Shown here piece by piece: positions 1 to 64,000 of a stretch of DNA of 64,000 bases (within the stretch, counting starts at the first letter, position 1; every line of letters starts with the position of its first letter). Where the stretch lies: the NCBI GenBank assembly GCA_027486755.1, contig JAIXOM010000054.1:62001-126000 (forward strand). The letters run 5' to 3'. This DNA comes from Comamonadaceae bacterium. GTDB lineage: Bacteria; Pseudomonadota; Gammaproteobacteria; Burkholderiales; Burkholderiaceae_C. Made by a program: the position numbers and the translations under genes. The notes under the pieces are model-generated. The model was not told the origin of the DNA, searched no databases, and saw only the letters and a list, made by a program, of their open reading frames with translations.

Positions 1-864
1 GGCCACGGTGGAAAAGTAGGTCGGCCAGTATTCACGACCAACGGCTTCGATCATCTCGATCGAACAGATCGCATCAAACTGGCCATCGGCGGCGCTTGCG
101 CGACCGATGTCACGGTAATCCTGCAAGCGCAGGTCCACCCGCTCGGCCACGCCACAGCGCTCCATGCGCGCGCGCGCCCAGGCCAGCTGCTCGGTACTCA
201 GCGTCACGCCCACCAGGCTGGCGCCAAATTCCACGCTGGCCATTTCGGCCAAAGCCCCCCAGCCGCAGCCGATCTCGAGCACCCGGTCGCCGGCCTTGAC
301 GTCCGTCATGCGCAGCGCGCGCGCCACTTTGGCGCGCTGCGCTTGCTGCATAGGCGTCTGTGGCGACTCAAACAGGGCTGAACTGTAATTCATCGTGCCA
401 TCGAGCCAAAGCTCGTAGAAGGCATTGCCCAGGTCGTAGTGGGCATGGATGTTTTTCTTGCTGTTGCTGCGGGTGTTGCGATGCAGCAAATGGCGGATGC
501 GGTAGGCCAGCCGGCCCAGCCAGGTGCCGTAGATCACGTCTTCCACCTCGCGGCGGTTGGCAGTGAACAGGCGCAACAAGGCGCTCAGGTCGCCAGTGCT
601 CCAGTCGCCGTCGATATAGCCCTCGGCAAAGCCGATGTCGCCGGACTTCAGCGCCGCCGTGCAGACCTTCCAGTTGTGCAGGCGCAGGCTGGCATTGGGA
701 AACTCGCCCCCACCAAAACGGTGCTGCGAGCCATCGGGCAAGGTCAGACTCAGGCTGCCGTGCTTGAGCCTGTGGAGCAGCTCTAGCACGGTACGTGCTG
801 CTGCGGGGGCGCCCGCCGGCAGGCTGAACTTGGCGGCTGCGGCGGTGTTGGTGGCGGTGTTCAT
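1..864 (-). CDS. Cyclopropane-fatty-acyl-phospholipid synthase-like SAM methyltransferase (3' end outside window)
   Basis: Reading the minus strand from the ATG at 864 gives 288 codons without a stop, running off the left edge, so the C-terminus is missing. The N-terminal part (about residues 25-110) matches the CFA-synthase lead domain. It is followed by HYDLGNAFYELWLD, the family phospholipid/SAM region, and then by the SAM-binding glycine motif VLEIGCGWGALAE and the segment FDAICSIEMIEAVG. Family members transfer a methyl or methylene group from SAM to unsaturated acyl chains of membrane phospholipids. The start codon overlaps the stop of the upstream DUF1365 gene as ATGA, so the two are probably translationally coupled. 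This trio (FAD oxidoreductase, DUF1365, CFA-like enzyme) recurs in proteobacteria, often near ECF sigma/ChrR genes. True cyclopropane formation versus another methylation cannot be decided here. Confidence 0.9.
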   Translation of the reverse strand, partial: MNTATNTAAAAKFSLPAGAPAAARTVLELLHRLKHGSLSLTLPDGSQHRFGGGEFPNASLRLHNWKVCTAALKSGDIGFAEGYIDGDWSTGDLSALLRLFTANRREVEDVIYGTWLGRLAYRIRHLLHRNTRSNSKKNIHAHYDLGNAFYELWLDGTMNYSSALFESPQTPMQQAQRAKVARALRMTDVKAGDRVLEIGCGWGALAEMASVEFGASLVGVTLSTEQLAWARARMERCGVAERVDLRLQDYRDIGRASAADGQFDAICSIEMIEAVGREYWPTYFSTVA

Positions 865-1652
865 CGTGTGAGAAAGCGCTCAGGCGGCACCGGTTTATGA
901 AAGAAGGGCACGCGCTTGAGCCACAGCCTGAGCGCCTGCCAGTGAATGCGGGCCATGACGCCCAAGGTCATGGCAGGGTAAGACCACAAGGCCCGGCGCA
1001 TATTGGCCGTGCTGATCGGTTCGAGCGCACCGGCCACACTGGTCTTGAGCAGCGGTCCGGCTTCGTCGTCATAGTCGATGCGCGCCACCGTGCGTTCGAC
1101 ACCCCTGCGCGAGATGCGCATGAAGCGAAATTGGTAGCTGCCCTCGACATTGCAAAAGGGCGAGACATGAAACACCTTGCGCGCCTGCAGCGTCTGACCA
1201 TAGCGTGGCGCGTCGAGCAAATAGCAGTGGCGCTCGCCAAAGGTGTTGTTGACCTCGACCACGATGGCGCGCAATCGGCCCGCCTCGTCGTGGCAGTACC
1301 AGAAGCTCACCGGCTTGAAGGTATAGCCGAGCATGCGCGGATAAGTGTGCAGCCAGACCTCGCCGGGCGCGCTCAGGCCTTCGCCGGCCAGCAATTCATC
1401 GATCCAGGCCAGGCAGTCGGCACCGCCCTTGCCATGATCGCTGTCGTGGAAGCTGAGCCAGCCGGCACGGTTGCGCGCCAGCGCACCGCTGCCCTGGCCA
1501 GCCATGCTGCGCAAGGGCAGCATCAAGAAGAAGGTGGGATAACTAAAGACATGGGCTGCCGGGCGCAATCGTTCATGACGAACCTGGCCAAAACCAATCA
1601 GGGGCTGCACAACGCCGCCGGTCGCGGCTGCAGCCGGTGCCACGGTGCTCAT
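861..1652 (-). CDS. DUF1365 family protein
   Basis: A 263-residue protein matching the DUF1365 family, whose members sit beside CFA-synthase-like methyltransferases and FAD-dependent amine-oxidase-like proteins. Visible family features are the early VRHERLRPAAHVFSYPTFF segment, KPVSFWYCHDEAG in the middle, and KVFHVSPFCNVEGSY with FRFMRISR towards the C-terminal half. No signal peptide or clear membrane helix is seen. The biochemical function is not known to me; context suggests a role in modifying membrane fatty acids or in response to photooxidative stress. The ATG at 1652 overlaps the TGA of the upstream FAD gene (ATGA), and its own TGA overlaps the ATG of the downstream methyltransferase, so the three genes form a tightly coupled unit. 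Confidence 0.88.
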   Translation of the reverse strand: MSTVAPAAAATGGVVQPLIGFGQVRHERLRPAAHVFSYPTFFLMLPLRSMAGQGSGALARNRAGWLSFHDSDHGKGGADCLAWIDELLAGEGLSAPGEVWLHTYPRMLGYTFKPVSFWYCHDEAGRLRAIVVEVNNTFGERHCYLLDAPRYGQTLQARKVFHVSPFCNVEGSYQFRFMRISRRGVERTVARIDYDDEAGPLLKTSVAGALEPISTANMRRALWSYPAMTLGVMARIHWQALRLWLKRVPFFHKPVPPERFLTR

Positions 1653-3049
1653 GCCGCCGCCTGTACAGGCGCGCTGGTCTGCTCAGCCCAGTCTGCCAGC
1701 AACTGCCGCGCGGCCTGTAGCCCTGACTTGAGGCCATCCTCATGAAAACCGTAGCCGGCCCAGGCGCCGCAAAAGTAGCTGTGCTGGTGACCTTGGATCT
1801 GATCGAGCTGCTGCTGCGCCGCGATGGCCGCGCCATCGAACACCGGATGGGCATAGTCGTACTCACCGATCACCTGGGCCGGATCAATACGGCGCACCGG
1901 GTTGAGCGAGACAATGACCGACTGCTTAAAGGGCAGCGGCTGCAGCATGTTGAGCAAATAGTGCAGACAAACCTGAGCCGATTCGCGCCCCACATCGGCC
2001 GCGCGCTCATAGTTCCATGCAGCCCAGGCCAGGCGCCGCTTGGGCAGCACCGACTCGTCGGTGTGCAGCACCGCCCGGTTGGGCTGGTAGCCGATGGCGC
2101 CCAGCAACTGGCGCTCTAAGGCGCTGGGCTGCCCGAGCATGGCCAGGCTCTGGTCGCTGTGGCCGGCCAGAATCACCTTGTCGAAGGACTCGGTCAGTGT
2201 GCGACCCTCGCGCTCGCTGGTAATGCGCACGCCCGCACCGTCGCGCTCGATCAAAAGTACCGGACTGTTCAGTCGCTTGTCTTCGATGGCGGCGGTGATC
2301 TTGTGCACATAGTCACGTGCCCCGCCGCGCACCGTCCACCACTGAGGCCGGTCGCTGACCTGCAGCAGGCCGTGGTTGTGACAAAAGCGCACCATGGTCG
2401 CTACCGGAAATTGCAGCATCTGGTCGGTGGGACAGGACCAGATGCAGCCGATCATGGGCAGAAAATAGCCGTCGCGAAATTCGTCAGAGAGCCCCTGCTC
2501 GCGCAGAAAGAAAGACAGCGGCTGCAGCAGCCGCGCATCGGCCTGGCCCCGCTCCAAGCCCCGCGCCAACTCGGTACAGACGCGGTTAAAGCGCAGGATG
2601 TCCCTGAGCATGCGCCAAAAGCCCGGCCGCAGCAAATTGCTGCGCTGAGCAAACACGCTATTGAGGTCCGAGCCGCTCCACTCCAGCGCCGACCGCGATT
2701 GACCCGCAGGAGCCTGCACCGAAAACGACATGTCCGACTTTGCAGTGGGCACGCCCAGTTCCGCAAACAGGGCGATCAGCCCAGGGTAGGTGCGCTCGTT
2801 GAAGACCAGAAAACCGGTATCGACCCCATGGGTCAGCAGACCCTGGTCGGTAGGCAAGGTCACGTCCACCGTGTGGGTATGGCCGCCAAAATAATCGGCA
2901 GCCTCAAACAGGCTGATCTGGGCCTGCCCACGCAACTGGTGCGCTGCGGCCAGGCCGGAGATGCCCGAGCCGACGATGGCCACCCGAGGGCCCTTGCCAG
3001 GCCCGGCCGAGCCAGAAAGCGGCGGGGCGACGCGCAGCGCTAAGCCCAT
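1649..3049 (-). CDS. FAD-dependent amine-oxidase-like oxidoreductase
   Basis: The dinucleotide-binding motif VAIVGSGISGLAAAHQL near the N-terminus, followed by the FAD ribose-contact segment LFEAADYFGGHTHTV, marks a flavin-containing amine oxidase / NAD(P)-binding Rossmann protein. The C-terminal FAD motif is FCGAWAGYGFHEDGLKSG. I choose the ATG at 3049 (466 residues). The open frame extends to 3136, but the added part is encoded by a polypyrimidine tract (VSPPPSLPPLP) and does not look like protein of this family. It is the first gene of the coupled trio with DUF1365 and the CFA-like methyltransferase. The substrate is unknown; the family in this context is suspected to act on unsaturated or methylated fatty acyl groups. 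Confidence 0.85.
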   Translation of the reverse strand: MGLALRVAPPLSGSAGPGKGPRVAIVGSGISGLAAAHQLRGQAQISLFEAADYFGGHTHTVDVTLPTDQGLLTHGVDTGFLVFNERTYPGLIALFAELGVPTAKSDMSFSVQAPAGQSRSALEWSGSDLNSVFAQRSNLLRPGFWRMLRDILRFNRVCTELARGLERGQADARLLQPLSFFLREQGLSDEFRDGYFLPMIGCIWSCPTDQMLQFPVATMVRFCHNHGLLQVSDRPQWWTVRGGARDYVHKITAAIEDKRLNSPVLLIERDGAGVRITSEREGRTLTESFDKVILAGHSDQSLAMLGQPSALERQLLGAIGYQPNRAVLHTDESVLPKRRLAWAAWNYERAADVGRESAQVCLHYLLNMLQPLPFKQSVIVSLNPVRRIDPAQVIGEYDYAHPVFDGAAIAAQQQLDQIQGHQHSYFCGAWAGYGFHEDGLKSGLQAARQLLADWAEQTSAPVQAAA

Positions 3050-3342
3050 GAGCCCTGCCTGAAAAGAAAAACGTCGCGAAGCGTCCCGAGGTAATGGAGG
3101 GAGGGAGGGAGGAGGAGAGACACCCCGAGCTTGCAACCGGGCCTAAGGGCGCCGGAAGGCTTCGCAACAGAAAACCACTTCGATCGAGGCCGAGGCCCGG
3201 ACACGGAGCATGGATAAGCCGCTTGCGAAGGGCTGCCAGTTCCCGACATCACCGCCGAATCAAGCCCACCATACTGCATGCACCAGCCCCTGTTCAGTCT
3301 GCGATCGAACAAAAGCATACTGTACAGTCATTTTATGACTGA
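3050..3342. other. Upstream region of the FAD/DUF1365/CFA unit
   Basis: There is no convincing gene here. It contains the run GGAGGGAGGGAGGGAGGAGG (about 3095-3114, plus strand), which is a polypyrimidine stretch in the leader of the minus-strand unit and a potential G-quadruplex on the opposite strand. It ends at the small hairpin behind the glutathione peroxidase gene. I could not identify a convincing sigma70 or ECF promoter by eye. Confidence 0.4.
3325..3341 (-). terminator. Hairpin directly after the glutathione peroxidase stop
   Basis: CAGTCAT and ATGACTG form a perfect 7-bp inverted repeat around a 3-nt loop, one base beyond the stop codon of the minus-strand peroxidase gene. On that strand it is followed at some distance by TTTTG. 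This is a weak intrinsic-terminator candidate. Confidence 0.4.
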
Positions 3343-3933
3343 TCAGTTATTTTTTGCAAGCAGTTGCTCAATTTGCTTGGTTATGCGGGAATCCTGAGGG
3401 CCGGTTGTGGAGCCGTAAGCACTCACTACCTTCCCATCCCTTCCAATCAGGTACTTGTAGAAATTCCAGCGGGGGGAAGAGCCGGCCTCGGCCGCCAGTC
3501 GCTTGTAAAAAGGGTGAGCATCCTTGCCGGTCACCGTGGTTTTGGTGAACATGGGAAATTTGACACCGAAGGTACTTTCGCAGAAATCGGCAATGTCCTT
3601 GTTGCTGCCCCGCTCCTGCGCAAAGTCGTTGGACGGAAAGCCCAGCACCACGAGGCCCTGGTCCTTGTAGCGGGCATGCAAGGCTTCCAGGCCGGAGTAC
3701 TGCGAGGTAAAGCCGCAGAAACTGGCGGTGTTGACCACCAGCAAGACCTTACCGGTGTACTGGCACAGGGACTGCGGCTTTTCATCCTGCAGCCGCTCAG
3801 CCGTATGCTGCAGCAGGGCCGGGCAGTTGCCAGCGGCCTTAGCCGGTGCGGTCTGCGCCAACACAGGCGCGAGCGCCACAGTGCCAAGAACCAGCGTGGC
3901 CAGGCGCAATATGCGAAAAAACGAGGCTTTCAT
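3343..3933 (-). CDS. Exported glutathione peroxidase (Cys type)
   Basis: 196 residues with a Sec-type signal peptide (RILRLATLVLGTVALAPVLA followed by QTAPAKA). The mature part is a thioredoxin-fold glutathione peroxidase: NTASFCGFTSQY carries the catalytic Cys (not selenocysteine), FPSNDF is the second signature and WNFYKYLI carries the conserved Trp-Asn. The usual FxxNQF becomes FPSNDF, so the Gln position differs. The enzyme would reduce peroxides or lipid hydroperoxides in the periplasm using thioredoxin-like or glutathione reductants. It lies just upstream of the FAD/DUF1365/CFA unit on the same strand, which fits a membrane-lipid oxidative-stress neighbourhood. It is slightly longer than cytosolic homologues because of the leader and a short insert (about residues 35-55). 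Confidence 0.9.
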   Translation of the reverse strand: MKASFFRILRLATLVLGTVALAPVLAQTAPAKAAGNCPALLQHTAERLQDEKPQSLCQYTGKVLLVVNTASFCGFTSQYSGLEALHARYKDQGLVVLGFPSNDFAQERGSNKDIADFCESTFGVKFPMFTKTTVTGKDAHPFYKRLAAEAGSSPRWNFYKYLIGRDGKVVSAYGSTTGPQDSRITKQIEQLLAKNN

Positions 3934-4125
3934 GGGAGTCTCCGAGGGTCTCGAAAGGGGCTTACCGGGGGCCTAACAGGGCTAAGGCCGTAAAAACCCC
4001 AGGCCCAGCGTCAACCCAAGCTGACACCACAAGGGCTCGGGCTAATGTACGCCACACAGGACAGCAGATAAGCCTGCCCCTAAAATTGGCGCGTTTGCCG
4101 GTCGCCGGGTCCTGTGAGATCAGCC

Positions 4126-4983
4126 ATGCTCTATCCTGAATTGTTCAAGCAACTCGAATCCGTACGCTGGGATATGGATAAAGACATTCCCTGGAGTCAG
4201 TTCGACGCCAGCCTGCTGTCCGACGAGCAGGCCCTGACCATCAAGATGAACGCCATCACCGAATGGGCGGCGCTGCCGGCCACCGAGATGTTCCTGCGCG
4301 ACAACCGCGAAGACAGCGACTTTTCGGCCTTCATGTCGATCTGGTTCTTCGAGGAGCAAAAGCACTCGCTGGTGCTTATGGAATACCTGCGACGCTTTCG
4401 CCCCGAGTTGGCGCCCAGCGAAGAGGAATTGCACGAGGTGCGCTTCGAGTTCGAGCCAGCGCCGGCGCTGGAAACCTTGATGCTGCATTTTTGTGGCGAG
4501 ATCCGGCTCAACCACTGGTACCGCAGGGCCGCGCAGTGGCATACCGAGCCGGTGATCCGCCAGATTTATACCCAACTGAGCCAGGACGAGGCCCGCCACG
4601 GCGGGGCCTACCTGCGCTACATGAAGCGAGCGATCGGCCGCTTTGGCGACGAGGCCCGGGCCGCCTTCAGCAAGGTGGGGGTTTTGATGGCCAGCGCCAA
4701 GCGCACCGCCCAGGCCCTGCACCCGACCAATCTGCATGTGAACAAATCCCTGTTCCCGCGCGACACCATACAGTCGCGGCTGCCCGACCCGCAGTGGCTC
4801 GAGCATTGGCTGAGCCAGCAGATCAAGTTCGATGCCGAGTGGGAGACCAAGGTGGTCGAGCGCATCCTGCACAACATGGGTCTGCTGATGAACCGCAGCT
4901 TCCAGACGGTGCAGGAGCTCAACCGCTTCCGCAAGGACCTGATGGCCCAGATCGCGCCCCCCACGCGACCGCAAGCGGCGTGA
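4126..4983 (+). CDS. Ferritin-like di-iron protein of the acyl-ACP desaturase type
   Basis: 285 residues from the ATG at 4126 (a GTG at 4114 is in frame but less likely). The helical protein carries a full six-ligand di-iron set: Glu46, the first ExxH as E77-QK-H80 (within FFEEQKH), Glu124 (HFCGE), and the second ExxH as E155-AR-H158 (SQDEARHGG). This arrangement is that of the fatty-acid desaturase type 2 / ferritin-like superfamily, which activates O2 to oxidise substrates. Bacterial members are often annotated as ferritin-like proteins with unknown substrate. The stop codon overlaps the GTG start of the heptose adenylyltransferase gene (GTGA), so the pair is probably co-translated. No signal peptide. 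The substrate (acyl-ACP, acyl-CoA or another) cannot be told from sequence. Confidence 0.85.
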   Translation: MLYPELFKQLESVRWDMDKDIPWSQFDASLLSDEQALTIKMNAITEWAALPATEMFLRDNREDSDFSAFMSIWFFEEQKHSLVLMEYLRRFRPELAPSEEELHEVRFEFEPAPALETLMLHFCGEIRLNHWYRRAAQWHTEPVIRQIYTQLSQDEARHGGAYLRYMKRAIGRFGDEARAAFSKVGVLMASAKRTAQALHPTNLHVNKSLFPRDTIQSRLPDPQWLEHWLSQQIKFDAEWETKVVERILHNMGLLMNRSFQTVQELNRFRKDLMAQIAPPTRPQAA

Positions 4984-5471
4984 AGCCACAGTTTGCGCCA
5001 GGCCTGCCGGCCAAGATTGCGTCGCGCGAGCAAATCCTACAAAGAGTGGCCGAGTTGGCACGCCCCCTGGTCATGACCAATGGCGTGTTCGATGTGCTGC
5101 ACCGCGGCCACGTCAGCTACCTGGCCCGCGCCCGCGACCTCGGCGCCAGCTTGCTGGTGGCCATCAACACCGACGCATCGGCGCGGCGCCTGGGCAAGGG
5201 GCCCGAGCGGCCTTTGAACCAACAGGCCGATCGCGCCTTCATGCTCGCAGCCCTGCAGTCGGTTGACATGGTGACCTTCTTTGACGAAGACACGCCCGTA
5301 GCTTTGATCGGCCAGCTGCGGCCCGACATCCTGGTCAAGGGCGGCGACTACGACATGAGCAAACTGCCCGAGACTGCGCTGGTGCAAAGCTGGGGCGGCA
5401 AGGCCCTGGCTCTGCCCTTTGTCGACGGCTACTCCACCACCGCGCTGGTAGAAAAAATCCGGCAGATCTAG
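4980..5471 (+). CDS. rfaE2: D-glycero-beta-D-manno-heptose 1-phosphate adenylyltransferase
   Basis: 163 residues when started at the GTG at 4980, whose bases overlap the TGA of the upstream gene. This matches the usual ~160-residue length of the stand-alone HldE C-terminal domain. The nucleotidyltransferase signature TNGVFDVLHRGHVSYL contains the HxGH motif (HRGH). KGPERPLNQQADRAFMLAAL and ILVKGGDYD are further family segments, and GYSTTALVEKI is the typical C-terminus. It transfers AMP from ATP to heptose-1-phosphate to make ADP-heptose for the LPS inner core. The gene ends tail-to-tail with the RND pump, sharing 4 bp. Confidence 0.95.
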   Translation: MKPQFAPGLPAKIASREQILQRVAELARPLVMTNGVFDVLHRGHVSYLARARDLGASLLVAINTDASARRLGKGPERPLNQQADRAFMLAALQSVDMVTFFDEDTPVALIGQLRPDILVKGGDYDMSKLPETALVQSWGGKALALPFVDGYSTTALVEKIRQI

Positions 5472-8400
5472 GGCGCGGAACCGGCCGCCGCGGGTGTGCC
5501 GCCGCGCAGACGGCGCCACAGGCGGACGCTCCACTGACCGATGTCGTCCAGATAGGTGAAGACCACCGGGATCACCAGCAGGCTCAGAAAGGTGCTGGTG
5601 AGCAGCCCACCGATGACCGCGATGGCCATGGGCGAGCGAAAGCTCACATCGGCCGAACCCCAGCCCAGCGCGATCGGCATCATGCCGGCGGCCATGGCAA
5701 TCGTTGTCATGACGATGGGGCGGGCACGCTTGTGGCAGGCATCGAGCAGCGCGTCCCAGCGCGACATGGGCGCCACCGCCGGCTGATCGCCATGAGCAGG
5801 CTGACCCCGGCGCGCCACGATCGCATACTCCACCAACAAGATGGAATTTTTGGTAGCCACGCCCATGAGCATGATCAGCCCGATCAAAGAGGGCATGGAA
5901 AAGCTCTTCTCCGCCAGTAACAGGCCCACGAATGCGCCACCGAGCGACAAGGGCAGTGCGGCCAGGATGGTCAGCGGATGCAAAAAGCCCTGGAACAGCA
6001 GCACCAGCACAAGGTAGATGCACAGCACGCCAACGCCCATGGCCAAGGCAAAGCTGGCAAACAGCTCACCCATCACCTCGGCATCGCCGACCTCCACCAC
6101 TTTGACGCCCGGCGGCAAATTCTGCAGGGCCGGCAGCTTTTGCACGGCCTGGGTGACCTCGCCCAGAGGCAGGCCGGAGAGCTCAACCTCGAAGGTCACA
6201 TTGCGCTGACGGTCATAGCGGTCGATCACGGCCGGACCGCCGGCAACCTCCACCTTGGCCACCTGCCCGAGCATGACCGGGCCACGGCTGCCAGGGACCA
6301 TCAGGCGCTCGATCTGAGCCAAGTCCTTGCGCGCCGCCGCATCGAGTTGCACCACGATGGGCACCTGCCGCTGCGACACATTGAGTTTGGGCAGCTGCTG
6401 CTCGTAATCGCCCAGCGTGGCTACCCGCAAGGTCTGCGCAATCGCCGCGCTGCTGACCCCCAGATCGGCCGCGCGGGCGAAATCAGGCCGCACCGCAATC
6501 TCGGGCCGCACCAGGCTGGCCGAGGAAGCGATCTGCCCGAGCCCGGGGATGGTGCGCAAATCCTTTTCCACCGCCAAAGCAGCCTGCCGCAGGGCCTGCG
6601 GGTCTTCGCCGGTGAGCACCAGCACATACTTTTCGCCCGAGCCACCCAGACCGACCTTGGTGCGCACGCCGGGCAAATCGCCCATGGCGCGCCGGATATT
6701 GGCCTCGATCACCTGCTTGCGCGGCCGCTGGCCGCGCTCGCTCAGCGCGATGGTCAGCGTCGCGCGCCGCACTTCAGCCGCACCGCCGCTGACAAAAGGA
6801 TCGCTGCCGGCACTGCCGCCACCGATGGTGGTGTAGACGCTTTTGACATGCTCGACCCCCTGCAGCAGCACACGCGCGCGCTCGGCGCTTTCGCGGGTAT
6901 CACGCAGGGTCGAGCCCGGCGGCAACTCGACATAGACCTGGGTCTGCGAGTTGTCATCGGGCGGAATGAAGCCGGTGGGCAGCAAAGGAATCAGCGCGAG
7001 CGAACCCACGAAGAAAAGTGCCGAGGCCACCAGCGTGACAAAGCGGTGCTTCAGGCACCAGCGCGCAGCCACCATATAAACCCGCATCCAGCCCGGCTCG
7101 TGCGCTGCGGTGACGATGGGCTTGAGCAGGTAGGCGGCCATCATCGGTGTGAGCATGCGCGCCACCACCAGCGAGGCGAAGACCGCCAGCGAGGCGGTCC
7201 AGCCAAACTGCTTGAAAAACTTGCCGGCAATGCCGCTCATGAAGGCCGTCGGAAGGAACACCGCAATCAGGGTAAAGGTGGTGGCGATCACCGCCAGCCC
7301 GATCTCGTCGGCCGCCTCCATCGCCGCCTGGTAGGGCGTCTTGCCCATGCGCAGGTGCCGCACGATGTTCTCGACCTCGACGATGGCATCGTCGACCAAA
7401 ATGCCGATGACCAGCGACAGCGCCAGCAGCGTCACCACATTGATGGAAAAGCCCAGCCAAGCCATGCCGATGAAGGCCGGCACCACCGACAGCGGCAGCG
7501 CGACCGCCGACACAAAGGTGGCGCGCAGGTCGCGTAAAAAGAGCCAGACCACCAGCACCGCCAGCAAAGCGCCTTCGTAGAGCAGGGTCAGCGAGCCCTG
7601 ATACTCCTCTTCAACCGGCGTGACGAAGTCAAAAGACTCATGGATCTCGATGTCCGGATGCGCCACCCGGTACTCGGCCAACACCCGCCGCACCGCCTGA
7701 CCCACCGCCACCTCGCTCTCGCCCCGGCTCCTGACCACCTCAAAGCCAACCACCGGTTGACCATTGAGCCCGGCCCAGGAGCGCGGCTCGGCCAGCCCGT
7801 CGGTGACCCGCGCAATCTGATCGAGCCGCACCCGCCGCCCGCCGCCGGCCGCCAGCTCAATACGGCCAATCTCCTGCGCCGTCTGTACCGTGGCCAGGGT
7901 GCGTACCGGCTGCTCGCCCGAGCCCAGATCAATGCGTCCGCCCGAGGCCTCTTGCTGCATCTGACCCAACTGCTGCGAGACCTGTAGCGCGGTCAGCCCC
8001 AAGGCCTGCAGACGCTGTACGTCGAGCTCGACCCGCACTTGGCGCGTTACGCCGCCAACGCGGTTGACCGCGCCCACACCCTTGATCGCCAGCAACTTGC
8101 GGGTAAGCTCATAGTCCACCAACCAAGACAGGGCCTCATCGTCCATGCCTTGCGCACGCACGGTATAGGCGAGCACCGGCGTGCCAGCCAGGTTGAGCTT
8201 TTGCACGATGGGGTCGCGCAGGTCGCCGGGCAGATCGGCGCGCGCGCCCTGCACCGCAGAACGCACCTCGTCGAGCGCCTCCTGCACCGGCTTTTCAAGG
8301 CGGAATTCGGCCGTCAGCGTGACCGCGCCGTCCTGTACCTTGGTGGTAATGTGCTTGAGCCCCTGCAAGGGCGCCAACGCGTTTTCGATCTTGCGGGCCA

Positions 8401-8590
8401 CATCGGTTTCGAGCTGCGAGGGGGCAGCGCCAGGCAAACTGGCGGTGACCTGTATGGTGGGCAGATCCAGGTCGGGAAAGTTCTGCACCTTCATCGAGCC
8501 GTAAGCAATCACCCCGGCCAAGGTGAGCAGAACAAAAAACAGCAGGGCCGGCAGCGGGTTGCGGATCGACCAGGAGGAAACGTTGATCAT
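5468..8590 (-). CDS. RND efflux transporter permease (AcrB/HAE-1 type)
   Basis: 1040 residues with the RND architecture: TM1 near residues 12-32, a large periplasmic loop, TM2-6, then a repeat of the same plan. The charged TM4 motif SLVIGILVDDAIVEVENI carries the paired aspartates used in proton relay. AMEAADEIGLAVIATTFTLIA and PTGFIPPDD (second loop start) are standard family segments. The DD pair argues for the drug/hydrophobe (HAE) class rather than the metal-exporting CusA class. It lies 12 bp downstream of its membrane-fusion protein on the same strand. No TolC-type outer-membrane factor is encoded nearby, so it presumably shares one encoded elsewhere. The substrate is unknown. Confidence 0.95.
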   Translation of the reverse strand: MINVSSWSIRNPLPALLFFVLLTLAGVIAYGSMKVQNFPDLDLPTIQVTASLPGAAPSQLETDVARKIENALAPLQGLKHITTKVQDGAVTLTAEFRLEKPVQEALDEVRSAVQGARADLPGDLRDPIVQKLNLAGTPVLAYTVRAQGMDDEALSWLVDYELTRKLLAIKGVGAVNRVGGVTRQVRVELDVQRLQALGLTALQVSQQLGQMQQEASGGRIDLGSGEQPVRTLATVQTAQEIGRIELAAGGGRRVRLDQIARVTDGLAEPRSWAGLNGQPVVGFEVVRSRGESEVAVGQAVRRVLAEYRVAHPDIEIHESFDFVTPVEEEYQGSLTLLYEGALLAVLVVWLFLRDLRATFVSAVALPLSVVPAFIGMAWLGFSINVVTLLALSLVIGILVDDAIVEVENIVRHLRMGKTPYQAAMEAADEIGLAVIATTFTLIAVFLPTAFMSGIAGKFFKQFGWTASLAVFASLVVARMLTPMMAAYLLKPIVTAAHEPGWMRVYMVAARWCLKHRFVTLVASALFFVGSLALIPLLPTGFIPPDDNSQTQVYVELPPGSTLRDTRESAERARVLLQGVEHVKSVYTTIGGGSAGSDPFVSGGAAEVRRATLTIALSERGQRPRKQVIEANIRRAMGDLPGVRTKVGLGGSGEKYVLVLTGEDPQALRQAALAVEKDLRTIPGLGQIASSASLVRPEIAVRPDFARAADLGVSSAAIAQTLRVATLGDYEQQLPKLNVSQRQVPIVVQLDAAARKDLAQIERLMVPGSRGPVMLGQVAKVEVAGGPAVIDRYDRQRNVTFEVELSGLPLGEVTQAVQKLPALQNLPPGVKVVEVGDAEVMGELFASFALAMGVGVLCIYLVLVLLFQGFLHPLTILAALPLSLGGAFVGLLLAEKSFSMPSLIGLIMLMGVATKNSILLVEYAIVARRGQPAHGDQPAVAPMSRWDALLDACHKRARPIVMTTIAMAAGMMPIALGWGSADVSFRSPMAIAVIGGLLTSTFLSLLVIPVVFTYLDDIGQWSVRLWRRLRGGTPAAAGSAP

Positions 8591-8602
8591 GCGCAGCCCC
8601 GC

Positions 8603-9739
8603 TTACTTTGAAGCGGGCGCGGCGGCGGGCACTGCCGGGGCAGCCGGGGCAGCCGCCGGCACCACCCGCACCGTATCGCCTTGATTGAGGAAGGCGCCGC
8701 CGGAGGCCACCAGCCTGGCATCAGGCGAAAGACCACTGACGATCTCCAGCCTGTCGCCGAGCTGGCGTCCCGTCTGCACCTTGACCTGCGCCACCTTGTC
8801 CTGTGCGCCCAGGGTATACACATAGCTAAAGCCATCGCGCACCACCACCGCCGTCTGCGGCACCGTCAGGCCCGGGCTGCGACCGAGCTCAATCAGTCCG
8901 CTGGCGAACATGCCAGGCACCAGAGCGGCGCCCTGGCCGCGGGGAGCACTCACGTCCACATAAACCAGGGCATTGCGGGTTTGCGGGTCGGCCGAAGGCG
9001 CCAGCATGCGCACCCGGCCCTGAAGCTCCAGGCCAGAGGCTGTCCGCAGGCGCACCGGCGCGCCCACCCGCACCCGCGGCAATTCGGCCGCAGTCACCTC
9101 GGCGCGCCATTCGAGCCGGCCCTGACGGATCAGCCGAAACAGCTCGGCACCCGCGCCGGCGACGCTGCCGACGGTGGCATTACGCGCCGAAATCACGCCA
9201 GCGTCGGGCGCCCGCACCTCGGTCTGCGCCAGCCGCAGCTGCTGCAAAGCCAAAGCCGCCCGCGCCGACTGCACCCGCGCCAGTGCGACGGCCTCGCTGG
9301 CCAGCGCAGCACTCAACTGCGCTGGGCTGAAAAAGCCCTGCTGCTGCAAGGAGCGAGCCCGCTCAGCCTGCGCTCGCGCCTCCTGCGCTGCCGCCTCGGC
9401 CTCAGCCACCGCCGCCTGCGTCTGCGCCAACTCAGCGCGCAAAGTGTCGGACTGCAGCAAGGCCAGCAAGTCGCCGCGCCGCACCACATCGCCCACATTG
9501 ACCCGCACCTCGGTGAGCTTGAGGCCAGGCAACTCGGCGCCGACCAGCGCCTCCTGCCAGGCGGCCACCGAGCCGTGGGCCTGCATCACCTGCGGCAGGG
9601 TCATGGTCTGTGGCTGCACGGCTGTCACCGTCAGCGCCGGCCGCACCGCCGTGGCGGCCTTGTCCTGAGCAGGCGCGGAAAAAGCGAGCGCCCAAACCGC
9701 GCCTAGACCGGCCAGGCGCCATAGATGTGCTTGTTTCAT
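8603..9739 (-). CDS. RND efflux periplasmic adaptor (membrane fusion protein)
   Basis: 378 residues from the ATG at 9739, which has GAGGG six bases upstream; a TTG two codons earlier is a poorer start. A signal peptide is visible (WRLAGLGAVWALAFSAPAQ). The lipoyl-like half motifs (GAELPGLKLTEVRVNVGDVV and VRAPDAGVISARNATVGSV) flank an Ala/Gln-rich coiled-coil hairpin (about residues 100-165, alternating AQTQAAVAEAEAAAQEARAQ-type heptads). Beta-barrel and membrane-proximal domains follow. It links the inner-membrane RND pump to an outer-membrane channel. It is transcribed first in a two-gene operon with the pump. Confidence 0.93.
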   Translation of the reverse strand: MKQAHLWRLAGLGAVWALAFSAPAQDKAATAVRPALTVTAVQPQTMTLPQVMQAHGSVAAWQEALVGAELPGLKLTEVRVNVGDVVRRGDLLALLQSDTLRAELAQTQAAVAEAEAAAQEARAQAERARSLQQQGFFSPAQLSAALASEAVALARVQSARAALALQQLRLAQTEVRAPDAGVISARNATVGSVAGAGAELFRLIRQGRLEWRAEVTAAELPRVRVGAPVRLRTASGLELQGRVRMLAPSADPQTRNALVYVDVSAPRGQGAALVPGMFASGLIELGRSPGLTVPQTAVVVRDGFSYVYTLGAQDKVAQVKVQTGRQLGDRLEIVSGLSPDARLVASGGAFLNQGDTVRVVPAAAPAAPAVPAAAPASK

Positions 9740-9836
9740 GATCAACCCTCAGGGGAAACCCGTATTCCGGCAGTGTAACGAGGGGACAAAGCCACAGAAT
9801 CTCATGGGGACAGCGCAAGCCCCTCAAAACAGATGC

Positions 9837-12623
9837 TCAGCCCAGCACCTGACGCCACAGCCGCAGCACCGCCTCACGTTGCTCAACCAGCTCGATCAGG
9901 GGCAGCTGCGTGGGCTCCTCATTGAGGCGGGCGTGGTGCTGGACCCGACGCAGCTCGCGATAGGCGCCCGCTGCGGCCTGACCCATTGAAGCGGGCAGCA
10001 AGCCGGCCTGCTCAGCGCGCTCGAGCAGGGCAATATTGCCCACGTTATCGACCAGCTGCGGATATCTGCAGGCGTGGGCCAGAACCAGGTACTGCACCAC
10101 AAACTCCACATCGACCATGCCGCCGGCGCTGTGCTTGACGTCAAACACATCGGCACCGCGCACCGGATGGGCGGCGCGGACCTTGTCGCGCATGGCAACG
10201 ATCTCGCCGCGCAGCGCCGCCGCGTCGCGCTCGGCCATGATGACCTGCCCGCGTACTTCCTCGAAGCGCCTTTGCAGCTCGGTCGATCCGAGCACAAACC
10301 TCGCCCGCGTCATTGCCTGATGCTCCCAGGTCCAAGCGGTGTTGCTACCGCGCTGCTGCTGGTAGTCGGCATAGGCCGCGAACCGGGTGACCAGCAGGCC
10401 CGAATTGCCATTGGGCCGCAGCGCGGTGTCGATCTCAAACAGATCGCCCTCGCTGGTCTTGACCGTTAGCCAGTTGATCAGCTTGCGGGCAAAGGCTGCA
10501 TAGACTTCGGGCGCACGCTCATCCTCGTCTTCGTAGACGAACACCACATCCAGATCGCTGCCGTAGCCCAGCTCCTTGCCGCCCAGTTTGCCGTAGGCAA
10601 TGATGGCCAACTGCGGTTGATCACGGTGTTTTTGCTTCAGGCGCTGCCAACACCATTGCGCGGTCAGGCTCAGCACTGCTTCGGCCAGGGCGCTCAGGTC
10701 ATCGGCCACCTGCTCGACACTGAGCAGGCCCTCGACATCGCGAGCCAGGGTGCGAAACACCTCGGCATGGTGGGCGCGCCGCAGCAGGTTCAGGCAGGCC
10801 TCTTCGTCGTCTTCACCCGTCCGCTTGAGCGCTTGCAGGCGCGCCTGCAACTCCCGGGTGAAAGCCTGCGGATCCAGGCGCTGCTGCAGCATCTGGCCGT
10901 GGGCCAGCTCATCAATGACGCCCGGGTGCGCCAGCAGATAACGCGCGGGCCAGCGCGCCGCGCCAAGCAGTCGCAGCAATCGCTCATGCACCGAGGGCCG
11001 CTCGATCAGCAAAGCCAGGTAACTCTCGCGCCGCAGCAGCGGCTCGATCCAATCGATCAGCCGCAGCACCCCGTCCTGACCGACTCTGCCGCCCTCCAGC
11101 CAAGCGATGGAGCGCTGCACCAAGCGCAGCAGGCGCGAGCGCGAGTCCTCGCGCAGCGCCAGCACCCGCGGATGATCCTGCCAGGCCAGCAAACGGGTGC
11201 GCAGGGCCTCGGGCCACTGCCCGCCCTCGCGCTGCACCAACTCGGTCAAATCCTGCGGCGCGCTCTGCTGCCCCGGCTTGGAGCAACCCACGCACTGCGC
11301 GTGACCGCCCAGCAGCTTGTCAAACTCCTCGGCCACACGCTCGCGGTGGCCGTCAAGCTCGGCCAAAAATGCACCGGTGTGGGCAAAACCCAGGGTGGCT
11401 GCAATCCAGGCCAGATCGGCGTCCTGGGTGGGCAGCAAATGGGTCTGCTGGTCATCCAGATATTGAATGCGATGCTCGACCCGGCGCAAAAAGTCATAGG
11501 CCCGAGCCAGGCCCGCAGCAGTGGCCGGTGGCATCAAGCCGGCCCGGCTGATGCGCCCGAGGGCGTCAACCGTGGGTCGGGTACGCAGCTCGGGAAACTG
11601 ACCGCCGCGCACCACCTGCAACAACTGCACGGTAAATTCGATCTCGCGAATACCGCCGCGCGACAGCTTGACGTCGTTGGCGCGCTCGGGATGGCCGGCA
11701 GCCCGGCGCGCCGCCTGCTCGCGGATTTGACGGTGCAGCACCCGCAGGGACTCGAATACGTTGTAGTCGAGGTAGCGACGAAACACGAAGGGCAGCACCA
11801 GCTGACGCAGGACGTCGGTCGAGCCGTCGCTGCGGCTGGCCAGAGGCGCCACCACCCGGCTCTTGAGCCAGGCAAAGCGCTCCCACTCGCGGCCCTGCAC
11901 CTGGAAATACTCCTCCAGGGCGCCCAGCGAGACAGCCGGCGGGCCGGAATTGCCGTTGGGCCGCAGGGCCAGGTCCACCCGAAACACGAAGCCATGCTCG
12001 GTGACTTCACCAATAAGCGCATGGACCGCCTTGACCTGCTGAGCAAAGTACTCCTGGTTGGAGATCACGCCACGGCCGTCAGCACGGCCCTGGGTGTGGC
12101 CCTGCTCGTCATAGATGTAGATCAGGTCGATGTCGCTGGAGACATTGAGCTCGCGCGCGCCAAGCTTGCCCATACCGATCACCCACATGCAAGCGCGGCG
12201 GGTCGGCTGCTGCTCGCCCTCACCGACCTGCGGCGGACCGTGGAGAGCGTCCAGGTCCTGGGCCGACTGGCGCATGGCCACATCGAGCGCCAATTCGGCC
12301 AGCTCGGTCATGGCACCGGTGACCACGGCCAGCGCCAGCGGCTCGCTGGCCTGACTGTCCAGGACCACCAGGCGCTCGAGCACCAACTGACGCAGGATAC
12401 GCAATGCCGCGCCGCTGTGATGACCGGCAGCGCACAGGCGCTCGAAAGTCTGAAGCATCATGGCCCGATCCGGCGCTCCGGTCGGCAAGCAGGCCAGCTG
12501 GTCGGCATAACGCCGACGGATGCGCTGCACGTAGCGGCTGTAGCCCGCATCGCGGCCCACCGAAAGTCCCTGCATGGGCAAGTCGGCCGGAGGAGGCGTC
12601 GTCGGGCTTGGCAACGGTGTCAT
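9837..12623 (-). CDS. glnE: Bifunctional glutamine synthetase adenylyltransferase/deadenylylase
   Basis: 928 residues from the ATG at 12623 (the open frame reaches a TTG at 12647). Two nucleotidyltransferase domains are visible. The N-terminal deadenylylase has GKLGARELNVSSDIDLIYIY, and the C-terminal adenylylase has YGKLGGKELGYGSDLDVVFV; the acidic SSDID and GSDLD pairs are the metal ligands. RPNGNSGPPAVSL and RPNGNSGLLVTR follow in each half. GlnE attaches or removes AMP on glutamine synthetase in response to PII proteins and glutamine. It is divergently transcribed from the yhdP-like gene, with 69 bp between the two starts that must hold both promoters. Confidence 0.97.
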   Translation of the reverse strand: MTPLPSPTTPPPADLPMQGLSVGRDAGYSRYVQRIRRRYADQLACLPTGAPDRAMMLQTFERLCAAGHHSGAALRILRQLVLERLVVLDSQASEPLALAVVTGAMTELAELALDVAMRQSAQDLDALHGPPQVGEGEQQPTRRACMWVIGMGKLGARELNVSSDIDLIYIYDEQGHTQGRADGRGVISNQEYFAQQVKAVHALIGEVTEHGFVFRVDLALRPNGNSGPPAVSLGALEEYFQVQGREWERFAWLKSRVVAPLASRSDGSTDVLRQLVLPFVFRRYLDYNVFESLRVLHRQIREQAARRAAGHPERANDVKLSRGGIREIEFTVQLLQVVRGGQFPELRTRPTVDALGRISRAGLMPPATAAGLARAYDFLRRVEHRIQYLDDQQTHLLPTQDADLAWIAATLGFAHTGAFLAELDGHRERVAEEFDKLLGGHAQCVGCSKPGQQSAPQDLTELVQREGGQWPEALRTRLLAWQDHPRVLALREDSRSRLLRLVQRSIAWLEGGRVGQDGVLRLIDWIEPLLRRESYLALLIERPSVHERLLRLLGAARWPARYLLAHPGVIDELAHGQMLQQRLDPQAFTRELQARLQALKRTGEDDEEACLNLLRRAHHAEVFRTLARDVEGLLSVEQVADDLSALAEAVLSLTAQWCWQRLKQKHRDQPQLAIIAYGKLGGKELGYGSDLDVVFVYEDEDERAPEVYAAFARKLINWLTVKTSEGDLFEIDTALRPNGNSGLLVTRFAAYADYQQQRGSNTAWTWEHQAMTRARFVLGSTELQRRFEEVRGQVIMAERDAAALRGEIVAMRDKVRAAHPVRGADVFDVKHSAGGMVDVEFVVQYLVLAHACRYPQLVDNVGNIALLERAEQAGLLPASMGQAAAGAYRELRRVQHHARLNEEPTQLPLIELVEQREAVLRLWRQVLG

Positions 12624-12692
12624 GGGCTTGCGTTCGGTCTGCGTCAAAAGAGCAGGACAAACCCCCGTCGAAGGTCATAATTCCAGACAGCC

Positions 12693-15600
12693 ATGCTGCC
12701 GCAATCTGCCTCCACGCCCACCATCATGCCGCTGCGCCTGAAGCTCTGGGCGGCAGCCACCCGGTGGCTGCTCGCGCTCTTGCTCATGTGTGCCCTGCTG
12801 CTGGGTCTCGGTTGGGCCCTGCTCCACTGGGTGATTGTGCCGCGTATCGACGAATTTCGCCCGGCACTGGAGGGACTGGCCCAGCAACGCACCGGTTTGC
12901 GCCTGGAAATCGGTCAACTGGAAGCCCGCTCGGGCGGCCTCATTCCCTCTTTCACCCTGCGGCAAGTGCGGGTGCTGGATGCCCAAGGCCACGCCGCACT
13001 GCAACTGCCCCAGGTTCTGGTGGCCATCTCGCCGCGCTCAGCGCTCAGGTTCGGACTGGAGCAACTGGTCATCGAAGGAGCCGAGCTGGAGCTGCGGCGT
13101 ACTCGCGACGGCCGCTTTCTGATTGCCGGCATCGATATGAACGAGGCGCCGCAGGTTGATGTGCAGCCAGCCCTGGATTGGCTGTTTGCCCAAAGTGAAT
13201 GGGCGCTGCTGGGTGCAGCTGTGCGCTGGCGCGACGAGCAGGAGGATATTGCGGTCGACCTGCGCCAGGTCGATGGGGTGATGCGCAACCAAGGCCAGCG
13301 CCACAGCATGCGCCTGGACGCCACGCCAGCGCCCGAATGGGGCGACCGCTTTACCTTGCGCGGCCAGCTGCGCCAACCGCTGCTGTCCGTGGCCAGCGGT
13401 CGCTGGCGGCAGTGGAGCGGCGAGCTCTACGCAGAATTTAGCCGGATCGAGGCACGGCCGCTACAAGCCTATGCGCAGTTGGCCGGCATTGGGCTCGAGC
13501 GCGGCCGCGGCGCGCTGCGCACCTGGGTGGACGTCGAGCGCGGCAGCATCGTCGGCGCGCTGGCTGATGTACAGCTGCAAGACGTTCAGGCCCAGCTGGC
13601 CCCCAAGCTACCCAGCCTGGCCTTGCGCTCACTCAGCGGCCGTCTGGGCTGGCAGCAGGTCGAGCGCGGACTCCAGGCCAGCGCCCAGGCGCTCAGCTTC
13701 GAGAGCACCGACGGTCTGCGCTGGCCGGCCGGCAATGTCTCATGGACGCAGCAGCCGGCCAGTGGCAAAAGCGCCGAGCGCGGCCAATTCAGCGCCGACC
13801 AGATCGACCTGGCCGCATTGGCCGCCATCGCCCAGCGCCTGCCCCTGGCTCCCAAGCTTCACGATCAGCTTCGTAGCCTGCAGCCACAAGGCCTGATCGA
13901 ACAGCTTCAAATGAGCTGGCAAGGATCGGTCCAGGATCCAGATCAAGCGCAGGTGCGTGCCCGGGTACGCCAACTGGCACTGGCCTCGGCGCCGGCAGCA
14001 GGGCTGGGCCGCCCCGGCTTGCAGGGGGCCGACTTGGATGTCCAGTGGACCCACGAAAGGGGCCAGGACAGCGGCCAGGCCAAACTCAGCATGAAAAACG
14101 GGTGGCTGGAATTTCCCGGCGTTTTCAATGAGGCGCGGATACCGCTGAACGATTTTGCTGCGCAGATCAAATTCAAGCGCAGCGCTGGCGCCAGCTTCGT
14201 CGATGTGGAGCAGGCTCAGCTGCTGGCCGACGACGCACAGGGCCAGTTCAAGGGCAGTTGGAGCCGCCAGGGCGACGGGCCCGGCCAGCTCGATCTGCAG
14301 GGCCAGCTCAGTCGAGCCCATGCAGCCCGGGTATACCGCTACCTACCCCTGACTCTTCCCGAATCGGTACGCCGCTACGTTCAGGACGCGGTGCCAGAAG
14401 GCCAGCTCAGCGATGTCCGCTTTAAGGTCAAAGGGCCACTGGCGCGCTTTCCCTTCAAGCAAGCTGAGGACGGAGAGTTTTCCGTCAGCGCCAAGCTTAG
14501 CGGTGCCCGGTACCGCTATGTGCCCCCTGGGGGCCCGGGCAAGCCCTGGCCGGCCATGGAACAGCTGGAGGCCGACCTGCTGTTCAGTCGCGCCAGCATG
14601 CAGATCAGCCAGGCCCGCGCCCAGGTCGCTGGGCTGGCTGGCCTGTCGATCACCAAAACTCAGGCACGCATCGCCGACCTGACACAGCAGGCCACCGTCG
14701 AGGTCAGTGGCGAGATCAACGGCCCGCTGGCCCAAGGCCTGCAGCTGATGAGAACATCGCCGCTGGCGGCCATGACCGGCGAGGTGCTCAGTCAGGCCAG
14801 CGCCAGCGGCGCGGCAGCCGTCGAACTCAAGCTCAACCTGCCGCTGGCCGAACTCGGTCGCTCCAGCGTGACCGGCCGGCTGCTGCTCGGGGGTAACGAT
14901 GTGCAACTCGCGCCCGAGCTGCCCCTGCTGTCGCAGGCCAAGGCAGCGGTCAACTTCACACAAGACACGGTGCAGGTCAGTGCGGCACAAGGGCGACTGC
15001 TGGGCAGCGACCTGCGATTTGAGGGCAATATCAAACCCCGGTCGATTGATGCCAGTGAGCCCGAAATCATGTTTCGGGCTCAAGGGGAGATCAGCGCTGA
15101 GGCCTTGCAGCAACTGCGCGAGCCGGCCTGGCTGGCCGATCTGGCCCGCCAGGCCAGCGGCAGCACCAGCTACAGCGCCACCATAGGGCTGCGCCAGGGC
15201 TGGCTCGAGGCCAGCGTCAACAGCAACCTGCGCGGACTGGCCTTGAACCTGCCCGAGCCGCTGAACAAACCGGCCAGCGCGCAATGGCCGCTGCGCCTGG
15301 AGCGAAGCATGGATGCGGCCAGTCTGCGAGAGGCGCGTCGTCCGCAAGACCGCATCAGCCTGCAGCTCAATCCAGGCGACGCACTGCCCGGCGGGCTGAA
15401 CCTGCACTTGCAGCGTGACCTCGGCGGCGCTGCGCCCCAGGTGCTGGCCGGCGATATCGCCATCGGCACGCCCGGGCTCGATCCGGTTGCCGGGCAAGTG
15501 CGTGCCCAAATCGATCTGGCCGGCCTGGACCTGGATGCTTGGCAGGCCGTGCTGCCTGCGTCGGCTACCCGGAGCAGCCAGACTTACCTGCCGACACTGG

Positions 15601-16727
15601 TGAGCCTGCGCAGCGGACAGTTGCGCGTGCAAGGGCACAACCTGCAGCAGGTGGTGCTGGGCGCCAGCCGTGAGCGCACACTGTGGCGCGCGAACATCGA
15701 CGCCAGCAACCTGAGCGGCTACGCCGAATATCGTCCGGCCAACGGGGGGACTGCCGGCCGACTCTATGCCCGGATGGCGCGGATGGCCCTGGGCCAGGCC
15801 ACCACCAGTAACGTCGAAGCCTTGCTCGACAAACAGCCGGTCAGCATCCCAGGGCTGGACATCGTGGTCGACGAGCTCGAACTGCGCGGGCGCAAACTCG
15901 GACGGCTGGAAGTGGAGGCGATCAACCGCAACACCGGCGGCGGCGATGCAGCGCGCGAATGGCGGCTGGCCAAACTCAATCTATCGGTTCCCGAAGCCCG
16001 GCTGAGCGCCACCGGCAGTTGGGCCGCCCTGCCCGGCGATGCGCCAGGCCGCGGCGGCGGGCCAATGCGGCGCCAGACCCAGATGAACTTTCGGCTTGAC
16101 ATCACCGACTCCGGTGAGTTGCTCAAGCGCATGGGCATGGACGGCGCCATACGCCGCGGCAAGGGCAAGCTCGAAGGCACCATAGGCTGGAGCGGCTCGC
16201 CGCTGGCCCTGCACACGCCCAGCCTGCAGGGCCAGTTCGGCGTCGATATCGAGTCAGGCCAGTTCCTCAAGGCCGAGCCGGGCGTCGCCAAGCTGCTGGG
16301 TGTGCTCAATCTGCAGGCCTTGCCCCGGCGCCTGACGCTCGATTTCCGCGACGTGTTTTCCGAGGGCTTTTCCTTCGACTGGGTGCGCGGCGAGGTGGCC
16401 ATCGATCAAGGCGTAGCCCATACCGACAGCCTGCGCATGAAAGGGGTCAATGCGGCAGTGCTGATGGCCGGCTCGGCCGACATCGGCCGCGAGACCCAGG
16501 ACCTCAAGGTGGTGGTGGTGCCCGAAATCAATGCGGGCACCGCCTCGCTGCTGGCCTCAGCGGTCAATCCGGCCATGGCCCTGGGCACCTTCATCGCCCA
16601 ATGGCTGCTGCGCCGCCCTTTGAGCGAGGCCAACACCCAGGAGTTTGGCGTGCGTGGCACCTGGGCCGACCCGATCATTGAGCCGATTGCACGCAAGACC
16701 CCGTCGGCCAGCGTCGGCAGCCCCTGA
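12693..16727 (+). CDS. YhdP/AsmA-like inner-membrane lipid-transport protein (DUF3971)
   Basis: 1344 residues with one N-terminal membrane helix (WLLALLLMCALLLGLGWALL) and a very long beta-rich periplasmic region. The C-terminal part (about residues 1120-1320) has the AsmA_2 style: GKLEGTIGWSGSP, GQFGVDIESGQFLKAEPGVA, LLGVLNLQALPRRL and LDFRDVFSEGFSFDW. Length and layout fit the YhdP/TamB/AsmA-like family, thought to bridge the periplasm and carry phospholipids to the outer membrane. The next gene begins 9 bp after its stop, so a Nit hydrolase and a two-component system probably follow in one transcript. Confidence 0.9.
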   Translation: MLPQSASTPTIMPLRLKLWAAATRWLLALLLMCALLLGLGWALLHWVIVPRIDEFRPALEGLAQQRTGLRLEIGQLEARSGGLIPSFTLRQVRVLDAQGHAALQLPQVLVAISPRSALRFGLEQLVIEGAELELRRTRDGRFLIAGIDMNEAPQVDVQPALDWLFAQSEWALLGAAVRWRDEQEDIAVDLRQVDGVMRNQGQRHSMRLDATPAPEWGDRFTLRGQLRQPLLSVASGRWRQWSGELYAEFSRIEARPLQAYAQLAGIGLERGRGALRTWVDVERGSIVGALADVQLQDVQAQLAPKLPSLALRSLSGRLGWQQVERGLQASAQALSFESTDGLRWPAGNVSWTQQPASGKSAERGQFSADQIDLAALAAIAQRLPLAPKLHDQLRSLQPQGLIEQLQMSWQGSVQDPDQAQVRARVRQLALASAPAAGLGRPGLQGADLDVQWTHERGQDSGQAKLSMKNGWLEFPGVFNEARIPLNDFAAQIKFKRSAGASFVDVEQAQLLADDAQGQFKGSWSRQGDGPGQLDLQGQLSRAHAARVYRYLPLTLPESVRRYVQDAVPEGQLSDVRFKVKGPLARFPFKQAEDGEFSVSAKLSGARYRYVPPGGPGKPWPAMEQLEADLLFSRASMQISQARAQVAGLAGLSITKTQARIADLTQQATVEVSGEINGPLAQGLQLMRTSPLAAMTGEVLSQASASGAAAVELKLNLPLAELGRSSVTGRLLLGGNDVQLAPELPLLSQAKAAVNFTQDTVQVSAAQGRLLGSDLRFEGNIKPRSIDASEPEIMFRAQGEISAEALQQLREPAWLADLARQASGSTSYSATIGLRQGWLEASVNSNLRGLALNLPEPLNKPASAQWPLRLERSMDAASLREARRPQDRISLQLNPGDALPGGLNLHLQRDLGGAAPQVLAGDIAIGTPGLDPVAGQVRAQIDLAGLDLDAWQAVLPASATRSSQTYLPTLVSLRSGQLRVQGHNLQQVVLGASRERTLWRANIDASNLSGYAEYRPANGGTAGRLYARMARMALGQATTSNVEALLDKQPVSIPGLDIVVDELELRGRKLGRLEVEAINRNTGGGDAAREWRLAKLNLSVPEARLSATGSWAALPGDAPGRGGGPMRRQTQMNFRLDITDSGELLKRMGMDGAIRRGKGKLEGTIGWSGSPLALHTPSLQGQFGVDIESGQFLKAEPGVAKLLGVLNLQALPRRLTLDFRDVFSEGFSFDWVRGEVAIDQGVAHTDSLRMKGVNAAVLMAGSADIGRETQDLKVVVVPEINAGTASLLASAVNPAMALGTFIAQWLLRRPLSEANTQEFGVRGTWADPIIEPIARKTPSASVGSP

Positions 16728-16736
16728 AAGACCCGG

Positions 16737-17546
16737 ATGAAAGTCGCTGCGCTTCAAATGGTCTCAGGCACCGATGTGGCGGCCAATTTACGCGCCGCCG
16801 CCCATGGCCTGGCCGAGGCGGCCGACGCCGGTGCAGAGTTGGCCCTGCTGCCCGAGTATTTCTGCCTGCTCGGGCGCAACGAGCGGGACAAACTGACGCT
16901 GGCCGAGCCGGCTGGCCAAGGCCCGCTGCAGGACTTTCTGGCGTCCGAGGCCCAGCAGCACGGGCTGTGGATCGTCGGTGGCACCGTACCCTTGGCCAGC
17001 GCCGATGCAGGCCGTGTGCTCAACAGCACGCTGGTGTTCAGCCCGCTGGGGCATGTGGTGGCACGCTACGACAAGATCCACCTGTTTCGCTACAGCGGCG
17101 AGCGCGAGAGCCATGACGAGACCCGCACCATCGAAGCCGGCAAGGACAGCGCCAGCTTTGAGCTGCCCTCGCGCGACGGTCACCGCTGGCGCATCGGCCT
17201 GAGCATTTGCTACGACCTGCGCTTTCCCGAGCTTTACAGGCGCCTGCGCAGCGATCTGCTGCTGGTGCCCAGTGCCTTCACCTACCCCACCGGCCAGGCG
17301 CACTGGGAGGTGCTGCTGCGGGCGCGGGCCATTGAAAACCTGGCCTTTGTGGCTGCCGCTGCCCAGGGCGGCGTGCACGACAACGGCCGCCGCACCTGGG
17401 GCCACAGCATGCTGATCGACCCCTGGGGCCAGATCCTGGCGCAACAGGCCGAAGGCGCGGGGGTGGTACTGGCCGAGCTGGAAGCTGGCGAGCTTGGACG
17501 CAGGCGCCAGCAACTGCCGGCGCTGGACCATCGGGTGCTGCCGTGA
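16737..17546 (+). CDS. Carbon-nitrogen hydrolase (Nit1/omega-amidase type)
   Basis: 269 residues of the nitrilase superfamily with the catalytic triad Glu40 (LALLPEYF), Lys113 (YDKIHLFRY) and Cys158 (LSICYDLRFPELYR). DKIHLF and CYDLRFPE are typical of the Nit1/Nit2 branch, which deaminates side-product amides such as deaminated glutathione or alpha-ketoglutaramate. Cytosolic, no leader. It starts 9 bp after the yhdP-like gene, and its TGA overlaps a GTG start of the histidine kinase gene. This order (yhdP, nitrilase) is common in betaproteobacteria. The precise amide substrate is uncertain. Confidence 0.92.
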   Translation: MKVAALQMVSGTDVAANLRAAAHGLAEAADAGAELALLPEYFCLLGRNERDKLTLAEPAGQGPLQDFLASEAQQHGLWIVGGTVPLASADAGRVLNSTLVFSPLGHVVARYDKIHLFRYSGERESHDETRTIEAGKDSASFELPSRDGHRWRIGLSICYDLRFPELYRRLRSDLLLVPSAFTYPTGQAHWEVLLRARAIENLAFVAAAAQGGVHDNGRRTWGHSMLIDPWGQILAQQAEGAGVVLAELEAGELGRRRQQLPALDHRVLP

Positions 17547-19684
17547 ACTTGATGGACAGCAGAGCATCGCCTACGGCAGCCGGGCCCGTGACCGTGGCAG
17601 GGCTGGCCAAGCGCGGGTGGCGGCAGCTGGGCCGCCGCTTTCGCGGCCATCTGCGCAGCCGCTGGCTGCTGTGGACCATGCTGGTGCTGCTGCTGGCCGC
17701 GCTGCTGGGTTTGCTGGTTTGGTTGACAGGCCGCTATGAAGCCAGCGCGGTGCAAAGCCGGCTCGACGCCGAAGCGTTGGAAGTGGTGAGCGATCTGCGC
17801 AACGGGCTGGCGCGCAATATGCGGCAGCTGCAGCTGCTCACGCCGGACAAGCCCAGCGTGTGGAGCGCCCAGAGCGCCGAATTGCTGCAGCAAAGGCGCG
17901 AGATCGTGCGCCTGGAGTGGCGCGATCCTCAGCTGCAGACCTTGCTCGGCCAGGACGCGCTCATGCGGGCGCCAGTCTTCAGCCGCACGCCGCGCGCGCA
18001 AAGCGCGGCCGACGTGAACCTGGCCTGCAGCACCGCGATGCGTTTTGAAGGCGCAGCCTATTCCAACAGCTACTTCGTGCCGCAGCCCGACGGGCTGGGG
18101 CTGGAGCTGATGGATCTGTGCATACCGCAGACCGTATCGGGTCGCCTGATTGGCTTTACCGTGGCCACCTATGCCCTGTCCGACATGCTGGTCGAGATGG
18201 CCAGCGCGCGGCTGCCCCGCGGCTACGCGCTGGCCTTCACCGAGGCCGATGGCACCCGGCTGGCGATGCACGGACAGCTCGGTCAGGGCCAGAAGCTGTA
18301 CCAGGCCCAGCTGCTGCTCGATCTGCCGGGCAACACCCTGGTGGTGCGCATGGAGACCCGGCAAGGCACCGCCGACCTGTTTCCCAACCCCTTGAGCGCG
18401 CTGGTCAGCAGCATGGCGCTGGCCCTGACACTGGTGCTGTTTCTGCTGGTGCGCGATATGCGGCGCAGACAGAAGGTCGAACAGGACCTGGCCGAGGCAC
18501 TGGCCTTTCGCAATGCCATGGAAGACTCGCTGAGCACCGGCCTGCGTGCGCGCGACTTGCAGGGCAACATCACCTACGTCAACCCGGCGTTTTGCAAGAT
18601 GGTGGGCCTGCAGGCCGAGCAACTGCTGCGAAGCGGTGACCAGGCCCCCTACTGGCCACCGGAGATGGTGGCCCTTTACAGCCGACGCCAGCAGGACCGC
18701 TACAACAACAGCGCCGTCCTGCGTGCAGGGCATGAGTCGGTGTTTCAACGCAGCGACGGCACCCGCTTTCCCGTGCTGATCATGGAGGCCCCCTTGATCA
18801 ACGCGCAAGGCCGCCACACCGGCTGGATGAGCGCAGTGCTCGACATCAGCGAGCAAAGGCGCAATGAAGACCTCTCGCGCGCCAGCCAGGACCGTCTGCA
18901 GGCCACCGCCCGCCTGGCCATGGTCGGTGAGATGGCTTCACTGCTCAGCCACGAACTCAATCAGCCGCTGGCCGCCATTGCCAGCTACGCCAACGGTTCG
19001 GTGAACCTCTTGCAGGACGCCTTGCAGCAAGGCCAGGCCGCCGACGGGGCTGCGCTGGCCGCCGACCTGCTGACGGCCTTGCAACGCATTTCCGGCCAGG
19101 CCGAGCGAGCCGGTAAGGTGATCCGCAGCGTGCATGACTTCGTGCGCCGGCGCGAGCAGCCGCGCCAGGCGGTGGCGCCGCAAGACCTGCTCGATGCCAT
19201 CATGCCGCTGGTCGCCCTGCAGGCGCGCAAGCTCGCGGTGCAAGTGATCTCGACCGTAGCGCCGGACTGCCCAGCGGTGTTGTGCGACCGCACCATGGTC
19301 GAACAGGTGCTGCTCAACCTGGTTCGCAATGGCATGCAGGCCATGCAGGGCACGCCCACGGGGGGCGCGCACAGGGTGCTCGAGCTGCAGGTTCACGCGG
19401 TGCACAGCGAGGGTGAGTCGGTGCGCTGGGTCGAATTCAGCGTCAGCGACCTTGGACAAGGCATAGACCCTGCTGCGGCGCAGCAGCTGTTCACCCCGTT
19501 TTTCACCACCAAGGCCGAGGGCATGGGCCTGGGCCTGAGCCTGTGCCGCACGGTGGTCGAGCAGCACGGCGGCACTTTGCGCTTTGAATCCCACCGCCCG
19601 CAAGGCACGGTGTTTCACTTCACCCTGCCAGCCACCGCCCTGTCCAAGGCGGCCAGCCCCACCCGGGAACTGAGTACCGCATGA
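17543..19684 (+). CDS. PAS-domain sensor histidine kinase
   Basis: 713 residues from the GTG at 17543 (GTGA overlap with the previous stop); an ATG three codons later (17552) is an equally possible start. Two membrane helices (about residues 43-63 and 285-307) enclose a periplasmic sensor of roughly 220 residues. A PAS domain follows (about 325-440, GNITYVNPAFCKMVGL). The HisKA box SLLSHELNQPLAAIASYANG has the phospho-acceptor at His470, and the ATPase part shows LLNLVRNGMQAM and SDLGQGID with TTKAEGMGLGLSLCR. The H-box style is that of DctB/FixL-type kinases. Its last codon overlaps the ATG of the response regulator gene, its evident partner. The ligand is unknown. Confidence 0.93.
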   Translation: MNLMDSRASPTAAGPVTVAGLAKRGWRQLGRRFRGHLRSRWLLWTMLVLLLAALLGLLVWLTGRYEASAVQSRLDAEALEVVSDLRNGLARNMRQLQLLTPDKPSVWSAQSAELLQQRREIVRLEWRDPQLQTLLGQDALMRAPVFSRTPRAQSAADVNLACSTAMRFEGAAYSNSYFVPQPDGLGLELMDLCIPQTVSGRLIGFTVATYALSDMLVEMASARLPRGYALAFTEADGTRLAMHGQLGQGQKLYQAQLLLDLPGNTLVVRMETRQGTADLFPNPLSALVSSMALALTLVLFLLVRDMRRRQKVEQDLAEALAFRNAMEDSLSTGLRARDLQGNITYVNPAFCKMVGLQAEQLLRSGDQAPYWPPEMVALYSRRQQDRYNNSAVLRAGHESVFQRSDGTRFPVLIMEAPLINAQGRHTGWMSAVLDISEQRRNEDLSRASQDRLQATARLAMVGEMASLLSHELNQPLAAIASYANGSVNLLQDALQQGQAADGAALAADLLTALQRISGQAERAGKVIRSVHDFVRRREQPRQAVAPQDLLDAIMPLVALQARKLAVQVISTVAPDCPAVLCDRTMVEQVLLNLVRNGMQAMQGTPTGGAHRVLELQVHAVHSEGESVRWVEFSVSDLGQGIDPAAAQQLFTPFFTTKAEGMGLGLSLCRTVVEQHGGTLRFESHRPQGTVFHFTLPATALSKAASPTRELSTA

Positions 19685-20319
19685 ACCAACTTCCCAATGC
19701 CACGGTCTATGTGATCGACGACGACGCCGGCGTGCGCGATGCGCTGGCCTGGCTGCTGCGCTCGCGGCGCCTGCTCAGTGAGCTGTTCGACTCGGGCGAG
19801 TCCTTTGAGGCCTACGTCAGCCGACCCGGCTTCGAAGTGCGCGAACCCTCTTGCGCCCTGCTCGACGTGCGCATGGGTGCACTCAGTGGCCTGGCCCTGT
19901 TCGACCGTATGGTCAAACGGGGACTATTGCCGGTGATGCCGGTGATCTTTCTGACCGGCCACGCCGATGTACCGACTGCGGTCGATGCGGTCAAGGGCGG
20001 TGCATTTGATTTTTGTGAAAAACCGTTTTCCGACAACGCCTTGGTCGACCGCGTCGAGCAAGCGGTGGCGCGCTCGGCGGCGGCTCTGAACGAGCAGCGG
20101 CAGGGCCGGGAGCTGCAACGGCGCCTGGCGGGTCTGACCGAGCGCGAACACGAGGTGATGCAGCGGGTGGTCGAGGGTTTGTCCAACAAACAGGTGGCCG
20201 ACGGGCTGAGCATCAGCGTGCGTACGGTCGAAGTCCACCGCGCTCGGGTGTTTGAAAAGATGGCGGTCAAATCCGCTGTCGAGCTGGTCAACCTGCTGCG
20301 CGGCCTGGACAGGGTCTGA
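19681..20319 (+). CDS. FixJ/NarL-type response regulator
   Basis: 212 residues: a receiver domain with the acidic cluster D13-D15, phospho-acceptor Asp62 (LLDVRMG), Thr92 (FLTGHADV) and Lys114 (CEKPF), then a LuxR/FixJ helix-turn-helix (LTEREHEVMQRVVEGLSNKQ, followed by SVRTVEVHRARVFEKM). It would be phosphorylated by the upstream histidine kinase, with which it overlaps by ATGA, and act as a transcription factor. The targets are not apparent; neighbouring genes downstream face both ways. Confidence 0.95.
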   Translation: MNQLPNATVYVIDDDAGVRDALAWLLRSRRLLSELFDSGESFEAYVSRPGFEVREPSCALLDVRMGALSGLALFDRMVKRGLLPVMPVIFLTGHADVPTAVDAVKGGAFDFCEKPFSDNALVDRVEQAVARSAAALNEQRQGRELQRRLAGLTEREHEVMQRVVEGLSNKQVADGLSISVRTVEVHRARVFEKMAVKSAVELVNLLRGLDRV

Positions 20320-20342
20320 CAAGGTGCGCAAGAGGGGCAGAC

Positions 20343-20465
20343 TCAGGTTTCGGGCGGATCCTTGGGCGGCAGCTCGCCTTTAGGCCGACCGGAGAACATG
20401 GTCCACCAGACGATGAACACCAGCAGCGCCAGGGCCAACAGGGCTTCAAGCAGTAACAGGGCCAT
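20343..20465 (-). CDS. 40-residue single-span membrane microprotein
   Basis: A short frame opposite the mltA upstream region encodes 40 residues from an ATG at 20465. It starts MALLLLEALLALALLVFIVW and continues with WTMFSGRPKGELPPKDPPET. One strong transmembrane helix is followed by a short polar, Pro-rich tail. GAGACGAAG, just upstream of the ATG on the minus strand, could be a ribosome-binding site. The start lies only 19 bp from the divergent mltA start. Function is unknown. The hydrophobic-then-polar composition and the fit into an otherwise empty gap support a real gene. I do not recognise the family. Confidence 0.6.
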   Translation of the reverse strand: MALLLLEALLALALLVFIVWWTMFSGRPKGELPPKDPPET

Positions 20466-20484
20466 ACTTCGTCTCAGTCACATC

Positions 20485-21651
20485 ATGAAATTGCTCTTTA
20501 TTATCCCCGGCGCGCTGGCGCTGCTGTCCTGCGGCCATGTACAGGTGCCTGTGCCGCCGCTGCCGCAAGGGCCGGTCAGCACCAGCCAGGGCACGCCCAC
20601 GCCCACGCCCACGCCGCAGGCAACACCCGCGCCCCTGGCAGCGCCGACCCAGACCGGCGACGCGCTGCTGCGACCCAAAAGCCGCTGGGTGCCTACTGCC
20701 TGGTCCGACCTACCCGGCTGGGAGCAAGACAAGCTCGATCAGGCCTGGCCGGCCCAGCTGCGCAGTTGCCTGCGGCCGCACCCGGCCTTTGCAGCCCTGT
20801 GCCCCGAAATCCGCCAGCTCGCCCATGCGGACCCGGGCGAGCAACGCCGTTGGATGATGGAACGCCTGCGCCCTTATCGCGTTCAAGACCGCAACGGCGA
20901 CAGTGTGGGCTTGCTCACCAGCTATTTCGAGCCTGTGCTAACGGCTCGCCGACAGCGCAGCGCCAGCCACGGCGTCGCGCTGTACCGGCCGCCGGCCGAT
21001 TTGGCCAGCCGCAAACCCTGGTACACCCGGCAGGAGATCGACACGCTGGAGCCAGCCAGGGCCGCGCTGAGCGGGCGCGAGATCGCCTGGCTGAGCGATC
21101 CGATCGACGCCATGCTGCTGCACATCCAGGGCTCAGGCCGGTTGCTGCTGACCGACGCCGACGGCAGCCAGCGCCAGGTGCGGGTGGCTTTTGCCGGTTC
21201 CAACGAACAGCCCTATCGCAGCATCAACCAATGGCTGCTGGAGCAGGGCGTACAGCGCATCAACCCCTGGCCCGAGGCCACCAAGGATTGGGCCGCGCAA
21301 AACCCGCAGCGCCTGAACCAGTTGCTGTGGAGCAACCCACGCTACATTTTTTTCCGGGAGGAGACCATCACCAACCCAGACGAAGGCCCGCGCGGTGCGC
21401 AGGGCGTGCCACTGAGCGCCGGCCGCTCCATCGCGGTCGATCCCGGCAGCATTCCCTACGGCACCCCGGTCTGGCTGGCCTCGAACGGGCCGGCCCTCGC
21501 TGTGCAACGTTTGGTGATGGCGCAAGACACCGGCAGCGCCATCGTGGGGGCGGTGCGCGCCGACTACTTCGCCGGCACCGGGCCGCAGGCGGGCGAGTTG
21601 GCCAGCAAGGTCAAGCAAGGCTTGCAGCTGTGGGTTTTGTGGCCCCGTTGA
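20485..21651 (+). CDS. mltA: Membrane-bound lytic transglycosylase A
   Basis: 388 residues from the ATG at 20485, giving a lipoprotein-like leader (MKLLFIIPGALALLSCGHV). The longer frame from 20362 would bury this leader and is rejected. After the Cys comes a PTPTPTP-type linker encoded by four ACGCCC/G hexamers (20593-20616). The MltA domain shows LTSYFEPVLTARR and MLLHIQGSGRLLL, and the C-terminal 3D domain shows RSIAVDPGSIPYGTPVWL and AQDTGSAIVGAVRADYF, with the catalytic Asp. It cleaves peptidoglycan glycan strands to 1,6-anhydromuramyl products at the outer-membrane inner face. Confidence 0.95.
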   Translation: MKLLFIIPGALALLSCGHVQVPVPPLPQGPVSTSQGTPTPTPTPQATPAPLAAPTQTGDALLRPKSRWVPTAWSDLPGWEQDKLDQAWPAQLRSCLRPHPAFAALCPEIRQLAHADPGEQRRWMMERLRPYRVQDRNGDSVGLLTSYFEPVLTARRQRSASHGVALYRPPADLASRKPWYTRQEIDTLEPARAALSGREIAWLSDPIDAMLLHIQGSGRLLLTDADGSQRQVRVAFAGSNEQPYRSINQWLLEQGVQRINPWPEATKDWAAQNPQRLNQLLWSNPRYIFFREETITNPDEGPRGAQGVPLSAGRSIAVDPGSIPYGTPVWLASNGPALAVQRLVMAQDTGSAIVGAVRADYFAGTGPQAGELASKVKQGLQLWVLWPR

Positions 21652-21858
21652 GCCGGCCAAGCGGCTACAAGCTCAGCCAGAACCTCGGGCAAACCCGTAG
21701 GCCGATGAGCCCCTTCGACCAACAGGCTTGAGCCGCCGCAGGGGGGCCCTGCAACCGGGTGTGACGCATACAATCTGCGCTTCCCGCCCTGAAGCCGCCT
21801 CTTGCGTGTACCTGCGCCCCACCCGGCCAGGGCCCAACAATCCCCTGGAGTTGCTTTC

Positions 21859-22191
21859 GTGTTCATCTCTTCCGCCTTTGCCCAGACCGCCCCCGCCCCT
21901 GCCGCCGGTGGCGACATGATGTCTTCGATGGCCAGCATGCTGCCGCTGCTGCTGATGTTTGTGGTGCTGTATTTCGTCATGATCCGCCCGCAAATGAAAA
22001 AGCAAAAAGAGCACCGCGCCATGATTGAGGCGCTGGCCAAGGGCGACGAGGTGGTCACCGCAGGCGGCCTGCTGGGCCGGGTCAGCAAGATCGGCGATGG
22101 CTTTATCAGTGTCGAGTTGTCCCAGGGCGTGGAAGTGCAGATGCAGCGCGCCTCGGTGGTGCAGGTCATGCCCAAGGGCACGATGAAGTGA
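21859..22191 (+). CDS. yajC: Preprotein translocase subunit YajC
   Basis: 110 residues from a GTG at 21859 with CTGGAG eight bases upstream; the in-frame ATG-like extension to 21802 has no family resemblance. Sequence order: short N-terminus FISSAFAQ, a single membrane helix (MLPLLLMFVVLYFVMIRPQ) and the cytosolic KKQKEHRAMIEALAKGDEVV segment followed by TAGGLLGRV. All are standard YajC features. YajC associates with SecDF and YidC. It is 84 bp upstream of secD in the canonical yajC-secD-secF order. Confidence 0.96.
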   Translation: MFISSAFAQTAPAPAAGGDMMSSMASMLPLLLMFVVLYFVMIRPQMKKQKEHRAMIEALAKGDEVVTAGGLLGRVSKIGDGFISVELSQGVEVQMQRASVVQVMPKGTMK

Positions 22192-22275
22192 GTCGGTCCG
22201 GGGACTTTGCCCCGGCCTGCTGCCCCTTTTCGCCCGGCCCGCACGCCGAGCTGACCCTTTGCGAAGACGCTTGCC

Positions 22276-24144
22276 ATGAACCGTTACCCGATCTGGAAAT
22301 ACCTGGTGATCGCCATCACCCTGGTGATCGCGGCCCTGTACACCCTGCCCAACTTCTTTGGAGAGGCGCCGGCGGTACAGGTCTCGAGCCTCAAAGCCAT
22401 GGCCAAGATCGACGCTGGCACCGTCAGCCGGGTACAAGACGCGCTCAAAGCGGCCGGCATCACCGCCGAAGACGTGGTGCTCGAAGGCAACTCGGTGCGC
22501 GCGCGTCTGGACAGCCCGGACAACCAGCTCAAGGCCAAGGACGCGATCCAAAAGGCACTTATTCCTGACGCGGCCGATCCTTCCTACGTCGTCGCCCTCA
22601 ACCTGGTCTCGCGCTCGCCGGCCTGGCTGCGCAGCGTGCATGCCATGCCGATGTACCTGGGCCTGGACCTGCGCGGCGGCGTGCACTTCATGCTGCAAGT
22701 GGACATGCAAGCTGCCCTGACCAAGCGGACCGACTCGCTGACCGGAGACTTGCGCCTGGCCCTGCGCGAAAAGAGCCTGCGCTATGAAGACCTGAGGCGC
22801 GAAGGCACCTCCATCCAAATGCGCCTGCCCGATGCCGCCACCGCCGAAGCGGTGGGGCGCCTGGTGCAGGAGCAGTTCGCCGACCTGCAAACGCGCAGCG
22901 AGCCCGACGGGGGCAAGATCAAGCTGGCCGCCAGCATCAAGCCCGAGGCCGTGCGCCGGGTACAAGAGCAAGCCCTCAAGCAAAACATCACCACGCTGCA
23001 CAACCGCATCAACGAGCTGGGTGTGTCCGAGCCGGTGATTCAACAGCAGGGCCTGGACCGCATCGTGGTGCAACTGCCTGGCGTGCAAGACACCGCCAAG
23101 GCCAAAGACATCTTGGGCCGCACCGCTACCCTGGAAATGCGCCTGGTCGACGAGAGCGCCGAAGCCCGCGCGGCCGAGCTCGCCGGCGGCCTGGTGCCCT
23201 TTAGCTCTGAAAAATTCATGGAGCGCGACGGCCGGCCCATCATCCTCAAGAAACAGGTGGTGCTGACCGGCGAGAGCCTGACCGACGCACAGCCCGGCTT
23301 TGACTCGCAGTCACAACAGCCCAAGGTCGACCTGACGGTCGATGCCAAGGGCGGTCGCATCATGCGCGATGTCAGCCGCGAGAACCTGAAAAAACGCATG
23401 GCCATCGTGCTGTTCGAAAAAGGCAAGGGCGAGGTGCTGACCGCGCCTGTGATCCAGGGCGAGCTGGGCAACCGCTTCCAGATCTCGGGCTCCATGACCA
23501 CCGTCGAAGCCAACGACCTGGCCCTGCTGCTGCGCGCAGGTTCACTGGCCGCCCCCATGGACATCATTGAAGAGCGCACCATTGGCCCTAGCCTGGGCGC
23601 CGAAAACATCGCCAAGGGCTTTAACAGCGTGATCTGGGGCTTTATCGTCATTGTGGCCTTCATGGCCCTCTACTACACGCTCTTTGGCCTGATCTCGGGT
23701 CTGGCCCTGGCCGTCAACCTCTTGATGCTGGTGGCGGTGCTGTCCATGCTGCAAGCCACGCTCACGCTGCCAGGCATGGCCGCCATGGCACTGGCACTGG
23801 GCATGGCCATTGACTCCAACGTGCTGATCAACGAGCGCGTGCGCGAAGAGCTGCGCAATGGCGCGGCACCGCAAGCGGCGATCCACGCCGGCTACGACAG
23901 AGCCTGGGCCACCATTCTGGACTCCAACATCACCACTTTGATTGCGGGCCTGGCGCTGCTGGTTTTTGGCTCTGGCCCGGTGCGCGGCTTCGCGGTGGTG
24001 CACTGCATCGGTATCCTGACCAGCATGTTCTCGGCAGTGTTCTTCTCGCGCGGCCTGGTCAACCTTTGGTACGGCCGGCAGAAAAAACTCAAATCAGTGT
24101 CGATTGGTACCGTCTGGCGCCCGGGCGCTGACGCCCAGCCCTGA
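22276..24144 (+). CDS. secD: Protein translocase subunit SecD
   Basis: 622 residues. An N-terminal membrane helix (YLVIAITLVIAALYTLP) is followed by the SecD signature GLDLRGGVHFMLQVD, a large periplasmic region (P1 domain) and a C-terminal block of five helices with LALALGMAIDSNVLINERVR, which holds the conserved Asp used in proton-driven pulling. SecD and SecF use the proton-motive force to complete export through SecYEG. The length is normal for betaproteobacteria. Confidence 0.97.
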   Translation: MNRYPIWKYLVIAITLVIAALYTLPNFFGEAPAVQVSSLKAMAKIDAGTVSRVQDALKAAGITAEDVVLEGNSVRARLDSPDNQLKAKDAIQKALIPDAADPSYVVALNLVSRSPAWLRSVHAMPMYLGLDLRGGVHFMLQVDMQAALTKRTDSLTGDLRLALREKSLRYEDLRREGTSIQMRLPDAATAEAVGRLVQEQFADLQTRSEPDGGKIKLAASIKPEAVRRVQEQALKQNITTLHNRINELGVSEPVIQQQGLDRIVVQLPGVQDTAKAKDILGRTATLEMRLVDESAEARAAELAGGLVPFSSEKFMERDGRPIILKKQVVLTGESLTDAQPGFDSQSQQPKVDLTVDAKGGRIMRDVSRENLKKRMAIVLFEKGKGEVLTAPVIQGELGNRFQISGSMTTVEANDLALLLRAGSLAAPMDIIEERTIGPSLGAENIAKGFNSVIWGFIVIVAFMALYYTLFGLISGLALAVNLLMLVAVLSMLQATLTLPGMAAMALALGMAIDSNVLINERVREELRNGAAPQAAIHAGYDRAWATILDSNITTLIAGLALLVFGSGPVRGFAVVHCIGILTSMFSAVFFSRGLVNLWYGRQKKLKSVSIGTVWRPGADAQP

Positions 24145-24184
24145 GACCCACGCGCAGACACCGACGCCCTGACCGGAGCCCCTC

Positions 24185-25141
24185 ATGGAATTTTTCAAGA
24201 TCCGCCGCGACATCCCGTTCATGCGGCATGCCAAGGTCTTTAACGCCATCTCCTTCATCACCTTCGCGCTGGCGGTGTTCTTCCTGTTCAGCCGCGGGCT
24301 GCACCTGTCGGTGGAATTTACCGGCGGCACGCTGATGGAAGTGTCCTACAGCCAAAGTGCTGACCTCAACAAGGTGCGCAGCACAGTGGCCAGCCTGGGC
24401 TTTACCGACGTACAGGTGCAAAACTTTGGCACCGCGCGCGATGTGATGATTCGCCTGCCGGCGCAAAAGGGCGTCAGCACCGCGCAGCAAAGCGAAAAAG
24501 TGATGCAGGCGCTCAAGGCCGGCGATGCTGGCGTGGTGCTCAAGCGCACCGAATTCGTCGGACCGCAGGTCGGCGATGAGTTGGCCGCCGATGGCCTGAA
24601 GGCGCTGGCCATGGTGGTGGTGGGCATCATGATCTACCTGGCGTTTCGCTTCGAATGGAAATTCGCTGTCTCCGCCATCATCGCCAACCTGCACGACATC
24701 ATCATCATCCTGGGCTTCTTCGCCTTCTTCCAGTGGGAGTTCTCGCTGGCCGTGCTGGCGGCGGTGCTGGCGGTGCTGGGCTATTCAGTCAATGAATCGG
24801 TGGTGATCTTCGACCGGATCCGCGAGAACTTTCGCCGCTTTCGCAAGATGGACACGGTCGAGATCATCGACAACGCGATCACCTCGACCATCAGCCGGAC
24901 CATCATCACCCACGGCTCAACCCAGATCATGGTGCTGTCCATGCTGCTGTTTGGCGGCCCCACCCTGTTTTACTTTGCACTGGCCCTGACCATCGGCATC
25001 TGCTTCGGCATTTATTCCTCGGTCTTTGTGGCCGCGGCCATCGCCATGTGGCTGGGCATCGAACGCGAAGACCTGATCAAGGGCCCGCCGCGCAAAGACG
25101 GGCAAGACCCGAACGACCCGAATGCTGGCGCAGTGGTCTGA
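24185..25141 (+). CDS. secF: Protein translocase subunit SecF
   Basis: 318 residues, 40 bp after secD. The N-terminal helix is followed by LSVEFTGGTLMEVSY (the SecF FxGG signature), a short periplasmic domain, and a C-terminal membrane block with LGYSVNESVVIFDRIRENFR and ISRTIITHGSTQIMVLSMLL. It pairs with SecD in the membrane. The gene ends inside a hairpin that overlaps the stop codon. Confidence 0.97.
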   Translation: MEFFKIRRDIPFMRHAKVFNAISFITFALAVFFLFSRGLHLSVEFTGGTLMEVSYSQSADLNKVRSTVASLGFTDVQVQNFGTARDVMIRLPAQKGVSTAQQSEKVMQALKAGDAGVVLKRTEFVGPQVGDELAADGLKALAMVVVGIMIYLAFRFEWKFAVSAIIANLHDIIIILGFFAFFQWEFSLAVLAAVLAVLGYSVNESVVIFDRIRENFRRFRKMDTVEIIDNAITSTISRTIITHGSTQIMVLSMLLFGGPTLFYFALALTIGICFGIYSSVFVAAAIAMWLGIEREDLIKGPPRKDGQDPNDPNAGAVV

Positions 25142-25159
25142 GGCCGACACGGCCTCAGA
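25137..25159 (+). terminator. Hairpin overlapping the secF stop codon
   Basis: TCTGAGGCCG and CGGCCTCAGA are perfect 10-bp arms around the loop ACA; the left arm contains the secF TGA. There is no T-run after it, so it may end transcription weakly, protect the 3' end, or serve the convergent smg transcript as well. Confidence 0.5.
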
Positions 25160-25201
25160 TTGAACGCAAGTAATGGGCGGCTATACCGAAGGCGCTGTGG
25201 G

Positions 25202-25693
25202 TCAATGCGCCAGTCGCGCGCTGCCGTCATCGCACAGCTCGTCGAGCACCAGCGCATCGGGCTCCTCGCCCAAGCTCCAGTAGACCATCAGCACGATGAT
25301 CTTCAGGTCGTCGAGCGACAGCGGCTCGAGCGCGACAGCCATGGCCCGGTCGACCACAATCTCGCGCATGTGCGCCGGCAAGACGCCAGCGCTTTCAAGG
25401 AAACTGATAAAGCCCAGCGCATCCGGGCCTAGTTGCTGGCGCTCGGCCGGCGAGTAGATGCGCAGGCTGCCGGCCGATTGGGGCAGCACGCAATCGCCCC
25501 GGCCCAGGCCCTCGGTGGAACACAGCCGGCTGGTCTGAGCGGCCAACTGCAGGCCATCAAGCCAGATCAGGGCCGCCTCGATTTCCTCGGGCTCAAAACC
25601 TGCCGCACTGAGCTTGCGCCCGAGCTGAGGGGCTTCGGGGCAGGCATCGCCTTGCCAGTAATTTTCGTAAACGTAGACCAGCACCTCAAACAT
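25202..25693 (-). CDS. smg: Smg family protein (DUF494)
   Basis: 163 residues with the family opening MFEVLVYVYENYW and the paired helical segments LGRKLSAAGFEPEEIEAAL and RLCSTEGLGRGDCVLPQSAG. Smg proteins are small cytosolic proteins of unknown biochemical role, usually encoded beside dprA, as here (same strand, 144 bp downstream of dprA). The gene converges on secF. Confidence 0.9.
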   Translation of the reverse strand: MFEVLVYVYENYWQGDACPEAPQLGRKLSAAGFEPEEIEAALIWLDGLQLAAQTSRLCSTEGLGRGDCVLPQSAGSLRIYSPAERQQLGPDALGFISFLESAGVLPAHMREIVVDRAMAVALEPLSLDDLKIIVLMVYWSLGEEPDALVLDELCDDGSARLAH

Positions 25694-25753
25694 GGCCCCA
25701 ATATAACGCAGAAGTGCCCGGTCCTGGCAAGTCCCGCTGGCCAGGCTGGCGGC

Positions 25754-25791
25754 GCTTTACCGCAGGGGGCAGGCTTTACCGCAGGGGGCAG
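25754..25791. repeat. Tandem duplication of a 19-bp unit
   Basis: The 19-bp unit GCTTTACCGCAGGGGGCAG occurs twice in direct tandem (25754-25772 and 25773-25791) in the gap between dprA and smg. The exactness of the copies suggests a recent slippage duplication. Confidence 0.85.
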
Positions 25792-25837
25792 GAGCTGCGT
25801 CCTCGCAGCGAAGGGGCGCAGGCGCTCGGCCTCAAAT

Positions 25838-27010
25838 TCAGGCTCTGACCAGGCGCTGAAACAGCCCGCCCGGCAGGCGCGCCAGCTGGCCGTCAAGCTC
25901 CAACTCGAGCAGACGAGCCTGCAAGCGCTCGGTGGGCCAGCCGCTGCTGGCCTGCAGCGCGTCCAGGCCGATAGGCTCAAAACCCAGGGCCCGGAGCAAA
26001 GCCGCATCTTCGGCGCTGGCTGGCTCTCGCCCTTGCGGGTCCGCCTGGGTTTCATCCAAGCGCCTCGCCGGTGCCCGCGATGCGTCGGCCGATGTGTCAG
26101 CCAATGCATCAGGCGCAATGATGTCGAGTTCTTCCAGTACGTCCTGTACCCCGGTGACCAGGCGCGCTCCCTCGATGATGAGCTGGTGACAGCCACGCGA
26201 CTGCAGCGAATCGATGGAGCCTGGAATGGCCATCACCTCCTTGCCTTGCTCCGCTGCCAGCCTGGCGGTGATCAGGGAGCCCGACTGCAAGTTGGCCTCG
26301 ACCACCAGGGTCGCGCGCGCCAGGCCAGCCAGGATGCGGTTGCGCTGCGGGAAATGGTGGGCCAGCGGCGGCGTACCCAAGGCAAATTCACTCACGATCG
26401 CGCCGCTGCCGACGATGCGCCGCGCCAAGTCCAGGTGGCGTCGCGGATAGACCCGGTCCAGCCCGGTGCCCACCACCGCCACCGTGGATCCACCTGCGGC
26501 GAGCGCGCCTTCATGCGAGGCGCCATCGATGCCGAGCGCCAGCCCCGAGGCGATGCCTACCCCCTGCTGGGCCAGCGCCTGCGCAAACTGCCGAGCATGC
26601 ATCAGGCCCTGCGGCGTCGGATTGCGGCTGCCCACCATCGCCAGCCAGTGCTGCGATTCATGCTCGCCTTCGGCCCAGCGCCGCGCTTGCGTACCCATGG
26701 CAAACAGCAGCAGGGGCGGGTCGTCGATATCGAGCAAAGCCGGCGGATAGCCCTCGTCGCCCAGGGCGAATACAAAACGGTCGGCGCCCCCGTCCAGCCA
26801 GGCCAGCGTGGTCTGCACCGCTTCGGGCAAGTTTGCAGGCAAGGGCATCGAGCGAGCTGCCGAACCCGCCAAACCGGCAAGGGCCTCAGCACCTGGCTCG
26901 AAAACCGCCTGCGGCGAAGCAGCCGCAGCCAGCAGACGACGCGCCTGGGCCCGGCCCAAGCCCGGGGTCAAGACCAAGCGCAACCAGGCCGCAAGCTCAT
27001 CGCTGTCCAT
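25838..27010 (-). CDS. dprA: DNA-processing protein DprA (Smf)
   Basis: 390 residues from the ATG at 27010, which has GAGG five bases upstream (a GTG two codons earlier is poorer). The Rossmann-like core shows MVGSRNPTPQGLMHA, IASGLALGIDGASHEGAL, VVGTGLDRVYPRRH and SEFALGTPPLAHHFPQRNR, which bind single-stranded DNA and recruit RecA. A linker (about residues 290-330) leads to the C-terminal winged-helix domain. An N-terminal SAM-like/HhH region is present (LVLTPGLGRAQARRLL). DprA protects and processes incoming single strands in natural transformation. No other competence gene is in the window. Confidence 0.95.
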   Translation of the reverse strand: MDSDELAAWLRLVLTPGLGRAQARRLLAAAASPQAVFEPGAEALAGLAGSAARSMPLPANLPEAVQTTLAWLDGGADRFVFALGDEGYPPALLDIDDPPLLLFAMGTQARRWAEGEHESQHWLAMVGSRNPTPQGLMHARQFAQALAQQGVGIASGLALGIDGASHEGALAAGGSTVAVVGTGLDRVYPRRHLDLARRIVGSGAIVSEFALGTPPLAHHFPQRNRILAGLARATLVVEANLQSGSLITARLAAEQGKEVMAIPGSIDSLQSRGCHQLIIEGARLVTGVQDVLEELDIIAPDALADTSADASRAPARRLDETQADPQGREPASAEDAALLRALGFEPIGLDALQASSGWPTERLQARLLELELDGQLARLPGGLFQRLVRA

Positions 27011-27218
27011 AATCACCTCGCTGAGGGGCAGTTTAGGAGCGCGCAGCCTGGCGGGTGGCCCTCATGGCGCAAATCGAACTATTTTTCACACTCTTTGTCG
27101 CGCTTGGGCCATTGACCCCTAAGAGACGGGTCTCAGAGCGCCCCTTGAACTTACATCATTTAATCCTGCTGCCCAAAGTACCCCACTACGATCGCCCGCC
27201 TTCAACTTTGGAGATTCC

Positions 27219-27653
27219 ATGACTTTCAAACCTGTACTTCTGGTCGGCGTGACCCTGCTGACGACCGGCTGCGCATCTATCGTCAGCGGAACCAGTCAGC
27301 CGGTATCGGTCGAGACCCGCTCGAGCACCGGGGCTGCGGTGGCCGGGGCCAACTGCAGGCTGACCAACAACAAGGGCACCTGGTTCGTCACGACGCCTGG
27401 CTCGACCACCGTCAACCGTAGCTACGAAGCACTGAACGTGCGCTGCGAAAAGGACGGTGCTGAGCCCGGGCAATCCGTGGTCAACTCCAGCACCAAAGGC
27501 ATGGCCTTCGGCAACATCCTGTTTGGCGGACCCATCGGTGCAGGTGTCGACATGGCTTCGGGCGCAGCTTATGACTACCCCAATCTGATCACCGTCATGA
27601 TGGGCTCGAACACCACGGTCGGTACCCCCGCCCCAGAGCCCCCGAAGAAATAG
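27219..27653 (+). CDS. Small predicted lipoprotein
   Basis: 144 residues with a lipoprotein signal (VTLLTTGCASIVSGTSQPV, lipobox TTGC). CASIVSGTSQPVSVET followed by a small beta domain with one more Cys pair (ANCRL and NVRCEKDG) is a recurrent pattern in proteobacterial lipoproteins. After it come a glycine-rich segment (GNILFGGPIGAGVDMASGAA) and a short Pro-rich tail. It probably sits in the outer membrane. Function is unknown. A perfect hairpin follows the gene, so it is likely monocistronic. Confidence 0.75.
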   Translation: MTFKPVLLVGVTLLTTGCASIVSGTSQPVSVETRSSTGAAVAGANCRLTNNKGTWFVTTPGSTTVNRSYEALNVRCEKDGAEPGQSVVNSSTKGMAFGNILFGGPIGAGVDMASGAAYDYPNLITVMMGSNTTVGTPAPEPPKK

Positions 27654-27660
27654 GTTCTTT

Positions 27661-27691
27661 CCAGCGGGGCTGGCTCACCCAGCCCCGCTGG
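27661..27691 (+). terminator. Strong hairpin after the lipoprotein gene
   Basis: CCAGCGGGGCTGG and CCAGCCCCGCTGG are perfect 13-bp arms around a 5-nt loop, 8 bp after the stop codon. There is no T-tract on either side, so factor-independent termination would be imperfect, but the stem is very stable. Confidence 0.65.
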
Positions 27692-27765
27692 GGCTGTCAA
27701 ACCGGCGGCAGCACAGGCATCGGGCTTGAGGAGACAATAATCCCCAATTCAAACGCTGCACCGCC

Positions 27766-28296
27766 ATGACCGCACCCCTGACCATCCTGCGCTATCCCGA
27801 CCCGCGCCTGCATACCGTCGCCAAGCCCGTGGCTGCGGTCGATGAGCGCCTGCGTGACTTGATCGACCGCATGCTCGCGACCATGTATGAGGCCCAGGGC
27901 ATAGGCTTGGCGGCCACTCAGGTCGATGTGCATGAGCGGCTGATCGTGATCGACGTCAGTGAGGAGCGCAACAAGCCGCTGGTGCTGATCAACCCTGAGA
28001 TCACCTGGGCCAGCCCGGAAAAGCGGCTGGGCGAAGAAGGCTGCTTGTCGGTGCCTGGCATCTACGACGGCGTCGAGCGTTCGCTGGCGGTGCGGGTGCG
28101 GGCCCTGGACCGGAGCGGCCAGGAGCAGACCATCGAGGCCGAAGGTCTGCTGGCGGTGTGCATACAGCATGAGATGGACCACCTGACGGGCAAGGTGTTT
28201 GTGGAGTACCTGTCCATGTTCAAGCGCGGGCGCATCAAGACCAAGATGCTCAAGCTGCAGCGCGAGGACGAGCGCCACGCGCAGCCGGTGCGCTGA
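27766..28296 (+). CDS. def: Peptide deformylase
   Basis: 176 residues with the three deformylase motifs: [15 protein letters not shown] and QHEMDHL. Cys and the two His bind the catalytic metal and the Glu-type position is Glu in HEMDH. It removes the N-formyl group from nascent proteins. It stands directly before fmt, its functional counterpart, in the usual order. Confidence 0.97.
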
Positions 28297-28389
28297 GCGC
28301 CGCAGAGGAGACGGGAGGGACGGGCCAAGCGGCCCCGGCGCTTGCGGGACAGCCTTTTGAGCCAGCGCCTGCTTAGAATCGACGCCCCC

Positions 28390-29355
28390 ATGCGCATCGT
28401 CTTTGCCGGCACCCCCGAATTCGCCCAACAAGCCCTGGCCGCCCTGCATGCGGCTGGCTTGGAGCTGCCCCTGGTGCTGACCCAGCCCGACCGCCCGGCC
28501 GGCCGCGGCCTGAAACTGCAGGCCTCACCGGTCAAGCAGTTTGCGCTCGAGCACGGCATCGAAGTGGCTCAGCCGCGCAGCCTGCGGCTCGATGGCAAAT
28601 ACCCCGACGACGCGGCAGCCGCGCAGCAAGCCCTGCTAAAGGCCCGGCCCGACGCGATGGTGGTGGCCGCCTATGGGCTGATCCTGCCGCAGTGGGTGCT
28701 GGACCTGCCGCGCCTGGGTTGCCTGAACATCCACGCCTCGCTGCTGCCGCGCTGGCGCGGGGCGGCGCCCATCCACAGAGCCATTGAGGCGGGCGACGCC
28801 CACACCGGCGTGACCATCATGCAAATGGACGCCGGCCTTGATACCGGCGCCATGCTGCTGACCCAAACTTTGCCGATTGCGGCCGACGACACCACCGCCC
28901 GCCTGCACGACAAGCTGGCGGCCCTGGGCGCGCAGCTGATCGTCCAGGCGCTGGCCCAGGCCGGCACCTTGACTCCCACCGCCCAGCCCGCCGAGGGCAT
29001 GACTTATGCCGCCAAGATCGACAAGGCCGAAGCCGCGCTCGATTGGCAAGCGCCGGCTGACTTGCTCGAACGACGCATCCGCGCCTTCCAGCCGGCCCCC
29101 GGTGCCAGCGCGCTGCTACAAGGTACAGCCTTCAAGATCTGGCAGGCCAGATGCCAGCCCCATGTGCAGGCCGTACCCGGCACCGTGCTTGCCGCAGGCG
29201 AGCAGGGCATTGATGTGGCCACCGGGCAGGGCGTGCTGCGCCTTGAGCGCCTGCAAAAGGCCGGCGGTAAGCCCATGAGCGCGCAGGAGCTGCTTCGCGG
29301 CATGGGCATTGAAGTCGGCCAGCGCTTCGAACTGCCGCCAGCGCACCGGCCATGA
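28390..29355 (+). CDS. fmt: Methionyl-tRNA formyltransferase
   Basis: 321 residues from the ATG at 28390 ([16 protein letters not shown] is the family start; the frame upstream to 28342 is not). The formyltransferase signature [16 protein letters not shown], followed by HRAIEAGD, carries the catalytic Asn-His; LDTGAMLL follows. The C-terminal OB-like domain is present. It formylates initiator Met-tRNA using 10-formyl-THF. Its TGA overlaps the ATG of azlC. Confidence 0.97.
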
Positions 29356-30089
29356 AGGCGCTGGTACGCCACTGGCGCAATGAACATTTCCGCCTGGGCC
29401 TGCGCGACATGGCCAGCGTCGCGCCGGGCATGGCCGCCTGGGGTCTGATGACCGGGGTGGCCATGGTGCAGTCGGGCCTGAGCCCGCTGGAGCTCGTGCT
29501 GATGGCGCTCACCGTCTTCGCAGGCAGCTCCCAATTGGCCGCCTTACCCCTGATTGTTGCCGGCGCGCCGCTGTGGGTGATTGTGGTCACCGCCTTTTGC
29601 GTGAATCTGCGCTTCGTGGTCTTCAGCGCCCAACTGCGTCCCTACATGATGGACCTGGGTCTGGCCCACCGCCTGTTTCGCGGCTACGCCACCACCGACA
29701 TGTCTTTCATGCTCATGCTGCGACGCTGGCAACAGGCTGCGCCCAATCCCGCGGGCCGGCAACAGCAACGCGACTACCTGGCCGGCTCGGGCGCCTTAGG
29801 CTGGAGCACATGGGTGGTGTCTAATTTCGTGGGGGTGGCCTTTGCCGCATCGATTCCCTCAAAGTGGGGTCTGGGCTTTGCCGGGACCCTGGCCCTGGTC
29901 GGCATCCTGTGCGCCCTCGGCCATGGCGCGCTGCGCATCGTCGCCCTGCTGGTGGCTGGTGCGGTCGCCGTGGCTGCCTTTGCGTTGCCCCTGAAGCTCA
30001 ACATCCTGCTGAGCATTGCGGTGGCCGTGGGCGTGTGCCTGCTGCTGGAGGCTTGGTGGCCGCCCGATGAAGACGAGAAGGCCGTCTGA
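29352..30089 (+). CDS. azlC: AzlC family branched-chain amino acid exporter, large subunit
   Basis: 245 residues with multiple membrane helices and the AzlC features [33 protein letters not shown] (the conserved AGSAQ-like motif) and [14 protein letters not shown]. With the small partner AzlD it forms a two-component exporter of branched-chain or other amino acids and their analogues. It is translationally coupled to fmt (ATGA) upstream and to azlD downstream (TGATG). Confidence 0.9.
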
Positions 30090-30424
30090 TGGAGGACACC
30101 GATTTTTGGACCGTGGTGACCATCGCCTTGCTCACGCTCAACACCGTGATCACCCGCAGCTTTTTCTTCATCTCGAGCAGGCCCTGGTCCATGCCAAGCT
30201 GGCTGCGGCGCAGCCTGGCCTATGCCCCCGTCGCAGCCCTGGCCGCAGTCATCGTGCCCGAGGTGGTGATGACGCAAGGCCAGCTCATCACCACCTGGCA
30301 GGACGCCCGCCTGTTTGCGGTGGCTGCCGGCGCCAGCTGGTACTACCTGCGCAAAGGCCTGCTGGGCACCTTAGTCTGCGGTATGGCGGTCTACCTGCCG
30401 CTGCGCCTGGGCCTGGGGTGGTAA
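30089..30424 (+). CDS. azlD: AzlD family transporter small subunit
   Basis: 111 residues with three to four predicted helices; [20 protein letters not shown] and [15 protein letters not shown] resemble AzlD proteins. The start overlaps the azlC stop by one base, the usual arrangement for this obligate pair. Confidence 0.88.
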
Positions 30425-30551
30425 GGATGGTCAAAGGCGCTGCGTCCCTGAGGTCGGCACCGACCTAAAATCAAAAGCGATGCGACCAGTGAGCCAGACC
30501 AGCGCAGCGCCATGTGCCCAACTTAGGCCCGACGCGGCCTGCACCAAGACC

Positions 30552-31739
30552 ATGAACTTCACCCGCTTTTCCGATCTGCTCACGCAGGCCCGTGGCCAAC
30601 GCGTCTTCATCCGGGCCGACCTCAATGTGCCGCAAGACGACCAAGGGCGCATCACCGAAGACACCCGCATCCGCGCCTCGCTGGCCTGCATCAAGATGGC
30701 GCTGGACGCCGGCGCGGCCGTCATGGTTACCAGCCACCTGGGCCGGCCCACGGAAGGCGAGTTCAAACCCGAAGATTCCCTGGCGCCGGTGGCCCAACGC
30801 ATGAGCGAGCTGCTCGGCCGGCCAGTGCCGCTGGTGTCTGACTGGGTCGATGGCGTGAGCGTCAAACCCGGCGAACTGGTGCTGCTGGAAAACTGCCGCA
30901 TCAACAAGGGCGAGAAGAAAAACAGCGAGGAGCTGTCCCGCAAGCTGGCTGCGCTGTGCGATATCTTCGTTCACGACGCGTTTGGCACCGCCCACCGCGC
31001 CGAAGCCACCACCTATGGCATCGCACAGTTCGCGCCGGTGGCCTGCGCCGGCCCGCTGTTGGCCGCTGAAATGGACGCCATCTCCAAAGCCCTGTCGGCC
31101 CCCAAGCGCCCGCTGGTGGCCATCGTGGCCGGCTCCAAAGTCTCGACCAAACTCACCATTTTGCAAAGCCTGGCCGACAAGGTCGACCAACTGATCGTGG
31201 GCGGCGGCATCGCCAACACCTTCATGCTGGCCGCGGGCCTGCCCATCGGCAAAAGCCTGGCCGAAGCCGATCTGCTTGAACAAGCCAAGGCGGTGATCGC
31301 GGCCATGAAGTCGCGCGGCGCCGAAGTGCCCATCCCCACCGATGTGGTGGTGGCCAAGCGTTTCGCGGCCGACGCGCCGGCCACCGTCAAGAAGGCCAGC
31401 GAGGTAGAGGACGACGACCTGATTCTGGACATCGGCCCCGAGACCACAGCCCGCCTGGCCGCGCAGCTGATGGCCGCTGGCACCATCGTCTGGAACGGCC
31501 CGGTAGGCGTGTTTGAATTCGACGCCTTTGCACAAGGCACCGAAGGCATTGCCCGCGCCATTGCAAAAAGCAGCGCGTTTTCGATCGCAGGCGGCGGCGA
31601 CACCCTGGCTGCGATTGCCAAATACGGCATCGAAAAAGACGTGGGCTACATCTCCACCGGCGGCGGCGCCTTCCTGGAAGTGCTGGAAGGAAAAACCCTG
31701 CCGGCTTTTGAGATCTTGCAGAAGCGGGCGGCGGGCTGA
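30552..31739 (+). CDS. pgk: Phosphoglycerate kinase
   Basis: 395 residues from the ATG at 30552. Signature segments: [57 protein letters not shown], and the nucleotide-binding [12 protein letters not shown] and [17 protein letters not shown]. It catalyses the ATP-generating step from 1,3-bisphosphoglycerate in glycolysis, or the reverse in carbon fixation and gluconeogenesis. In many Burkholderiales pgk is followed closely by pyk, fba and purC; here about 2.7 kb of accessory genes separate pgk from pyk. Confidence 0.97.
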
Positions 31740-31768
31740 GCGGCTAGCTAAGCGACTGAAGTCTTGAT

Positions 31769-32101
31769 TTACTCGGCAACGCGCAATGCGAGTGCTTCTG
31801 CAGCCAGGGTATTGATGCTCTTTCCCTCAGCCTGGGCAGCAATGGCCAGGCGCTCGTGCAGGTCGGGTGGGATGCGCAGGTTGAACTTGCCCGAGTAAGT
31901 TCTGCGCGGCTCCATGCCTTTCTCGGCGCAGACCTCTAGGAACACGGCCAGCGAGCGCTTGAACTCCTGGCGCAGCTCCCTGGGGTTTTTGCCATAGAAA
32001 TCAGCGCCTCCGTTGAGTCCAAGAATCTCACCACGAAACAGGTCAGTCTCAGGGTCATATTCGATCCGTGCGCTGTAACCGTCGACGGTCATGACACTCA
32101 T
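31769..32101 (-). CDS. hicB: HicB-type antitoxin
   Basis: 110 residues. The N-terminal partial RNase-H-like fold (VDGYSARIEYDPETDLFRGE) and the C-terminal ribbon-helix-helix (NLRIPPDLHERLAIAAQAEG followed by KSINTLAAEAL) are the HicB_lk antitoxin layout. HicB neutralises HicA, an mRNA interferase, and represses the operon through the RHH domain. The ATG overlaps the terminal TGA of the upstream hicA frame (ATGA), so the operon order is hicA-hicB. The frame is intact although its toxin carries an internal stop. Confidence 0.88.
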   Translation of the reverse strand: MSVMTVDGYSARIEYDPETDLFRGEILGLNGGADFYGKNPRELRQEFKRSLAVFLEVCAEKGMEPRRTYSGKFNLRIPPDLHERLAIAAQAEGKSINTLAAEALALRVAE

Positions 32102-32352
32102 GGCTTCACTCCGTGCTGCTCAAGCCACTTTCTGACTGAAACAACGGCGCCCATGTCCGTCTGTGGCAAAGGATGGGGCCGATGAAACACACGAACCTCA
32201 CCGAACAGTTAGATCGCCACGCGGCTGCCCTCTCTCTGCGATATCTCTGCTCCAAGGCCGACAAGCAGCGCTTCGACATCTTTCCAGGCGATGTTCGCGC
32301 TAGTGGGATGCGCAAAGATGGCCTGAAGGGTCTTGCTGTGGCTGCGTTTCAA
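32098..32352 (-). pseudogene. hicA: hicA toxin gene interrupted by an in-frame TAA
   Basis: The minus strand from a TTG at 32352 reads LKRSHSKTLQAIFAHPTSA and on to GLGAEISQREGSRVAI, which closely resembles the HicA variant that pairs with this type of HicB. Codon 48 (32211-32209) is TAA. The same frame then continues without a frameshift as LFGEVRVFHRPHPLPQTDMG, ending in VRKWLEQHGVKP and a TGA that overlaps hicB. The whole frame is 84 codons plus stop, the normal toxin length. The conserved FHRPHP segment lies after the stop. There is no ATG and no clear ribosome-binding site at the start. I read this as a single nonsense mutation inactivating the toxin; readthrough or reinitiation cannot be excluded. 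Confidence 0.8.
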
Positions 32353-32360
32353 TTTAATAT

Positions 32361-32379
32361 GGTACCACTTAATAGTACC
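32361..32379 (-). promoter_or_regulatory. Candidate HicB operator
   Basis: GGTAC and GTACC form an inverted repeat with a 9-bp A/T-rich spacer, 9 bp upstream of the hicA start. Read on the minus strand the same block is also a near direct repeat (GGTACTATTAA then GGTACCATATTAA). RHH-type HicB proteins bind such sites. The AT-rich composition contrasts with the surrounding GC-rich DNA. Confidence 0.4.
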
Positions 32380-32614
32380 CTTTAAACCTTAGGCGCTGTG
32401 ATGAAACCGGTCAGTGTTGCCAGCGCCGGGCAGGCAAGAAGGGCTGAGGGCGGCCGCCTGCACAGTTGTTGCTGCGAGCAGTTTATGGCTGATCCATCAA
32501 GGCCAACGATGCCTATGGCCCGCGATGACGATGTTTGACTTTGAGCAGCCTGGCGCATAGGGCCTGACGCTCACAAGTCCATCAAACCCCAGCGGGCAGC
32601 GCAGCGCCCATCTG

Positions 32615-33151
32615 CTAAAAACTCGACCCCGGCGTAACCAGAAAGGCCAGCTCTTCAGGGGTGGATGTTCGGCCCAGGATCTGGTTGCGGTGAGGGTAGC
32701 GGCCGAAGCGGTCGATGATGGCTTTGTGCCTGAGCTCGAACTGGTGGCTGTCCTGGGACGCGCGCTCCTTGAACAGCTCGTCGGCCACAGCGTGGATGCG
32801 GCGCGATTCGCTGTGCATATAGGGCATGTACAAAAAGGCGCGCTCGGCCTCGCTCAGGGTCAAGTCGTCGCCTGCGGCCACCGCCGTCTGGGCCAGGGCC
32901 AGGGCCAATGGGTCGGCCTCGAAGGCGCCGCGCTGGCCGCGGTAGATGTTGCGGGAGAACTGGTCGAGCACGATCACCTCGGCCAGGCGCCCGTGCGGAT
33001 CGGCTCGCCAATCAAACAGCTCGGCCTTGCTAGCTTGTTGGTGCAGTTCGCCGAAGCGCTCGGCAATCAGGCGATCAAAAGCAGGGTCGACCTTCCACCA
33101 TTGCGCGGGGGTGACTTCATGAAACCAGAACTGCAGGACGGCTTGGTGCAT
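32615..33151 (-). CDS. DUF924 family protein
   Basis: 178 residues matching DUF924: opening VLQFWFHEVTPAQWWKVDPAFD, IVLDQFSRNIYRGQRGAFEA in the middle, FLYMPYMHSESR and the closing GRYPHRNQILGRTSTPEE segment. The fold is an all-helical TPR-like one, with no established biochemical function that I know of. The gene lies on the same strand as the GFA gene, 60 bp downstream of it, within the accessory insert between pgk and pyk. Confidence 0.9.
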   Translation of the reverse strand: MHQAVLQFWFHEVTPAQWWKVDPAFDRLIAERFGELHQQASKAELFDWRADPHGRLAEVIVLDQFSRNIYRGQRGAFEADPLALALAQTAVAAGDDLTLSEAERAFLYMPYMHSESRRIHAVADELFKERASQDSHQFELRHKAIIDRFGRYPHRNQILGRTSTPEELAFLVTPGSSF

Positions 33152-33211
33152 TATTAAAGCGCTTGTGATGGTTCTGGATGATCGCCGCCATCGACCGGGC
33201 GTGCCGACAAG

Positions 33212-33652
33212 TTAGACGGCACTCGTCATCAAAGGGCTGGCCAGGCCCTGCCCATGCACCGGCTTGCCGTGCATCTGAGCCAGCCAGGGCATGGCCGACT
33301 GGCCCCAGATCTGCACCGACGGAGCCAGCTGCGCCCTTTCTTTGACGCAGCCCAGCCTGAGGTTCATGGTCTTGGGCTGATCGGGCTCGGTCCCATACAG
33401 ATGGGTACCGCACTCCGGACAGAAGGCCTGCGCCCGGCGATTGCCGCTGGCGGCCACTTTGATGTAGTGCCGGGGCTGGCCTGAGACCTGAACCTGCTCG
33501 GCCGGCGTGGGCAGGACGGCGCGAAAGGGTGCGCCGGAAAACTGCTGGCAATCGGCGCAGTGGCAGACCAGGACTTTACTGGGGTCCACCAGAGCGGTAA
33601 AGGAAATCGCGCCGCAGTGGCACTGTCCGGTGACTTCAAGCGTGGTGTTCAT
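33212..33652 (-). CDS. GFA family (glutathione-dependent formaldehyde-activating-like) zinc protein
   Basis: 146 residues with the GFA/CENP-V zinc-binding pattern: GQCHCGAISF, CHCADCQQFSGAPFRA and FCPECGTHLYGT. Two structural zinc sites are complete. The family includes formaldehyde-glutathione condensing enzymes and many uncharacterised relatives; this one lacks features that would prove the activity. It is probably co-transcribed with DUF924. Confidence 0.88.
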   Translation of the reverse strand: MNTTLEVTGQCHCGAISFTALVDPSKVLVCHCADCQQFSGAPFRAVLPTPAEQVQVSGQPRHYIKVAASGNRRAQAFCPECGTHLYGTEPDQPKTMNLRLGCVKERAQLAPSVQIWGQSAMPWLAQMHGKPVHGQGLASPLMTSAV

Positions 33653-33978
33653 GGCTGGATGGGCGGTGATGGCGTGGCGTGGCTAGGGGCAAGGCTTGCC
33701 GAGCTTGCCGAGCCGGCGCCCCACTATAAACGCGGGCGCAATTTCTGACACTGAGCCCAGCTGCCTCAAGGGCTCTTGGGCTCAAGCAGACCTTGGCGCA
33801 CATAGGCCATGCATGCGCCGGAATCCCAGCTCTGGAGGATACCCCTGGATGCAATCGAAGCGCATTGCTTACTGACTGTGAGGGCCTGGGCTTGTAATCT
33901 GGCTCAGACCTATCGGCCCACCCTGCGAGAGTGCAGCTGCCGATCCACCGTTGACCATGCCCTCAAAGGAGCTCAGCC
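33653..33978. other. 326-bp gene-free region between divergent small genes
   Basis: No convincing coding frame. It must hold the promoters of the minus-strand GFA gene and the plus-strand glycine-zipper gene. AAAGGAG at about 33965-33971 is the ribosome-binding site of the latter. A CAAGGGCTCTTG partial inverted repeat lies around 33766-33777. I see no clear sigma70 promoter. Confidence 0.4.
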
Positions 33979-34212
33979 ATGCCCCGTGCCACAACTTCGA
34001 CACGTATCGGGCGCACTGCTGCGCTCGCCCTGAGCGCAGCCACCCTGGCCGCCTGCGCCGGCATGACGCAGCAGGAGAGGAACACCGTCATTGGCGCCGG
34101 CGTCGGCGCCATCGGCGGCTCGGTGCTCACCGGCGGCAGCACTGCGGGAGCCATTGGCGGCGCAGCCGTCGGCGGGGTGATCGGGCATGAAATCGACAAG
34201 ACAAAAAAGTGA
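33979..34212 (+). CDS. Glycine-zipper lipoprotein (OsmB-like)
   Basis: 77 residues with a lipoprotein signal (AALALSAATLAACAGM) and a Gly-rich two-helix segment (VIGAGVGAIGGSVLTGGS, then AGAIGGAAVGGVIGHEI). This is the glycine-zipper 2TM pattern seen in OsmB and similar envelope stress lipoproteins. AAAGGAG precedes the ATG by 7 bases. The next small membrane gene starts 9 bp after its stop. Confidence 0.8.
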   Translation: MPRATTSTRIGRTAALALSAATLAACAGMTQQERNTVIGAGVGAIGGSVLTGGSTAGAIGGAAVGGVIGHEIDKTKK

Positions 34213-34221
34213 GCGATAGCC

Positions 34222-34368
34222 GTGCTTGAAACAATTGCTGTCGTCTTGGTACTGCTATGGCTGGTGGGCTTGGTTTCGCCCTACACCATGGGCGGCCTGA
34301 TTCACATCCTGCTGGTGATCGCGGTGGTGGTGGTTCTGGTGCGGGTGATCCAGGGCCGACGGCTCTGA
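34222..34368 (+). CDS. Lmo0937-type 48-residue membrane protein
   Basis: A GTG-started frame of 48 codons encodes MLETIAVVLVLLWLVGLVSP, YTMGGLIHILLVIAVVVVLV and RVIQGRRL. Two hydrophobic helices with the central SPYTMGGLIHILLVIA segment fit the Lmo0937 family of tiny membrane proteins (often stress-linked, function unknown). It lies 9 bp after the glycine-zipper gene and is probably co-expressed with it. The start has only a weak GAG upstream. Confidence 0.75.
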   Translation: MLETIAVVLVLLWLVGLVSPYTMGGLIHILLVIAVVVVLVRVIQGRRL

Positions 34369-34465
34369 TCTGAGAGGCACCCAAGCCCCTTGGTAACAAA
34401 TGGGTAACGAGGCCTCAGGCCCTGTGTGAGAATCGGAGCGCTTTAGCCCTCCAGGAGACTCATCC

Positions 34466-35899
34466 ATGCCCAGCCGCGCCACCAAAATTGTTGCCACCCT
34501 GGGGCCGGCCAGCAGTGACCCGGATTTGCTGGAGAAAATGATCCACGCCGGTGTCAATGTGGTGCGGCTCAACTTCAGCCATGGCAAGGCCGAAGACCAT
34601 ATTCAGCGCGCCGAGCTGGTGCGGCAGGCGGCCCAGCGCGCCGGCCGTGAGGTGGCGATCATGGCCGATCTGCAGGGGCCCAAGATCCGTGTCGGCAAGT
34701 TCGCCGAGGGCAAGGTGATGCTCGAGCCAGGTGCGCGCTTTGTGCTGGACGCCTCACGCGCCGAGCCGGGCGACCTGCAGGGCGTAGGCCTGGACTACAA
34801 GGAACTGCCGCGCGATGTGAAGGCCGGTGATGTGCTGCTGCTCAATGACGGGCTGATTGTGCTGACGGTCGACGCGGTCAAGGGCGAGCAGGTGCACACC
34901 ACCGTCAAGCTCGGCGGTGAGCTCTCCAACAACAAGGGCATCAACAAGCAAGGCGGCGGACTGACCGCGCCGGCGCTGACCGCCAAGGACATGGACGACA
35001 TCAAGACGGCCATGAGTTTTCAGGCCGACTATGTGGCAGTCAGCTTTCCCAAAAATGCCACCGACATGGAGATGGCCCGCCAGTTGTGCAATGTGGCGGC
35101 CACGCCTTTTAAGCACAAGCCGGCGCTGATCGCCAAGATCGAGCGCGCCGAGGCCATCCCTAATCTGGAGGCGATCTTGCTGGCCAGCGACGGCATCATG
35201 GTGGCGCGCGGCGACCTGGCGGTCGAAGTGGGCAATGCCAGCGTACCCGCGCTGCAAAAGCAAATGATCCGCATGGCGCGGGCCCATGACAGGGTGGTGA
35301 TCACCGCCACGCAGATGATGGAGAGCATGATCGTCAACCCGGTGCCCACCCGCGCCGAGGTGAGTGACGTGGCCAATGCGGTGCTCGACGGCACCGACGC
35401 CGTCATGCTCAGCGCCGAGACCGCCGCCGGCCGCTATCCGCTGGAGACGGTCGAGGAGATGGCCAAGATTTGCCTGGAAGCGGAAAAAGCCAGCGGGCAC
35501 GAGATCGACGCCGACTTCAGCGGCAAGACCTTCAACCGCATCGACCAGTCGATTGCCATGGGCGCCCTGTTTACCGCCCAGCATTTGGGCGCCAAGGCCA
35601 TCGTGGCTTTGAGTGACAGCGGATCGACCGCGCTGTGGATGAGTCGCCATGACATCGGCATTCCGATTTACGCGCTCACGCCCAAGCTGAGCACGCAGCG
35701 CAAGATGGCCCTGTACCGCAATGTGCGACCCTTGCTGATGGACACCTCGGCCGACCGCGACACCGCGCTCGAACAGGCCGAGGGCCATTTGCTCAAGCGC
35801 GGCATCGTGCAGACTGGTGACATTTACGCCATCACCTGTGGTGAGCCCATGGGCGCGCCCGGTGGCACCAATATGCTCAAAATCTGCCGAGTGGCTTGA
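34466..35899 (+). CDS. pyk: Pyruvate kinase
   Basis: 477 residues with the expected series: ATKIVATLGPASSDPDLLEK, VRLNFSHGKAEDH, MADLQGPKIRVG, the catalytic Lys/Glu segment LIAKIERAEAIPNL, GIMVARGDLAVEVG and the hallmark ITATQMMESMI. A C-terminal allosteric domain is present. It converts phosphoenolpyruvate and ADP to pyruvate and ATP. The ribosome-binding site is CAGGAGA before the ATG. Confidence 0.97.
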   Translation: MPSRATKIVATLGPASSDPDLLEKMIHAGVNVVRLNFSHGKAEDHIQRAELVRQAAQRAGREVAIMADLQGPKIRVGKFAEGKVMLEPGARFVLDASRAEPGDLQGVGLDYKELPRDVKAGDVLLLNDGLIVLTVDAVKGEQVHTTVKLGGELSNNKGINKQGGGLTAPALTAKDMDDIKTAMSFQADYVAVSFPKNATDMEMARQLCNVAATPFKHKPALIAKIERAEAIPNLEAILLASDGIMVARGDLAVEVGNASVPALQKQMIRMARAHDRVVITATQMMESMIVNPVPTRAEVSDVANAVLDGTDAVMLSAETAAGRYPLETVEEMAKICLEAEKASGHEIDADFSGKTFNRIDQSIAMGALFTAQHLGAKAIVALSDSGSTALWMSRHDIGIPIYALTPKLSTQRKMALYRNVRPLLMDTSADRDTALEQAEGHLLKRGIVQTGDIYAITCGEPMGAPGGTNMLKICRVA

Positions 35900-35920
35900 G
35901 CCGCCGGGGCTCGGGCACAG

Positions 35921-35939
35921 GCTGAGTGGCGCACTCAGC
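35921..35939 (+). terminator. Hairpin after pyk
   Basis: GCTGAGTG and CACTCAGC are perfect 8-bp arms around GCG, 22 bp after the pyk stop, with no T-run. It is a possible terminator or processing hairpin. Confidence 0.45.
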
Positions 35940-36044
35940 TATGGCCTACTGCAACCGCGATCCTCGCTAAACTAAGCGCAGTTACCAGCCGGTTACCTGC
36001 GCCGGTCCGGTCTTTTGCCAACCCATCCCCAGGACTCCCCCACC

Positions 36045-37109
36045 ATGGCTCTCGTTTCCATGCGCGAACTGCTCGACCACGCGGCAGAGAACAACTACGG
36101 CATTCCCGCCTTCAACGTCAACAACCTCGAACAAGTCCAGGCCGTCATGACTGCGGCTGATGAGGTGGGCGCACCGGTCATCCTGCAAGCCAGCGCCGGC
36201 GCGCGCAAGTATGCGGGCGAGGCCTTCATCAAGCACCTGATCCTGGCTGCCGTCGAACAGTGGCCGCACATTCCGCTGGTCATGCACCAAGACCACGGCA
36301 GCTCCCCCAAGGTCTGCCAGGGCGCGATCGATCTGGGCTTTGGCTCGGTGATGATGGACGGCTCGCTGATGGAAGACGCCAAGACCCCGGCCTCTTTTGA
36401 CTACAACGTCGAAGTCACCCGCAAGGTGGTGGACATGGCCCACAAGACGGGCGTCACTGTTGAGGGCGAGCTCGGCTGCCTGGGCAATCTGGAGACCGGC
36501 GAGGCCGGTGAGGAAGATGGCGTGGGCGCCGAAGGCAAGCTCGACCACAGCCAGATGCTCACCGACCCGGAAGAGGCGGCGGTGTTCGTCAAAGCCACGC
36601 AGCTCGACGCGCTGGCCATTGCCATCGGCACCAGCCACGGCGCCTACAAATTCAGCCGCAAGCCCACCGGTGACATCCTGGCGATTTCGCGCGTCAAGGA
36701 GATACACCGCCGCATCCCCAACACCCATCTGGTCATGCATGGCTCCTCGAGCGTGCCGGCTGAGTTGCTGGCCATCATCAACCAGTACGGCGGCAAGATG
36801 AAAGAGACTTACGGCGTGCCGGTCGAGGAAATTCAGGAAGCCATCAAGCACGGTGTGCGCAAGATCAACATCGACACCGACATCCGCCTGGCCATGACCG
36901 CTGCGGTGCGCAAATTCATGGCTGAGAACCCCGACAAATTCGACGCCCGCGAATGGCTCAAACCGGCCCGCGAGGCGGCCAAGCAGGTTTGCAAGGCCCG
37001 TTATCAGCAGTTTGGCTGCGAGGGCCAGGGCGGCAAGATCAAGGTGCAGGGCGTGCAGGTGATGGCCGCCAAATACGCCCGTGGCGAGCTGGCGCAGCTG
37101 GTGCACTGA
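36045..37109 (+). CDS. fba: Class II fructose-bisphosphate aldolase
   Basis: 354 residues from the ATG at 36045 (the frame extends upstream without family similarity). Zinc-binding features: [13 protein letters not shown] (first His of the zinc site and the catalytic Asp) and [12 protein letters not shown]. The phosphate-binding GYxNINIDTD-type segment is [14 protein letters not shown]. This is the long class IIA-like/CbbA form of betaproteobacteria. It cleaves or forms fructose-1,6-bisphosphate. Confidence 0.96.
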
Positions 37110-37138
37110 AACTACGGCTACCACCCCGATAATCGAAG

Positions 37139-37168
37139 GCTCGCTGCCCGCAGGCAGCGGGCTTTTTC
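37139..37168 (+). terminator. Intrinsic terminator after fba
   Basis: GCTCGCTGCC and GGCAGCGGGC pair (with one G:T) around a CGCA loop and are followed by TTTTTC. This is the clearest Rho-independent terminator in the window. It ends 17 bp before the purC start. Confidence 0.85.
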
Positions 37169-37184
37169 ATGTCAGGCTCCGACC

Positions 37185-38111
37185 ATGACCGCCAGCTCCG
37201 CCCTGCACACCTCCTCCCTGCATTCCCTGCCTCTGCTCGCACGCGGCAAGGTGCGCGACAACTATGCCGTCGGCTCAGACCGCCTGCTGATGGTGGCCAG
37301 CGACAGGCTGAGCGCTTTTGATGTGATCCTGGGCGAGCCGATTGCTGGCAAAGGCAAGATCCTCACCCAGATGGCCTTGTTCTGGTTCGACAAGCTGGGT
37401 CACCTGTGCCCCAATCACCTCACAGGCCAGGCGCCCGAGAGCGTGGTCAGCGCCGATGAGCTGCCGCAGATCGAGGGCCGCTCCATGCTGGTCAAGCGGC
37501 TCAAGCCCATCCCGGTCGAAGCCGTGGTGCGCGGCTATCTGGCCGGCAGCGGCTGGCAGGAGTATCAGGCCAGCCAGTCGGTCTGCGGCGTGCCGCTGCC
37601 CGCAGGCCTGAAGAACGCGAGCAAGCTGCCCGAGCCCATCTTCACGCCCGCGGCCAAGGCCGAGGTCGGCGAGCATGACGAGAACATCAGCTACGAACAG
37701 GTCGAAAAAATCGTGGGGCCGCAACTGGCCGATCAGATCCGCCGGGTGAGCATTGCGATTTACCAAGCCGCCGCCCAATACGCGCTGACCCAGGGCATCA
37801 TCATTGCCGACACCAAGTTTGAGTTTGGCCTGGACGAAAACGGCACGCTCACCCTGATGGACGAGGTGCTCACGCCCGACTCATCGCGCTACTGGCCGAT
37901 CGAAGGCTACGAGGCGGCTTTCGCGCAAGGCGCCAACCCGCCCAGCTACGACAAGCAGTTTGTGCGCGACTGGCTGGAGGCGGTGCGCATACACGGCAAG
38001 CCCTGGGACAAAACCCCGCCCGCACCGGCCCTGCCGCCTGAGGTGGCCGCCCGTACCGCCGCCAAATACCGCGAGGCGCTCGAGCGCCTGACCGGAGCGG
38101 TGGCCGGCTGA
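37185..38111 (+). CDS. purC: Phosphoribosylaminoimidazole-succinocarboxamide synthase
   Basis: 308 residues of the long eukaryote/proteobacterial SAICAR synthase type: [13 protein letters not shown], the phosphate-loop-like [51 protein letters not shown] and [17 protein letters not shown]. It is an ATP-dependent step of purine synthesis. In related genomes purE and purK usually follow; here the next genes are the convergent cAMP/chemosensory cluster, whose last gene ends 2 bp away. Confidence 0.97.
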
Positions 38112-38113
38112 AA

Positions 38114-38464
38114 CTAGCTTTTTTGCCGCAGCCGGTTGGCCATGTACAGCTGCAGCAGCAGGGCCCGAAAGACGATGCGGCTGATGTCCGACTCCTTGGA
38201 CAGCACCTGCTGCAAGCCGGTGGCGGTGAGCTCCATGCACACCGTGTCGACCTTGGCGCGCGCGGTGGCGCTGCGCACGCCGCCGGCCAATATCGCCTGC
38301 TCACCAAAGGGCTGGCCAGGGCTCAAGGTGGCAAATACCTGGCCCGTCTTGCCGTCGAGCAACTCTACGCTGCCCTGCTTGATGATGTAGAGCTTATCGG
38401 CCACCTGGCCGGCATCAAAGAGATGAACGCCGGCGGCGAAACTGACGTCGGTAAAGGCGCTCAT
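38114..38464 (-). CDS. Stand-alone cyclic-nucleotide-binding domain protein, canonical cassette
   Basis: 116 residues that are essentially one cNMP-binding domain: VHLFDAGQVADKLYIIKQGS (beta roll with the conserved glycines) and the phosphate-binding cassette PFGEQAILAGGVRSATARAK, with Glu55 for the ribose 2'-OH and Arg64 for the cyclic phosphate. A short C-terminal helix follows. There is no DNA-binding, kinase or membrane domain, so binding must be read out through a partner. Its ATG overlaps the stop of the preceding gene (ATGA). It is last in the nine-gene cheA-to-CNB run that also encodes an adenylate cyclase and a phosphodiesterase, so cAMP is the likely ligand. Its partner is unknown. 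Confidence 0.85.
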   Translation of the reverse strand: MSAFTDVSFAAGVHLFDAGQVADKLYIIKQGSVELLDGKTGQVFATLSPGQPFGEQAILAGGVRSATARAKVDTVCMELTATGLQQVLSKESDISRIVFRALLLQLYMANRLRQKS

Positions 38465-38937
38465 TTGAGGGACTCCGGCACGGCACTGAGATTGAGGACG
38501 CGCATGACCGTGCCGCGGTTGATGCCGCGCAGGCCCGGATGGCAGCCGGTGAAGGCCTTGAGCGCCTTGAAGACGGGAATCACGCTGGCGGTGACCACCG
38601 TGACCGCGGTGGCGGTCATGTTGTGCGGCACATCGGCCAGACCCGCAGCCAGACCGATGACAGCGCCCGGCCCAACGCGGTAGCTCGCGCCATCGATCTG
38701 CACATCGAGCTCCCCCTGACGCACCACATAGGCGTCATGAGCGGGCTGACCCTGCATGCACAGATGGGTACCGGGCTTGAATGCGGCTGAGCCCAAGGAC
38801 AACTCGCTGACCAGCTGGTAATAGAGTCTGTCCTCGCTGCTCAGCCCCAGCTTCACATAGGCAGCCATCGCGTCCGGCGAGTAGGGCGGCAGGGAGCCCA
38901 TCGCTTCGACCTTGGCCAGGTCCACCGAAAAATTCAT
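38461..38937 (-). CDS. Cyclic-nucleotide-binding-like protein with degenerate cassette
   Basis: 158 residues from the ATG at 38937 (the upstream extension to 39099 overlaps the phosphodiesterase gene and looks non-coding). An N-terminal helical part (residues 1-50) is followed by a cNMP-binding-domain fold: FKPGTHLCMQGQPAHDAYVV, RQGELDVQIDG and GAVIGLAAGLADVPHNMTAT. At the phosphate-binding cassette the usual FGE is VIG-L and the Arg is His, so canonical cAMP binding is unlikely. It could be a pseudo-receptor or bind another ligand. It is coupled to the canonical CNB gene downstream, and the two may form a pair. Confidence 0.78.
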   Translation of the reverse strand: MNFSVDLAKVEAMGSLPPYSPDAMAAYVKLGLSSEDRLYYQLVSELSLGSAAFKPGTHLCMQGQPAHDAYVVRQGELDVQIDGASYRVGPGAVIGLAAGLADVPHNMTATAVTVVTASVIPVFKALKAFTGCHPGLRGINRGTVMRVLNLSAVPESLK

Positions 38938-38974
38938 GGGGCTAGAACTCACGGACAACTCCCTTGGGAATGAA

Positions 38975-39769
38975 TCACTGCAACTGCTCGGCAACCTGCT
39001 CGGGCATGGCCAAAGCGAGCGCCGCAGGGCTGGAAAAACGGATGGAGCGCAGGAACTGCGCGCGCCCTGCGGGCGTGGCGACGGTGGCATGGGCGGCAAA
39101 ACCTACGCGCTGCCATTCCTGCGCCAAGGCCTGGCTGAGATCGGGGCCAAAACGGGCGCTGGCGCTCAGCAAAATATCAGCCTCATTGAGCAGCACCTGA
39201 CACCAAGCCTGGTTCCAGGCAAAAGCCTGCTCAGCCACCTGGGCGTGGTTGTCGGGCACGGTCTGCGGATCGGTATGGAGGATCAGCGACTCAATGCGGT
39301 CACGCCAGGGCTCAGGCAAGCCGGCGGCGTACTGAGCCACGCTGCGCCAAGACCGCGACTCGATGTCAAAGCGCTGCTGGTTCACCCCGCCAGGATGGCC
39401 AAAGTCGTGGGCAGCGGCCGCTGCCAAGGTGGCCGCCGCCCAGGGGCGGGCTGCCTGATCGGCCGTCGGCCCGAGCACATGCAGCATGGTGGTGATGGTT
39501 AGCATCACATCGGCGGTGTGCAGGCGGTTGTGATAGCTCGGCTCGTCATCGGCGGGCAGGGCCTCCATGCCCAGGGCCACCGCCCGGGTGAAGTCGGTCA
39601 TGGCCTGCACCTCAGCCGTGGCACGAACATCGAGCGCCAGGCTGGTGATGCAGGTCTGAGCCACTGCGGGCAGGCCGGGCCAGTCCTGGGACCAGGAGCG
39701 CCGCAGCTCGGCGCAGGCCTGGGCCAGGCCGTCAAACCAACGCTCGGGGGTCAGCGGCAGGGTCTTCAT
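38975..39769 (-). CDS. Class I 3',5'-cyclic-nucleotide phosphodiesterase
   Basis: 264 residues carrying the class I (PDEase_I) catalytic pattern rare in bacteria: YHNRLHTADV (Tyr79-His80-Asn81, His84, Asp87), AHDFGHPGGVNQ (His121-Asp122, His125) and LILHTDPQTV with a downstream LLNEADILL (Asp198), giving the two-metal site. It would hydrolyse cAMP or cGMP to the 5'-nucleotide. There are no regulatory GAF or membrane segments. It lies immediately after the receiver-cyclase gene, overlapping it by ATGA, so synthesis and degradation enzymes are translationally coupled. Nucleotide preference cannot be set from sequence alone. Confidence 0.87.
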   Translation of the reverse strand: MKTLPLTPERWFDGLAQACAELRRSWSQDWPGLPAVAQTCITSLALDVRATAEVQAMTDFTRAVALGMEALPADDEPSYHNRLHTADVMLTITTMLHVLGPTADQAARPWAAATLAAAAAHDFGHPGGVNQQRFDIESRSWRSVAQYAAGLPEPWRDRIESLILHTDPQTVPDNHAQVAEQAFAWNQAWCQVLLNEADILLSASARFGPDLSQALAQEWQRVGFAAHATVATPAGRAQFLRSIRFSSPAALALAMPEQVAEQLQ

Positions 39770-40950
39770 GGCAGCACGCCCGCCGAAGCCGGGGGATTGA
39801 CGAAAAAGGTCTCGATCTCGCCGATGCCCTTGACGCTGACGCTGCCACGCGGCTCGAGCGCAAAGTGCTGGCTCAGATGTTGGGCGGTCGAGGGCGAAAC
39901 ATGCACACGACCGGGCGTGCCGGTTGACTCCATGCGGCTGGCCACATTAACGGTATTGCCCCAGAGGTCATAGGTGAACTTGTGCATGCCGATCACGCCG
40001 GCCACCACCGGCCCGCTGTTGACGCCCACCCGGATTTGCAGCTGCGTGCCATGCTGCTGGTTGATGCGGGCCATGGCATTGAGCATATCAAAACCGGCCT
40101 GCACCACCGCCACCGCATGATCAGGGCGCGGCTCGGGCACGCCGCCGACCAGCATGTAGCAGTCACCGATGGTCTTGATTTTTTCGACGCCCGCCGCGCC
40201 GACGATGGCGTCGAAATCCGAAAAAATCTGATCCAGGATTTCAACCAGGCGCTCGGCCGACAGCCCCTTTGACAGCTGGGTAAAGCCCACCAGATCGGCA
40301 AACAGCACCGAGACCTCAGGGTGAGCATCGGCAATGCGTTTCTCGCCGGCCTTCAGGCGCTGCGAGACCGAGCGGGGCAGGATGTTGAGCAGGAGGTTCT
40401 CGGTTTTCTCCTGCTCTTTCTCTAGCTGCTCGTGCTGCGCTTGCAATTGCTGGCGGCGCAGCAGCTCCATATCGCGCAGGCGCTTTTTCTCGATGGAGGA
40501 GGTCAGGCGTGCCTTGAGCAGCACCTGGCTGAAGGGTTTGGGCAGGTAGTCGTCGGCGCCCATTTCAATGCAACGCACCACATCTTCGATGTCCTGCCCG
40601 CCCGAAATCACAATCACCGGAAAGCCCTTGAGCTTTGGGTTTTGCTGCATCTGCTCGAGCACTTCCAGCCCGGTCATCTCGGGCATCTCCACATCGAGCA
40701 GCATCAGGTCGAAGGCTTCGTCTTGCAGGCGTTGCAAGGCCAGGCGGCCGTTGGCCGCCTCCTCGATCTGCTGCACACCGATCTGGCGCAGCGAGCGCGA
40801 GATGCCCATGCGCATCATCTTGCTGTCGTCAACCACCAGCAGCCGCGCTTGCTCCAGCATCTGGGCATTGCGCTGCTCGTTGCTCAAAGCCTGGCTTGGG
40901 GTATCGATGCTGGCGTCGATGGCGCGGGTGGGGGCTTCGTTGAGGTTCAT
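39766..40950 (-). CDS. Receiver domain-class III adenylate cyclase fusion
   Basis: 394 residues from the ATG at 40950 (the longer frame to 41136 is inside cheB). Receiver (about 36-155): Asp41-Asp42, phospho-acceptor Asp86 (LMLLDVEMP), Ser116, Lys138 (LPKPF). A charged coiled coil (about 155-185) and the NILPRSVSQRLK linker lead to the class III cyclase domain. Metal ligands are Asp219 (LFADLVGFT) and Asp263 (TIGDCYM); purine-specifying Lys259 and Asp328 (FTYDLWGNTVNVASR) predict ATP as substrate; Asn335 and Arg339 are the transition-state residues. All catalytic positions are present. It is 4 bp after cheB and takes the place of CheY in this che operon, so CheA phosphotransfer probably controls cAMP synthesis. 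Confidence 0.92.
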   Translation of the reverse strand: MNLNEAPTRAIDASIDTPSQALSNEQRNAQMLEQARLLVVDDSKMMRMGISRSLRQIGVQQIEEAANGRLALQRLQDEAFDLMLLDVEMPEMTGLEVLEQMQQNPKLKGFPVIVISGGQDIEDVVRCIEMGADDYLPKPFSQVLLKARLTSSIEKKRLRDMELLRRQQLQAQHEQLEKEQEKTENLLLNILPRSVSQRLKAGEKRIADAHPEVSVLFADLVGFTQLSKGLSAERLVEILDQIFSDFDAIVGAAGVEKIKTIGDCYMLVGGVPEPRPDHAVAVVQAGFDMLNAMARINQQHGTQLQIRVGVNSGPVVAGVIGMHKFTYDLWGNTVNVASRMESTGTPGRVHVSPSTAQHLSQHFALEPRGSVSVKGIGEIETFFVNPPASAGVLP

Positions 40951-40954
40951 GGTC

Positions 40955-42028
40955 TCAGGCGCTGAGCTGGTGAATCTGATCGACGATGAGCTCAGGCATG
41001 CGCTCGAGCGTGACCGACTTGTCGACCACGCCCAGCGCCACCGCCGCGCGCGGCATGCCGTAGACCACACAGCTGTCTTCATGCTCGGCCAGGTTGATGC
41101 CGCCGGCCCGGCGTATGGCCTGCATGCCTTGCGCACCGTCGCTGCCCATGCCGGTGAGTAAAACGCCCAAGGTGTGCTTGCCGGCCAGCTCCGCGGCGGA
41201 GCGAAACAGCACGTCGACCGCGGGCCGGCAAAAATGCACCGGCGGGCTTTGGGTCAGGCGGGTGCGATAACCACCGGCACCGGCGACCACCATCAGGTGG
41301 TAATTGCCCGGCGCAATCAAGCATTGGCCGGGCAGCACCGGTTCGTCGTTGACCGCCTCGCGCACCTCGTAGGGGCACAGCTCGTTCAGACGCTCGGCCA
41401 CCGCCTTGGAGAAAAAGGCCGGGATGTGCTGCACCACCACAATCGGCGGCAGCCCGGCCGGCAGGCTGGGCAGCAGGCTGCGCAAGGCCTCCACCCCGCC
41501 GGTGGAGGCGCCCACCACGATCAGCCGCCGCTCAACCGAGCCAGTGCCGACCCAGGCCGGTGCCCTTTTGAGCACAGGCGCTGCCGGCGCGGCGGGCACG
41601 ACGGGGAAGGCACCCGCCGGGCGAAAGCGTTTTTTGGCAGCATGCCCGGCCTTGATGTGAAAGGCCAGCTTGCCGGCCAGTGCGCCCACCGACATGCTGC
41701 CATCGGGTTTGGCCAGCACCTCGCTGGCACCAGCCTCCATGGCGTCCAGCGCAATCTGCGAGCCCTGCTGGGTCAGGGAGCTGATGACCACCACCGCAAT
41801 GGGCGAGCGCTCTTTTTGCAGCTGGCGCAAGTAGGTCAGACCGTCCATGCGCGGCATTTCCATGTCCAGGGTCATGACATCAGGCTGCAACCGGGCCACC
41901 TTGTCCATGGCAATCAGGGGGTCGTTGGCCACGCCCACCACCTCAATGTCCGGGTCGTGCGCCAAGGTGTCGGTGATGGTCTTTCTCACCAGCGCCGAAT
42001 CGTCCACCACAAGTACTTTAATAGGCAA
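40955..42028 (-). CDS. cheB: Chemotaxis methylesterase/glutamine deamidase CheB
   Basis: 357 residues. Receiver with phospho-acceptor Asp55 (VMTLDMEMPRMDGL), a linker rich in Pro/Ala, and the methylesterase domain with the catalytic Ser (VVGASTGGVEAL), His (VVQHIPAFFSKAVAERL) and Asp (LTGMGSDGAQGM). It removes methyl groups from receptor glutamates, the adaptation arm opposite CheR. It stands 15 bp after cheR and 4 bp before the receiver-cyclase gene. Confidence 0.96.
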   Translation of the reverse strand: MPIKVLVVDDSALVRKTITDTLAHDPDIEVVGVANDPLIAMDKVARLQPDVMTLDMEMPRMDGLTYLRQLQKERSPIAVVVISSLTQQGSQIALDAMEAGASEVLAKPDGSMSVGALAGKLAFHIKAGHAAKKRFRPAGAFPVVPAAPAAPVLKRAPAWVGTGSVERRLIVVGASTGGVEALRSLLPSLPAGLPPIVVVQHIPAFFSKAVAERLNELCPYEVREAVNDEPVLPGQCLIAPGNYHLMVVAGAGGYRTRLTQSPPVHFCRPAVDVLFRSAAELAGKHTLGVLLTGMGSDGAQGMQAIRRAGGINLAEHEDSCVVYGMPRAAVALGVVDKSVTLERMPELIVDQIHQLSA

Positions 42029-42043
42029 TGAAGTCTCCTGAGC

Positions 42044-42916
42044 TCAAGGCGAGCCTGGGCGCTGATAGATGCCATTGCCCAGACTGAGCAAGGAATGCTT
42101 GATGCGCAGCAGGCTGTCAGAATGGCCGGCAATCAGATACCCGCCCGGCTCCAGCGCATCATGCAGGCGCTGCACCAGTTGGGTCTGCGAGGCCAGCTCG
42201 AAATAAATCAGCACATTGCGGCAAAACACCAGGTGCTGGGGCATCGCGACGGTGTAGCTGTCGGCAAACAAGTTCATGCGCTGAAACTGTACCTTGTGCT
42301 GCAGCTCGGGCTTGACCTTGCAAAAGCCGTCGTAGGGGCCGGTGCCCTTTTGGAAATACTTCTTGAGCAGGCCCGGATGCGGCAGGCCCAGGCGCTCGAT
42401 CTCGTAGATGGCCTTCTGGGCCTTTTTCAGCGCCCGGTGCGAGATGTCGGTCGCCTCGATTTGCCAGCGCAAATCCGGCTGTTTTTGCTCGGCATACTCG
42501 GCCAGGGTGATGGCCAGGGTAAAGGCCTCCTCACCGCTAGAGCAACCGGCTGACCAGCAGCGCAGGGCCCGGCGCGCGCTCGGGCTGCGCGAGAGCAATT
42601 GATCGAGCAACTCGGACTGCAGAATTTCAAACTGCACCGCCTCCCGAAAAAAGTGGGTGTGGTTGGTCGAAACCAGGTCGATCAGGATCTCGATCTCATC
42701 GGCCCCCTGCGCCAGCAGCCAGTCCAAATAGCCGTCCCAATCCTCAAAGCCCAACTCCCGGCGGCGCTTGCTCAGACGGCTGCTGAGCAGAGTGATCTTG
42801 TTGGGCCCTAAATAGATGCGGCTGTGCCTGTGTATCAAGGCACACAGTTGGTCGAAAATTTCTGGCGACATCGGGCCATCCCGATGTGCCCGAGTTTGCG
42901 CAGCCGCAGCGACCAT
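42044..42916 (-). CDS. cheR: Chemotaxis protein methyltransferase CheR
   Basis: 290 residues from the ATG at 42916, 4 bp after the mcp stop, with AAGGA upstream; other ATGs at 42964 and 42871 are possible. N-terminal helical domain (FDQLCALIHRHSRIYLGPNK), then LVSTNHTHFFREAVQFE, the SAM-binding CWSAGCSSGEEAFTLAI and the VFCRNVLIYFE motif. It methylates receptor glutamates using SAM. It lies in the cheA-cheW-mcp-cheR-cheB order. Confidence 0.95.
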   Translation of the reverse strand: MVAAAAQTRAHRDGPMSPEIFDQLCALIHRHSRIYLGPNKITLLSSRLSKRRRELGFEDWDGYLDWLLAQGADEIEILIDLVSTNHTHFFREAVQFEILQSELLDQLLSRSPSARRALRCWSAGCSSGEEAFTLAITLAEYAEQKQPDLRWQIEATDISHRALKKAQKAIYEIERLGLPHPGLLKKYFQKGTGPYDGFCKVKPELQHKVQFQRMNLFADSYTVAMPQHLVFCRNVLIYFELASQTQLVQRLHDALEPGGYLIAGHSDSLLRIKHSLLSLGNGIYQRPGSP

Positions 42917-42920
42917 CGCC

Positions 42921-44585
42921 TCAGAAGTCCTTGAAGTGGCGGTCTCCGTCAGCCTCGGGCGCATTGAGCTTGGGCTTGCCCTGGTGCGCCAGGCCGTGCT
43001 CTGTATTCGGCCGCTCCACTGTCACCTTGGCGCCGGCGCTGCGCTGCGGGCGCGGGGCCAGGCGGGTAAGGCTGGACAGTGCTTGGCCCTCGTCGCCGTC
43101 CTCGCTGTGGCGGCGCTTGAGCTTGAAGCCCACCACCTCGATGCCCTGCTCGACCAGGCTTTCCGCTTCGCGCGCCTGGTCATGGGTCTGCTCGGCCGCA
43201 TGGGCGATCTGGCTGGCACTGTCGGCCGCATCCTGCGCCACCTTGCTCATCTGCTCAATGGCGATGCCCACATGTTCAATGCCCTGGGCCTGCTCGCGTG
43301 CGGCCATGGTGATCTCGGCGACCAGCGCATCGGTGCGGGCGATCTTGGTCTCAATCTGGCTGAGCGACTCCTGCACCTTCTGCAGCGAGACCGCGCCGGT
43401 GCGGCTGCTGCGGATGGAGGCCTCAATCTTGTCGGCCGACTCATGCGCGGCGGTGGCGCTGCGCTGGGCCAGCGAGCGCACCTCGTCAGCCACCACAGCA
43501 AAGCCGGCGCCCGCCTCGCCCGCGCGGGCGGCCTCGACCGCCGCGTTGAGCGCCAGGATATTGGTTTGAAAGGCGATCTCGTCGATGCTCTTGACGATCT
43601 TGGCCACGTCACTGCTCGAGCGCTCAATGGCCTCCATCGCGGCGGTCATCTGCGCCATGTTGGAGACGCCCTCTTGCGCCGAGGAGCGGGTCTCCGAAGC
43701 CAATTGCTTGGCCTGCTCGGCGTTGTTGGCCGTCGAGTGAATCATGCTGGAGACCTCCTCGAGCGAGGCGCTGGTCTCTTCGATGGCCGCCGCCTGCTCG
43801 CTGGCGCCCTGGGCCAGCTTCTGGCTAGCCAGGGTGAGTTGACTGGAGGCGCGGCGGCTCTTTTCTGTGCCCTCATAGATGTTGCGGGCCACACGGGTCA
43901 GCGGCTTGATCGACACCCGGTAAGCGACGAAGCCGAGCACCAGGCCTATGGCCAGCCCGCCGAGGGCCAAGGCCACGATGCTCAAAATCACCTGCCGCTT
44001 TATCTGAGCGGCCTGGTCCAGCGTCTCGCGCGTACTGGCATTGGTCTTTTGGACCAGCGCATCAACGGCCTTGCGATGCGCTTCGTAGGCCTCTGACATC
44101 TGCTCGTATTCAGCGCGAATCTTGGCCAACTCGCCACTGTCGAGCACCGGCAGGAAGTTTCGGTTCAGTATGGAGAAATAGCGCCTGACATACTTGTCGG
44201 ACTCTTCGAGCAGGGGCACAAGCCGCATGTCCGTCAAAGCGCCTTTGGCGAATTGCTGGTAGGTATCGCTGTACTCTTTTTCCAGGCGAGGTACCTGAGC
44301 GATCAGGCGCTTACCCTCGGCCGTGCCAGAGATCTGTGTCGTTCCGCTGATGGTCGCCTGTGCCACGCTGACCATGACGGTGGTCACCATATAGTGCGTC
44401 TCGATCAAGTAGGCCGGCGGCGGTAGCACGGCTGCCAACAGATCCTTCTCATGGGCAATCTGGTTATAGAGTTGGCCGCCTATGCGGATTGGCTCGGTCA
44501 GGTAGTAGCTCAGCGTGGGGATTCCCGCCAGGCTACCCAGAAACAAGAGTGCAAAACCCGCCACCAGTTTTTTCAAATTTAGCAT
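42921..44585 (-). CDS. Methyl-accepting chemotaxis protein
   Basis: 554 residues: TM1 (about 7-27), a helical periplasmic sensor of about 170 residues resembling four-helix-bundle domains, TM2 (about 203-225), a short HAMP-like linker ([15 protein letters not shown]) and a long coiled coil with the invariant hairpin tip [20 protein letters not shown]. It is the only receptor in the operon and presumably feeds the local CheA. After the coiled coil there is a flexible tail of about 60 residues ending HFKDF. That fits the loose CheR-tether pattern x-aromatic-x-x-aromatic, although not the classical NWETF. Ligand unknown. Confidence 0.95.
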
Positions 44586-44611
44586 TGCTCAAGCCCCCAA
44601 GGTAAGTTCAT

Positions 44612-45124
44612 TCAAGCTTCTGCGCTGCGCCCGCTGATGGCGCGCAGGTCAATCTGTCCGACATAGCTGAGCAGGCGGTCGATGTCGAGCACCGTCTTGA
44701 CCGTGCCTTTGCTCTTGGCCATGCCCACAATGAAGCGCGCGTCGATGGCGTCGCCAAAGTCTGGTGGCGGCTCGAGGTCGTCGGCCTGAAAATGCGAAAC
44801 TTCCTCGACCACATCGACAATCATGCCGGTCAGGCGGCTCGCGCCCTCGCCGCTATCGACCTGCACCACCACAATGCAGATGCGCTCGCTGTCCTCGCAG
44901 GCGCCCAATCCAAATCGCTCGCGCAGATCGACCACCGGCACGATCTTGCCGCGCAGATTGATCACGCCTTTGATGTAAGCTGGCATGCGCGGCACCGGCG
45001 TTACAGGGCACAGGCGCATGATTTCTCGCACCTTGAGCACAGGCACGCTGTAGCGCTCCTGGGCCAATGCAAAGGTCAGGTACTTGCCGGCGATGGGCAG
45101 GTTTTCGGCGAGTGTGGGAGTCAT
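44612..45124 (-). CDS. cheW: Chemotaxis coupling protein CheW
   Basis: 170 residues from the ATG at 45124. A single CheW domain: YLTFALAQERYSVPVLKVRE, PAYIKGVINLRGKIVPVVDL and RERFG, with MIVDVVEEVSHF and the C-terminal TVKTVLDIDRLLSYV. It links CheA to the receptor tips. The frame upstream to 45178 overlaps cheA and is not family-like. Confidence 0.95.
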   Translation of the reverse strand: MTPTLAENLPIAGKYLTFALAQERYSVPVLKVREIMRLCPVTPVPRMPAYIKGVINLRGKIVPVVDLRERFGLGACEDSERICIVVVQVDSGEGASRLTGMIVDVVEEVSHFQADDLEPPPDFGDAIDARFIVGMAKSKGTVKTVLDIDRLLSYVGQIDLRAISGRSAEA

Positions 45125-45155
45125 GGGGTCTGTGCCTTTAAAGCGTGGGGGTGCT

Positions 45156-47339
45156 TCATGCGCTGAGGGCCGGCGCACTGGACAACTGGCTGACCGCGTC
45201 GGGGTCGATGATCAAGGCCACCCGGCCGTCGCCCAATATTGCGGCGCCCGACATGCCCTGCTGGTTTTGAAAGGTCTCGCCCAGGGACTTGATGACCACC
45301 TCTTGCTTGCCAATCAGGCTGTCGACCAGCAGGGCTCGGCTGCGGGCGCCCGAATCGACCACCATGACGATCCCCTGGCAAGGGTCGCTCACCTCGGTGG
45401 CAATGCCCAGCTTCTCCGACAGCCGCACCAGGGGAATAAGTTTGTCGCGCACGGTGATCACCTCGCCCTTGCCCTGCACCGTCGATACCATGTTGGGCTG
45501 CGGCCTGAGTGACTCGCGGATGGCCAGGGTCGGCAAGATAAAGCGCTCCTGGCCCACGCCCACCAACATGCCGTCGATGATGGCCAGCGTCAGCGGCAGG
45601 AAGATCTCGAAGGTGGTGCCCTCGCCCGGCGCCGAGGAAATGTCGATACGGCCGCGCAGGCGGGCAATGTTGCCGCGCACCACGTCCATGCCCACCCCGC
45701 GGCCGGAGATGTCGGTCACCGTCTCGGCCGTTGAGAAGCCGGGCAGGAAGATCAGATTGAAGATGCTCTTGTCGGTCAGCGTTTCTTCGGCGCTGACCAG
45801 CCCTTTTTGCAGGGCCTTGGCCAAGATGCGCTGTGAGTCCAGGCCGCGGCCGTCGTCGCGCATGCGGATCAAAATGCCGCCGCCCTGGTGCATGGCGTGC
45901 AGATAGATATTGCCCTGCGCGCTTTTGCCGACCGCCTCACGCGCAGCCGGCGTTTCGACGCCGTGGTCGACCGCGTTGCGCATCATGTGCAGCAGGGGGT
46001 CGGCCAGCTCCTCGACGATGTTGCGGTCCAGCTCGGTGTCTTCGCCACTCAGATGCAGCTGTACCTGCTTGTTCTGCGCGGTGGCCAGGTCGCGCACCAG
46101 CCGGGTCATCTTTTGGAAGGCCGAGCGTATCGGGACCATGCGCAAGGACATGGCATTGCGCTGCAAATCGGTGGTGATGCGTGAGAGCTGGCGCAAATGG
46201 CGCTCAAGCTCGCGGTCGCGTTGCTCCTGCACCAGCTTGTGCTGAACCACCATGGACTGGGCAATCACCAGCTCGCCCATCAGGTCGACCATGGCGTCGA
46301 GTTTGCGAGTGTCGAGCTTGACATAGCTCGCCAGTGCTTCGCTGCGGGCAGCCGCTGCCACCGGCGCCTTCGGAGCAGGCTCTTGCGCGGCGGAGGCTTT
46401 GCTGGCTGGTGCTTGAGCTTGAGCTGGGGGCGGGGGCGGGGGCGGCGAGGCAGCTACCGGGGGACTTTCGAGCGCAGGTGCAGGTGCAGGTGCAGGGGAC
46501 AGTGCGGGGGCAGGGGCAGGGGCGGCCGCCGGTGCAGGCACGGGCTCGCCATGCAGGCAGGCCTCAACCCGGCGCAGCAGGTCGCCCGTGGCGACCTGTA
46601 TCGGCTGGCCAAAGCCTTCCCCACCGAGCTGGCGGGCGATTTCGGTGACGTACTGCTGCAGCGCATCGCCGCCGGCCAGGATCAGCTCAATGACCGTCTG
46701 GGTAATGGGCAGCTGGTCCCGGCGGGCGGCGTCGAGCAAGGACTCGAGTTGGTGGGCCAGTTGCTGAATAGGCTCTATGCCCAGGAAGCCGGCGCCACCT
46801 TTGAAGGTGTGAAAGGCCCGGAACACCTGATTGAGCGTGTCTTTGTGGCGGGGGTTTTCTTCCAGCACCAGTACGCCCTGCTCGACCTGGCCGAGCAAAT
46901 CACGGCCTTCATTACAAAACTCGTTGAGCAACTCCAGGTCATCATCGGCGCTGATGAAAAAGCGCCCAACGACGCCGGCTTCGGATTCGGAGTCGTCCTG
47001 CAGCGCTGACGCATGGGCAGGCTCAGGTGCAGGGGTCGCTTCAGTTGCAGCCCGCGGTTTGGCCAGGTACAGGGCATTGGCCATGCGCTCATAAGAGGAC
47101 TGCAGTTGTTCAATTTGCTGCGCGTCCAGACCTTGGGACGCGCTTGAAGCCTGCTCGCACAGCGCGATGGCGGCGGCCAATTCGTGCAGGGCTTCTGGCG
47201 ATACGGGTGTCTCGGGCGCTCGCTCCAATTGCCGCAAGCTGCTGGCGATCGCATCCAGGCCTTGGACGCTGGCTGGCGCCAGAAAAGCCATTTCAGTCGC
47301 TAAAGCCTGCAGCAGTGTTTCTACTTTAGGATCCACCAT
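45156..47339 (-). CDS. cheA: Chemotaxis histidine kinase CheA
   Basis: 727 residues from the ATG at 47339 (9 codons shorter than the longest frame; GGGTGGGTGG lies upstream). An unusual N-terminal helical region of about 110 residues precedes the Hpt/P1 domain with phospho-acceptor His177 (FRAFHTFKGGAGFLG). A Pro/Ala-rich linker (about 265-335) stands where a P2 CheY-docking domain would be; I see no P2. Then come P3, the P4 ATPase (LLHMMRNAVDHGVE, MRDDGRGLD, SGRGVGMDVVRGN) and the P5 CheW-like domain. First gene of the cluster; its phospho-targets in the operon are CheB and the receiver-cyclase. Confidence 0.95.
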   Translation of the reverse strand: MVDPKVETLLQALATEMAFLAPASVQGLDAIASSLRQLERAPETPVSPEALHELAAAIALCEQASSASQGLDAQQIEQLQSSYERMANALYLAKPRAATEATPAPEPAHASALQDDSESEAGVVGRFFISADDDLELLNEFCNEGRDLLGQVEQGVLVLEENPRHKDTLNQVFRAFHTFKGGAGFLGIEPIQQLAHQLESLLDAARRDQLPITQTVIELILAGGDALQQYVTEIARQLGGEGFGQPIQVATGDLLRRVEACLHGEPVPAPAAAPAPAPALSPAPAPAPALESPPVAASPPPPPPPAQAQAPASKASAAQEPAPKAPVAAAARSEALASYVKLDTRKLDAMVDLMGELVIAQSMVVQHKLVQEQRDRELERHLRQLSRITTDLQRNAMSLRMVPIRSAFQKMTRLVRDLATAQNKQVQLHLSGEDTELDRNIVEELADPLLHMMRNAVDHGVETPAAREAVGKSAQGNIYLHAMHQGGGILIRMRDDGRGLDSQRILAKALQKGLVSAEETLTDKSIFNLIFLPGFSTAETVTDISGRGVGMDVVRGNIARLRGRIDISSAPGEGTTFEIFLPLTLAIIDGMLVGVGQERFILPTLAIRESLRPQPNMVSTVQGKGEVITVRDKLIPLVRLSEKLGIATEVSDPCQGIVMVVDSGARSRALLVDSLIGKQEVVIKSLGETFQNQQGMSGAAILGDGRVALIIDPDAVSQLSSAPALSA

Positions 47340-47667
47340 GAGCCACCCACCCGAGCAGCCCATCATAGCGATATATGGTTAATTTGTGTATCAATAGTAA
47401 GCACTTGAGGGCCAATAGATTGGTCTTTTGACAGGATTAGTAAGCTTTTAGCTGCAAGAGGAGTCTGGGTCCAAGCTTAGGTCGGCTATTGACGACCTAG
47501 GATTGCTTTTCCCACCGCGCGCTCAATGGGTAACTCTTGCGGTAAATCGTGCAGCTCGTGAAATAGAACAGCGATGACAGCTCGATGGGCGTAAAGCCCC
47601 CTAAGTTCTGTCTGGAGTGGGCAAGTTCTTAGACTCGCAAGCTTCTTACTCACTTTAGGAGGTCCGC
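47340..47667. promoter_or_regulatory. Shared upstream region of the che/cAMP and cox clusters
   Basis: 328 bp, clearly richer in A/T than its surroundings, separating the divergent cheA and coxM starts. Two inverted repeats stand out: CCAATAGATTGG (47412-47423) and TAGGTCG-8 nt-CGACCTA (47478-47499), both candidate operators. TTTAGGAGGT (47653-47662) is a strong ribosome-binding site for coxM. TTGACA occurs at about 47428 but without a good -10 at standard spacing. No classical CRP palindrome (TGTGA-N6-TCACA) is visible. A 63-codon minus-strand frame at 47486-47677 overlaps coxM and resembles no family I know. Confidence 0.55.
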
Positions 47668-48531
47668 ATGATCCCACCGCAGTTTGATTACCACGCGCCT
47701 CAGACCGTTGGCGAAGCGATCGCCTTGCTCCAGCAACTGGGCCCGGACGCCAAGCTACTGGCCGGCGGCCACAGCCTGCTGCCGATGATGAAGCTGCGCT
47801 TTGCTCAGCCGTCTCACCTGATCGACATTCATCGCATCCCCGAGCTGCGCGGCATCAAGCAAGAGGGGCAGACCATCGTGATCGGCGCCATGACCACCGA
47901 AAACGAGCTGATCGGCTCCGAGCTGCTGCAGCGCCACGTGCCGCTGCTGCCAGAAGCGGCCCAGCTGATTGCCGACCCGCAGGTGCGCAACCGCGGCACC
48001 ATCGGTGGCGACATCGCCCACGGCGATCCGGGCAACGACCACCCCGCCTTGTCGATTGCGCTCAACGCCTCGTTTGTGCTGGAGGGCCCGGGCGGACGCC
48101 GCACGGTGGCGGCCGACGGATTTTTCCTGGGCACCTACATGACGCTGCTGCAGGAAGAGGAAGTCATGTGTGAAATCCGTGTCCCGGCTTTCGCCCAGGG
48201 CACAGGCTGGGCTTATGAAAAGCTCAAGCGCAAGACCGGCGACTGGGCCACCGCCGGCTGCGCGGTGGTGATGCGCAAGAGCGGCAACACCGTCTCCGAG
48301 GTGCGCATTGCGCTGACCAACGTCGGGCCGACCGCGCTGCGCGCAGAAAGCGCCGAGCAGGCCCTGCTGGGCAAGGAGCTGAGCGTGGCCAACCTGCAAG
48401 CGGCGGCTGACGCGGCCTGCGCCATCTGCGACCCCGCCGAAGACCTGCGCGGCGACATTGAATACAAAACCGCGATGGCCGGCCAAATGGTCAAGCGCGC
48501 CCTGGTCAAGGCCTTTGGCCGCTGCGCATAA
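47668..48531 (+). CDS. coxM: Carbon monoxide dehydrogenase medium (FAD) subunit
   Basis: 287 residues of the xanthine-oxidase-family flavoprotein subunit: [16 protein letters not shown], the FAD pyrophosphate-binding [17 protein letters not shown] (about 32-48) and [14 protein letters not shown] (about 111-124), and a C-terminal domain with [20 protein letters not shown]. It passes electrons from the Fe-S subunit to quinone. It has an excellent ribosome-binding site (AGGAGGT) and is first in the cox operon, in the standard M-S-L order. Confidence 0.95.
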
Positions 48532-48554
48532 ACACTTTTTTCAGGACAAGCATC

Positions 48555-49043
<489 letters not shown>

Positions 49044-49057
49044 AAGGAGACAGCACC

Positions 49058-51469
49058 ATGAATGCACCCGCACAAACCGCCGAAGCCCGCGAACTGGCCC
49101 TGGCCGGCATGGGCGCCTCGCGCCTGCGCAAAGAAGACGCCCGCTTCATCCAGGGCAAGGGCAATTACGTCGACGACATCAAGATGGCCGGCATGCTGCA
49201 CATGGACATCGTGCGCGCGCCGGTGGCCCATGCCCGCATCAAGAAGATCAACAAGGAGGCCGCGCTGGCCATGCCTGGCGTGCACGCGGTGCTGACGGCC
49301 GAAGACCTCAAGCCCCTCAAGCTGCACTGGATGCCCACCCTGGCCGGTGACGTGCAGGCCGTGCTGGCCGACGGCAAGGTGCACTTCCAGATGCAGGAAG
49401 TGGCCATCGTGATCGCTGACGACCGCTACATCGCCGCCGACGCGGTCGAGGCGGTCGAGGTCGAGTACGAGGAACTCGAAGCCGTGGTCGACCCCTACGC
49501 CGCGCTGCAGCCCGGCGCGCCTGTGATCCGCGAAGACTTGGCCGGCAAGACCGAGGGCGCGCACGGCAAGCGCGAGCACCACAACCACATCTTCACCTGG
49601 GACGCCGGCGACAAGGCCGCCGCCGACGCGGCTTTTGCCAATGCCCCGGTGACCGTGACCCAGCACATGCACTACCCGCGCGTGCACCCCTGCCCGCTGG
49701 AGACCTGCGGCTGCGTGGCCAGCTTTGACCCGATCCGCGGCGAGCTGACCACCTACATCACCAGCCAGGCGCCACACGTGGTGCGCACGGTGGTGAGCAT
49801 GCTCTCGGGCATTCCGGAATCCAAGGTGCGCATCGTCAGCCCCGACATCGGCGGCGGCTTTGGCAACAAGGTCGGCGTCTACCCCGGCTATGTCTGCGCC
49901 ATCGTGGCCTCCATCGTGCTGGGCAGGCCCGTGAAATGGGTGGAAGACCGGATGGAGAACATCTCCTCGACCGCCTTTGCCCGCGACTACCACATGGACG
50001 GCGAGCTGGCCGCCACGCCCGACGGCAAAATTTTGGGCTTGCGCGTGAACGTGGTGGCCGACCACGGCGCCTTTGACGCCTGCGCCGACCCGACCAAGTT
50101 CCCCGCCGGTCTGTTTCACATCTGCTCGGGCTCTTATGACATCCCGGCCGCGCACTGCTCGGTCAAGGGCGTCTACACCAACAAGACGCCGGGCGGCGTG
50201 GCCTACCGCTGCTCCTTCCGCGTGACCGAGGCGGTCTATCTGATCGAGCGCATGGTCGACGTGCTGGCGCAAAAGCTGAACATGGACAAGGCCGAGATCC
50301 GGGCCAAGAACTTCATCCAGAAGGAGCAGTTCCCCTACACCAGCGCCTTTGGCTTTGAATACGACTCGGGCGACTACCAGACGGCCCTGAGCAAGGTGCT
50401 GGACGCGGTGGACTACAAGGCGCTGCGCGCCGAGCAGGCCGCCAAGCGGGCCGATCCCAACAGCCCCACGCTGATGGGCATTGGTCTTGTAACCTTCACC
50501 GAGGTGGTGGGCGCGGGCCCCTCCAAGATCTGCGACATCCTGGGCGTGGGCATGTTCGACTCCTGCGAGATCCGCGTGCACCCCACCGGCAGCGCGATTG
50601 CGCGCATGGGCACCATCACCCAAGGCCAGGGCCACCAGACCACCTATGCGCAGATCATCGCCACCGAGCTGGGCATTGCGTCGGAAGTGATCCAGGTCGA
50701 AGAAGGCGACACCTCGACCGCGCCTTATGGCCTGGGCACCTACGGCTCGCGCTCCACGCCCGTGGCTGGTGCCGCCATTGCCATGGCAGCCCGCAAAATC
50801 CACGCGAAAGCGCGCAAGATCGCCGCGCACATGCTGGAAGTCAACGAAGCCGACCTGGACTGGGAAGTGGACCGCTTCAAGGTCAAGGGCGACGACAGCA
50901 AGTTCAAGACCATGGCCGAGGTGGCCTGGCAGGCCTATCATCAGCCGCCGGCCGGCCTGGAACCCGGCTTGGAGGCGGTGCACTATTACGATCCGCCGAA
51001 CTTCACCTACCCCTTTGGTATTTACCTGTGCGTGCTCGACATCGACCGCGCCACCGGCGAGACCAAGGTGCGGCGCTTTTACGCGCTCGACGATTGCGGC
51101 ACCCGCATCAACCCCATGATCATCGAGGGCCAGATCCATGGCGGCCTGACCGAAGGCTTTGCGGTGGCCATGGGCCAGCAGATGCCTTACGACGCGCAGG
51201 GCAACCTGCTGGGCAACACGCTGATGGACTACTTCCTGCCCACCGCCGTGGAGACACCCAAATGGGAGACGGACCACACGGTAACGCCCAGCCCGCACCA
51301 CCCCATTGGTGCCAAGGGTGTGGCCGAATCACCGCATGTGGGCTCCATCCCGACCTTTACTGCCGCCATCGTGGACGCGTTTGCGCACAAGGGCGTGACC
51401 CACCTGGACATGCCGCACAGCGCGTTTCGGGTCTGGAAGACGCTCAAGCAGCTCGACCTGGCCCTTTGA
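49058..51469 (+). CDS. coxL: Form I carbon monoxide dehydrogenase large (Mo-Cu) subunit
   Basis: 803 residues from the ATG at 49058 (AAAAGGAGA upstream). The diagnostic active-site loop reads VAYRCSFR, with Cys385 in the position of the copper-binding Cys388 of Oligotropha CoxL. This is the form I (true CO dehydrogenase) signature, not the AYRGAGR of form II. The catalytic Glu is Glu757 (GAKGVAESPHVG). Other molybdopterin-binding segments include IGGGFGNKVGVYPG, QGQGHQTTYAQI and TYGSRSTPVAGAA. The enzyme oxidises CO to CO2 with quinone or other acceptors. Confidence 0.96.
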   Translation: MNAPAQTAEARELALAGMGASRLRKEDARFIQGKGNYVDDIKMAGMLHMDIVRAPVAHARIKKINKEAALAMPGVHAVLTAEDLKPLKLHWMPTLAGDVQAVLADGKVHFQMQEVAIVIADDRYIAADAVEAVEVEYEELEAVVDPYAALQPGAPVIREDLAGKTEGAHGKREHHNHIFTWDAGDKAAADAAFANAPVTVTQHMHYPRVHPCPLETCGCVASFDPIRGELTTYITSQAPHVVRTVVSMLSGIPESKVRIVSPDIGGGFGNKVGVYPGYVCAIVASIVLGRPVKWVEDRMENISSTAFARDYHMDGELAATPDGKILGLRVNVVADHGAFDACADPTKFPAGLFHICSGSYDIPAAHCSVKGVYTNKTPGGVAYRCSFRVTEAVYLIERMVDVLAQKLNMDKAEIRAKNFIQKEQFPYTSAFGFEYDSGDYQTALSKVLDAVDYKALRAEQAAKRADPNSPTLMGIGLVTFTEVVGAGPSKICDILGVGMFDSCEIRVHPTGSAIARMGTITQGQGHQTTYAQIIATELGIASEVIQVEEGDTSTAPYGLGTYGSRSTPVAGAAIAMAARKIHAKARKIAAHMLEVNEADLDWEVDRFKVKGDDSKFKTMAEVAWQAYHQPPAGLEPGLEAVHYYDPPNFTYPFGIYLCVLDIDRATGETKVRRFYALDDCGTRINPMIIEGQIHGGLTEGFAVAMGQQMPYDAQGNLLGNTLMDYFLPTAVETPKWETDHTVTPSPHHPIGAKGVAESPHVGSIPTFTAAIVDAFAHKGVTHLDMPHSAFRVWKTLKQLDLAL

Positions 51470-51481
51470 AGAAAGCCACCG

Positions 51482-52102
51482 ATGGAAGTCAAACTCGACA
51501 AGCAATACCCGCTGGACGTGGACGCCGAACGCGCCTGGCAGCTGCTCTCGGACCTCAAGGCGGTGGCCGGCTGCATGCCGGGTGCCGAGATCACCGAGCA
51601 GCTCGCTGAAGGCTCGTACAAGGGTGCGGTCAAGGTCAAGGTGGGTCCGGCGGTGGCGCAGTTCGCCGGCCAGGTCGATGTGCTGGAGATGGTGCCGGCC
51701 GAACGCAAGATGGTCATGCTCGGCAAGGGCGCCGACAAGGGCGGCTCCTCGGCCACCATGAACTTGACGGCGGTGATCACGCCGGACGCCGCCAACCCCG
51801 CGCATTGCGTGCTCAACGGCGCAGCGGCGGTGATCGTCAACGGCAAGTTCGCCCAGTTTGGCGGCCGCATGATGGTGCAGGTCTCGGACATGATCTTGGC
51901 GCAGTTCGTGGAGAACTTCCGCCAGACCGCGCTCAGCCTGCCCGCACCGGCAGCGGCCGGTGGCGCGGCCCCAGCTGCAAGCGCCGACGCGCCTGCACCG
52001 GCGGCAGCACCCCCCAAGGTGGCGGGCGAGCTCAACGGCCTGGCCATCTTCTGGGCGCTGGTCAAGGGCTGGTTCGCCGGCCTCTTTGGCAAGCGCGCCT
52101 GA
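51482..52102 (+). CDS. coxG: CoxG (SRPBCC) membrane-anchor protein of CO dehydrogenase
   Basis: 206 residues. An SRPBCC/CoxG domain (about 1-145: YPLDVDAERAWQLLSDLKAV, GCMPGAEITEQ, YKGAVKVKVGP) is followed by an Ala/Pro-rich linker and a hydrophobic, Trp-containing C-terminal helix (GLAIFWALVKGWFAGLF), fitting its role in tethering CODH to the cytoplasmic membrane. Here it sits between coxL and coxD, whereas in the classical Oligotropha cluster coxG comes after coxF. Confidence 0.9.
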   Translation: MEVKLDKQYPLDVDAERAWQLLSDLKAVAGCMPGAEITEQLAEGSYKGAVKVKVGPAVAQFAGQVDVLEMVPAERKMVMLGKGADKGGSSATMNLTAVITPDAANPAHCVLNGAAAVIVNGKFAQFGGRMMVQVSDMILAQFVENFRQTALSLPAPAAAGGAAPAASADAPAPAAAPPKVAGELNGLAIFWALVKGWFAGLFGKRA

Positions 52103-52110
52103 CCTCGGCC

Positions 52111-53025
52111 ATGGACGCTGCCACCGGCCTTCCCAGCGCCCAGGCGCTGCGAGAGCGGCTGCAGGGCGCTGCCTACCTGGCCGACGAGGCGCTGGCCACC
52201 AGCGCCTGGCTGGCCGGCACGCTGCAGCGCCCGCTGCTGCTCGAGGGCGACGCGGGCGTGGGCAAGACCGCGCTGGCCAGCGCCCTGGCCCAGGTGCAGG
52301 GCGCGCGGCTGGTGCGGCTGCAATGCCATGAAGGCCTGGACCTGGCGCAGGCCGCCTATGAATGGAATTACGGCCGCCAGCTCATGGCCATACGCCTGGC
52401 CGAAGCCAGCGAGCAGCGCCTGGCCGAGGCAGACCTTTTCTCGCGCAGCTACCTGATGGAGCGGCCACTGCTGCAGGCCATCAGCAGTGAAGGGCCCTGC
52501 GTGCTGCTGATCGACGAGATCGACCGCGCCGACGAGGCCTTTGAAGCCTTCTTGCTGGAGGTGCTCTCCGAATACCAGATCACCGTGCCCGAGTTAGGCA
52601 CCTTGCGCGCCCGCCAGATTCCCCTGGTGCTGCTGACCAGCAACGGCACGCGCGAGCTCTCGGACGCGCTGCGCCGGCGCTGCCTCTACCATTACCTAGA
52701 CTATCCGACGCTGGCGCGCGAGATCGCCATCGTCAAGGCCGCGCTGCCGCAGGCCGACACCGCCCTGGTGGAAGAAGCCGTGCAGTTCGTGCAGCGCCTG
52801 CGCCGTGAAGACCTGGCCAAGACGCCAGGCATTGCCGAGACCCTGGACTGGGTGCGCGCCCTGCACCGCCTTCATCCGCAGGCCATGCCCGAAGACATGA
52901 GCGTCCTGCTGCTGACCCTGGGCTGCCTGCTCAAGACACGCGAAGACCGCTTCATGCTCACGCCCGAGCGCACCCGCCAGCTCATCGAAGGCCGGCGCAG
53001 CGTGGGCGTGGCCGAGAAAGGCTGA
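52111..53025 (+). CDS. coxD: CoxD, MoxR-type AAA+ ATPase
   Basis: 304 residues from the ATG at 52111. Walker A GDAGVGKTALA, Walker B LLIDEIDRADEAFEAFLLE, sensor region LVLLTSNGTRELSDALRRRC. CoxD-type ATPases act as chaperones in building the Mo-Cu cluster, inserting sulfur and copper, together with CoxE and CoxF. The start is 8 bp after coxG. Confidence 0.93.
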   Translation: MDAATGLPSAQALRERLQGAAYLADEALATSAWLAGTLQRPLLLEGDAGVGKTALASALAQVQGARLVRLQCHEGLDLAQAAYEWNYGRQLMAIRLAEASEQRLAEADLFSRSYLMERPLLQAISSEGPCVLLIDEIDRADEAFEAFLLEVLSEYQITVPELGTLRARQIPLVLLTSNGTRELSDALRRRCLYHYLDYPTLAREIAIVKAALPQADTALVEEAVQFVQRLRREDLAKTPGIAETLDWVRALHRLHPQAMPEDMSVLLLTLGCLLKTREDRFMLTPERTRQLIEGRRSVGVAEKG

Positions 53026-53060
53026 GCCATGCGCAGCACTAGCGTTTCCTCACGCAAACC

Positions 53061-53093
53061 CCTCGCCCCCACCCTTTCCCCAAAGGGGCGAGG
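53061..53093. repeat. REP-like inverted repeat between coxD and coxE
   Basis: CCTCGCCCC and GGGGCGAGG form a perfect 9-bp inverted repeat around a 15-nt C-rich centre (CACCCTTTCCCCAAA). It lies in the only sizeable gap (86 bp) of the cox operon. It resembles dispersed intergenic repeats of Comamonadaceae, but I cannot count copies here. Confidence 0.5.
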
Positions 53094-53111
53094 GAGCCAC
53101 ACCGGCCGGCC

Positions 53112-54275
53112 ATGAACACCACGCCTTTGCCCCTGAGCGAGCGCTTGGCCGGCTTTGCTGCGCTGCTGCGCGAGCACGGCATGCGTGTGGGCCCGGCCGA
53201 ACAGCGCGACATGTTGGCCGCGAGCCTGCACCTGGGCAGCCTGGACATGGACCGCCTCGCTGGCGCCTGGCGCGCCATTGCCTGCAGCAACGCGCGCGAC
53301 TGGCGGCAGTGGCCGGCGGTGTTCGAGCAGTACTGGCTGCCGCACCGCATCAAGGGCACGGTCAAGGTCAGCGGCCAGACCCGGCCCCGGCGTGACCTGC
53401 GCAGCCAGGTGCAAGAGATGCATGAAGGCATGGACGGCGACACGCCGCCCGGGCAAACAGCCAGCGGCTCGGCCGACCAGGCAGGCAGCAGCGATGAGAC
53501 GCAAGCGACCCAGGCCCGCGCCCAGGGCGGCGCCGGCCGCGGCCAGCCCGACGCCCTGCACGAGCGCAGCGCCCAGATGTGGATGCCGCAGGACCTGCAC
53601 GCGCTGCAGCTTCTGGCCCGGCAGATCCAGCGCCAGCTCCAGAGCCTGCCCACGCGCCGCTGGCAACTGCACCCCCGAGGCCGGCGCCTGAACCTGCGGG
53701 CCACCCTCAAGCGCAGCGTGGCCCATGGCGGCCTGCCGCTAGCGCCGGCCTGGCAACAGCCGCGCACCGAGCCGCCGCGCCTCTTTATCCTGGTCGACGT
53801 GAGCCGCTCGATGGAATCCCACGCGGCTTACTTTTTGCGCGTGGCTAGAGCCATGGCGCAAGCGGCCGATGCGCGGGTATTTGTGTTCCATGTCAACCTG
53901 GCCGAGGTCACGCCGCTGATGCGCAGCGACAGCGCCACCGTGCAGGAAAAGATCAATGCAGTCACCGCCGGCTTCGGCGCGGGCACGCGCATCGCCCACA
54001 ACCTGATGGAATTTGCCCGCCGCCATGCGCGTGCGCAGCTCGGCCGGCAGGCACGGGTGTGGCTGCTCTCTGACGGCTTTGACACCGACGCGCCCAAGGA
54101 GCTGGCCCAGGCCCTGCAAACCCTGCGCGGCCATGGCGCGCGCATCACCTGGTTTCACCCGACCCGCCAGGCGCCGGCCTCGCTGGCGGTGCGCCAGGCG
54201 CGCGCGCTGGTCGAGCGCTTTCATCCCCTGGCCAGCTTGGCCGACCTGGCCCGCGCCAGACCCCATCTGCATTGA
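53112..54275 (+). CDS. coxE: CoxE, von Willebrand A-domain protein
   Basis: 387 residues. The N-terminal helical part (about 1-150) has a charged, low-complexity stretch (SGSADQAGSSDETQATQ). The C-terminal vWA domain has the MIDAS residues DVSRSMESH, GTRIAHNL and SDGFDTD. CoxE proteins work with the CoxD ATPase, as MoxR/vWA pairs do, to mature the CODH metal site. RRWQLHPRGRRLNLRATLKR before the vWA domain is typical of the family. Confidence 0.92.
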   Translation: MNTTPLPLSERLAGFAALLREHGMRVGPAEQRDMLAASLHLGSLDMDRLAGAWRAIACSNARDWRQWPAVFEQYWLPHRIKGTVKVSGQTRPRRDLRSQVQEMHEGMDGDTPPGQTASGSADQAGSSDETQATQARAQGGAGRGQPDALHERSAQMWMPQDLHALQLLARQIQRQLQSLPTRRWQLHPRGRRLNLRATLKRSVAHGGLPLAPAWQQPRTEPPRLFILVDVSRSMESHAAYFLRVARAMAQAADARVFVFHVNLAEVTPLMRSDSATVQEKINAVTAGFGAGTRIAHNLMEFARRHARAQLGRQARVWLLSDGFDTDAPKELAQALQTLRGHGARITWFHPTRQAPASLAVRQARALVERFHPLASLADLARARPHLH

Positions 54276-54287
54276 GAAGGACGCACC

Positions 54288-55235
54288 ATGACCCCCCATG
54301 CCTGGCTCCAGACCGCCCATGACTTGCACACCCGCCAGCAGCCTTTTGCGCTGGTGACCGTGCTGCGCGTTGCCGCCCCCACCTCGGCCAAGGCCGGCGA
54401 CAAGGCGGTGGTCACGGCCGACGGCCAGATCCACGGCTGGATAGGCGGCGGCTGCGCACAGCCGGCGGTGATCAAGACCGTACGCGCTGCGCTGGCCGAC
54501 GGGCAGGCCCGCAGCATCCGCATCTCGCCGGCGCAAGAAACGCAAGAGCAGCAGCTGGCCGACGTGCTCGAGTTCGGCATGGCCTGCCACTCGGGCGGCA
54601 CGCTGGAGTTGTTCATCGACCCGGTGCTGCCACTGGCCAGCCTGACCGTGCTGGGCGATTCGCCGGTGGCGCGGGCCTTGTGCGACCTGGCGCCGCGGGT
54701 GGGCTTTGCGGTGCAGCTGGTGGCCCAGGGCGCGCGCGCCGAAGACTTTCCGGCCGCCAGCCGGGTTCTTGCCCAGGACGATGCCCAGTTGCTTGGCCGC
54801 GAGCTGGCCCCCGGCGGCTGGGCGGTGGTGGCCACGCAGGGCCGGCGCGACCTGCAAGGCCTCAAAGCCGCGCTGGCGCTGCAGCCGAGGCGCACCTGGT
54901 TCGTGGCCAGCGCACGCAAGGGCGCGGTGCTCAAGGAGTCGCTGATCACCAGCGGCGAAGACGCGGCCCGGGTGAACGCCATCGTGGCGCCGGCGGGCGC
55001 GGCCATCGGCCCGCAGACGCCCGAAGAAATCGCCCTGTCCGTGCTGGCAGCGGTGGTGGCAGCGCGCCGCGCCGAGGTCAACGACGCGGTGCCGGCCAAG
55101 TCCTGCTGCGGCGGCAAGAAGGCGGCCGCCCCGAGCGAGGTGGTGACAGCGTCAAAGTTGGAAGAGGCAAAGGTCAAGCCGGTCGCTCCGCTTGCAGGCA
55201 CGCTGCCGACTTCTTCATCGTGTTGCGGGAGCTGA
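54288..55235 (+). CDS. coxF: CoxF/XdhC-type molybdoenzyme maturation protein with Cys-rich tail
   Basis: 315 residues. The N-terminal XdhC domain has GDKAVVTADGQIHGWIGGGC, and the C-terminal XdhC Rossmann domain carries LASLTVLGDSPVARALC and VAPAGAAIGPQTPEEIALSV. XdhC-type proteins bind molybdopterin and help insert sulfurated cofactor. After the conserved domain come two Cys pairs, KSCCGGKK and, at the very end, SSCCGS, separated by a Lys/Pro-rich linker. That tail is not part of the basic family and suggests metal (perhaps copper) binding. It lies 12 bp after coxE. Confidence 0.88.
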   Translation: MTPHAWLQTAHDLHTRQQPFALVTVLRVAAPTSAKAGDKAVVTADGQIHGWIGGGCAQPAVIKTVRAALADGQARSIRISPAQETQEQQLADVLEFGMACHSGGTLELFIDPVLPLASLTVLGDSPVARALCDLAPRVGFAVQLVAQGARAEDFPAASRVLAQDDAQLLGRELAPGGWAVVATQGRRDLQGLKAALALQPRRTWFVASARKGAVLKESLITSGEDAARVNAIVAPAGAAIGPQTPEEIALSVLAAVVAARRAEVNDAVPAKSCCGGKKAAAPSEVVTASKLEEAKVKPVAPLAGTLPTSSSCCGS

Positions 55236-55236
55236 C

Positions 55237-55920
55237 ATGGGTTGCATCCTCAAAGGCGGCGGCGGCCTCTACAGCCGCTTGGTGGTGGGCGGTGTGCTGC
55301 TGGCCGCAGGCAGCGGCTCGCGCATGGGCCACCGGCCCAAGGGCCTGCTTGAACTGGGCGGCGTGCCGCTGATTCGCCGCACGCTCATTGCTCTGTCGGG
55401 CGCGGGGCTCGATGAGCTGGTGGTGGTGCTGGGCGAACATGCCGAGCACCTGGAGCCGGCCGTGCAAGACTTTCCGGTCACGCTGGTGCGCAACCCCTCG
55501 CCACAAGACGGCCAGGTGTCCTCGCTGCGCCTGGGCTTGGCCGCGCTCTCGCCCAAGATCGACGCGGTGATGGTGGCCCTGGCCGACCAGCCGCTCTTGG
55601 GCGCGCAGGACCTCAACGATTTGATCGGCGCCTACAAAAAGCGCCCCGAGGGCACGCAGGTGGTGGTGCCCACGGTGGACGGCCTGCCCGGCAACCCGGT
55701 GCTCTTCAGCGCCGAGGTCAAGGAAGCGGTGCTGGCCGGCGACGCCCGCCTGGGCTGCAAGCAGTGGCAGGCCGCGCACCCGGAGGCGGTGTACGCCTGG
55801 ACCACAGCCAATAAACGCTACCGCCAGGACGTGGACAGCCCCGAGGACATTGCCCAGCTCGCGGCCCAGACCGGCCACCAGCTGCGCTGGCCGCCCGCCT
55901 GGCAGGGTGTGACGCCTTGA
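55237..55920 (+). CDS. MobA-like NTP transferase (molybdopterin cytidylyltransferase type)
   Basis: 227 residues from the ATG at 55237 (the frame extends upstream inside coxF). The nucleotidyltransferase loop GVLLAAGSGSRMG and RPKGLLELGGVPLI, then MVALADQPLLGAQDL and a GNPVLFSA segment, define the MobA/MocA family. Since CODH uses molybdopterin cytosine dinucleotide, it probably makes MCD from CTP. An N-terminal extension (MGCILKGGGGLYSRLVV) precedes the domain. One base separates it from the coxF stop codon. Confidence 0.88.
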   Translation: MGCILKGGGGLYSRLVVGGVLLAAGSGSRMGHRPKGLLELGGVPLIRRTLIALSGAGLDELVVVLGEHAEHLEPAVQDFPVTLVRNPSPQDGQVSSLRLGLAALSPKIDAVMVALADQPLLGAQDLNDLIGAYKKRPEGTQVVVPTVDGLPGNPVLFSAEVKEAVLAGDARLGCKQWQAAHPEAVYAWTTANKRYRQDVDSPEDIAQLAAQTGHQLRWPPAWQGVTP

Positions 55921-55927
55921 ACCCCGC

Positions 55928-56635
55928 ATGAACGTCGCAAGCCCCGAGCGCGAGCAACGCCAGCTCTGGCCGACCACGCTGGGCGTGTACCGCTGGCCGC
56001 AGGCCGAGGCGGCCAACGAGGTGCTCGCGCGGGTGTTCGGCGCCATGCGCGCGCTGCAAACGGACGGCGGCAAGCCGCATTTTTTTGCCAGCGGCGACGA
56101 CCTGCTGCAGCGCATCACCCTGCCAGAATGGCAGGCGCTGGTGCGCTTCATCGTTGAAGGCATCCGCGACACGGCGCTGGCGGCCAACGGCGGCTGGCGC
56201 GACGAACACGGCCAAAGCCCGGCCTTCAACATTGCGCTCGAAGGCATGTGGTGCCAGATCAGCAACCGCGGCGTGCACCACGACATACACACCCATGGCA
56301 ACTGCTCCTGGTCGGGTGTGTACTGCGTGCAGGTCGACGAGGACGCTCAGCGCTGCGCGCACGAGGTCTTTGGCGCTCTCAATGGCGTGACGCGCTTTTA
56401 TGGCCCGCACTTCAACCAATTAGGCGGCGCGCACATGGACCTGGGCTCGGCCTACCTGCAGCAGCCACACCAGGACATCAGACCGCGCCCCGGCCAGCTG
56501 GTGGTGTTTCCGGCCTGGCTGCCGCACCAGGCCATGCCCTACGAAGGGCAGCAGGACCGCATCATCGTGTCGTTTAACGCCAGCGTGCATGCCGCGCAAG
56601 GCAGTAACCAACGCCATGGCTACGGTCGCGGCTGA
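55928..56635 (+). CDS. Putative 2OG-Fe(II) oxygenase
   Basis: 235 residues with the jelly-roll pattern of the small 2OG-Fe(II) oxygenase family: GMWCQISNRGVHHDIHTHGN (candidate His/Asp metal ligands), a core SWSGVYCVQV and the C-terminal VVFPAWLPHQAMPY with a distal Arg in GQQDRIIVSFNASV. It starts 7 bp after the MobA-like gene and so appears to belong to the cox transcript, although no CODH-maturation role is established for such a protein. Substrate unknown. Confidence 0.75.
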   Translation: MNVASPEREQRQLWPTTLGVYRWPQAEAANEVLARVFGAMRALQTDGGKPHFFASGDDLLQRITLPEWQALVRFIVEGIRDTALAANGGWRDEHGQSPAFNIALEGMWCQISNRGVHHDIHTHGNCSWSGVYCVQVDEDAQRCAHEVFGALNGVTRFYGPHFNQLGGAHMDLGSAYLQQPHQDIRPRPGQLVVFPAWLPHQAMPYEGQQDRIIVSFNASVHAAQGSNQRHGYGRG

Positions 56636-57629
56636 ACCCCCCCAGAGTGCGCCGACCCTGAGCAGCAGGCTCAGACGGCTGGCCCTGGGCAGCGGCCGCT
56701 CGGCGCTGCTGCATGCGGGCTGGTTGGTGCAGGCACAGCTGGGCATGATGCTCTCGTGGTCCTGGTTTGGCGGTTTGGGCGGGGTGGCGCTGTGGTGGGC
56801 CCTGCTGGCGCTGTGGCCCCGGGCCCGCTCGCGGCCTGCGCCGGCTGCCCTGGTGGTGGCTGCGCTGGCCGCCTGCGCGGGCCTGGTGCTGGCCATGCAG
56901 ATGGGTCGCTCAGCAGGCGGCCTGCTGGGCTGGGGCCTGCATATCCTGGCCTGGGCCTGGCTGTGCAGGCTGCCAGGACTGGGGCAAAGCCACCAGAGGC
57001 TGCGCTCTGAGGGCTGGCTGGGCCTGCTGGGCGGGCTGCTGCTGGCCGCCGGTTTGGCCGCCAGCCCCGAACTCTGGCAGGCGCGCTGGCCGCTGCTGTG
57101 CGCACTGCTGCTGCTCGCGCCCTGCTTGGCAAGGCCCGGCGCATGCGCGCCGGCCGACCGGTGGGCACAAGCCATGGAGCGGCCCGACCCAGCCATGGGT
57201 CTGATGATGGGCAGCCTCTTGCCCATGGGCTGGTGGTGTGCCAGTCAGGGCTGGAACGGCTCGCAGTCACTCACCCTGCATCTGTGCGCCATGGTGCTCG
57301 GGGCCTGGCTGGCCTGCCGACTTGCCGGTTTGGGGCTGCGCTCCATCAGCCCGGCCTGGGCCTGGGCGGGCGCAGCGCTCTTGTGTCTGCAGGGCAGCGC
57401 TGAGGCCATGTTGGCGGCCGCCGCGCTGGTGGCCGCCGGCTCGGCCCTGAGCGCACGCGAGCGGGCCAACTCAGGCGCATGGGCGCTGGCCGGCTGCCTC
57501 CTGCTGCTGTCAGTCGGCCACTGGAGCGCTACCTGGGGCCCCGATGCACTGCGCCTGGCCCTGCTGCTGGCCTTGCTGCTGGCCGTGCTCAGCGGCCAAG
57601 GCCGCAGCATCCGTACCAGCGCCTCATAA
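56616..57629 (+). CDS. Multi-pass membrane protein of unknown function
   Basis: 337 residues from the ATG at 56616 (an ATG at 56589 is also in frame), overlapping the oxygenase gene by 20 bp. It is extremely rich in Leu, Ala, Gly and Trp with about ten hydrophobic stretches (for example WWALLALWPRARSRPAPAAL, LLCALLLLAPCLA). I recognise no family. It is last in the cox-direction run and overlaps the convergent transporter gene by 6 bp. It could be a transporter or membrane component for CO oxidation, but this is context only. Confidence 0.65.
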   Translation: MATVAAEPPQSAPTLSSRLRRLALGSGRSALLHAGWLVQAQLGMMLSWSWFGGLGGVALWWALLALWPRARSRPAPAALVVAALAACAGLVLAMQMGRSAGGLLGWGLHILAWAWLCRLPGLGQSHQRLRSEGWLGLLGGLLLAAGLAASPELWQARWPLLCALLLLAPCLARPGACAPADRWAQAMERPDPAMGLMMGSLLPMGWWCASQGWNGSQSLTLHLCAMVLGAWLACRLAGLGLRSISPAWAWAGAALLCLQGSAEAMLAAAALVAAGSALSARERANSGAWALAGCLLLLSVGHWSATWGPDALRLALLLALLLAVLSGQGRSIRTSAS

Positions 57630-58661
57630 CGGTCGGCCGCCAGGCCCGCCACCCGACCCGCAACGAGATCCGCCGCCAGATCCGACACTTGTTACGCCAC
57701 TGGCTGGCGCAGCGGGCAGCAGTCGGCCCTGGCGGGCCAACGCAGCGGTGTGCCACAGCAGCAGCGCCATCACCCCATTGGCCACCGCAAAGGCAAGAGG
57801 CGCCAGATACTGCCAGAGCTGCTCCTGCGGCGCGCGCTCGAGAAAGCGCAGGGCCATGGTGGCCAGCGCCATGACGCCGAAGCTAAAAGCCCAGTAGGTG
57901 GGCGCAAAACCTGCCTGCCTCGTCCACGGCAACAAACGCAGGGCCAACAAGCCCTGGTACAGGCCATAGCCCAGCAGCATCTTGGCCAGCAGATCAGGCG
58001 GGCCCGAGGTCAGCGCGAGGTAGCTCAGGCCGCCGACCACCGGTGGCGCGAGCTCTATGCCCTGCAAGGGCCGCTGCGCAGGCGCCAGGGGCGCCAGGGT
58101 GGCAGCGCGCCCCAAGACCAGGGGCTGCAGCGCCAGCCAGGAGAACACGCCCGCGCCAAAAAACAGGGTACCCAGAGTGGTCCAGCCCAGGGTGGCCGAC
58201 GCAGTCGCCGCCACGAAGTTTGGCGCAACGGCCGGCAAGTAAACCGAGGCATTGATGGTCTCGGCTGCGCGCCCGCCCTGCCAGAAGCGACCGACCAGCC
58301 ACAGCCCGAGCAAGAGCTGTGCGCCCAGCGCCAGGCCAAACAGGGCCCAGGCAAGCTCAGGCACCCAAGGCTGCAAGGTCATGGCTGCGAGCAGGGTCGA
58401 GACCGGACCGAGCGCGGCCATGGCCGACAGCACCGGATGGTCAAGCTCTAGCCGCGCCGCCTGCCGCTGCTGCCACCATTTCAGGCCATAGGCGAACAAA
58501 ACCGTCAGCCAGATGAGCAGGCCCACAGCGGCCGCCAACTGGGCCAGCAGAGGCGGCAGCGCCCAGACCTGTGTGGCCACGCGCCAGGCGTGGCCCCAGG
58601 CCAGAGCGCCGACGGCCATGCCGAAAAACGAAACCGGGATGTACTTGCGCTCGGATGTCAT
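57624..58661 (-). CDS. TDT/SLAC1-like (TehA) transporter
   Basis: 345 residues with about ten membrane helices. YIPVSFFGMAVGALAWGHAW (short N-terminus then the first helix), ASVYLPAVAPNFVAATASA and APTYWAFSFGVMALATMALR match the tellurite-resistance/dicarboxylate (TDT)/SLAC1 family of anion channels or exporters. The C-terminus is a Gly/Ser-rich tail (GSGGGSRCGSGGG). Substrate is unknown (anions such as sulfite, malate or chloride in relatives). Confidence 0.85.
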   Translation of the reverse strand: MTSERKYIPVSFFGMAVGALAWGHAWRVATQVWALPPLLAQLAAAVGLLIWLTVLFAYGLKWWQQRQAARLELDHPVLSAMAALGPVSTLLAAMTLQPWVPELAWALFGLALGAQLLLGLWLVGRFWQGGRAAETINASVYLPAVAPNFVAATASATLGWTTLGTLFFGAGVFSWLALQPLVLGRAATLAPLAPAQRPLQGIELAPPVVGGLSYLALTSGPPDLLAKMLLGYGLYQGLLALRLLPWTRQAGFAPTYWAFSFGVMALATMALRFLERAPQEQLWQYLAPLAFAVANGVMALLLWHTAALARQGRLLPAAPASGVTSVGSGGGSRCGSGGGPGGRPL

Positions 58662-58722
58662 TGCTCATGCCCGCTTTGCCTGCCGGGCCCTCCATTCATT
58701 GGCTAACTTCATTGGCCGGCTT

Positions 58723-58750
58723 CATTGAGCTCACTACATTGAGCTCACTA
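58723..58750. repeat. Tandem 14-bp repeat
   Basis: CATTGAGCTCACTA occurs twice head-to-tail (58723-58736, 58737-58750), followed by a partial third copy CATGGGCTCA. It lies in the gap between the TTC38-like and transporter genes. Confidence 0.8.
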
Positions 58751-58771
58751 CATGGGCTCAGGGGGCTCAGC

Positions 58772-60145
58772 TCATTTTTCAAGGCCTGAGCGCAGCAAAC
58801 TGCGCAGGGCCTTGGGATCGCTCTCCTGGTCTATGCGCATGAATTGCCCCGCCAATTGCGGCCAGTGGTCGGCGCTGCTCAGGCGGCCAGCCAGGCGCTC
58901 CTTGAGCAGGCTTTTGGCCAGCGCAATGTCGTCCAGTCGGAGCGCGGCATCGACCATGAGCTGAAAAAACAGATCCTGCTGGGCATGGCTGGCGCCCAGA
59001 GCCTGGGCCTCATGGCGCAGGGCGCGCATGCGCTGCAAGAAGGGCCGGTGGGCACCCTCGCAGTAAAGCGCCATCGCAGCGCTGACCGCTGCGGCCAGCG
59101 GCGCCTGTTCGACACCGGCCTTCGCTTCAGCCTCGATCGCGCTCAGGGTCTGCGCCAGTGCCGGCAAACGGCCGGCGTGCGCCAGCGCCATGGCTTGATG
59201 CGGCACGGTAAAGAGCACCAGGTGCTGGCCCTGGGTCTGTTCGGCCGCCTGCGCCACCTTTTCCCAGCGCCGCCCCACCGCAAGGCCCTGGATCTCCAGG
59301 CGCGCAAGCATCGAAGCGGCATTCTGCTGGTCCAGATAGAAGGCGCTGGGCTCGGGGAAGATCTGCTCGTCCCACAGCCTGAGCACTTCGCCGTCGCGAC
59401 CGAGCGCCAGCTTGAACAGGGCCAGATGCCACCACAAGTGGCCGCGAAACAGGTTGAAGTCATTGAGGCGTTTGCCCACCGCCGCCAGCATCTGCTCGCC
59501 TTCGCGCACGCGGCCCTGCATCTCCAGCACATGGGCCAGTGCATGCAGGGCCCACAGGTCGGTGGCCCGATAGTCCAGGGCCTTGCGGGCGTGGCTTTCG
59601 GCCAGGGTGTAATGCCCAGCCTCCTCCAGTGCAAAAGCCAGCGGCCCGAGCACCAGGCGGTAGCCCGGTATCTGCGGGTCCCAATGCGGCAGCGCCTGGA
59701 GGGCAGCGGCCAGCTGCCGGCGCTTGTCGCCGGTCCAAAACAGCATGCCAGTCAACTGTCGGTAGGCCAGCAGGTCCAGCGGCCAGCGCAGCACGATGTC
59801 CTCCAGGGCTTGCAGCCGCTGGGCCAAACGGCCCTCGGTCCAGGCCCGCAGCACGCTGATGTGCAGGCGCTCACGCTCGGTGGCCCCTGCGGCCAGCTGC
59901 TCGGCCTGCGCCAGGTACTGGCGCGCCTGCGGCAGGCCCGAGCGCAGGCCATCGGCCATGATGGAATAGCCCCGCAGTACCTGCCCGAGCACAAAGCCGG
60001 GCGCCTCCTGCACCAGGGCCTCGAGCCGGTTCTGCACGCCGGGAATGTAGCTGTAGAGCTCGGTCAGGAGCGCGTCATAGCGTTCAATTTGCGCGGCATC
60101 GAGCCCGGTCAGGGGCAGGCCACGCTCATCGCTGAGGCGGGTCAT
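58772..60145 (-). CDS. TTC38-like tetratricopeptide protein
   Basis: 457 residues, all helical, with TPR-like repeats: LLAYRQLTGMLFWTGDKRRQ, LAESHARKALDYRATDLWAL, HALAHVLEMQGRVREGEQML and HLWWHLALFKLALGRDGEVL. The AWALHALAHVLEMQGR-type centre and the HLWWHLAL motif are characteristic of the TTC38 family shared by animals and proteobacteria. No signal peptide. The biochemical role is not known. It precedes the transporter gene on the same strand. Confidence 0.82.
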   Translation of the reverse strand: MTRLSDERGLPLTGLDAAQIERYDALLTELYSYIPGVQNRLEALVQEAPGFVLGQVLRGYSIMADGLRSGLPQARQYLAQAEQLAAGATERERLHISVLRAWTEGRLAQRLQALEDIVLRWPLDLLAYRQLTGMLFWTGDKRRQLAAALQALPHWDPQIPGYRLVLGPLAFALEEAGHYTLAESHARKALDYRATDLWALHALAHVLEMQGRVREGEQMLAAVGKRLNDFNLFRGHLWWHLALFKLALGRDGEVLRLWDEQIFPEPSAFYLDQQNAASMLARLEIQGLAVGRRWEKVAQAAEQTQGQHLVLFTVPHQAMALAHAGRLPALAQTLSAIEAEAKAGVEQAPLAAAVSAAMALYCEGAHRPFLQRMRALRHEAQALGASHAQQDLFFQLMVDAALRLDDIALAKSLLKERLAGRLSSADHWPQLAGQFMRIDQESDPKALRSLLRSGLEK

Positions 60146-60164
60146 GGTTGTCCTTGGCTGGTGA

Positions 60165-60854
60165 TCATGCCGATCCGGGCAGCTTGAGCTGCGACAGGAA
60201 GCCCAGGTGGCCGAGCTTGACCCAGACCTTGGCGCCCTGCGCGCCCGTATTGGCCTCTAAGCGAGAGCCGCTGGGCAGGCGCAGCCAGGACTGCGGCGCA
60301 AACGGCTCGCCACCTTCCTGGAACTGGCCTTCGAGCACGAAAAATTCCGCGCCGCCGGCAAGCTCGAGCTCGACCCGGCTGTTGGCCGGCCACAGCTCCA
60401 GGCGCACATCTTCATGCGCGTCCTTGAACAGCGGCGAGACCTGCACCCCCGGCCGGGTGGCATCAGCCACCCGAGCGAGCTTGTCGCCGTGCACACGGAC
60501 ATGGGTGCGGTCTTGCAGGTCGAACTGCCAGAGCTTGACGAAGATGGTGGTGCCTGGGGCCGAGCCCGGTGTGTGGCGCGACATCGGCGGATTGCGGATG
60601 TAGCTGCCCGCCGGATAGTCGCCATGCTCGTCCTGGAACACGCCTTCGAGCACCAGAAATTCTTCGCCCCCGGTGTGGGTGTGTGCGCTAAAGCGGCTGC
60701 CCGGGGCGTAACGCACGATGGTGCTGGCCTGCGCCACCTCGGCGCCAACGCGGTGCAGCATGCGCCGCTCGACGCCAGCGATCGGCGAGGCCTGCCAGGG
60801 CAATTGCGCCGCATGGACGCTGGCGCGTTGATCAAGATCAGCATTGAGCTTCAT
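60165..60854 (-). CDS. Double-cupin ChrR-like protein
   Basis: 229 residues from the ATG at 60854, with GAAGGAAA upstream. Two cupin domains in tandem. The first has SRFSAHTHTGGEEFLVLEGV and GSYIRNPPMSRHTPGS (His and Glu metal ligands present); the second has ELELAGGAEFFVLEGQFQE and lacks the His pair. The layout resembles the ChrR cupin domain that senses or binds metal in singlet-oxygen response, but the N-terminal zinc-binding anti-sigma domain is absent and no ECF sigma factor lies beside it. It could be a stand-alone cupin enzyme. It is co-directional with the amine oxidase, SDR and TetR genes. Confidence 0.82.
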   Translation of the reverse strand: MKLNADLDQRASVHAAQLPWQASPIAGVERRMLHRVGAEVAQASTIVRYAPGSRFSAHTHTGGEEFLVLEGVFQDEHGDYPAGSYIRNPPMSRHTPGSAPGTTIFVKLWQFDLQDRTHVRVHGDKLARVADATRPGVQVSPLFKDAHEDVRLELWPANSRVELELAGGAEFFVLEGQFQEGGEPFAPQSWLRLPSGSRLEANTGAQGAKVWVKLGHLGFLSQLKLPGSA

Positions 60855-60865
60855 GAGGATTTCCT

Positions 60866-61981
60866 TCAAGTGGTTTCAGTCAGGGCGGCGGCCTGCGGCC
60901 AGCGCGCACTGAGCGCCTTCACCGCCTCCTCGGCCGACTCCAGGGCGCCTTCCAGATAGCCGCCATAATTGGCCGAGCGCTCGGTGCCGGCCAGCCAGAG
61001 GCGCTCGCTCCAGTCGCTAGGCAGTACCGGGTCGCCGTAGGAGGGGTGGTAGGACAGGGGCTGCTGGTCAGCGGCGCTGGCGGTCAGCGGCTCCTGCGCC
61101 CAGTCCTGTACGCCGCTCCACAGTGGCGTTGCCGCCTGCGGACCAAACATGCGCACCAACTGGGCCAGCGCCTGCTTGGCCAGCTGGTCCTGGCCTATGC
61201 CTGCGCGGTAAGCGGGCGAGGCGCCGACAAAGCCGAACAGGGCAGCTACCTCGCCGCTGGCGTCGCTGGCATCATGGATTTCAACCATGGGCCCGCGATG
61301 GCTCATGCCGCCGCCCGACCAGCCCGCTTCGCGCCAGAAGGCTTGGGGATAGATGGCGGCAAACTTGGCCTGCCCGGCCATCCAGGTCGGGGTCTGGCGC
61401 ATGTCCCTGAGCAGCGCATCGGGCCAGGCCGGCTCGAAGGCGATGTCTTGAGCCGTCAGGCGCGGCGGCAGGGTCAGCACCGCCTGCGCGGCCTGCTGCG
61501 TCCAGCGGCCGCTGGCGTCTTGCAGCTCGAGCTCGAGCGCATGCGGGCGCAGCTTCATGCCCAGCAGTCGGGTGCCGGTCTTGAGATGAACCTTGCCAGC
61601 GATGCGCTGCTGCAGCTTTTCGATCAGGCTCTGGGTACCGCCCTCGATTCGGTAGGACGAAGGGCTTTGCGCCCAGGTGGACTGGCGGTGTACCTGACCG
61701 TCGGGGCCTTCCAGAGCGGTGGCGCCCCGGCTGTGCTGGGGATACACGCCCAGGCCCAAATCGGCCGCCAGGCGCTCGATGCGGGGGTTCATGCCGGGCC
61801 AGAACCACGAAGGGCCCAGGTCAACGCGGTGGGCCGACTCGGGCAGGCCCTGGCTGAGCACCCGCCCGCCGACCCGCTCGCGCGCTTCGATCAGCAAGAC
61901 ACGCCGGCCCGCCTGGGACAGCAAATCACTGGCATACAGGCCGCTGAGGCCGGCGCCAATCACAAGCACAGGATGAGACAT
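60866..61981 (-). CDS. Flavin-containing amine oxidase family protein
   Basis: 371 residues, with AAAGGAG seven bases before the ATG. VLVIGAGLSGLYASDLLSQA and VLLIEARERVGGRVLSQG form the FAD/Rossmann motif, RVDLGPSWFWPGMNPRIERL the next family segment, and LWLAGTERSANYGGYLEGAL the C-terminal FAD-contact motif. It probably oxidises an amine or other C-N/C-C bond with O2. The substrate is unknown. It starts a small group with the ChrR-like cupin downstream. Confidence 0.88.
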   Translation of the reverse strand: MSHPVLVIGAGLSGLYASDLLSQAGRRVLLIEARERVGGRVLSQGLPESAHRVDLGPSWFWPGMNPRIERLAADLGLGVYPQHSRGATALEGPDGQVHRQSTWAQSPSSYRIEGGTQSLIEKLQQRIAGKVHLKTGTRLLGMKLRPHALELELQDASGRWTQQAAQAVLTLPPRLTAQDIAFEPAWPDALLRDMRQTPTWMAGQAKFAAIYPQAFWREAGWSGGGMSHRGPMVEIHDASDASGEVAALFGFVGASPAYRAGIGQDQLAKQALAQLVRMFGPQAATPLWSGVQDWAQEPLTASAADQQPLSYHPSYGDPVLPSDWSERLWLAGTERSANYGGYLEGALESAEEAVKALSARWPQAAALTETT

Positions 61982-61993
61982 ACCAAGCTCCTT

Positions 61994-62656
61994 TCATGCC
62001 CCCATGGGGCGCACATCCAACTCATGCGTCCAGCCGCTGCGCGGCTGGTGAAACAACTGCCAATACTGCTCGGCCAGATCGGCCGGCTCGATCAAGGCGG
62101 CGCCAGCGCCCGGGGCAAAGCGCTGCTCGGTGCGCTCGCTGCGGATCAGGCCATCGATCACCACATGCGCGATGTGGATGCCCTCCTGGCTGTGCTCGCG
62201 CACCAGCGCCTGCGTCAGCCCGCGCAGCGCAAATTTGGCCGAACTGAAGGCCGAAAACTGCGGCCCGGCGCGCAAGCTGCCCGAGGCACCGCTGAAAATC
62301 AAACTCCCCCCACCGCCAGCTTGCAATCTGGGGATGGCCTGCTGACTCACGTTAAAGGCGGTCAGCACCATGGACTGCCATACCTCTTGCAGCGTTTGGG
62401 CCGAGGTCTGCAGGAAGGGCTGGCGATGAAACTGCATCGCGTTGTGCACCACCCCGGCCAAGGGCGGCGCCTGGCTATCGATGTGCTCAAACAGACGCGC
62501 TGTGGCCTGCGGGTCGCTTAAATCGGTGGCCCAGCGCGCATCGCCGCGCCGGGACACGCTGAGCACGGTGTAGCCGCCGGCTTCAAAGCGCGAGCGCAAA
62601 GCCTCGCCCAGCCCGGCAGCATGGCCTGCAATCACAAGGGTGCCTGGTGTTTTCAT
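61994..62656 (-). CDS. SDR family protein with Tyr-to-Phe at the active site
   Basis: 220 residues. The Rossmann motif is VIAGHAAGLGEALRSRFEAG (in place of TGxxxGIG), and the usual NNAG is VVHNAM. The catalytic Ser region is LIFSGASGS, but the YxxxK motif reads FSSAK (in PQFSAFSSAKFALRG), so the catalytic Tyr is Phe. It is therefore either an SDR with altered chemistry or a non-enzymatic binding protein. It lies downstream of the TetR gene, separated by 67 bp that include a palindrome. Confidence 0.8.
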   Translation of the reverse strand: MKTPGTLVIAGHAAGLGEALRSRFEAGGYTVLSVSRRGDARWATDLSDPQATARLFEHIDSQAPPLAGVVHNAMQFHRQPFLQTSAQTLQEVWQSMVLTAFNVSQQAIPRLQAGGGGSLIFSGASGSLRAGPQFSAFSSAKFALRGLTQALVREHSQEGIHIAHVVIDGLIRSERTEQRFAPGAGAALIEPADLAEQYWQLFHQPRSGWTHELDVRPMGA

Positions 62657-62691
62657 ACTCCGACTCTATGTACTGTTAGTTTTTGACAAAC

Positions 62692-62705
62692 CTACTGATT
62701 GGTAG
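62692..62705. promoter_or_regulatory. Palindrome CTAC-N6-GTAG before the SDR gene
   Basis: CTACTGATTGGTAG lies 36 bp upstream of the SDR start and directly after TTGACAAAC. It could be the operator of the adjacent TetR-type regulator. The arms are only 4 bp, so the call is tentative. Confidence 0.35.
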
Positions 62706-62723
62706 ATTCACCCATCAAAAAAA

Positions 62724-63338
62724 TCAAACGCTCAACTGCTCCAAAAACGCCTGCGCCACCTGGGCCGGCGCATCGGCCTCGGGCCGGCTGCGACCAACAA
62801 TCATCGCCCCTTCCAGCGCACTGAGCAAGAGCATGGCCAAGGCCTGGGCGCTGGCGGCCCGCTCGGGCCTGGCCTGCACCAAAGTGGCCGTCAGCCAGTT
62901 CAGATTGGCCTCAAAGAACTGCTTGAGCTGCTCTCGCACCGAGGCCGGCAGTGTTTCGGATTCGGCCCCCAACATGCCGCACAAGCACAGGTGCCGGTTG
63001 TTGTTGTAGGTCTCCTGAAACAGCTGCGCATAAGCCAGCAGGCGCTTGCGGGGCTCGACGATGCTGCGGTCCAGGTTCTCCAGGGCACTGATAAAGCGCT
63101 GCACATAACGCTGGGTCACCACCGTGGCCAGATCGGCCTTGGTGGCGAAGTGGTGGTGGACACTGGGTTTGCGTATGCCCACCGTCTGCGCTATGTCCTC
63201 GTAGGAAAAGCCGTTGAAGCCTTGGTGCTGAATCAAGGCCTCAGCCACGTCGACGATGCGTTCGGCGGCGGGGCTGAGCTGGGTGTAGTCGCGCATGGAG
63301 GATTTCGGAAGCACCACGCATTTTGCAGCAATTGTCAC
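62724..63338 (-). CDS. TetR family transcriptional regulator
   Basis: 204 residues from the GTG at 63338, chosen over the ATG at 63296 because GAGGAGGTG lies seven bases before it whereas the ATG has no ribosome-binding site. The TetR helix-turn-helix is GFNGFSYEDIAQTVGIRKPS, then VHHHFATKADLATVVTQRYV. The C-terminal ligand domain contains CLCGMLGAESETLP, the pattern of the TetR_C_11-like (LmrA/YxaF-like) group. It probably regulates the downstream SDR/amine oxidase genes. Ligand unknown. Confidence 0.88.
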   Translation of the reverse strand: MTIAAKCVVLPKSSMRDYTQLSPAAERIVDVAEALIQHQGFNGFSYEDIAQTVGIRKPSVHHHFATKADLATVVTQRYVQRFISALENLDRSIVEPRKRLLAYAQLFQETYNNNRHLCLCGMLGAESETLPASVREQLKQFFEANLNWLTATLVQARPERAASAQALAMLLLSALEGAMIVGRSRPEADAPAQVAQAFLEQLSV

Positions 63339-63385
63339 TTCGCACCTCCTCGCACAACTTGTTTCGCTCAGCCCCGCACGCTCAC

Positions 63386-64000
63386 TCAGGCCTTCAGGCG
63401 CTCAACCAGCGCATTGGCCAGCGGAATAGCCGATGCAGGACTCTGGCCGGTCATCAAGGGGCCGTCGACCACCACATTGGCCTCCCAATTGGCCTTGGCC
63501 ACATACTTCGCGCCGCGGCCTTTGAGCTCATCTTCCAGCGAGAACAGCAGGTGGTGCAGCAGCTCAATCTCACTGTCTTCCGCGTTCTTGAAGCCGGTCA
63601 GGTTGACCCCTTTGACCAGGTATTCGCCATTGGCCTTCTTGACGTCGCGCAAGATGGCGGGGGCATGGCAGACCATGGCGATGGGACGATTGGCTTCGTG
63701 GAAATCGCGGATCAGCTTGATGGCATACGAGTTCGAGGCCAGGTCCCACAGCAGGCCGTAGCCACCGGGGAAGAACACCGCGTCAAAGGTCGAAACGTCA
63801 ATCCCGCTGAGCTTGCGGGTGTGCTTCAGAGCGTACTGCGCCACCGGGTCGGTCAAGAACTTGGCCGTGTTGTCGCAGGTAAAGGGCGACTTCATGCTCA
63901 ATAGATCGACCGGGGCTGCGCCGCCTTCGGGGGATGCAAGCACCACCTCAAAGCCCGCTTGGGTGAGGATGTAGTAGGGGGCGGCCAGTTCATGGAACCA
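63386..64000 (-). CDS. Type 1 glutamine amidotransferase-like protein (DJ-1/PfpI, Hsp31 type), 5' end outside window
   Basis: The frame is open to the right edge, so the N-terminus is missing (205 codons visible). Starting at the edge it reads WFHELAAPYYILTQAGFEVV, then VLASPEGGAAPVDLL. FFPGGYGLLWDLASNSYAIK and the nucleophile elbow AMVCHAPAILRDV (catalytic Cys with His) follow, then NWEANVVVDGPLMTGQSPAS. It matches the Hsp31/YajL-like branch of the DJ-1 superfamily: glyoxalase III or protein deglycase/chaperone activities. The Glu of the triad lies in WFHELAAPYY. Confidence 0.88.
   Translation of the reverse strand, partial: WFHELAAPYYILTQAGFEVVLASPEGGAAPVDLLSMKSPFTCDNTAKFLTDPVAQYALKHTRKLSGIDVSTFDAVFFPGGYGLLWDLASNSYAIKLIRDFHEANRPIAMVCHAPAILRDVKKANGEYLVKGVNLTGFKNAEDSEIELLHHLLFSLEDELKGRGAKYVAKANWEANVVVDGPLMTGQSPASAIPLANALVERLKA

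What the first reader, a model, noticed from the sequence alone, without database searches (positions are those of the whole stretch)
38114..47339. Chemosensory operon whose output is a complete cAMP circuit
Nine co-directional, tightly spaced or overlapping genes run cheA, cheW, mcp, cheR, cheB, receiver-adenylate cyclase, class I phosphodiesterase, degenerate cNMP-binding protein, canonical cNMP-binding protein. The sequence shows all catalytic residues of the cyclase and phosphodiesterase and of one cNMP receptor. Known chemosensory systems of the alternative-function class (e.g. Pseudomonas Chp) influence cAMP through a separately encoded cyclase. Here the cyclase carries the receiver itself, and writer, eraser and readers are co-encoded with the kinase. 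I infer a signal pathway MCP to CheA to receiver-cyclase to cAMP to small CNB proteins, with CheR/CheB adaptation and PDE reset. I do not recall a described system of this composition.
Basis: partly seen in the sequence, partly recalled or inferred. Interest (0 to 1): 0.9.

Follow-up and report, generated by a model that had tools for sequence, protein, structure and literature searches.

The report
cAMP-making chemotaxis operon in flagellated bacteria
A bacterium related to Comamonadaceae wires its only chemotaxis-like sensor array to an enzyme that makes the messenger cAMP, with the enzyme that destroys it and proteins that may read it in the same operon, and related genomes suggest that this circuit steers the flagellum where E. 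coli uses the protein CheY.

Summary
Nine minus-strand genes at 38114-47339 run cheA-cheW-mcp-cheR-cheB-Rec/adenylate cyclase-class I PDE-CNB1-CNB2. Active-site residues of receiver, cyclase and PDE, and the cAMP pocket of CNB2, are conserved in relatives.

The set recurs and is rearranged. The same core order occurs in Comamonadaceae/Limnohabitans MAGs (with PDE and both CNBs) and in MAGs labelled Chloroflexota and Verrucomicrobiota (core only). Two other CheA lineages also carry the Rec-cyclase.

New here: it looks flagellar, not "alternative function". The own genome has one CheA, one MCP, one class III cyclase, a flagellar cluster and no CheZ hit. In 15 of 16 carriers with a CheA call, every CheA lies in a Rec-cyclase operon; all 16 have FliM, 15 lack CheZ. 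In one genome the operon sits in a flagellar region where no single-domain CheY was found.

Best reading: a chemotaxis pathway whose output is cAMP, probably standing in for CheY. Catalysis, phosphotransfer and the CNB target are untested, and CheY was not searched genome-wide. Rec-cyclase regulators in chemosensory clusters were already catalogued, so this is a new variant, not a new kind.

The parts
45156..47339 (-). cheA: Hpt, dimerisation, HATPase, CheW domains; no CheY-binding P2 domain found
   Evidence: Pfam; P2 (PF09078) was found in one same-genus flagellar CheA control and not in another control, L103
44612..45124 (-). cheW coupling protein
   Evidence: Pfam CheW 2.4e-37
42921..44585 (-). 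mcp: receptor with two hydrophobic stretches (by eye), signalling domain aligned to E. coli Tsr over equal length; conserved C-terminal HFKDF tail
42044..42916 (-). cheR methyltransferase
   Evidence: Pfam CheR 2.3e-50
40955..42028 (-). cheB receiver-methylesterase (TTG start)
   Evidence: Pfam; NCBIfam PRK00742 over cut-off
39766..40950 (-). receiver - linker - class III adenylate cyclase
   Evidence: Pfam Response_reg 2e-29, Guanylate_cyc 2.7e-63; invariant phospho-acceptor and catalytic residues in 9 of 9
38975..39769 (-). class I (PDEase_I) phosphodiesterase, short form
   Evidence: Pfam 3.8e-07, best solved relatives PDE7A/PDE4, metal-site residues in 18 of 18
38461..38937 (-). CNB1: degenerate cyclic-nucleotide-binding domain with conserved C-terminal stretch
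   Evidence: Pfam 1.7e-10; alignment of 10
38114..38464 (-). CNB2: stand-alone CNB domain with canonical cAMP pocket
   Evidence: Pfam 1e-18; E55 and R64 in 13 of 13; best solved relatives PKG/PKA-R

Best explanation
A chemotaxis array whose response regulator is an adenylate cyclase. The MCP/CheW/CheA array senses a signal. CheA phosphorylates the receiver of the cyclase (and of CheB), which changes cAMP synthesis. The PDE removes cAMP, keeping the signal short. CNB2 binds cAMP and, with its probably non-binding partner CNB1, carries the signal to its target. CheR and CheB reset the receptor. In flagellated carriers this is usually the only chemosensory system found and CheZ is usually not found, so the cAMP circuit most likely does the job of CheY at the flagellum, perhaps by CNB1/CNB2 acting on the motor or its switch. 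Shown: gene content, conserved active sites, repeated linkage, sole-CheA status in the searches made, presence of flagellar genes, absence of CheZ hits. Inferred: enzyme activities, phosphotransfer, CNB1-CNB2 pairing, the flagellar target.
For: Linkage: the full nine-gene order in L040 and L041; the same order cut by contig ends in L039, L042 and L043; core without PDE/CNB in L044-L046. Other orders: CNB1/CNB2 divergent from a cheA-W-mcp-R-B-cyclase-PDE set in G577 and G508; CNB1-CNB2-PDE before mcp-cheA-W-B-R-cyclase in G417; receiver-cyclase-mcp-W-R-B-receiver-cheA with CNB1-CNB2 beside it in G551, G234 and G245; CNB-PDE divergent from mcp-cheA-W-B-R-cyclase in G757. CNB2- and CNB1-like domains lie in one protein in G386 and G551. 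Three CheA groups carry the one Rec-cyclase family, and the cyclase groups largely match them. Flagellar link: own genome 1 CheA, 1 MCP, 1 class III cyclase, a FliM and a flagellar cluster, no CheZ. Of 18 carrier genomes, 16 have CheA and FliM calls (the same 16); 18 of their 20 CheA calls lie in Rec-cyclase operons, the other 2 being in G136; 1 of 18 has CheZ, again G136. G757: the operon lies between flhA and a flagellin gene in 78.7 kb rich in flagellar genes, where the only receivers found are CheB, the Rec-cyclase and a 507-aa protein; its FliM as called lacks an E. coli-like N-terminal CheY-binding peptide. No receiver of single-domain size in the flagellar stretches fetched from 10 other carriers (G000, G577, G234, G417, G508, G386, G551, G245, G788, G787), while 2 of 3 control stretches gave CheY.
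Against: No wet-lab data. CheY was not searched genome-wide, so an unlinked CheY could exist; the third operon layout itself encodes two single-domain receivers. All 10 type-B FliM sequences I printed (of 11 type-B carriers) begin with an LLSxEELxAL-like peptide that resembles the CheY-binding one, so something may still bind there. Operon and flagellar cluster are on different contigs in the own genome. No sigma-28-type match above chance before the window's cheA; of 17 operon upstream regions scored (two of them the same locus) only G577 stood clearly above shuffles, but 3 of 4 reference regions also failed, so the test is weak. CRP route not excluded: of five CRP/FNR-type proteins in the own genome, L036 keeps a Glu and an Arg at CRP-like spacing (without the following Ser/Ala) and L034 has Asp in place of Glu plus Arg-Thr. 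CyaA-type cyclases were not searched. G136 has the operon beside canonical CheY/CheZ. L044-L046 show no CNB or PDE in the stretch held, and lack of CheZ is expected outside Proteobacteria (recalled). G245 had no PDE hit. G453 and G660 have the PDE and a type-B FliM, but also CheZ, and no Rec-cyclase was seen there.
Confidence: 0.52

Rival explanations
1. Alternative-function system: the array sets cAMP, which changes gene expression or lifestyle through cAMP readers, not the motor. Flagella are merely co-inherited.
For: A multidomain response regulator is the hallmark of ACF systems (PMC3447774, passages). A CNB-histidine kinase with canonical pocket exists in the own genome (L031), and two of five CRP/FNR-type proteins keep part of the pocket (L034, L036). 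G757 adds a SulP-STAS-CNB protein after the cyclase. No sigma-28 match before cheA (weak test).
Against: None of the five CRP/FNR-type proteins has the full pocket signature of CNB2. It is the sole CheA found in a flagellated genome, and 15 of 16 carriers with a CheA call have no CheA outside Rec-cyclase operons. Operon inside a flagellar region in G757.
Confidence: 0.28
2. Two-branch system: CheA phosphorylates an unlinked CheY for motor switching and the Rec-cyclase as a parallel branch; cAMP tunes something else.
For: CheY was not searched across the genome; type-B FliM keeps a CheY-peptide-like N-terminus (10 of 10 seen); the third operon layout carries two single-domain receivers.
Against: No CheZ hit; no P2 domain found in this CheA or in six related ones, one of them cut by the stretch (P2 is also missing in control L103); no single-domain-size receiver in fetched flagellar stretches.
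Confidence: 0.15
3. The Rec-cyclase is a phosphate sink or catalytically silent, and the cAMP genes are hitch-hikers.
For: None found beyond the lack of assays.
Against: Invariant catalytic residues in 9 of 9 cyclases, metal-site residues in 18 of 18 PDEs and pocket residues in 13 of 13 CNB2-type domains; repeated linkage in different orders.
Confidence: 0.05

Closest known systems
Pseudomonas Wsp system (WspR, Rec-GGDEF) (recalled)
   Same: Chemosensory operon whose response regulator is a nucleotide-messenger cyclase
   Different: Makes c-di-GMP, no co-encoded eraser and readers, not the cell's only chemosensory system
Pseudomonas Pil-Chp / CyaB (recalled)
   Same: Chemosensory system that changes cAMP
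   Different: Cyclase separately encoded and without receiver; reader is the transcription factor Vfr; acts on type IV pili
Rec-mononucleotidyl cyclase regulators in CheR-TPR clusters (PMC3447774, passages read)
   Same: Receiver fused to a nucleotide cyclase in a chemosensory cluster
   Different: Listed as one domain type in the passages read; there the CheR carries TPR repeats, here Pfam found no TPR in CheR; no PDE or CNB in the passages
E. coli flagellar chemotaxis (CheA/CheY/CheZ)
   Same: The window's CheA group joins the E. coli and same-genus flagellar CheA in a 14-row branch, support 100/98 (no ACF reference included); receptor signalling domain of Tsr length; sole system found in a flagellated genome
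   Different: No CheZ hit, no P2 domain found, no CheY found in the stretches examined; output regulator is a cyclase
Cyanobacterial CyaC (recalled)
   Same: Receiver-controlled class III adenylate cyclase
   Different: Driven by its own hybrid kinase, not by a chemoreceptor array

Membership tests
ACF (alternative cellular function) chemosensory systems | Multidomain response regulator with enzymatic output | tested here: met
   Rec-cyclase; criterion as worded in PMC3447774 (passages)
ACF (alternative cellular function) chemosensory systems | Output other than flagella or pili | tested here: inconclusive
   Sole CheA in a flagellated genome and flagellar neighbourhood in G757 point the other way
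ACF (alternative cellular function) chemosensory systems | CheA falls in the ACF class of the published scheme | not testable with these tools
   Class models not held; the source paper is not held; my tree had no ACF reference row
Canonical flagellar chemotaxis (E. coli type) | CheZ phosphatase | tested here: not met
   No PF04344 match in G000; 1 of 18 carriers has one
Canonical flagellar chemotaxis (E. coli type) | Single-domain CheY | tested here: inconclusive
   None in the window's operon or in fetched flagellar stretches; not searched genome-wide
Canonical flagellar chemotaxis (E. coli type) | CheA P2 CheY-docking domain | tested here: not met
   No Pfam match; control L162 has it, control L103 does not
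Canonical flagellar chemotaxis (E. coli type) | Only chemosensory system of a flagellated genome | tested here: met
   1 CheA, 1 MCP, FliM and flagellar cluster
Class III adenylate cyclase | Two metal Asp, adenine-selecting Lys/Asp, transition-state Asn/Arg (roles recalled) | tested here: met
   Invariant in 9 of 9; aligned with AC5
Class I cyclic-nucleotide phosphodiesterase | HxxxH and HD metal site | tested here: met
   H80, H84, H121, D122, D198 in 18 of 18
Class I cyclic-nucleotide phosphodiesterase | Invariant purine-clamp Gln | tested here: inconclusive
   Candidate Q238 is Q in 5 of 18; register uncertain without a structure
cAMP-binding CNB domain | Glu and Arg of the phosphate-binding cassette | tested here: met
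   CNB2: 13 of 13; CNB1 does not have them

The most novel reading that the evidence does not exclude
A second way to do flagellar chemotaxis: the receptor array talks to the motor through a diffusible nucleotide, cAMP, made by a CheA-phosphorylated cyclase, erased by a dedicated PDE and read by a CNB1/CNB2 pair at the motor, replacing CheY and CheZ. Its core has spread between Burkholderiales, Chloroflexota and Verrucomicrobiota, and the cyclase has been joined to at least three different chemosensory lineages.
Probability: 0.33. Interest if true: 0.93.

Novelty: new variant of a known kind. Interest (0 to 1): 0.8.

Why it matters
The flagellar chemotaxis pathways that I know of end in a phosphorylated CheY at the motor. 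If this operon is the flagellar pathway of these bacteria, a diffusible second messenger replaces that protein, which would change expectations for speed, gain and noise of the response and would explain how flagellated bacteria without CheZ steer. It also offers a compact bacterial cAMP circuit (writer, eraser and reader under one array) that can be tested gene by gene in environmental isolates.

Tried and rejected
Sigma-28 promoter as proof of flagellar control: a recalled consensus was scored on 17 regions upstream of the operons (L041 and L109 are the same locus, so 16 distinct) plus 4 reference regions; only G577 stood clearly above shuffles among the operons and only one of the 4 references did, so I do not use it. 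Chance or artefact: rejected because the gene set recurs in separate assemblies and in different orders. Mis-binned MAG as source of the cross-phylum operon: not excluded for L044 (title says Akkermansia muciniphila), less likely for L045/L046, two near-identical operons in records of different projects; binning was not tested. For that reason I lowered the best explanation from 0.55 to 0.52 and the novel case from 0.35 to 0.33 and raised the alternative-function rival from 0.25 to 0.28. Class I (CyaA-type) cyclases were not searched. Structure prediction was off, so folds of PDE, CNB1 and the receptor's sensor domain rest on sequence. Limits: the genome search scored at most 8, 6 and 4 first-look candidates per genome, so those counts are lower bounds; the same-genus genomes G393, G492, G565, G628 and G686 lacked a PDE match but I know of no search of them for the Rec-cyclase; G453, G660 and G639 have the PDE but no Rec-cyclase was seen there; the PDE match in G365 is weak (9.4e-4). 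In G789 and G245 the operon is broken by contig ends inside cheW and is taken as one operon by inference only.
Full report
What is there. Start sites that fit the spacing are cheA 47339, cheW 45124, mcp 44585, cheR 42916, cheB 42028 (TTG), Rec-cyclase 40950, PDE 39769, CNB1 38937 and CNB2 38464. Cyclase-PDE and CNB1-CNB2 overlap by 4 nt. The operon ends 2 nt from a convergent gene. Terminator-like and promoter-like matches in the region are no more than chance.

Active sites. In nine aligned Rec-cyclases the receiver acid pair, phospho-Asp and Lys, and the cyclase metal, adenine and transition-state residues are invariant (roles recalled). The catalytic part aligns best with mammalian adenylate cyclases, and the receiver matches PleD and CheY. 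The PDE hits PDE7A and PDE4 over its metal-site part, and five metal-site residues are invariant in 18 of 18 homologues; the Gln expected to clamp the purine is not (Q in 5 of 18). CNB2 resembles PKG and PKA-R domains and keeps the pocket Glu and Arg in 13 of 13 related domains. CNB1 lacks both but conserves a C-terminal stretch. In G386 and G551 a CNB2-like domain is followed by a CNB1-like domain in a single protein, which suggests that the two small proteins work as a pair.

How common and how conserved. The PDE was found in 6 of 300 genomes of the order and 11 of 399 of the family (one of them weak), own genome included in both. Among 399 genomes of the order, 91 had a match to the Rec-cyclase alignment at E up to 1e-50, most over the cyclase part only; 5 had E below 1e-160 (G000, G136, G234, G245, G757). 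A scan of named genomes gave 15 loci, of which 8 match over most of the Rec-cyclase. Five are Comamonadaceae, Limnohabitans or Polaromonas MAGs at 78-86% identity, with the nine-gene order complete in two (L040, L041) and cut by contig ends in three (L039, L042, L043). Three are labelled Verrucomicrobiota (L044) and Chloroflexota (L045, L046) at 60-61% identity; they keep the order cheA-W-mcp-R-B-cyclase, followed by unrelated genes. The other 7 loci match over the receiver part only.

Rearranged versions. In G577 and G508 CNB1-CNB2 stand divergent from cheA-W-mcp-R-B-cyclase-PDE; G508 has two mcp genes, and in G577 the mcp is spread over two ORFs. In G417 the order is CNB1-CNB2-PDE, then mcp-cheA-W-B-R-cyclase. 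G508 and G551 have a further mcp-cheA-W-B-R-cyclase operon. In G551, G234 and G245 a third layout, receiver-cyclase-mcp-W-R-B-receiver-cheA, has CNB1-CNB2 beside cheA; in G245 it is pieced from two contigs by inference. G386 (no mcp seen in it) and G136 share most of this layout. G757 has CNB-PDE divergent from mcp-cheA-W-B-R-cyclase, followed by a SulP-STAS-CNB protein. A tree of 25 CheA puts the carrier CheA in three well-supported groups; in a tree of 18 Rec-cyclases the groups largely match, except that the G577/G508 pair sits apart. The program warned of long branches, so deep joins are unsure. The window's CheA group joins the E. coli and same-genus flagellar CheA (14 rows, 100/98); no ACF reference was in the tree.

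The flagellar link. The own genome (100% complete by the tool) has one CheA, one MCP, one class III cyclase, a FliM, and a cluster with motAB, fliS, fliA, flhA, fliMNOPQR and flhB (L062). It has no CheZ match. It also has five T2SSE-type ATPases over the cut-off, so pili are not excluded as a target. I searched 26 genomes by handle: 18 carriers, 5 same-genus genomes without a PDE match, and 3 with the PDE but no Rec-cyclase seen. Of the 18 carriers, 16 have a CheA call and the same 16 have FliM; G786 and G790 have neither (in both, the operon seen lacks cheA because the contig ends). Of 20 CheA calls in carriers, 18 lie in Rec-cyclase operons (G789 and G245 by inference across contig ends); the other 2 are in G136, the only carrier with CheZ. 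Eleven of the 16 FliM share a shorter Pfam match (starting at model position 13-15, 'type B'); the ten of these placed in a tree separate from E. coli, the same-genus control, G757 and G792 with support 1.000. Type-B FliM also occurs as a second copy in G453 and G660. The same-genus flagellated genomes G565, G628 and G686 have a longer FliM match, CheZ and an E. coli-type CheA; G393 and G492 have no FliM, and their only CheA lies in a very long frame (2072 and 2051 aa). In G757 the operon lies between flhA and a flagellin gene, inside four adjoining stretches (570.1-648.8 kb) rich in flagellar genes, whose only receivers found are CheB, the Rec-cyclase and a 507-aa protein. No receiver of single-domain size was found in flagellar stretches of ten other carriers; of three control stretches, two (L160, L162) gave CheY and one (L149) gave none.

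Against. All 10 type-B FliM printed keep an N-terminal peptide like the CheY-binding one. No sigma-28 match was found in front of the window's cheA, though the test also failed on 3 of 4 reference regions. CheY was not searched genome-wide. The operon and flagellar cluster are on different contigs in the own genome. G136 keeps a canonical system beside it. L044-L046 show no PDE or CNB near by. G245 had no PDE match.

Readers of cAMP. Nine CNB proteins were found in the own genome: CNB1, CNB2, a CNB-histidine kinase (L031), five CRP/FNR-type factors and a DUF294 protein. Besides CNB2, only L031 has the full canonical pocket signature; among the CRP/FNR-type factors L036 keeps the Glu and an Arg, and L034 has Asp and Arg-Thr; the others keep neither pattern. 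A CRP route is less likely from sequence but not excluded.

Mechanism. Receptor signal sets CheA activity; CheA-P feeds the Rec-cyclase and CheB; cAMP rises or falls; the PDE shortens the signal; CNB2 with CNB1 carries it on. The receptors end in a conserved F-K-D-F/Q tail (8 of 8), reminiscent of the NWETF tether for CheR/CheB in E. coli (recalled), so methylation adaptation is likely intact. That the target is the flagellum is the inferred step with the best indirect support; that CNB1/CNB2 touch the motor is a guess.

Known work. PMC3447774 (passages only) lists Rec-mononucleotidyl cyclase among regulators of CheR-TPR clusters and treats ACF systems as a diverse superfamily. PMC5907407 (passages only) had nothing relevant. 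Ten library searches gave no account of a Rec-cyclase/PDE/CNB chemosensory operon or of cAMP as a flagellar chemotaxis output; apart from those passages I saw search listings only, and the main classification paper is not held. Wsp, Chp and CyaC are recalled.

Noticed in passing
L099:10138-12276 (G757): SulP-STAS-CNB protein directly after the Rec-cyclase: a possible cAMP-gated transporter.
   Followed up: partly
L031:712-1878 (own genome, contig C56): CNB-histidine kinase with canonical cAMP pocket: a second possible cAMP reader.
   Followed up: partly
L062 and relatives L135, L138-L142, L145, L147, L165: A flagellar system shared by carriers, with FliM much diverged from the same-genus type; possibly transferred as a unit; a second FliM of this type in G453 and G660.
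   Followed up: partly
L044, L045, L046: Core operon in MAGs labelled Verrucomicrobiota and Chloroflexota, 60-61% identical in the cyclase, suggesting transfer between phyla.
   Followed up: partly
window 42924-42938 and alignment A3: Receptor C-terminal HFKDF pentapeptide, F-K-D conserved in 8 of 8 receptors, like the CheR/CheB tether of E. coli receptors (tether recalled).
   Followed up: no
window 47668-51469: Divergent upstream genes look like a molybdenum hydroxylase set of the CO/xanthine dehydrogenase type (from the ORF translations; name recalled).
   Followed up: no
L166:5971-6825 (G245): A further 284-aa CNB protein, matched by both CNB2 and CNB1, near the separate CNB1-CNB2 pair.
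   Followed up: no
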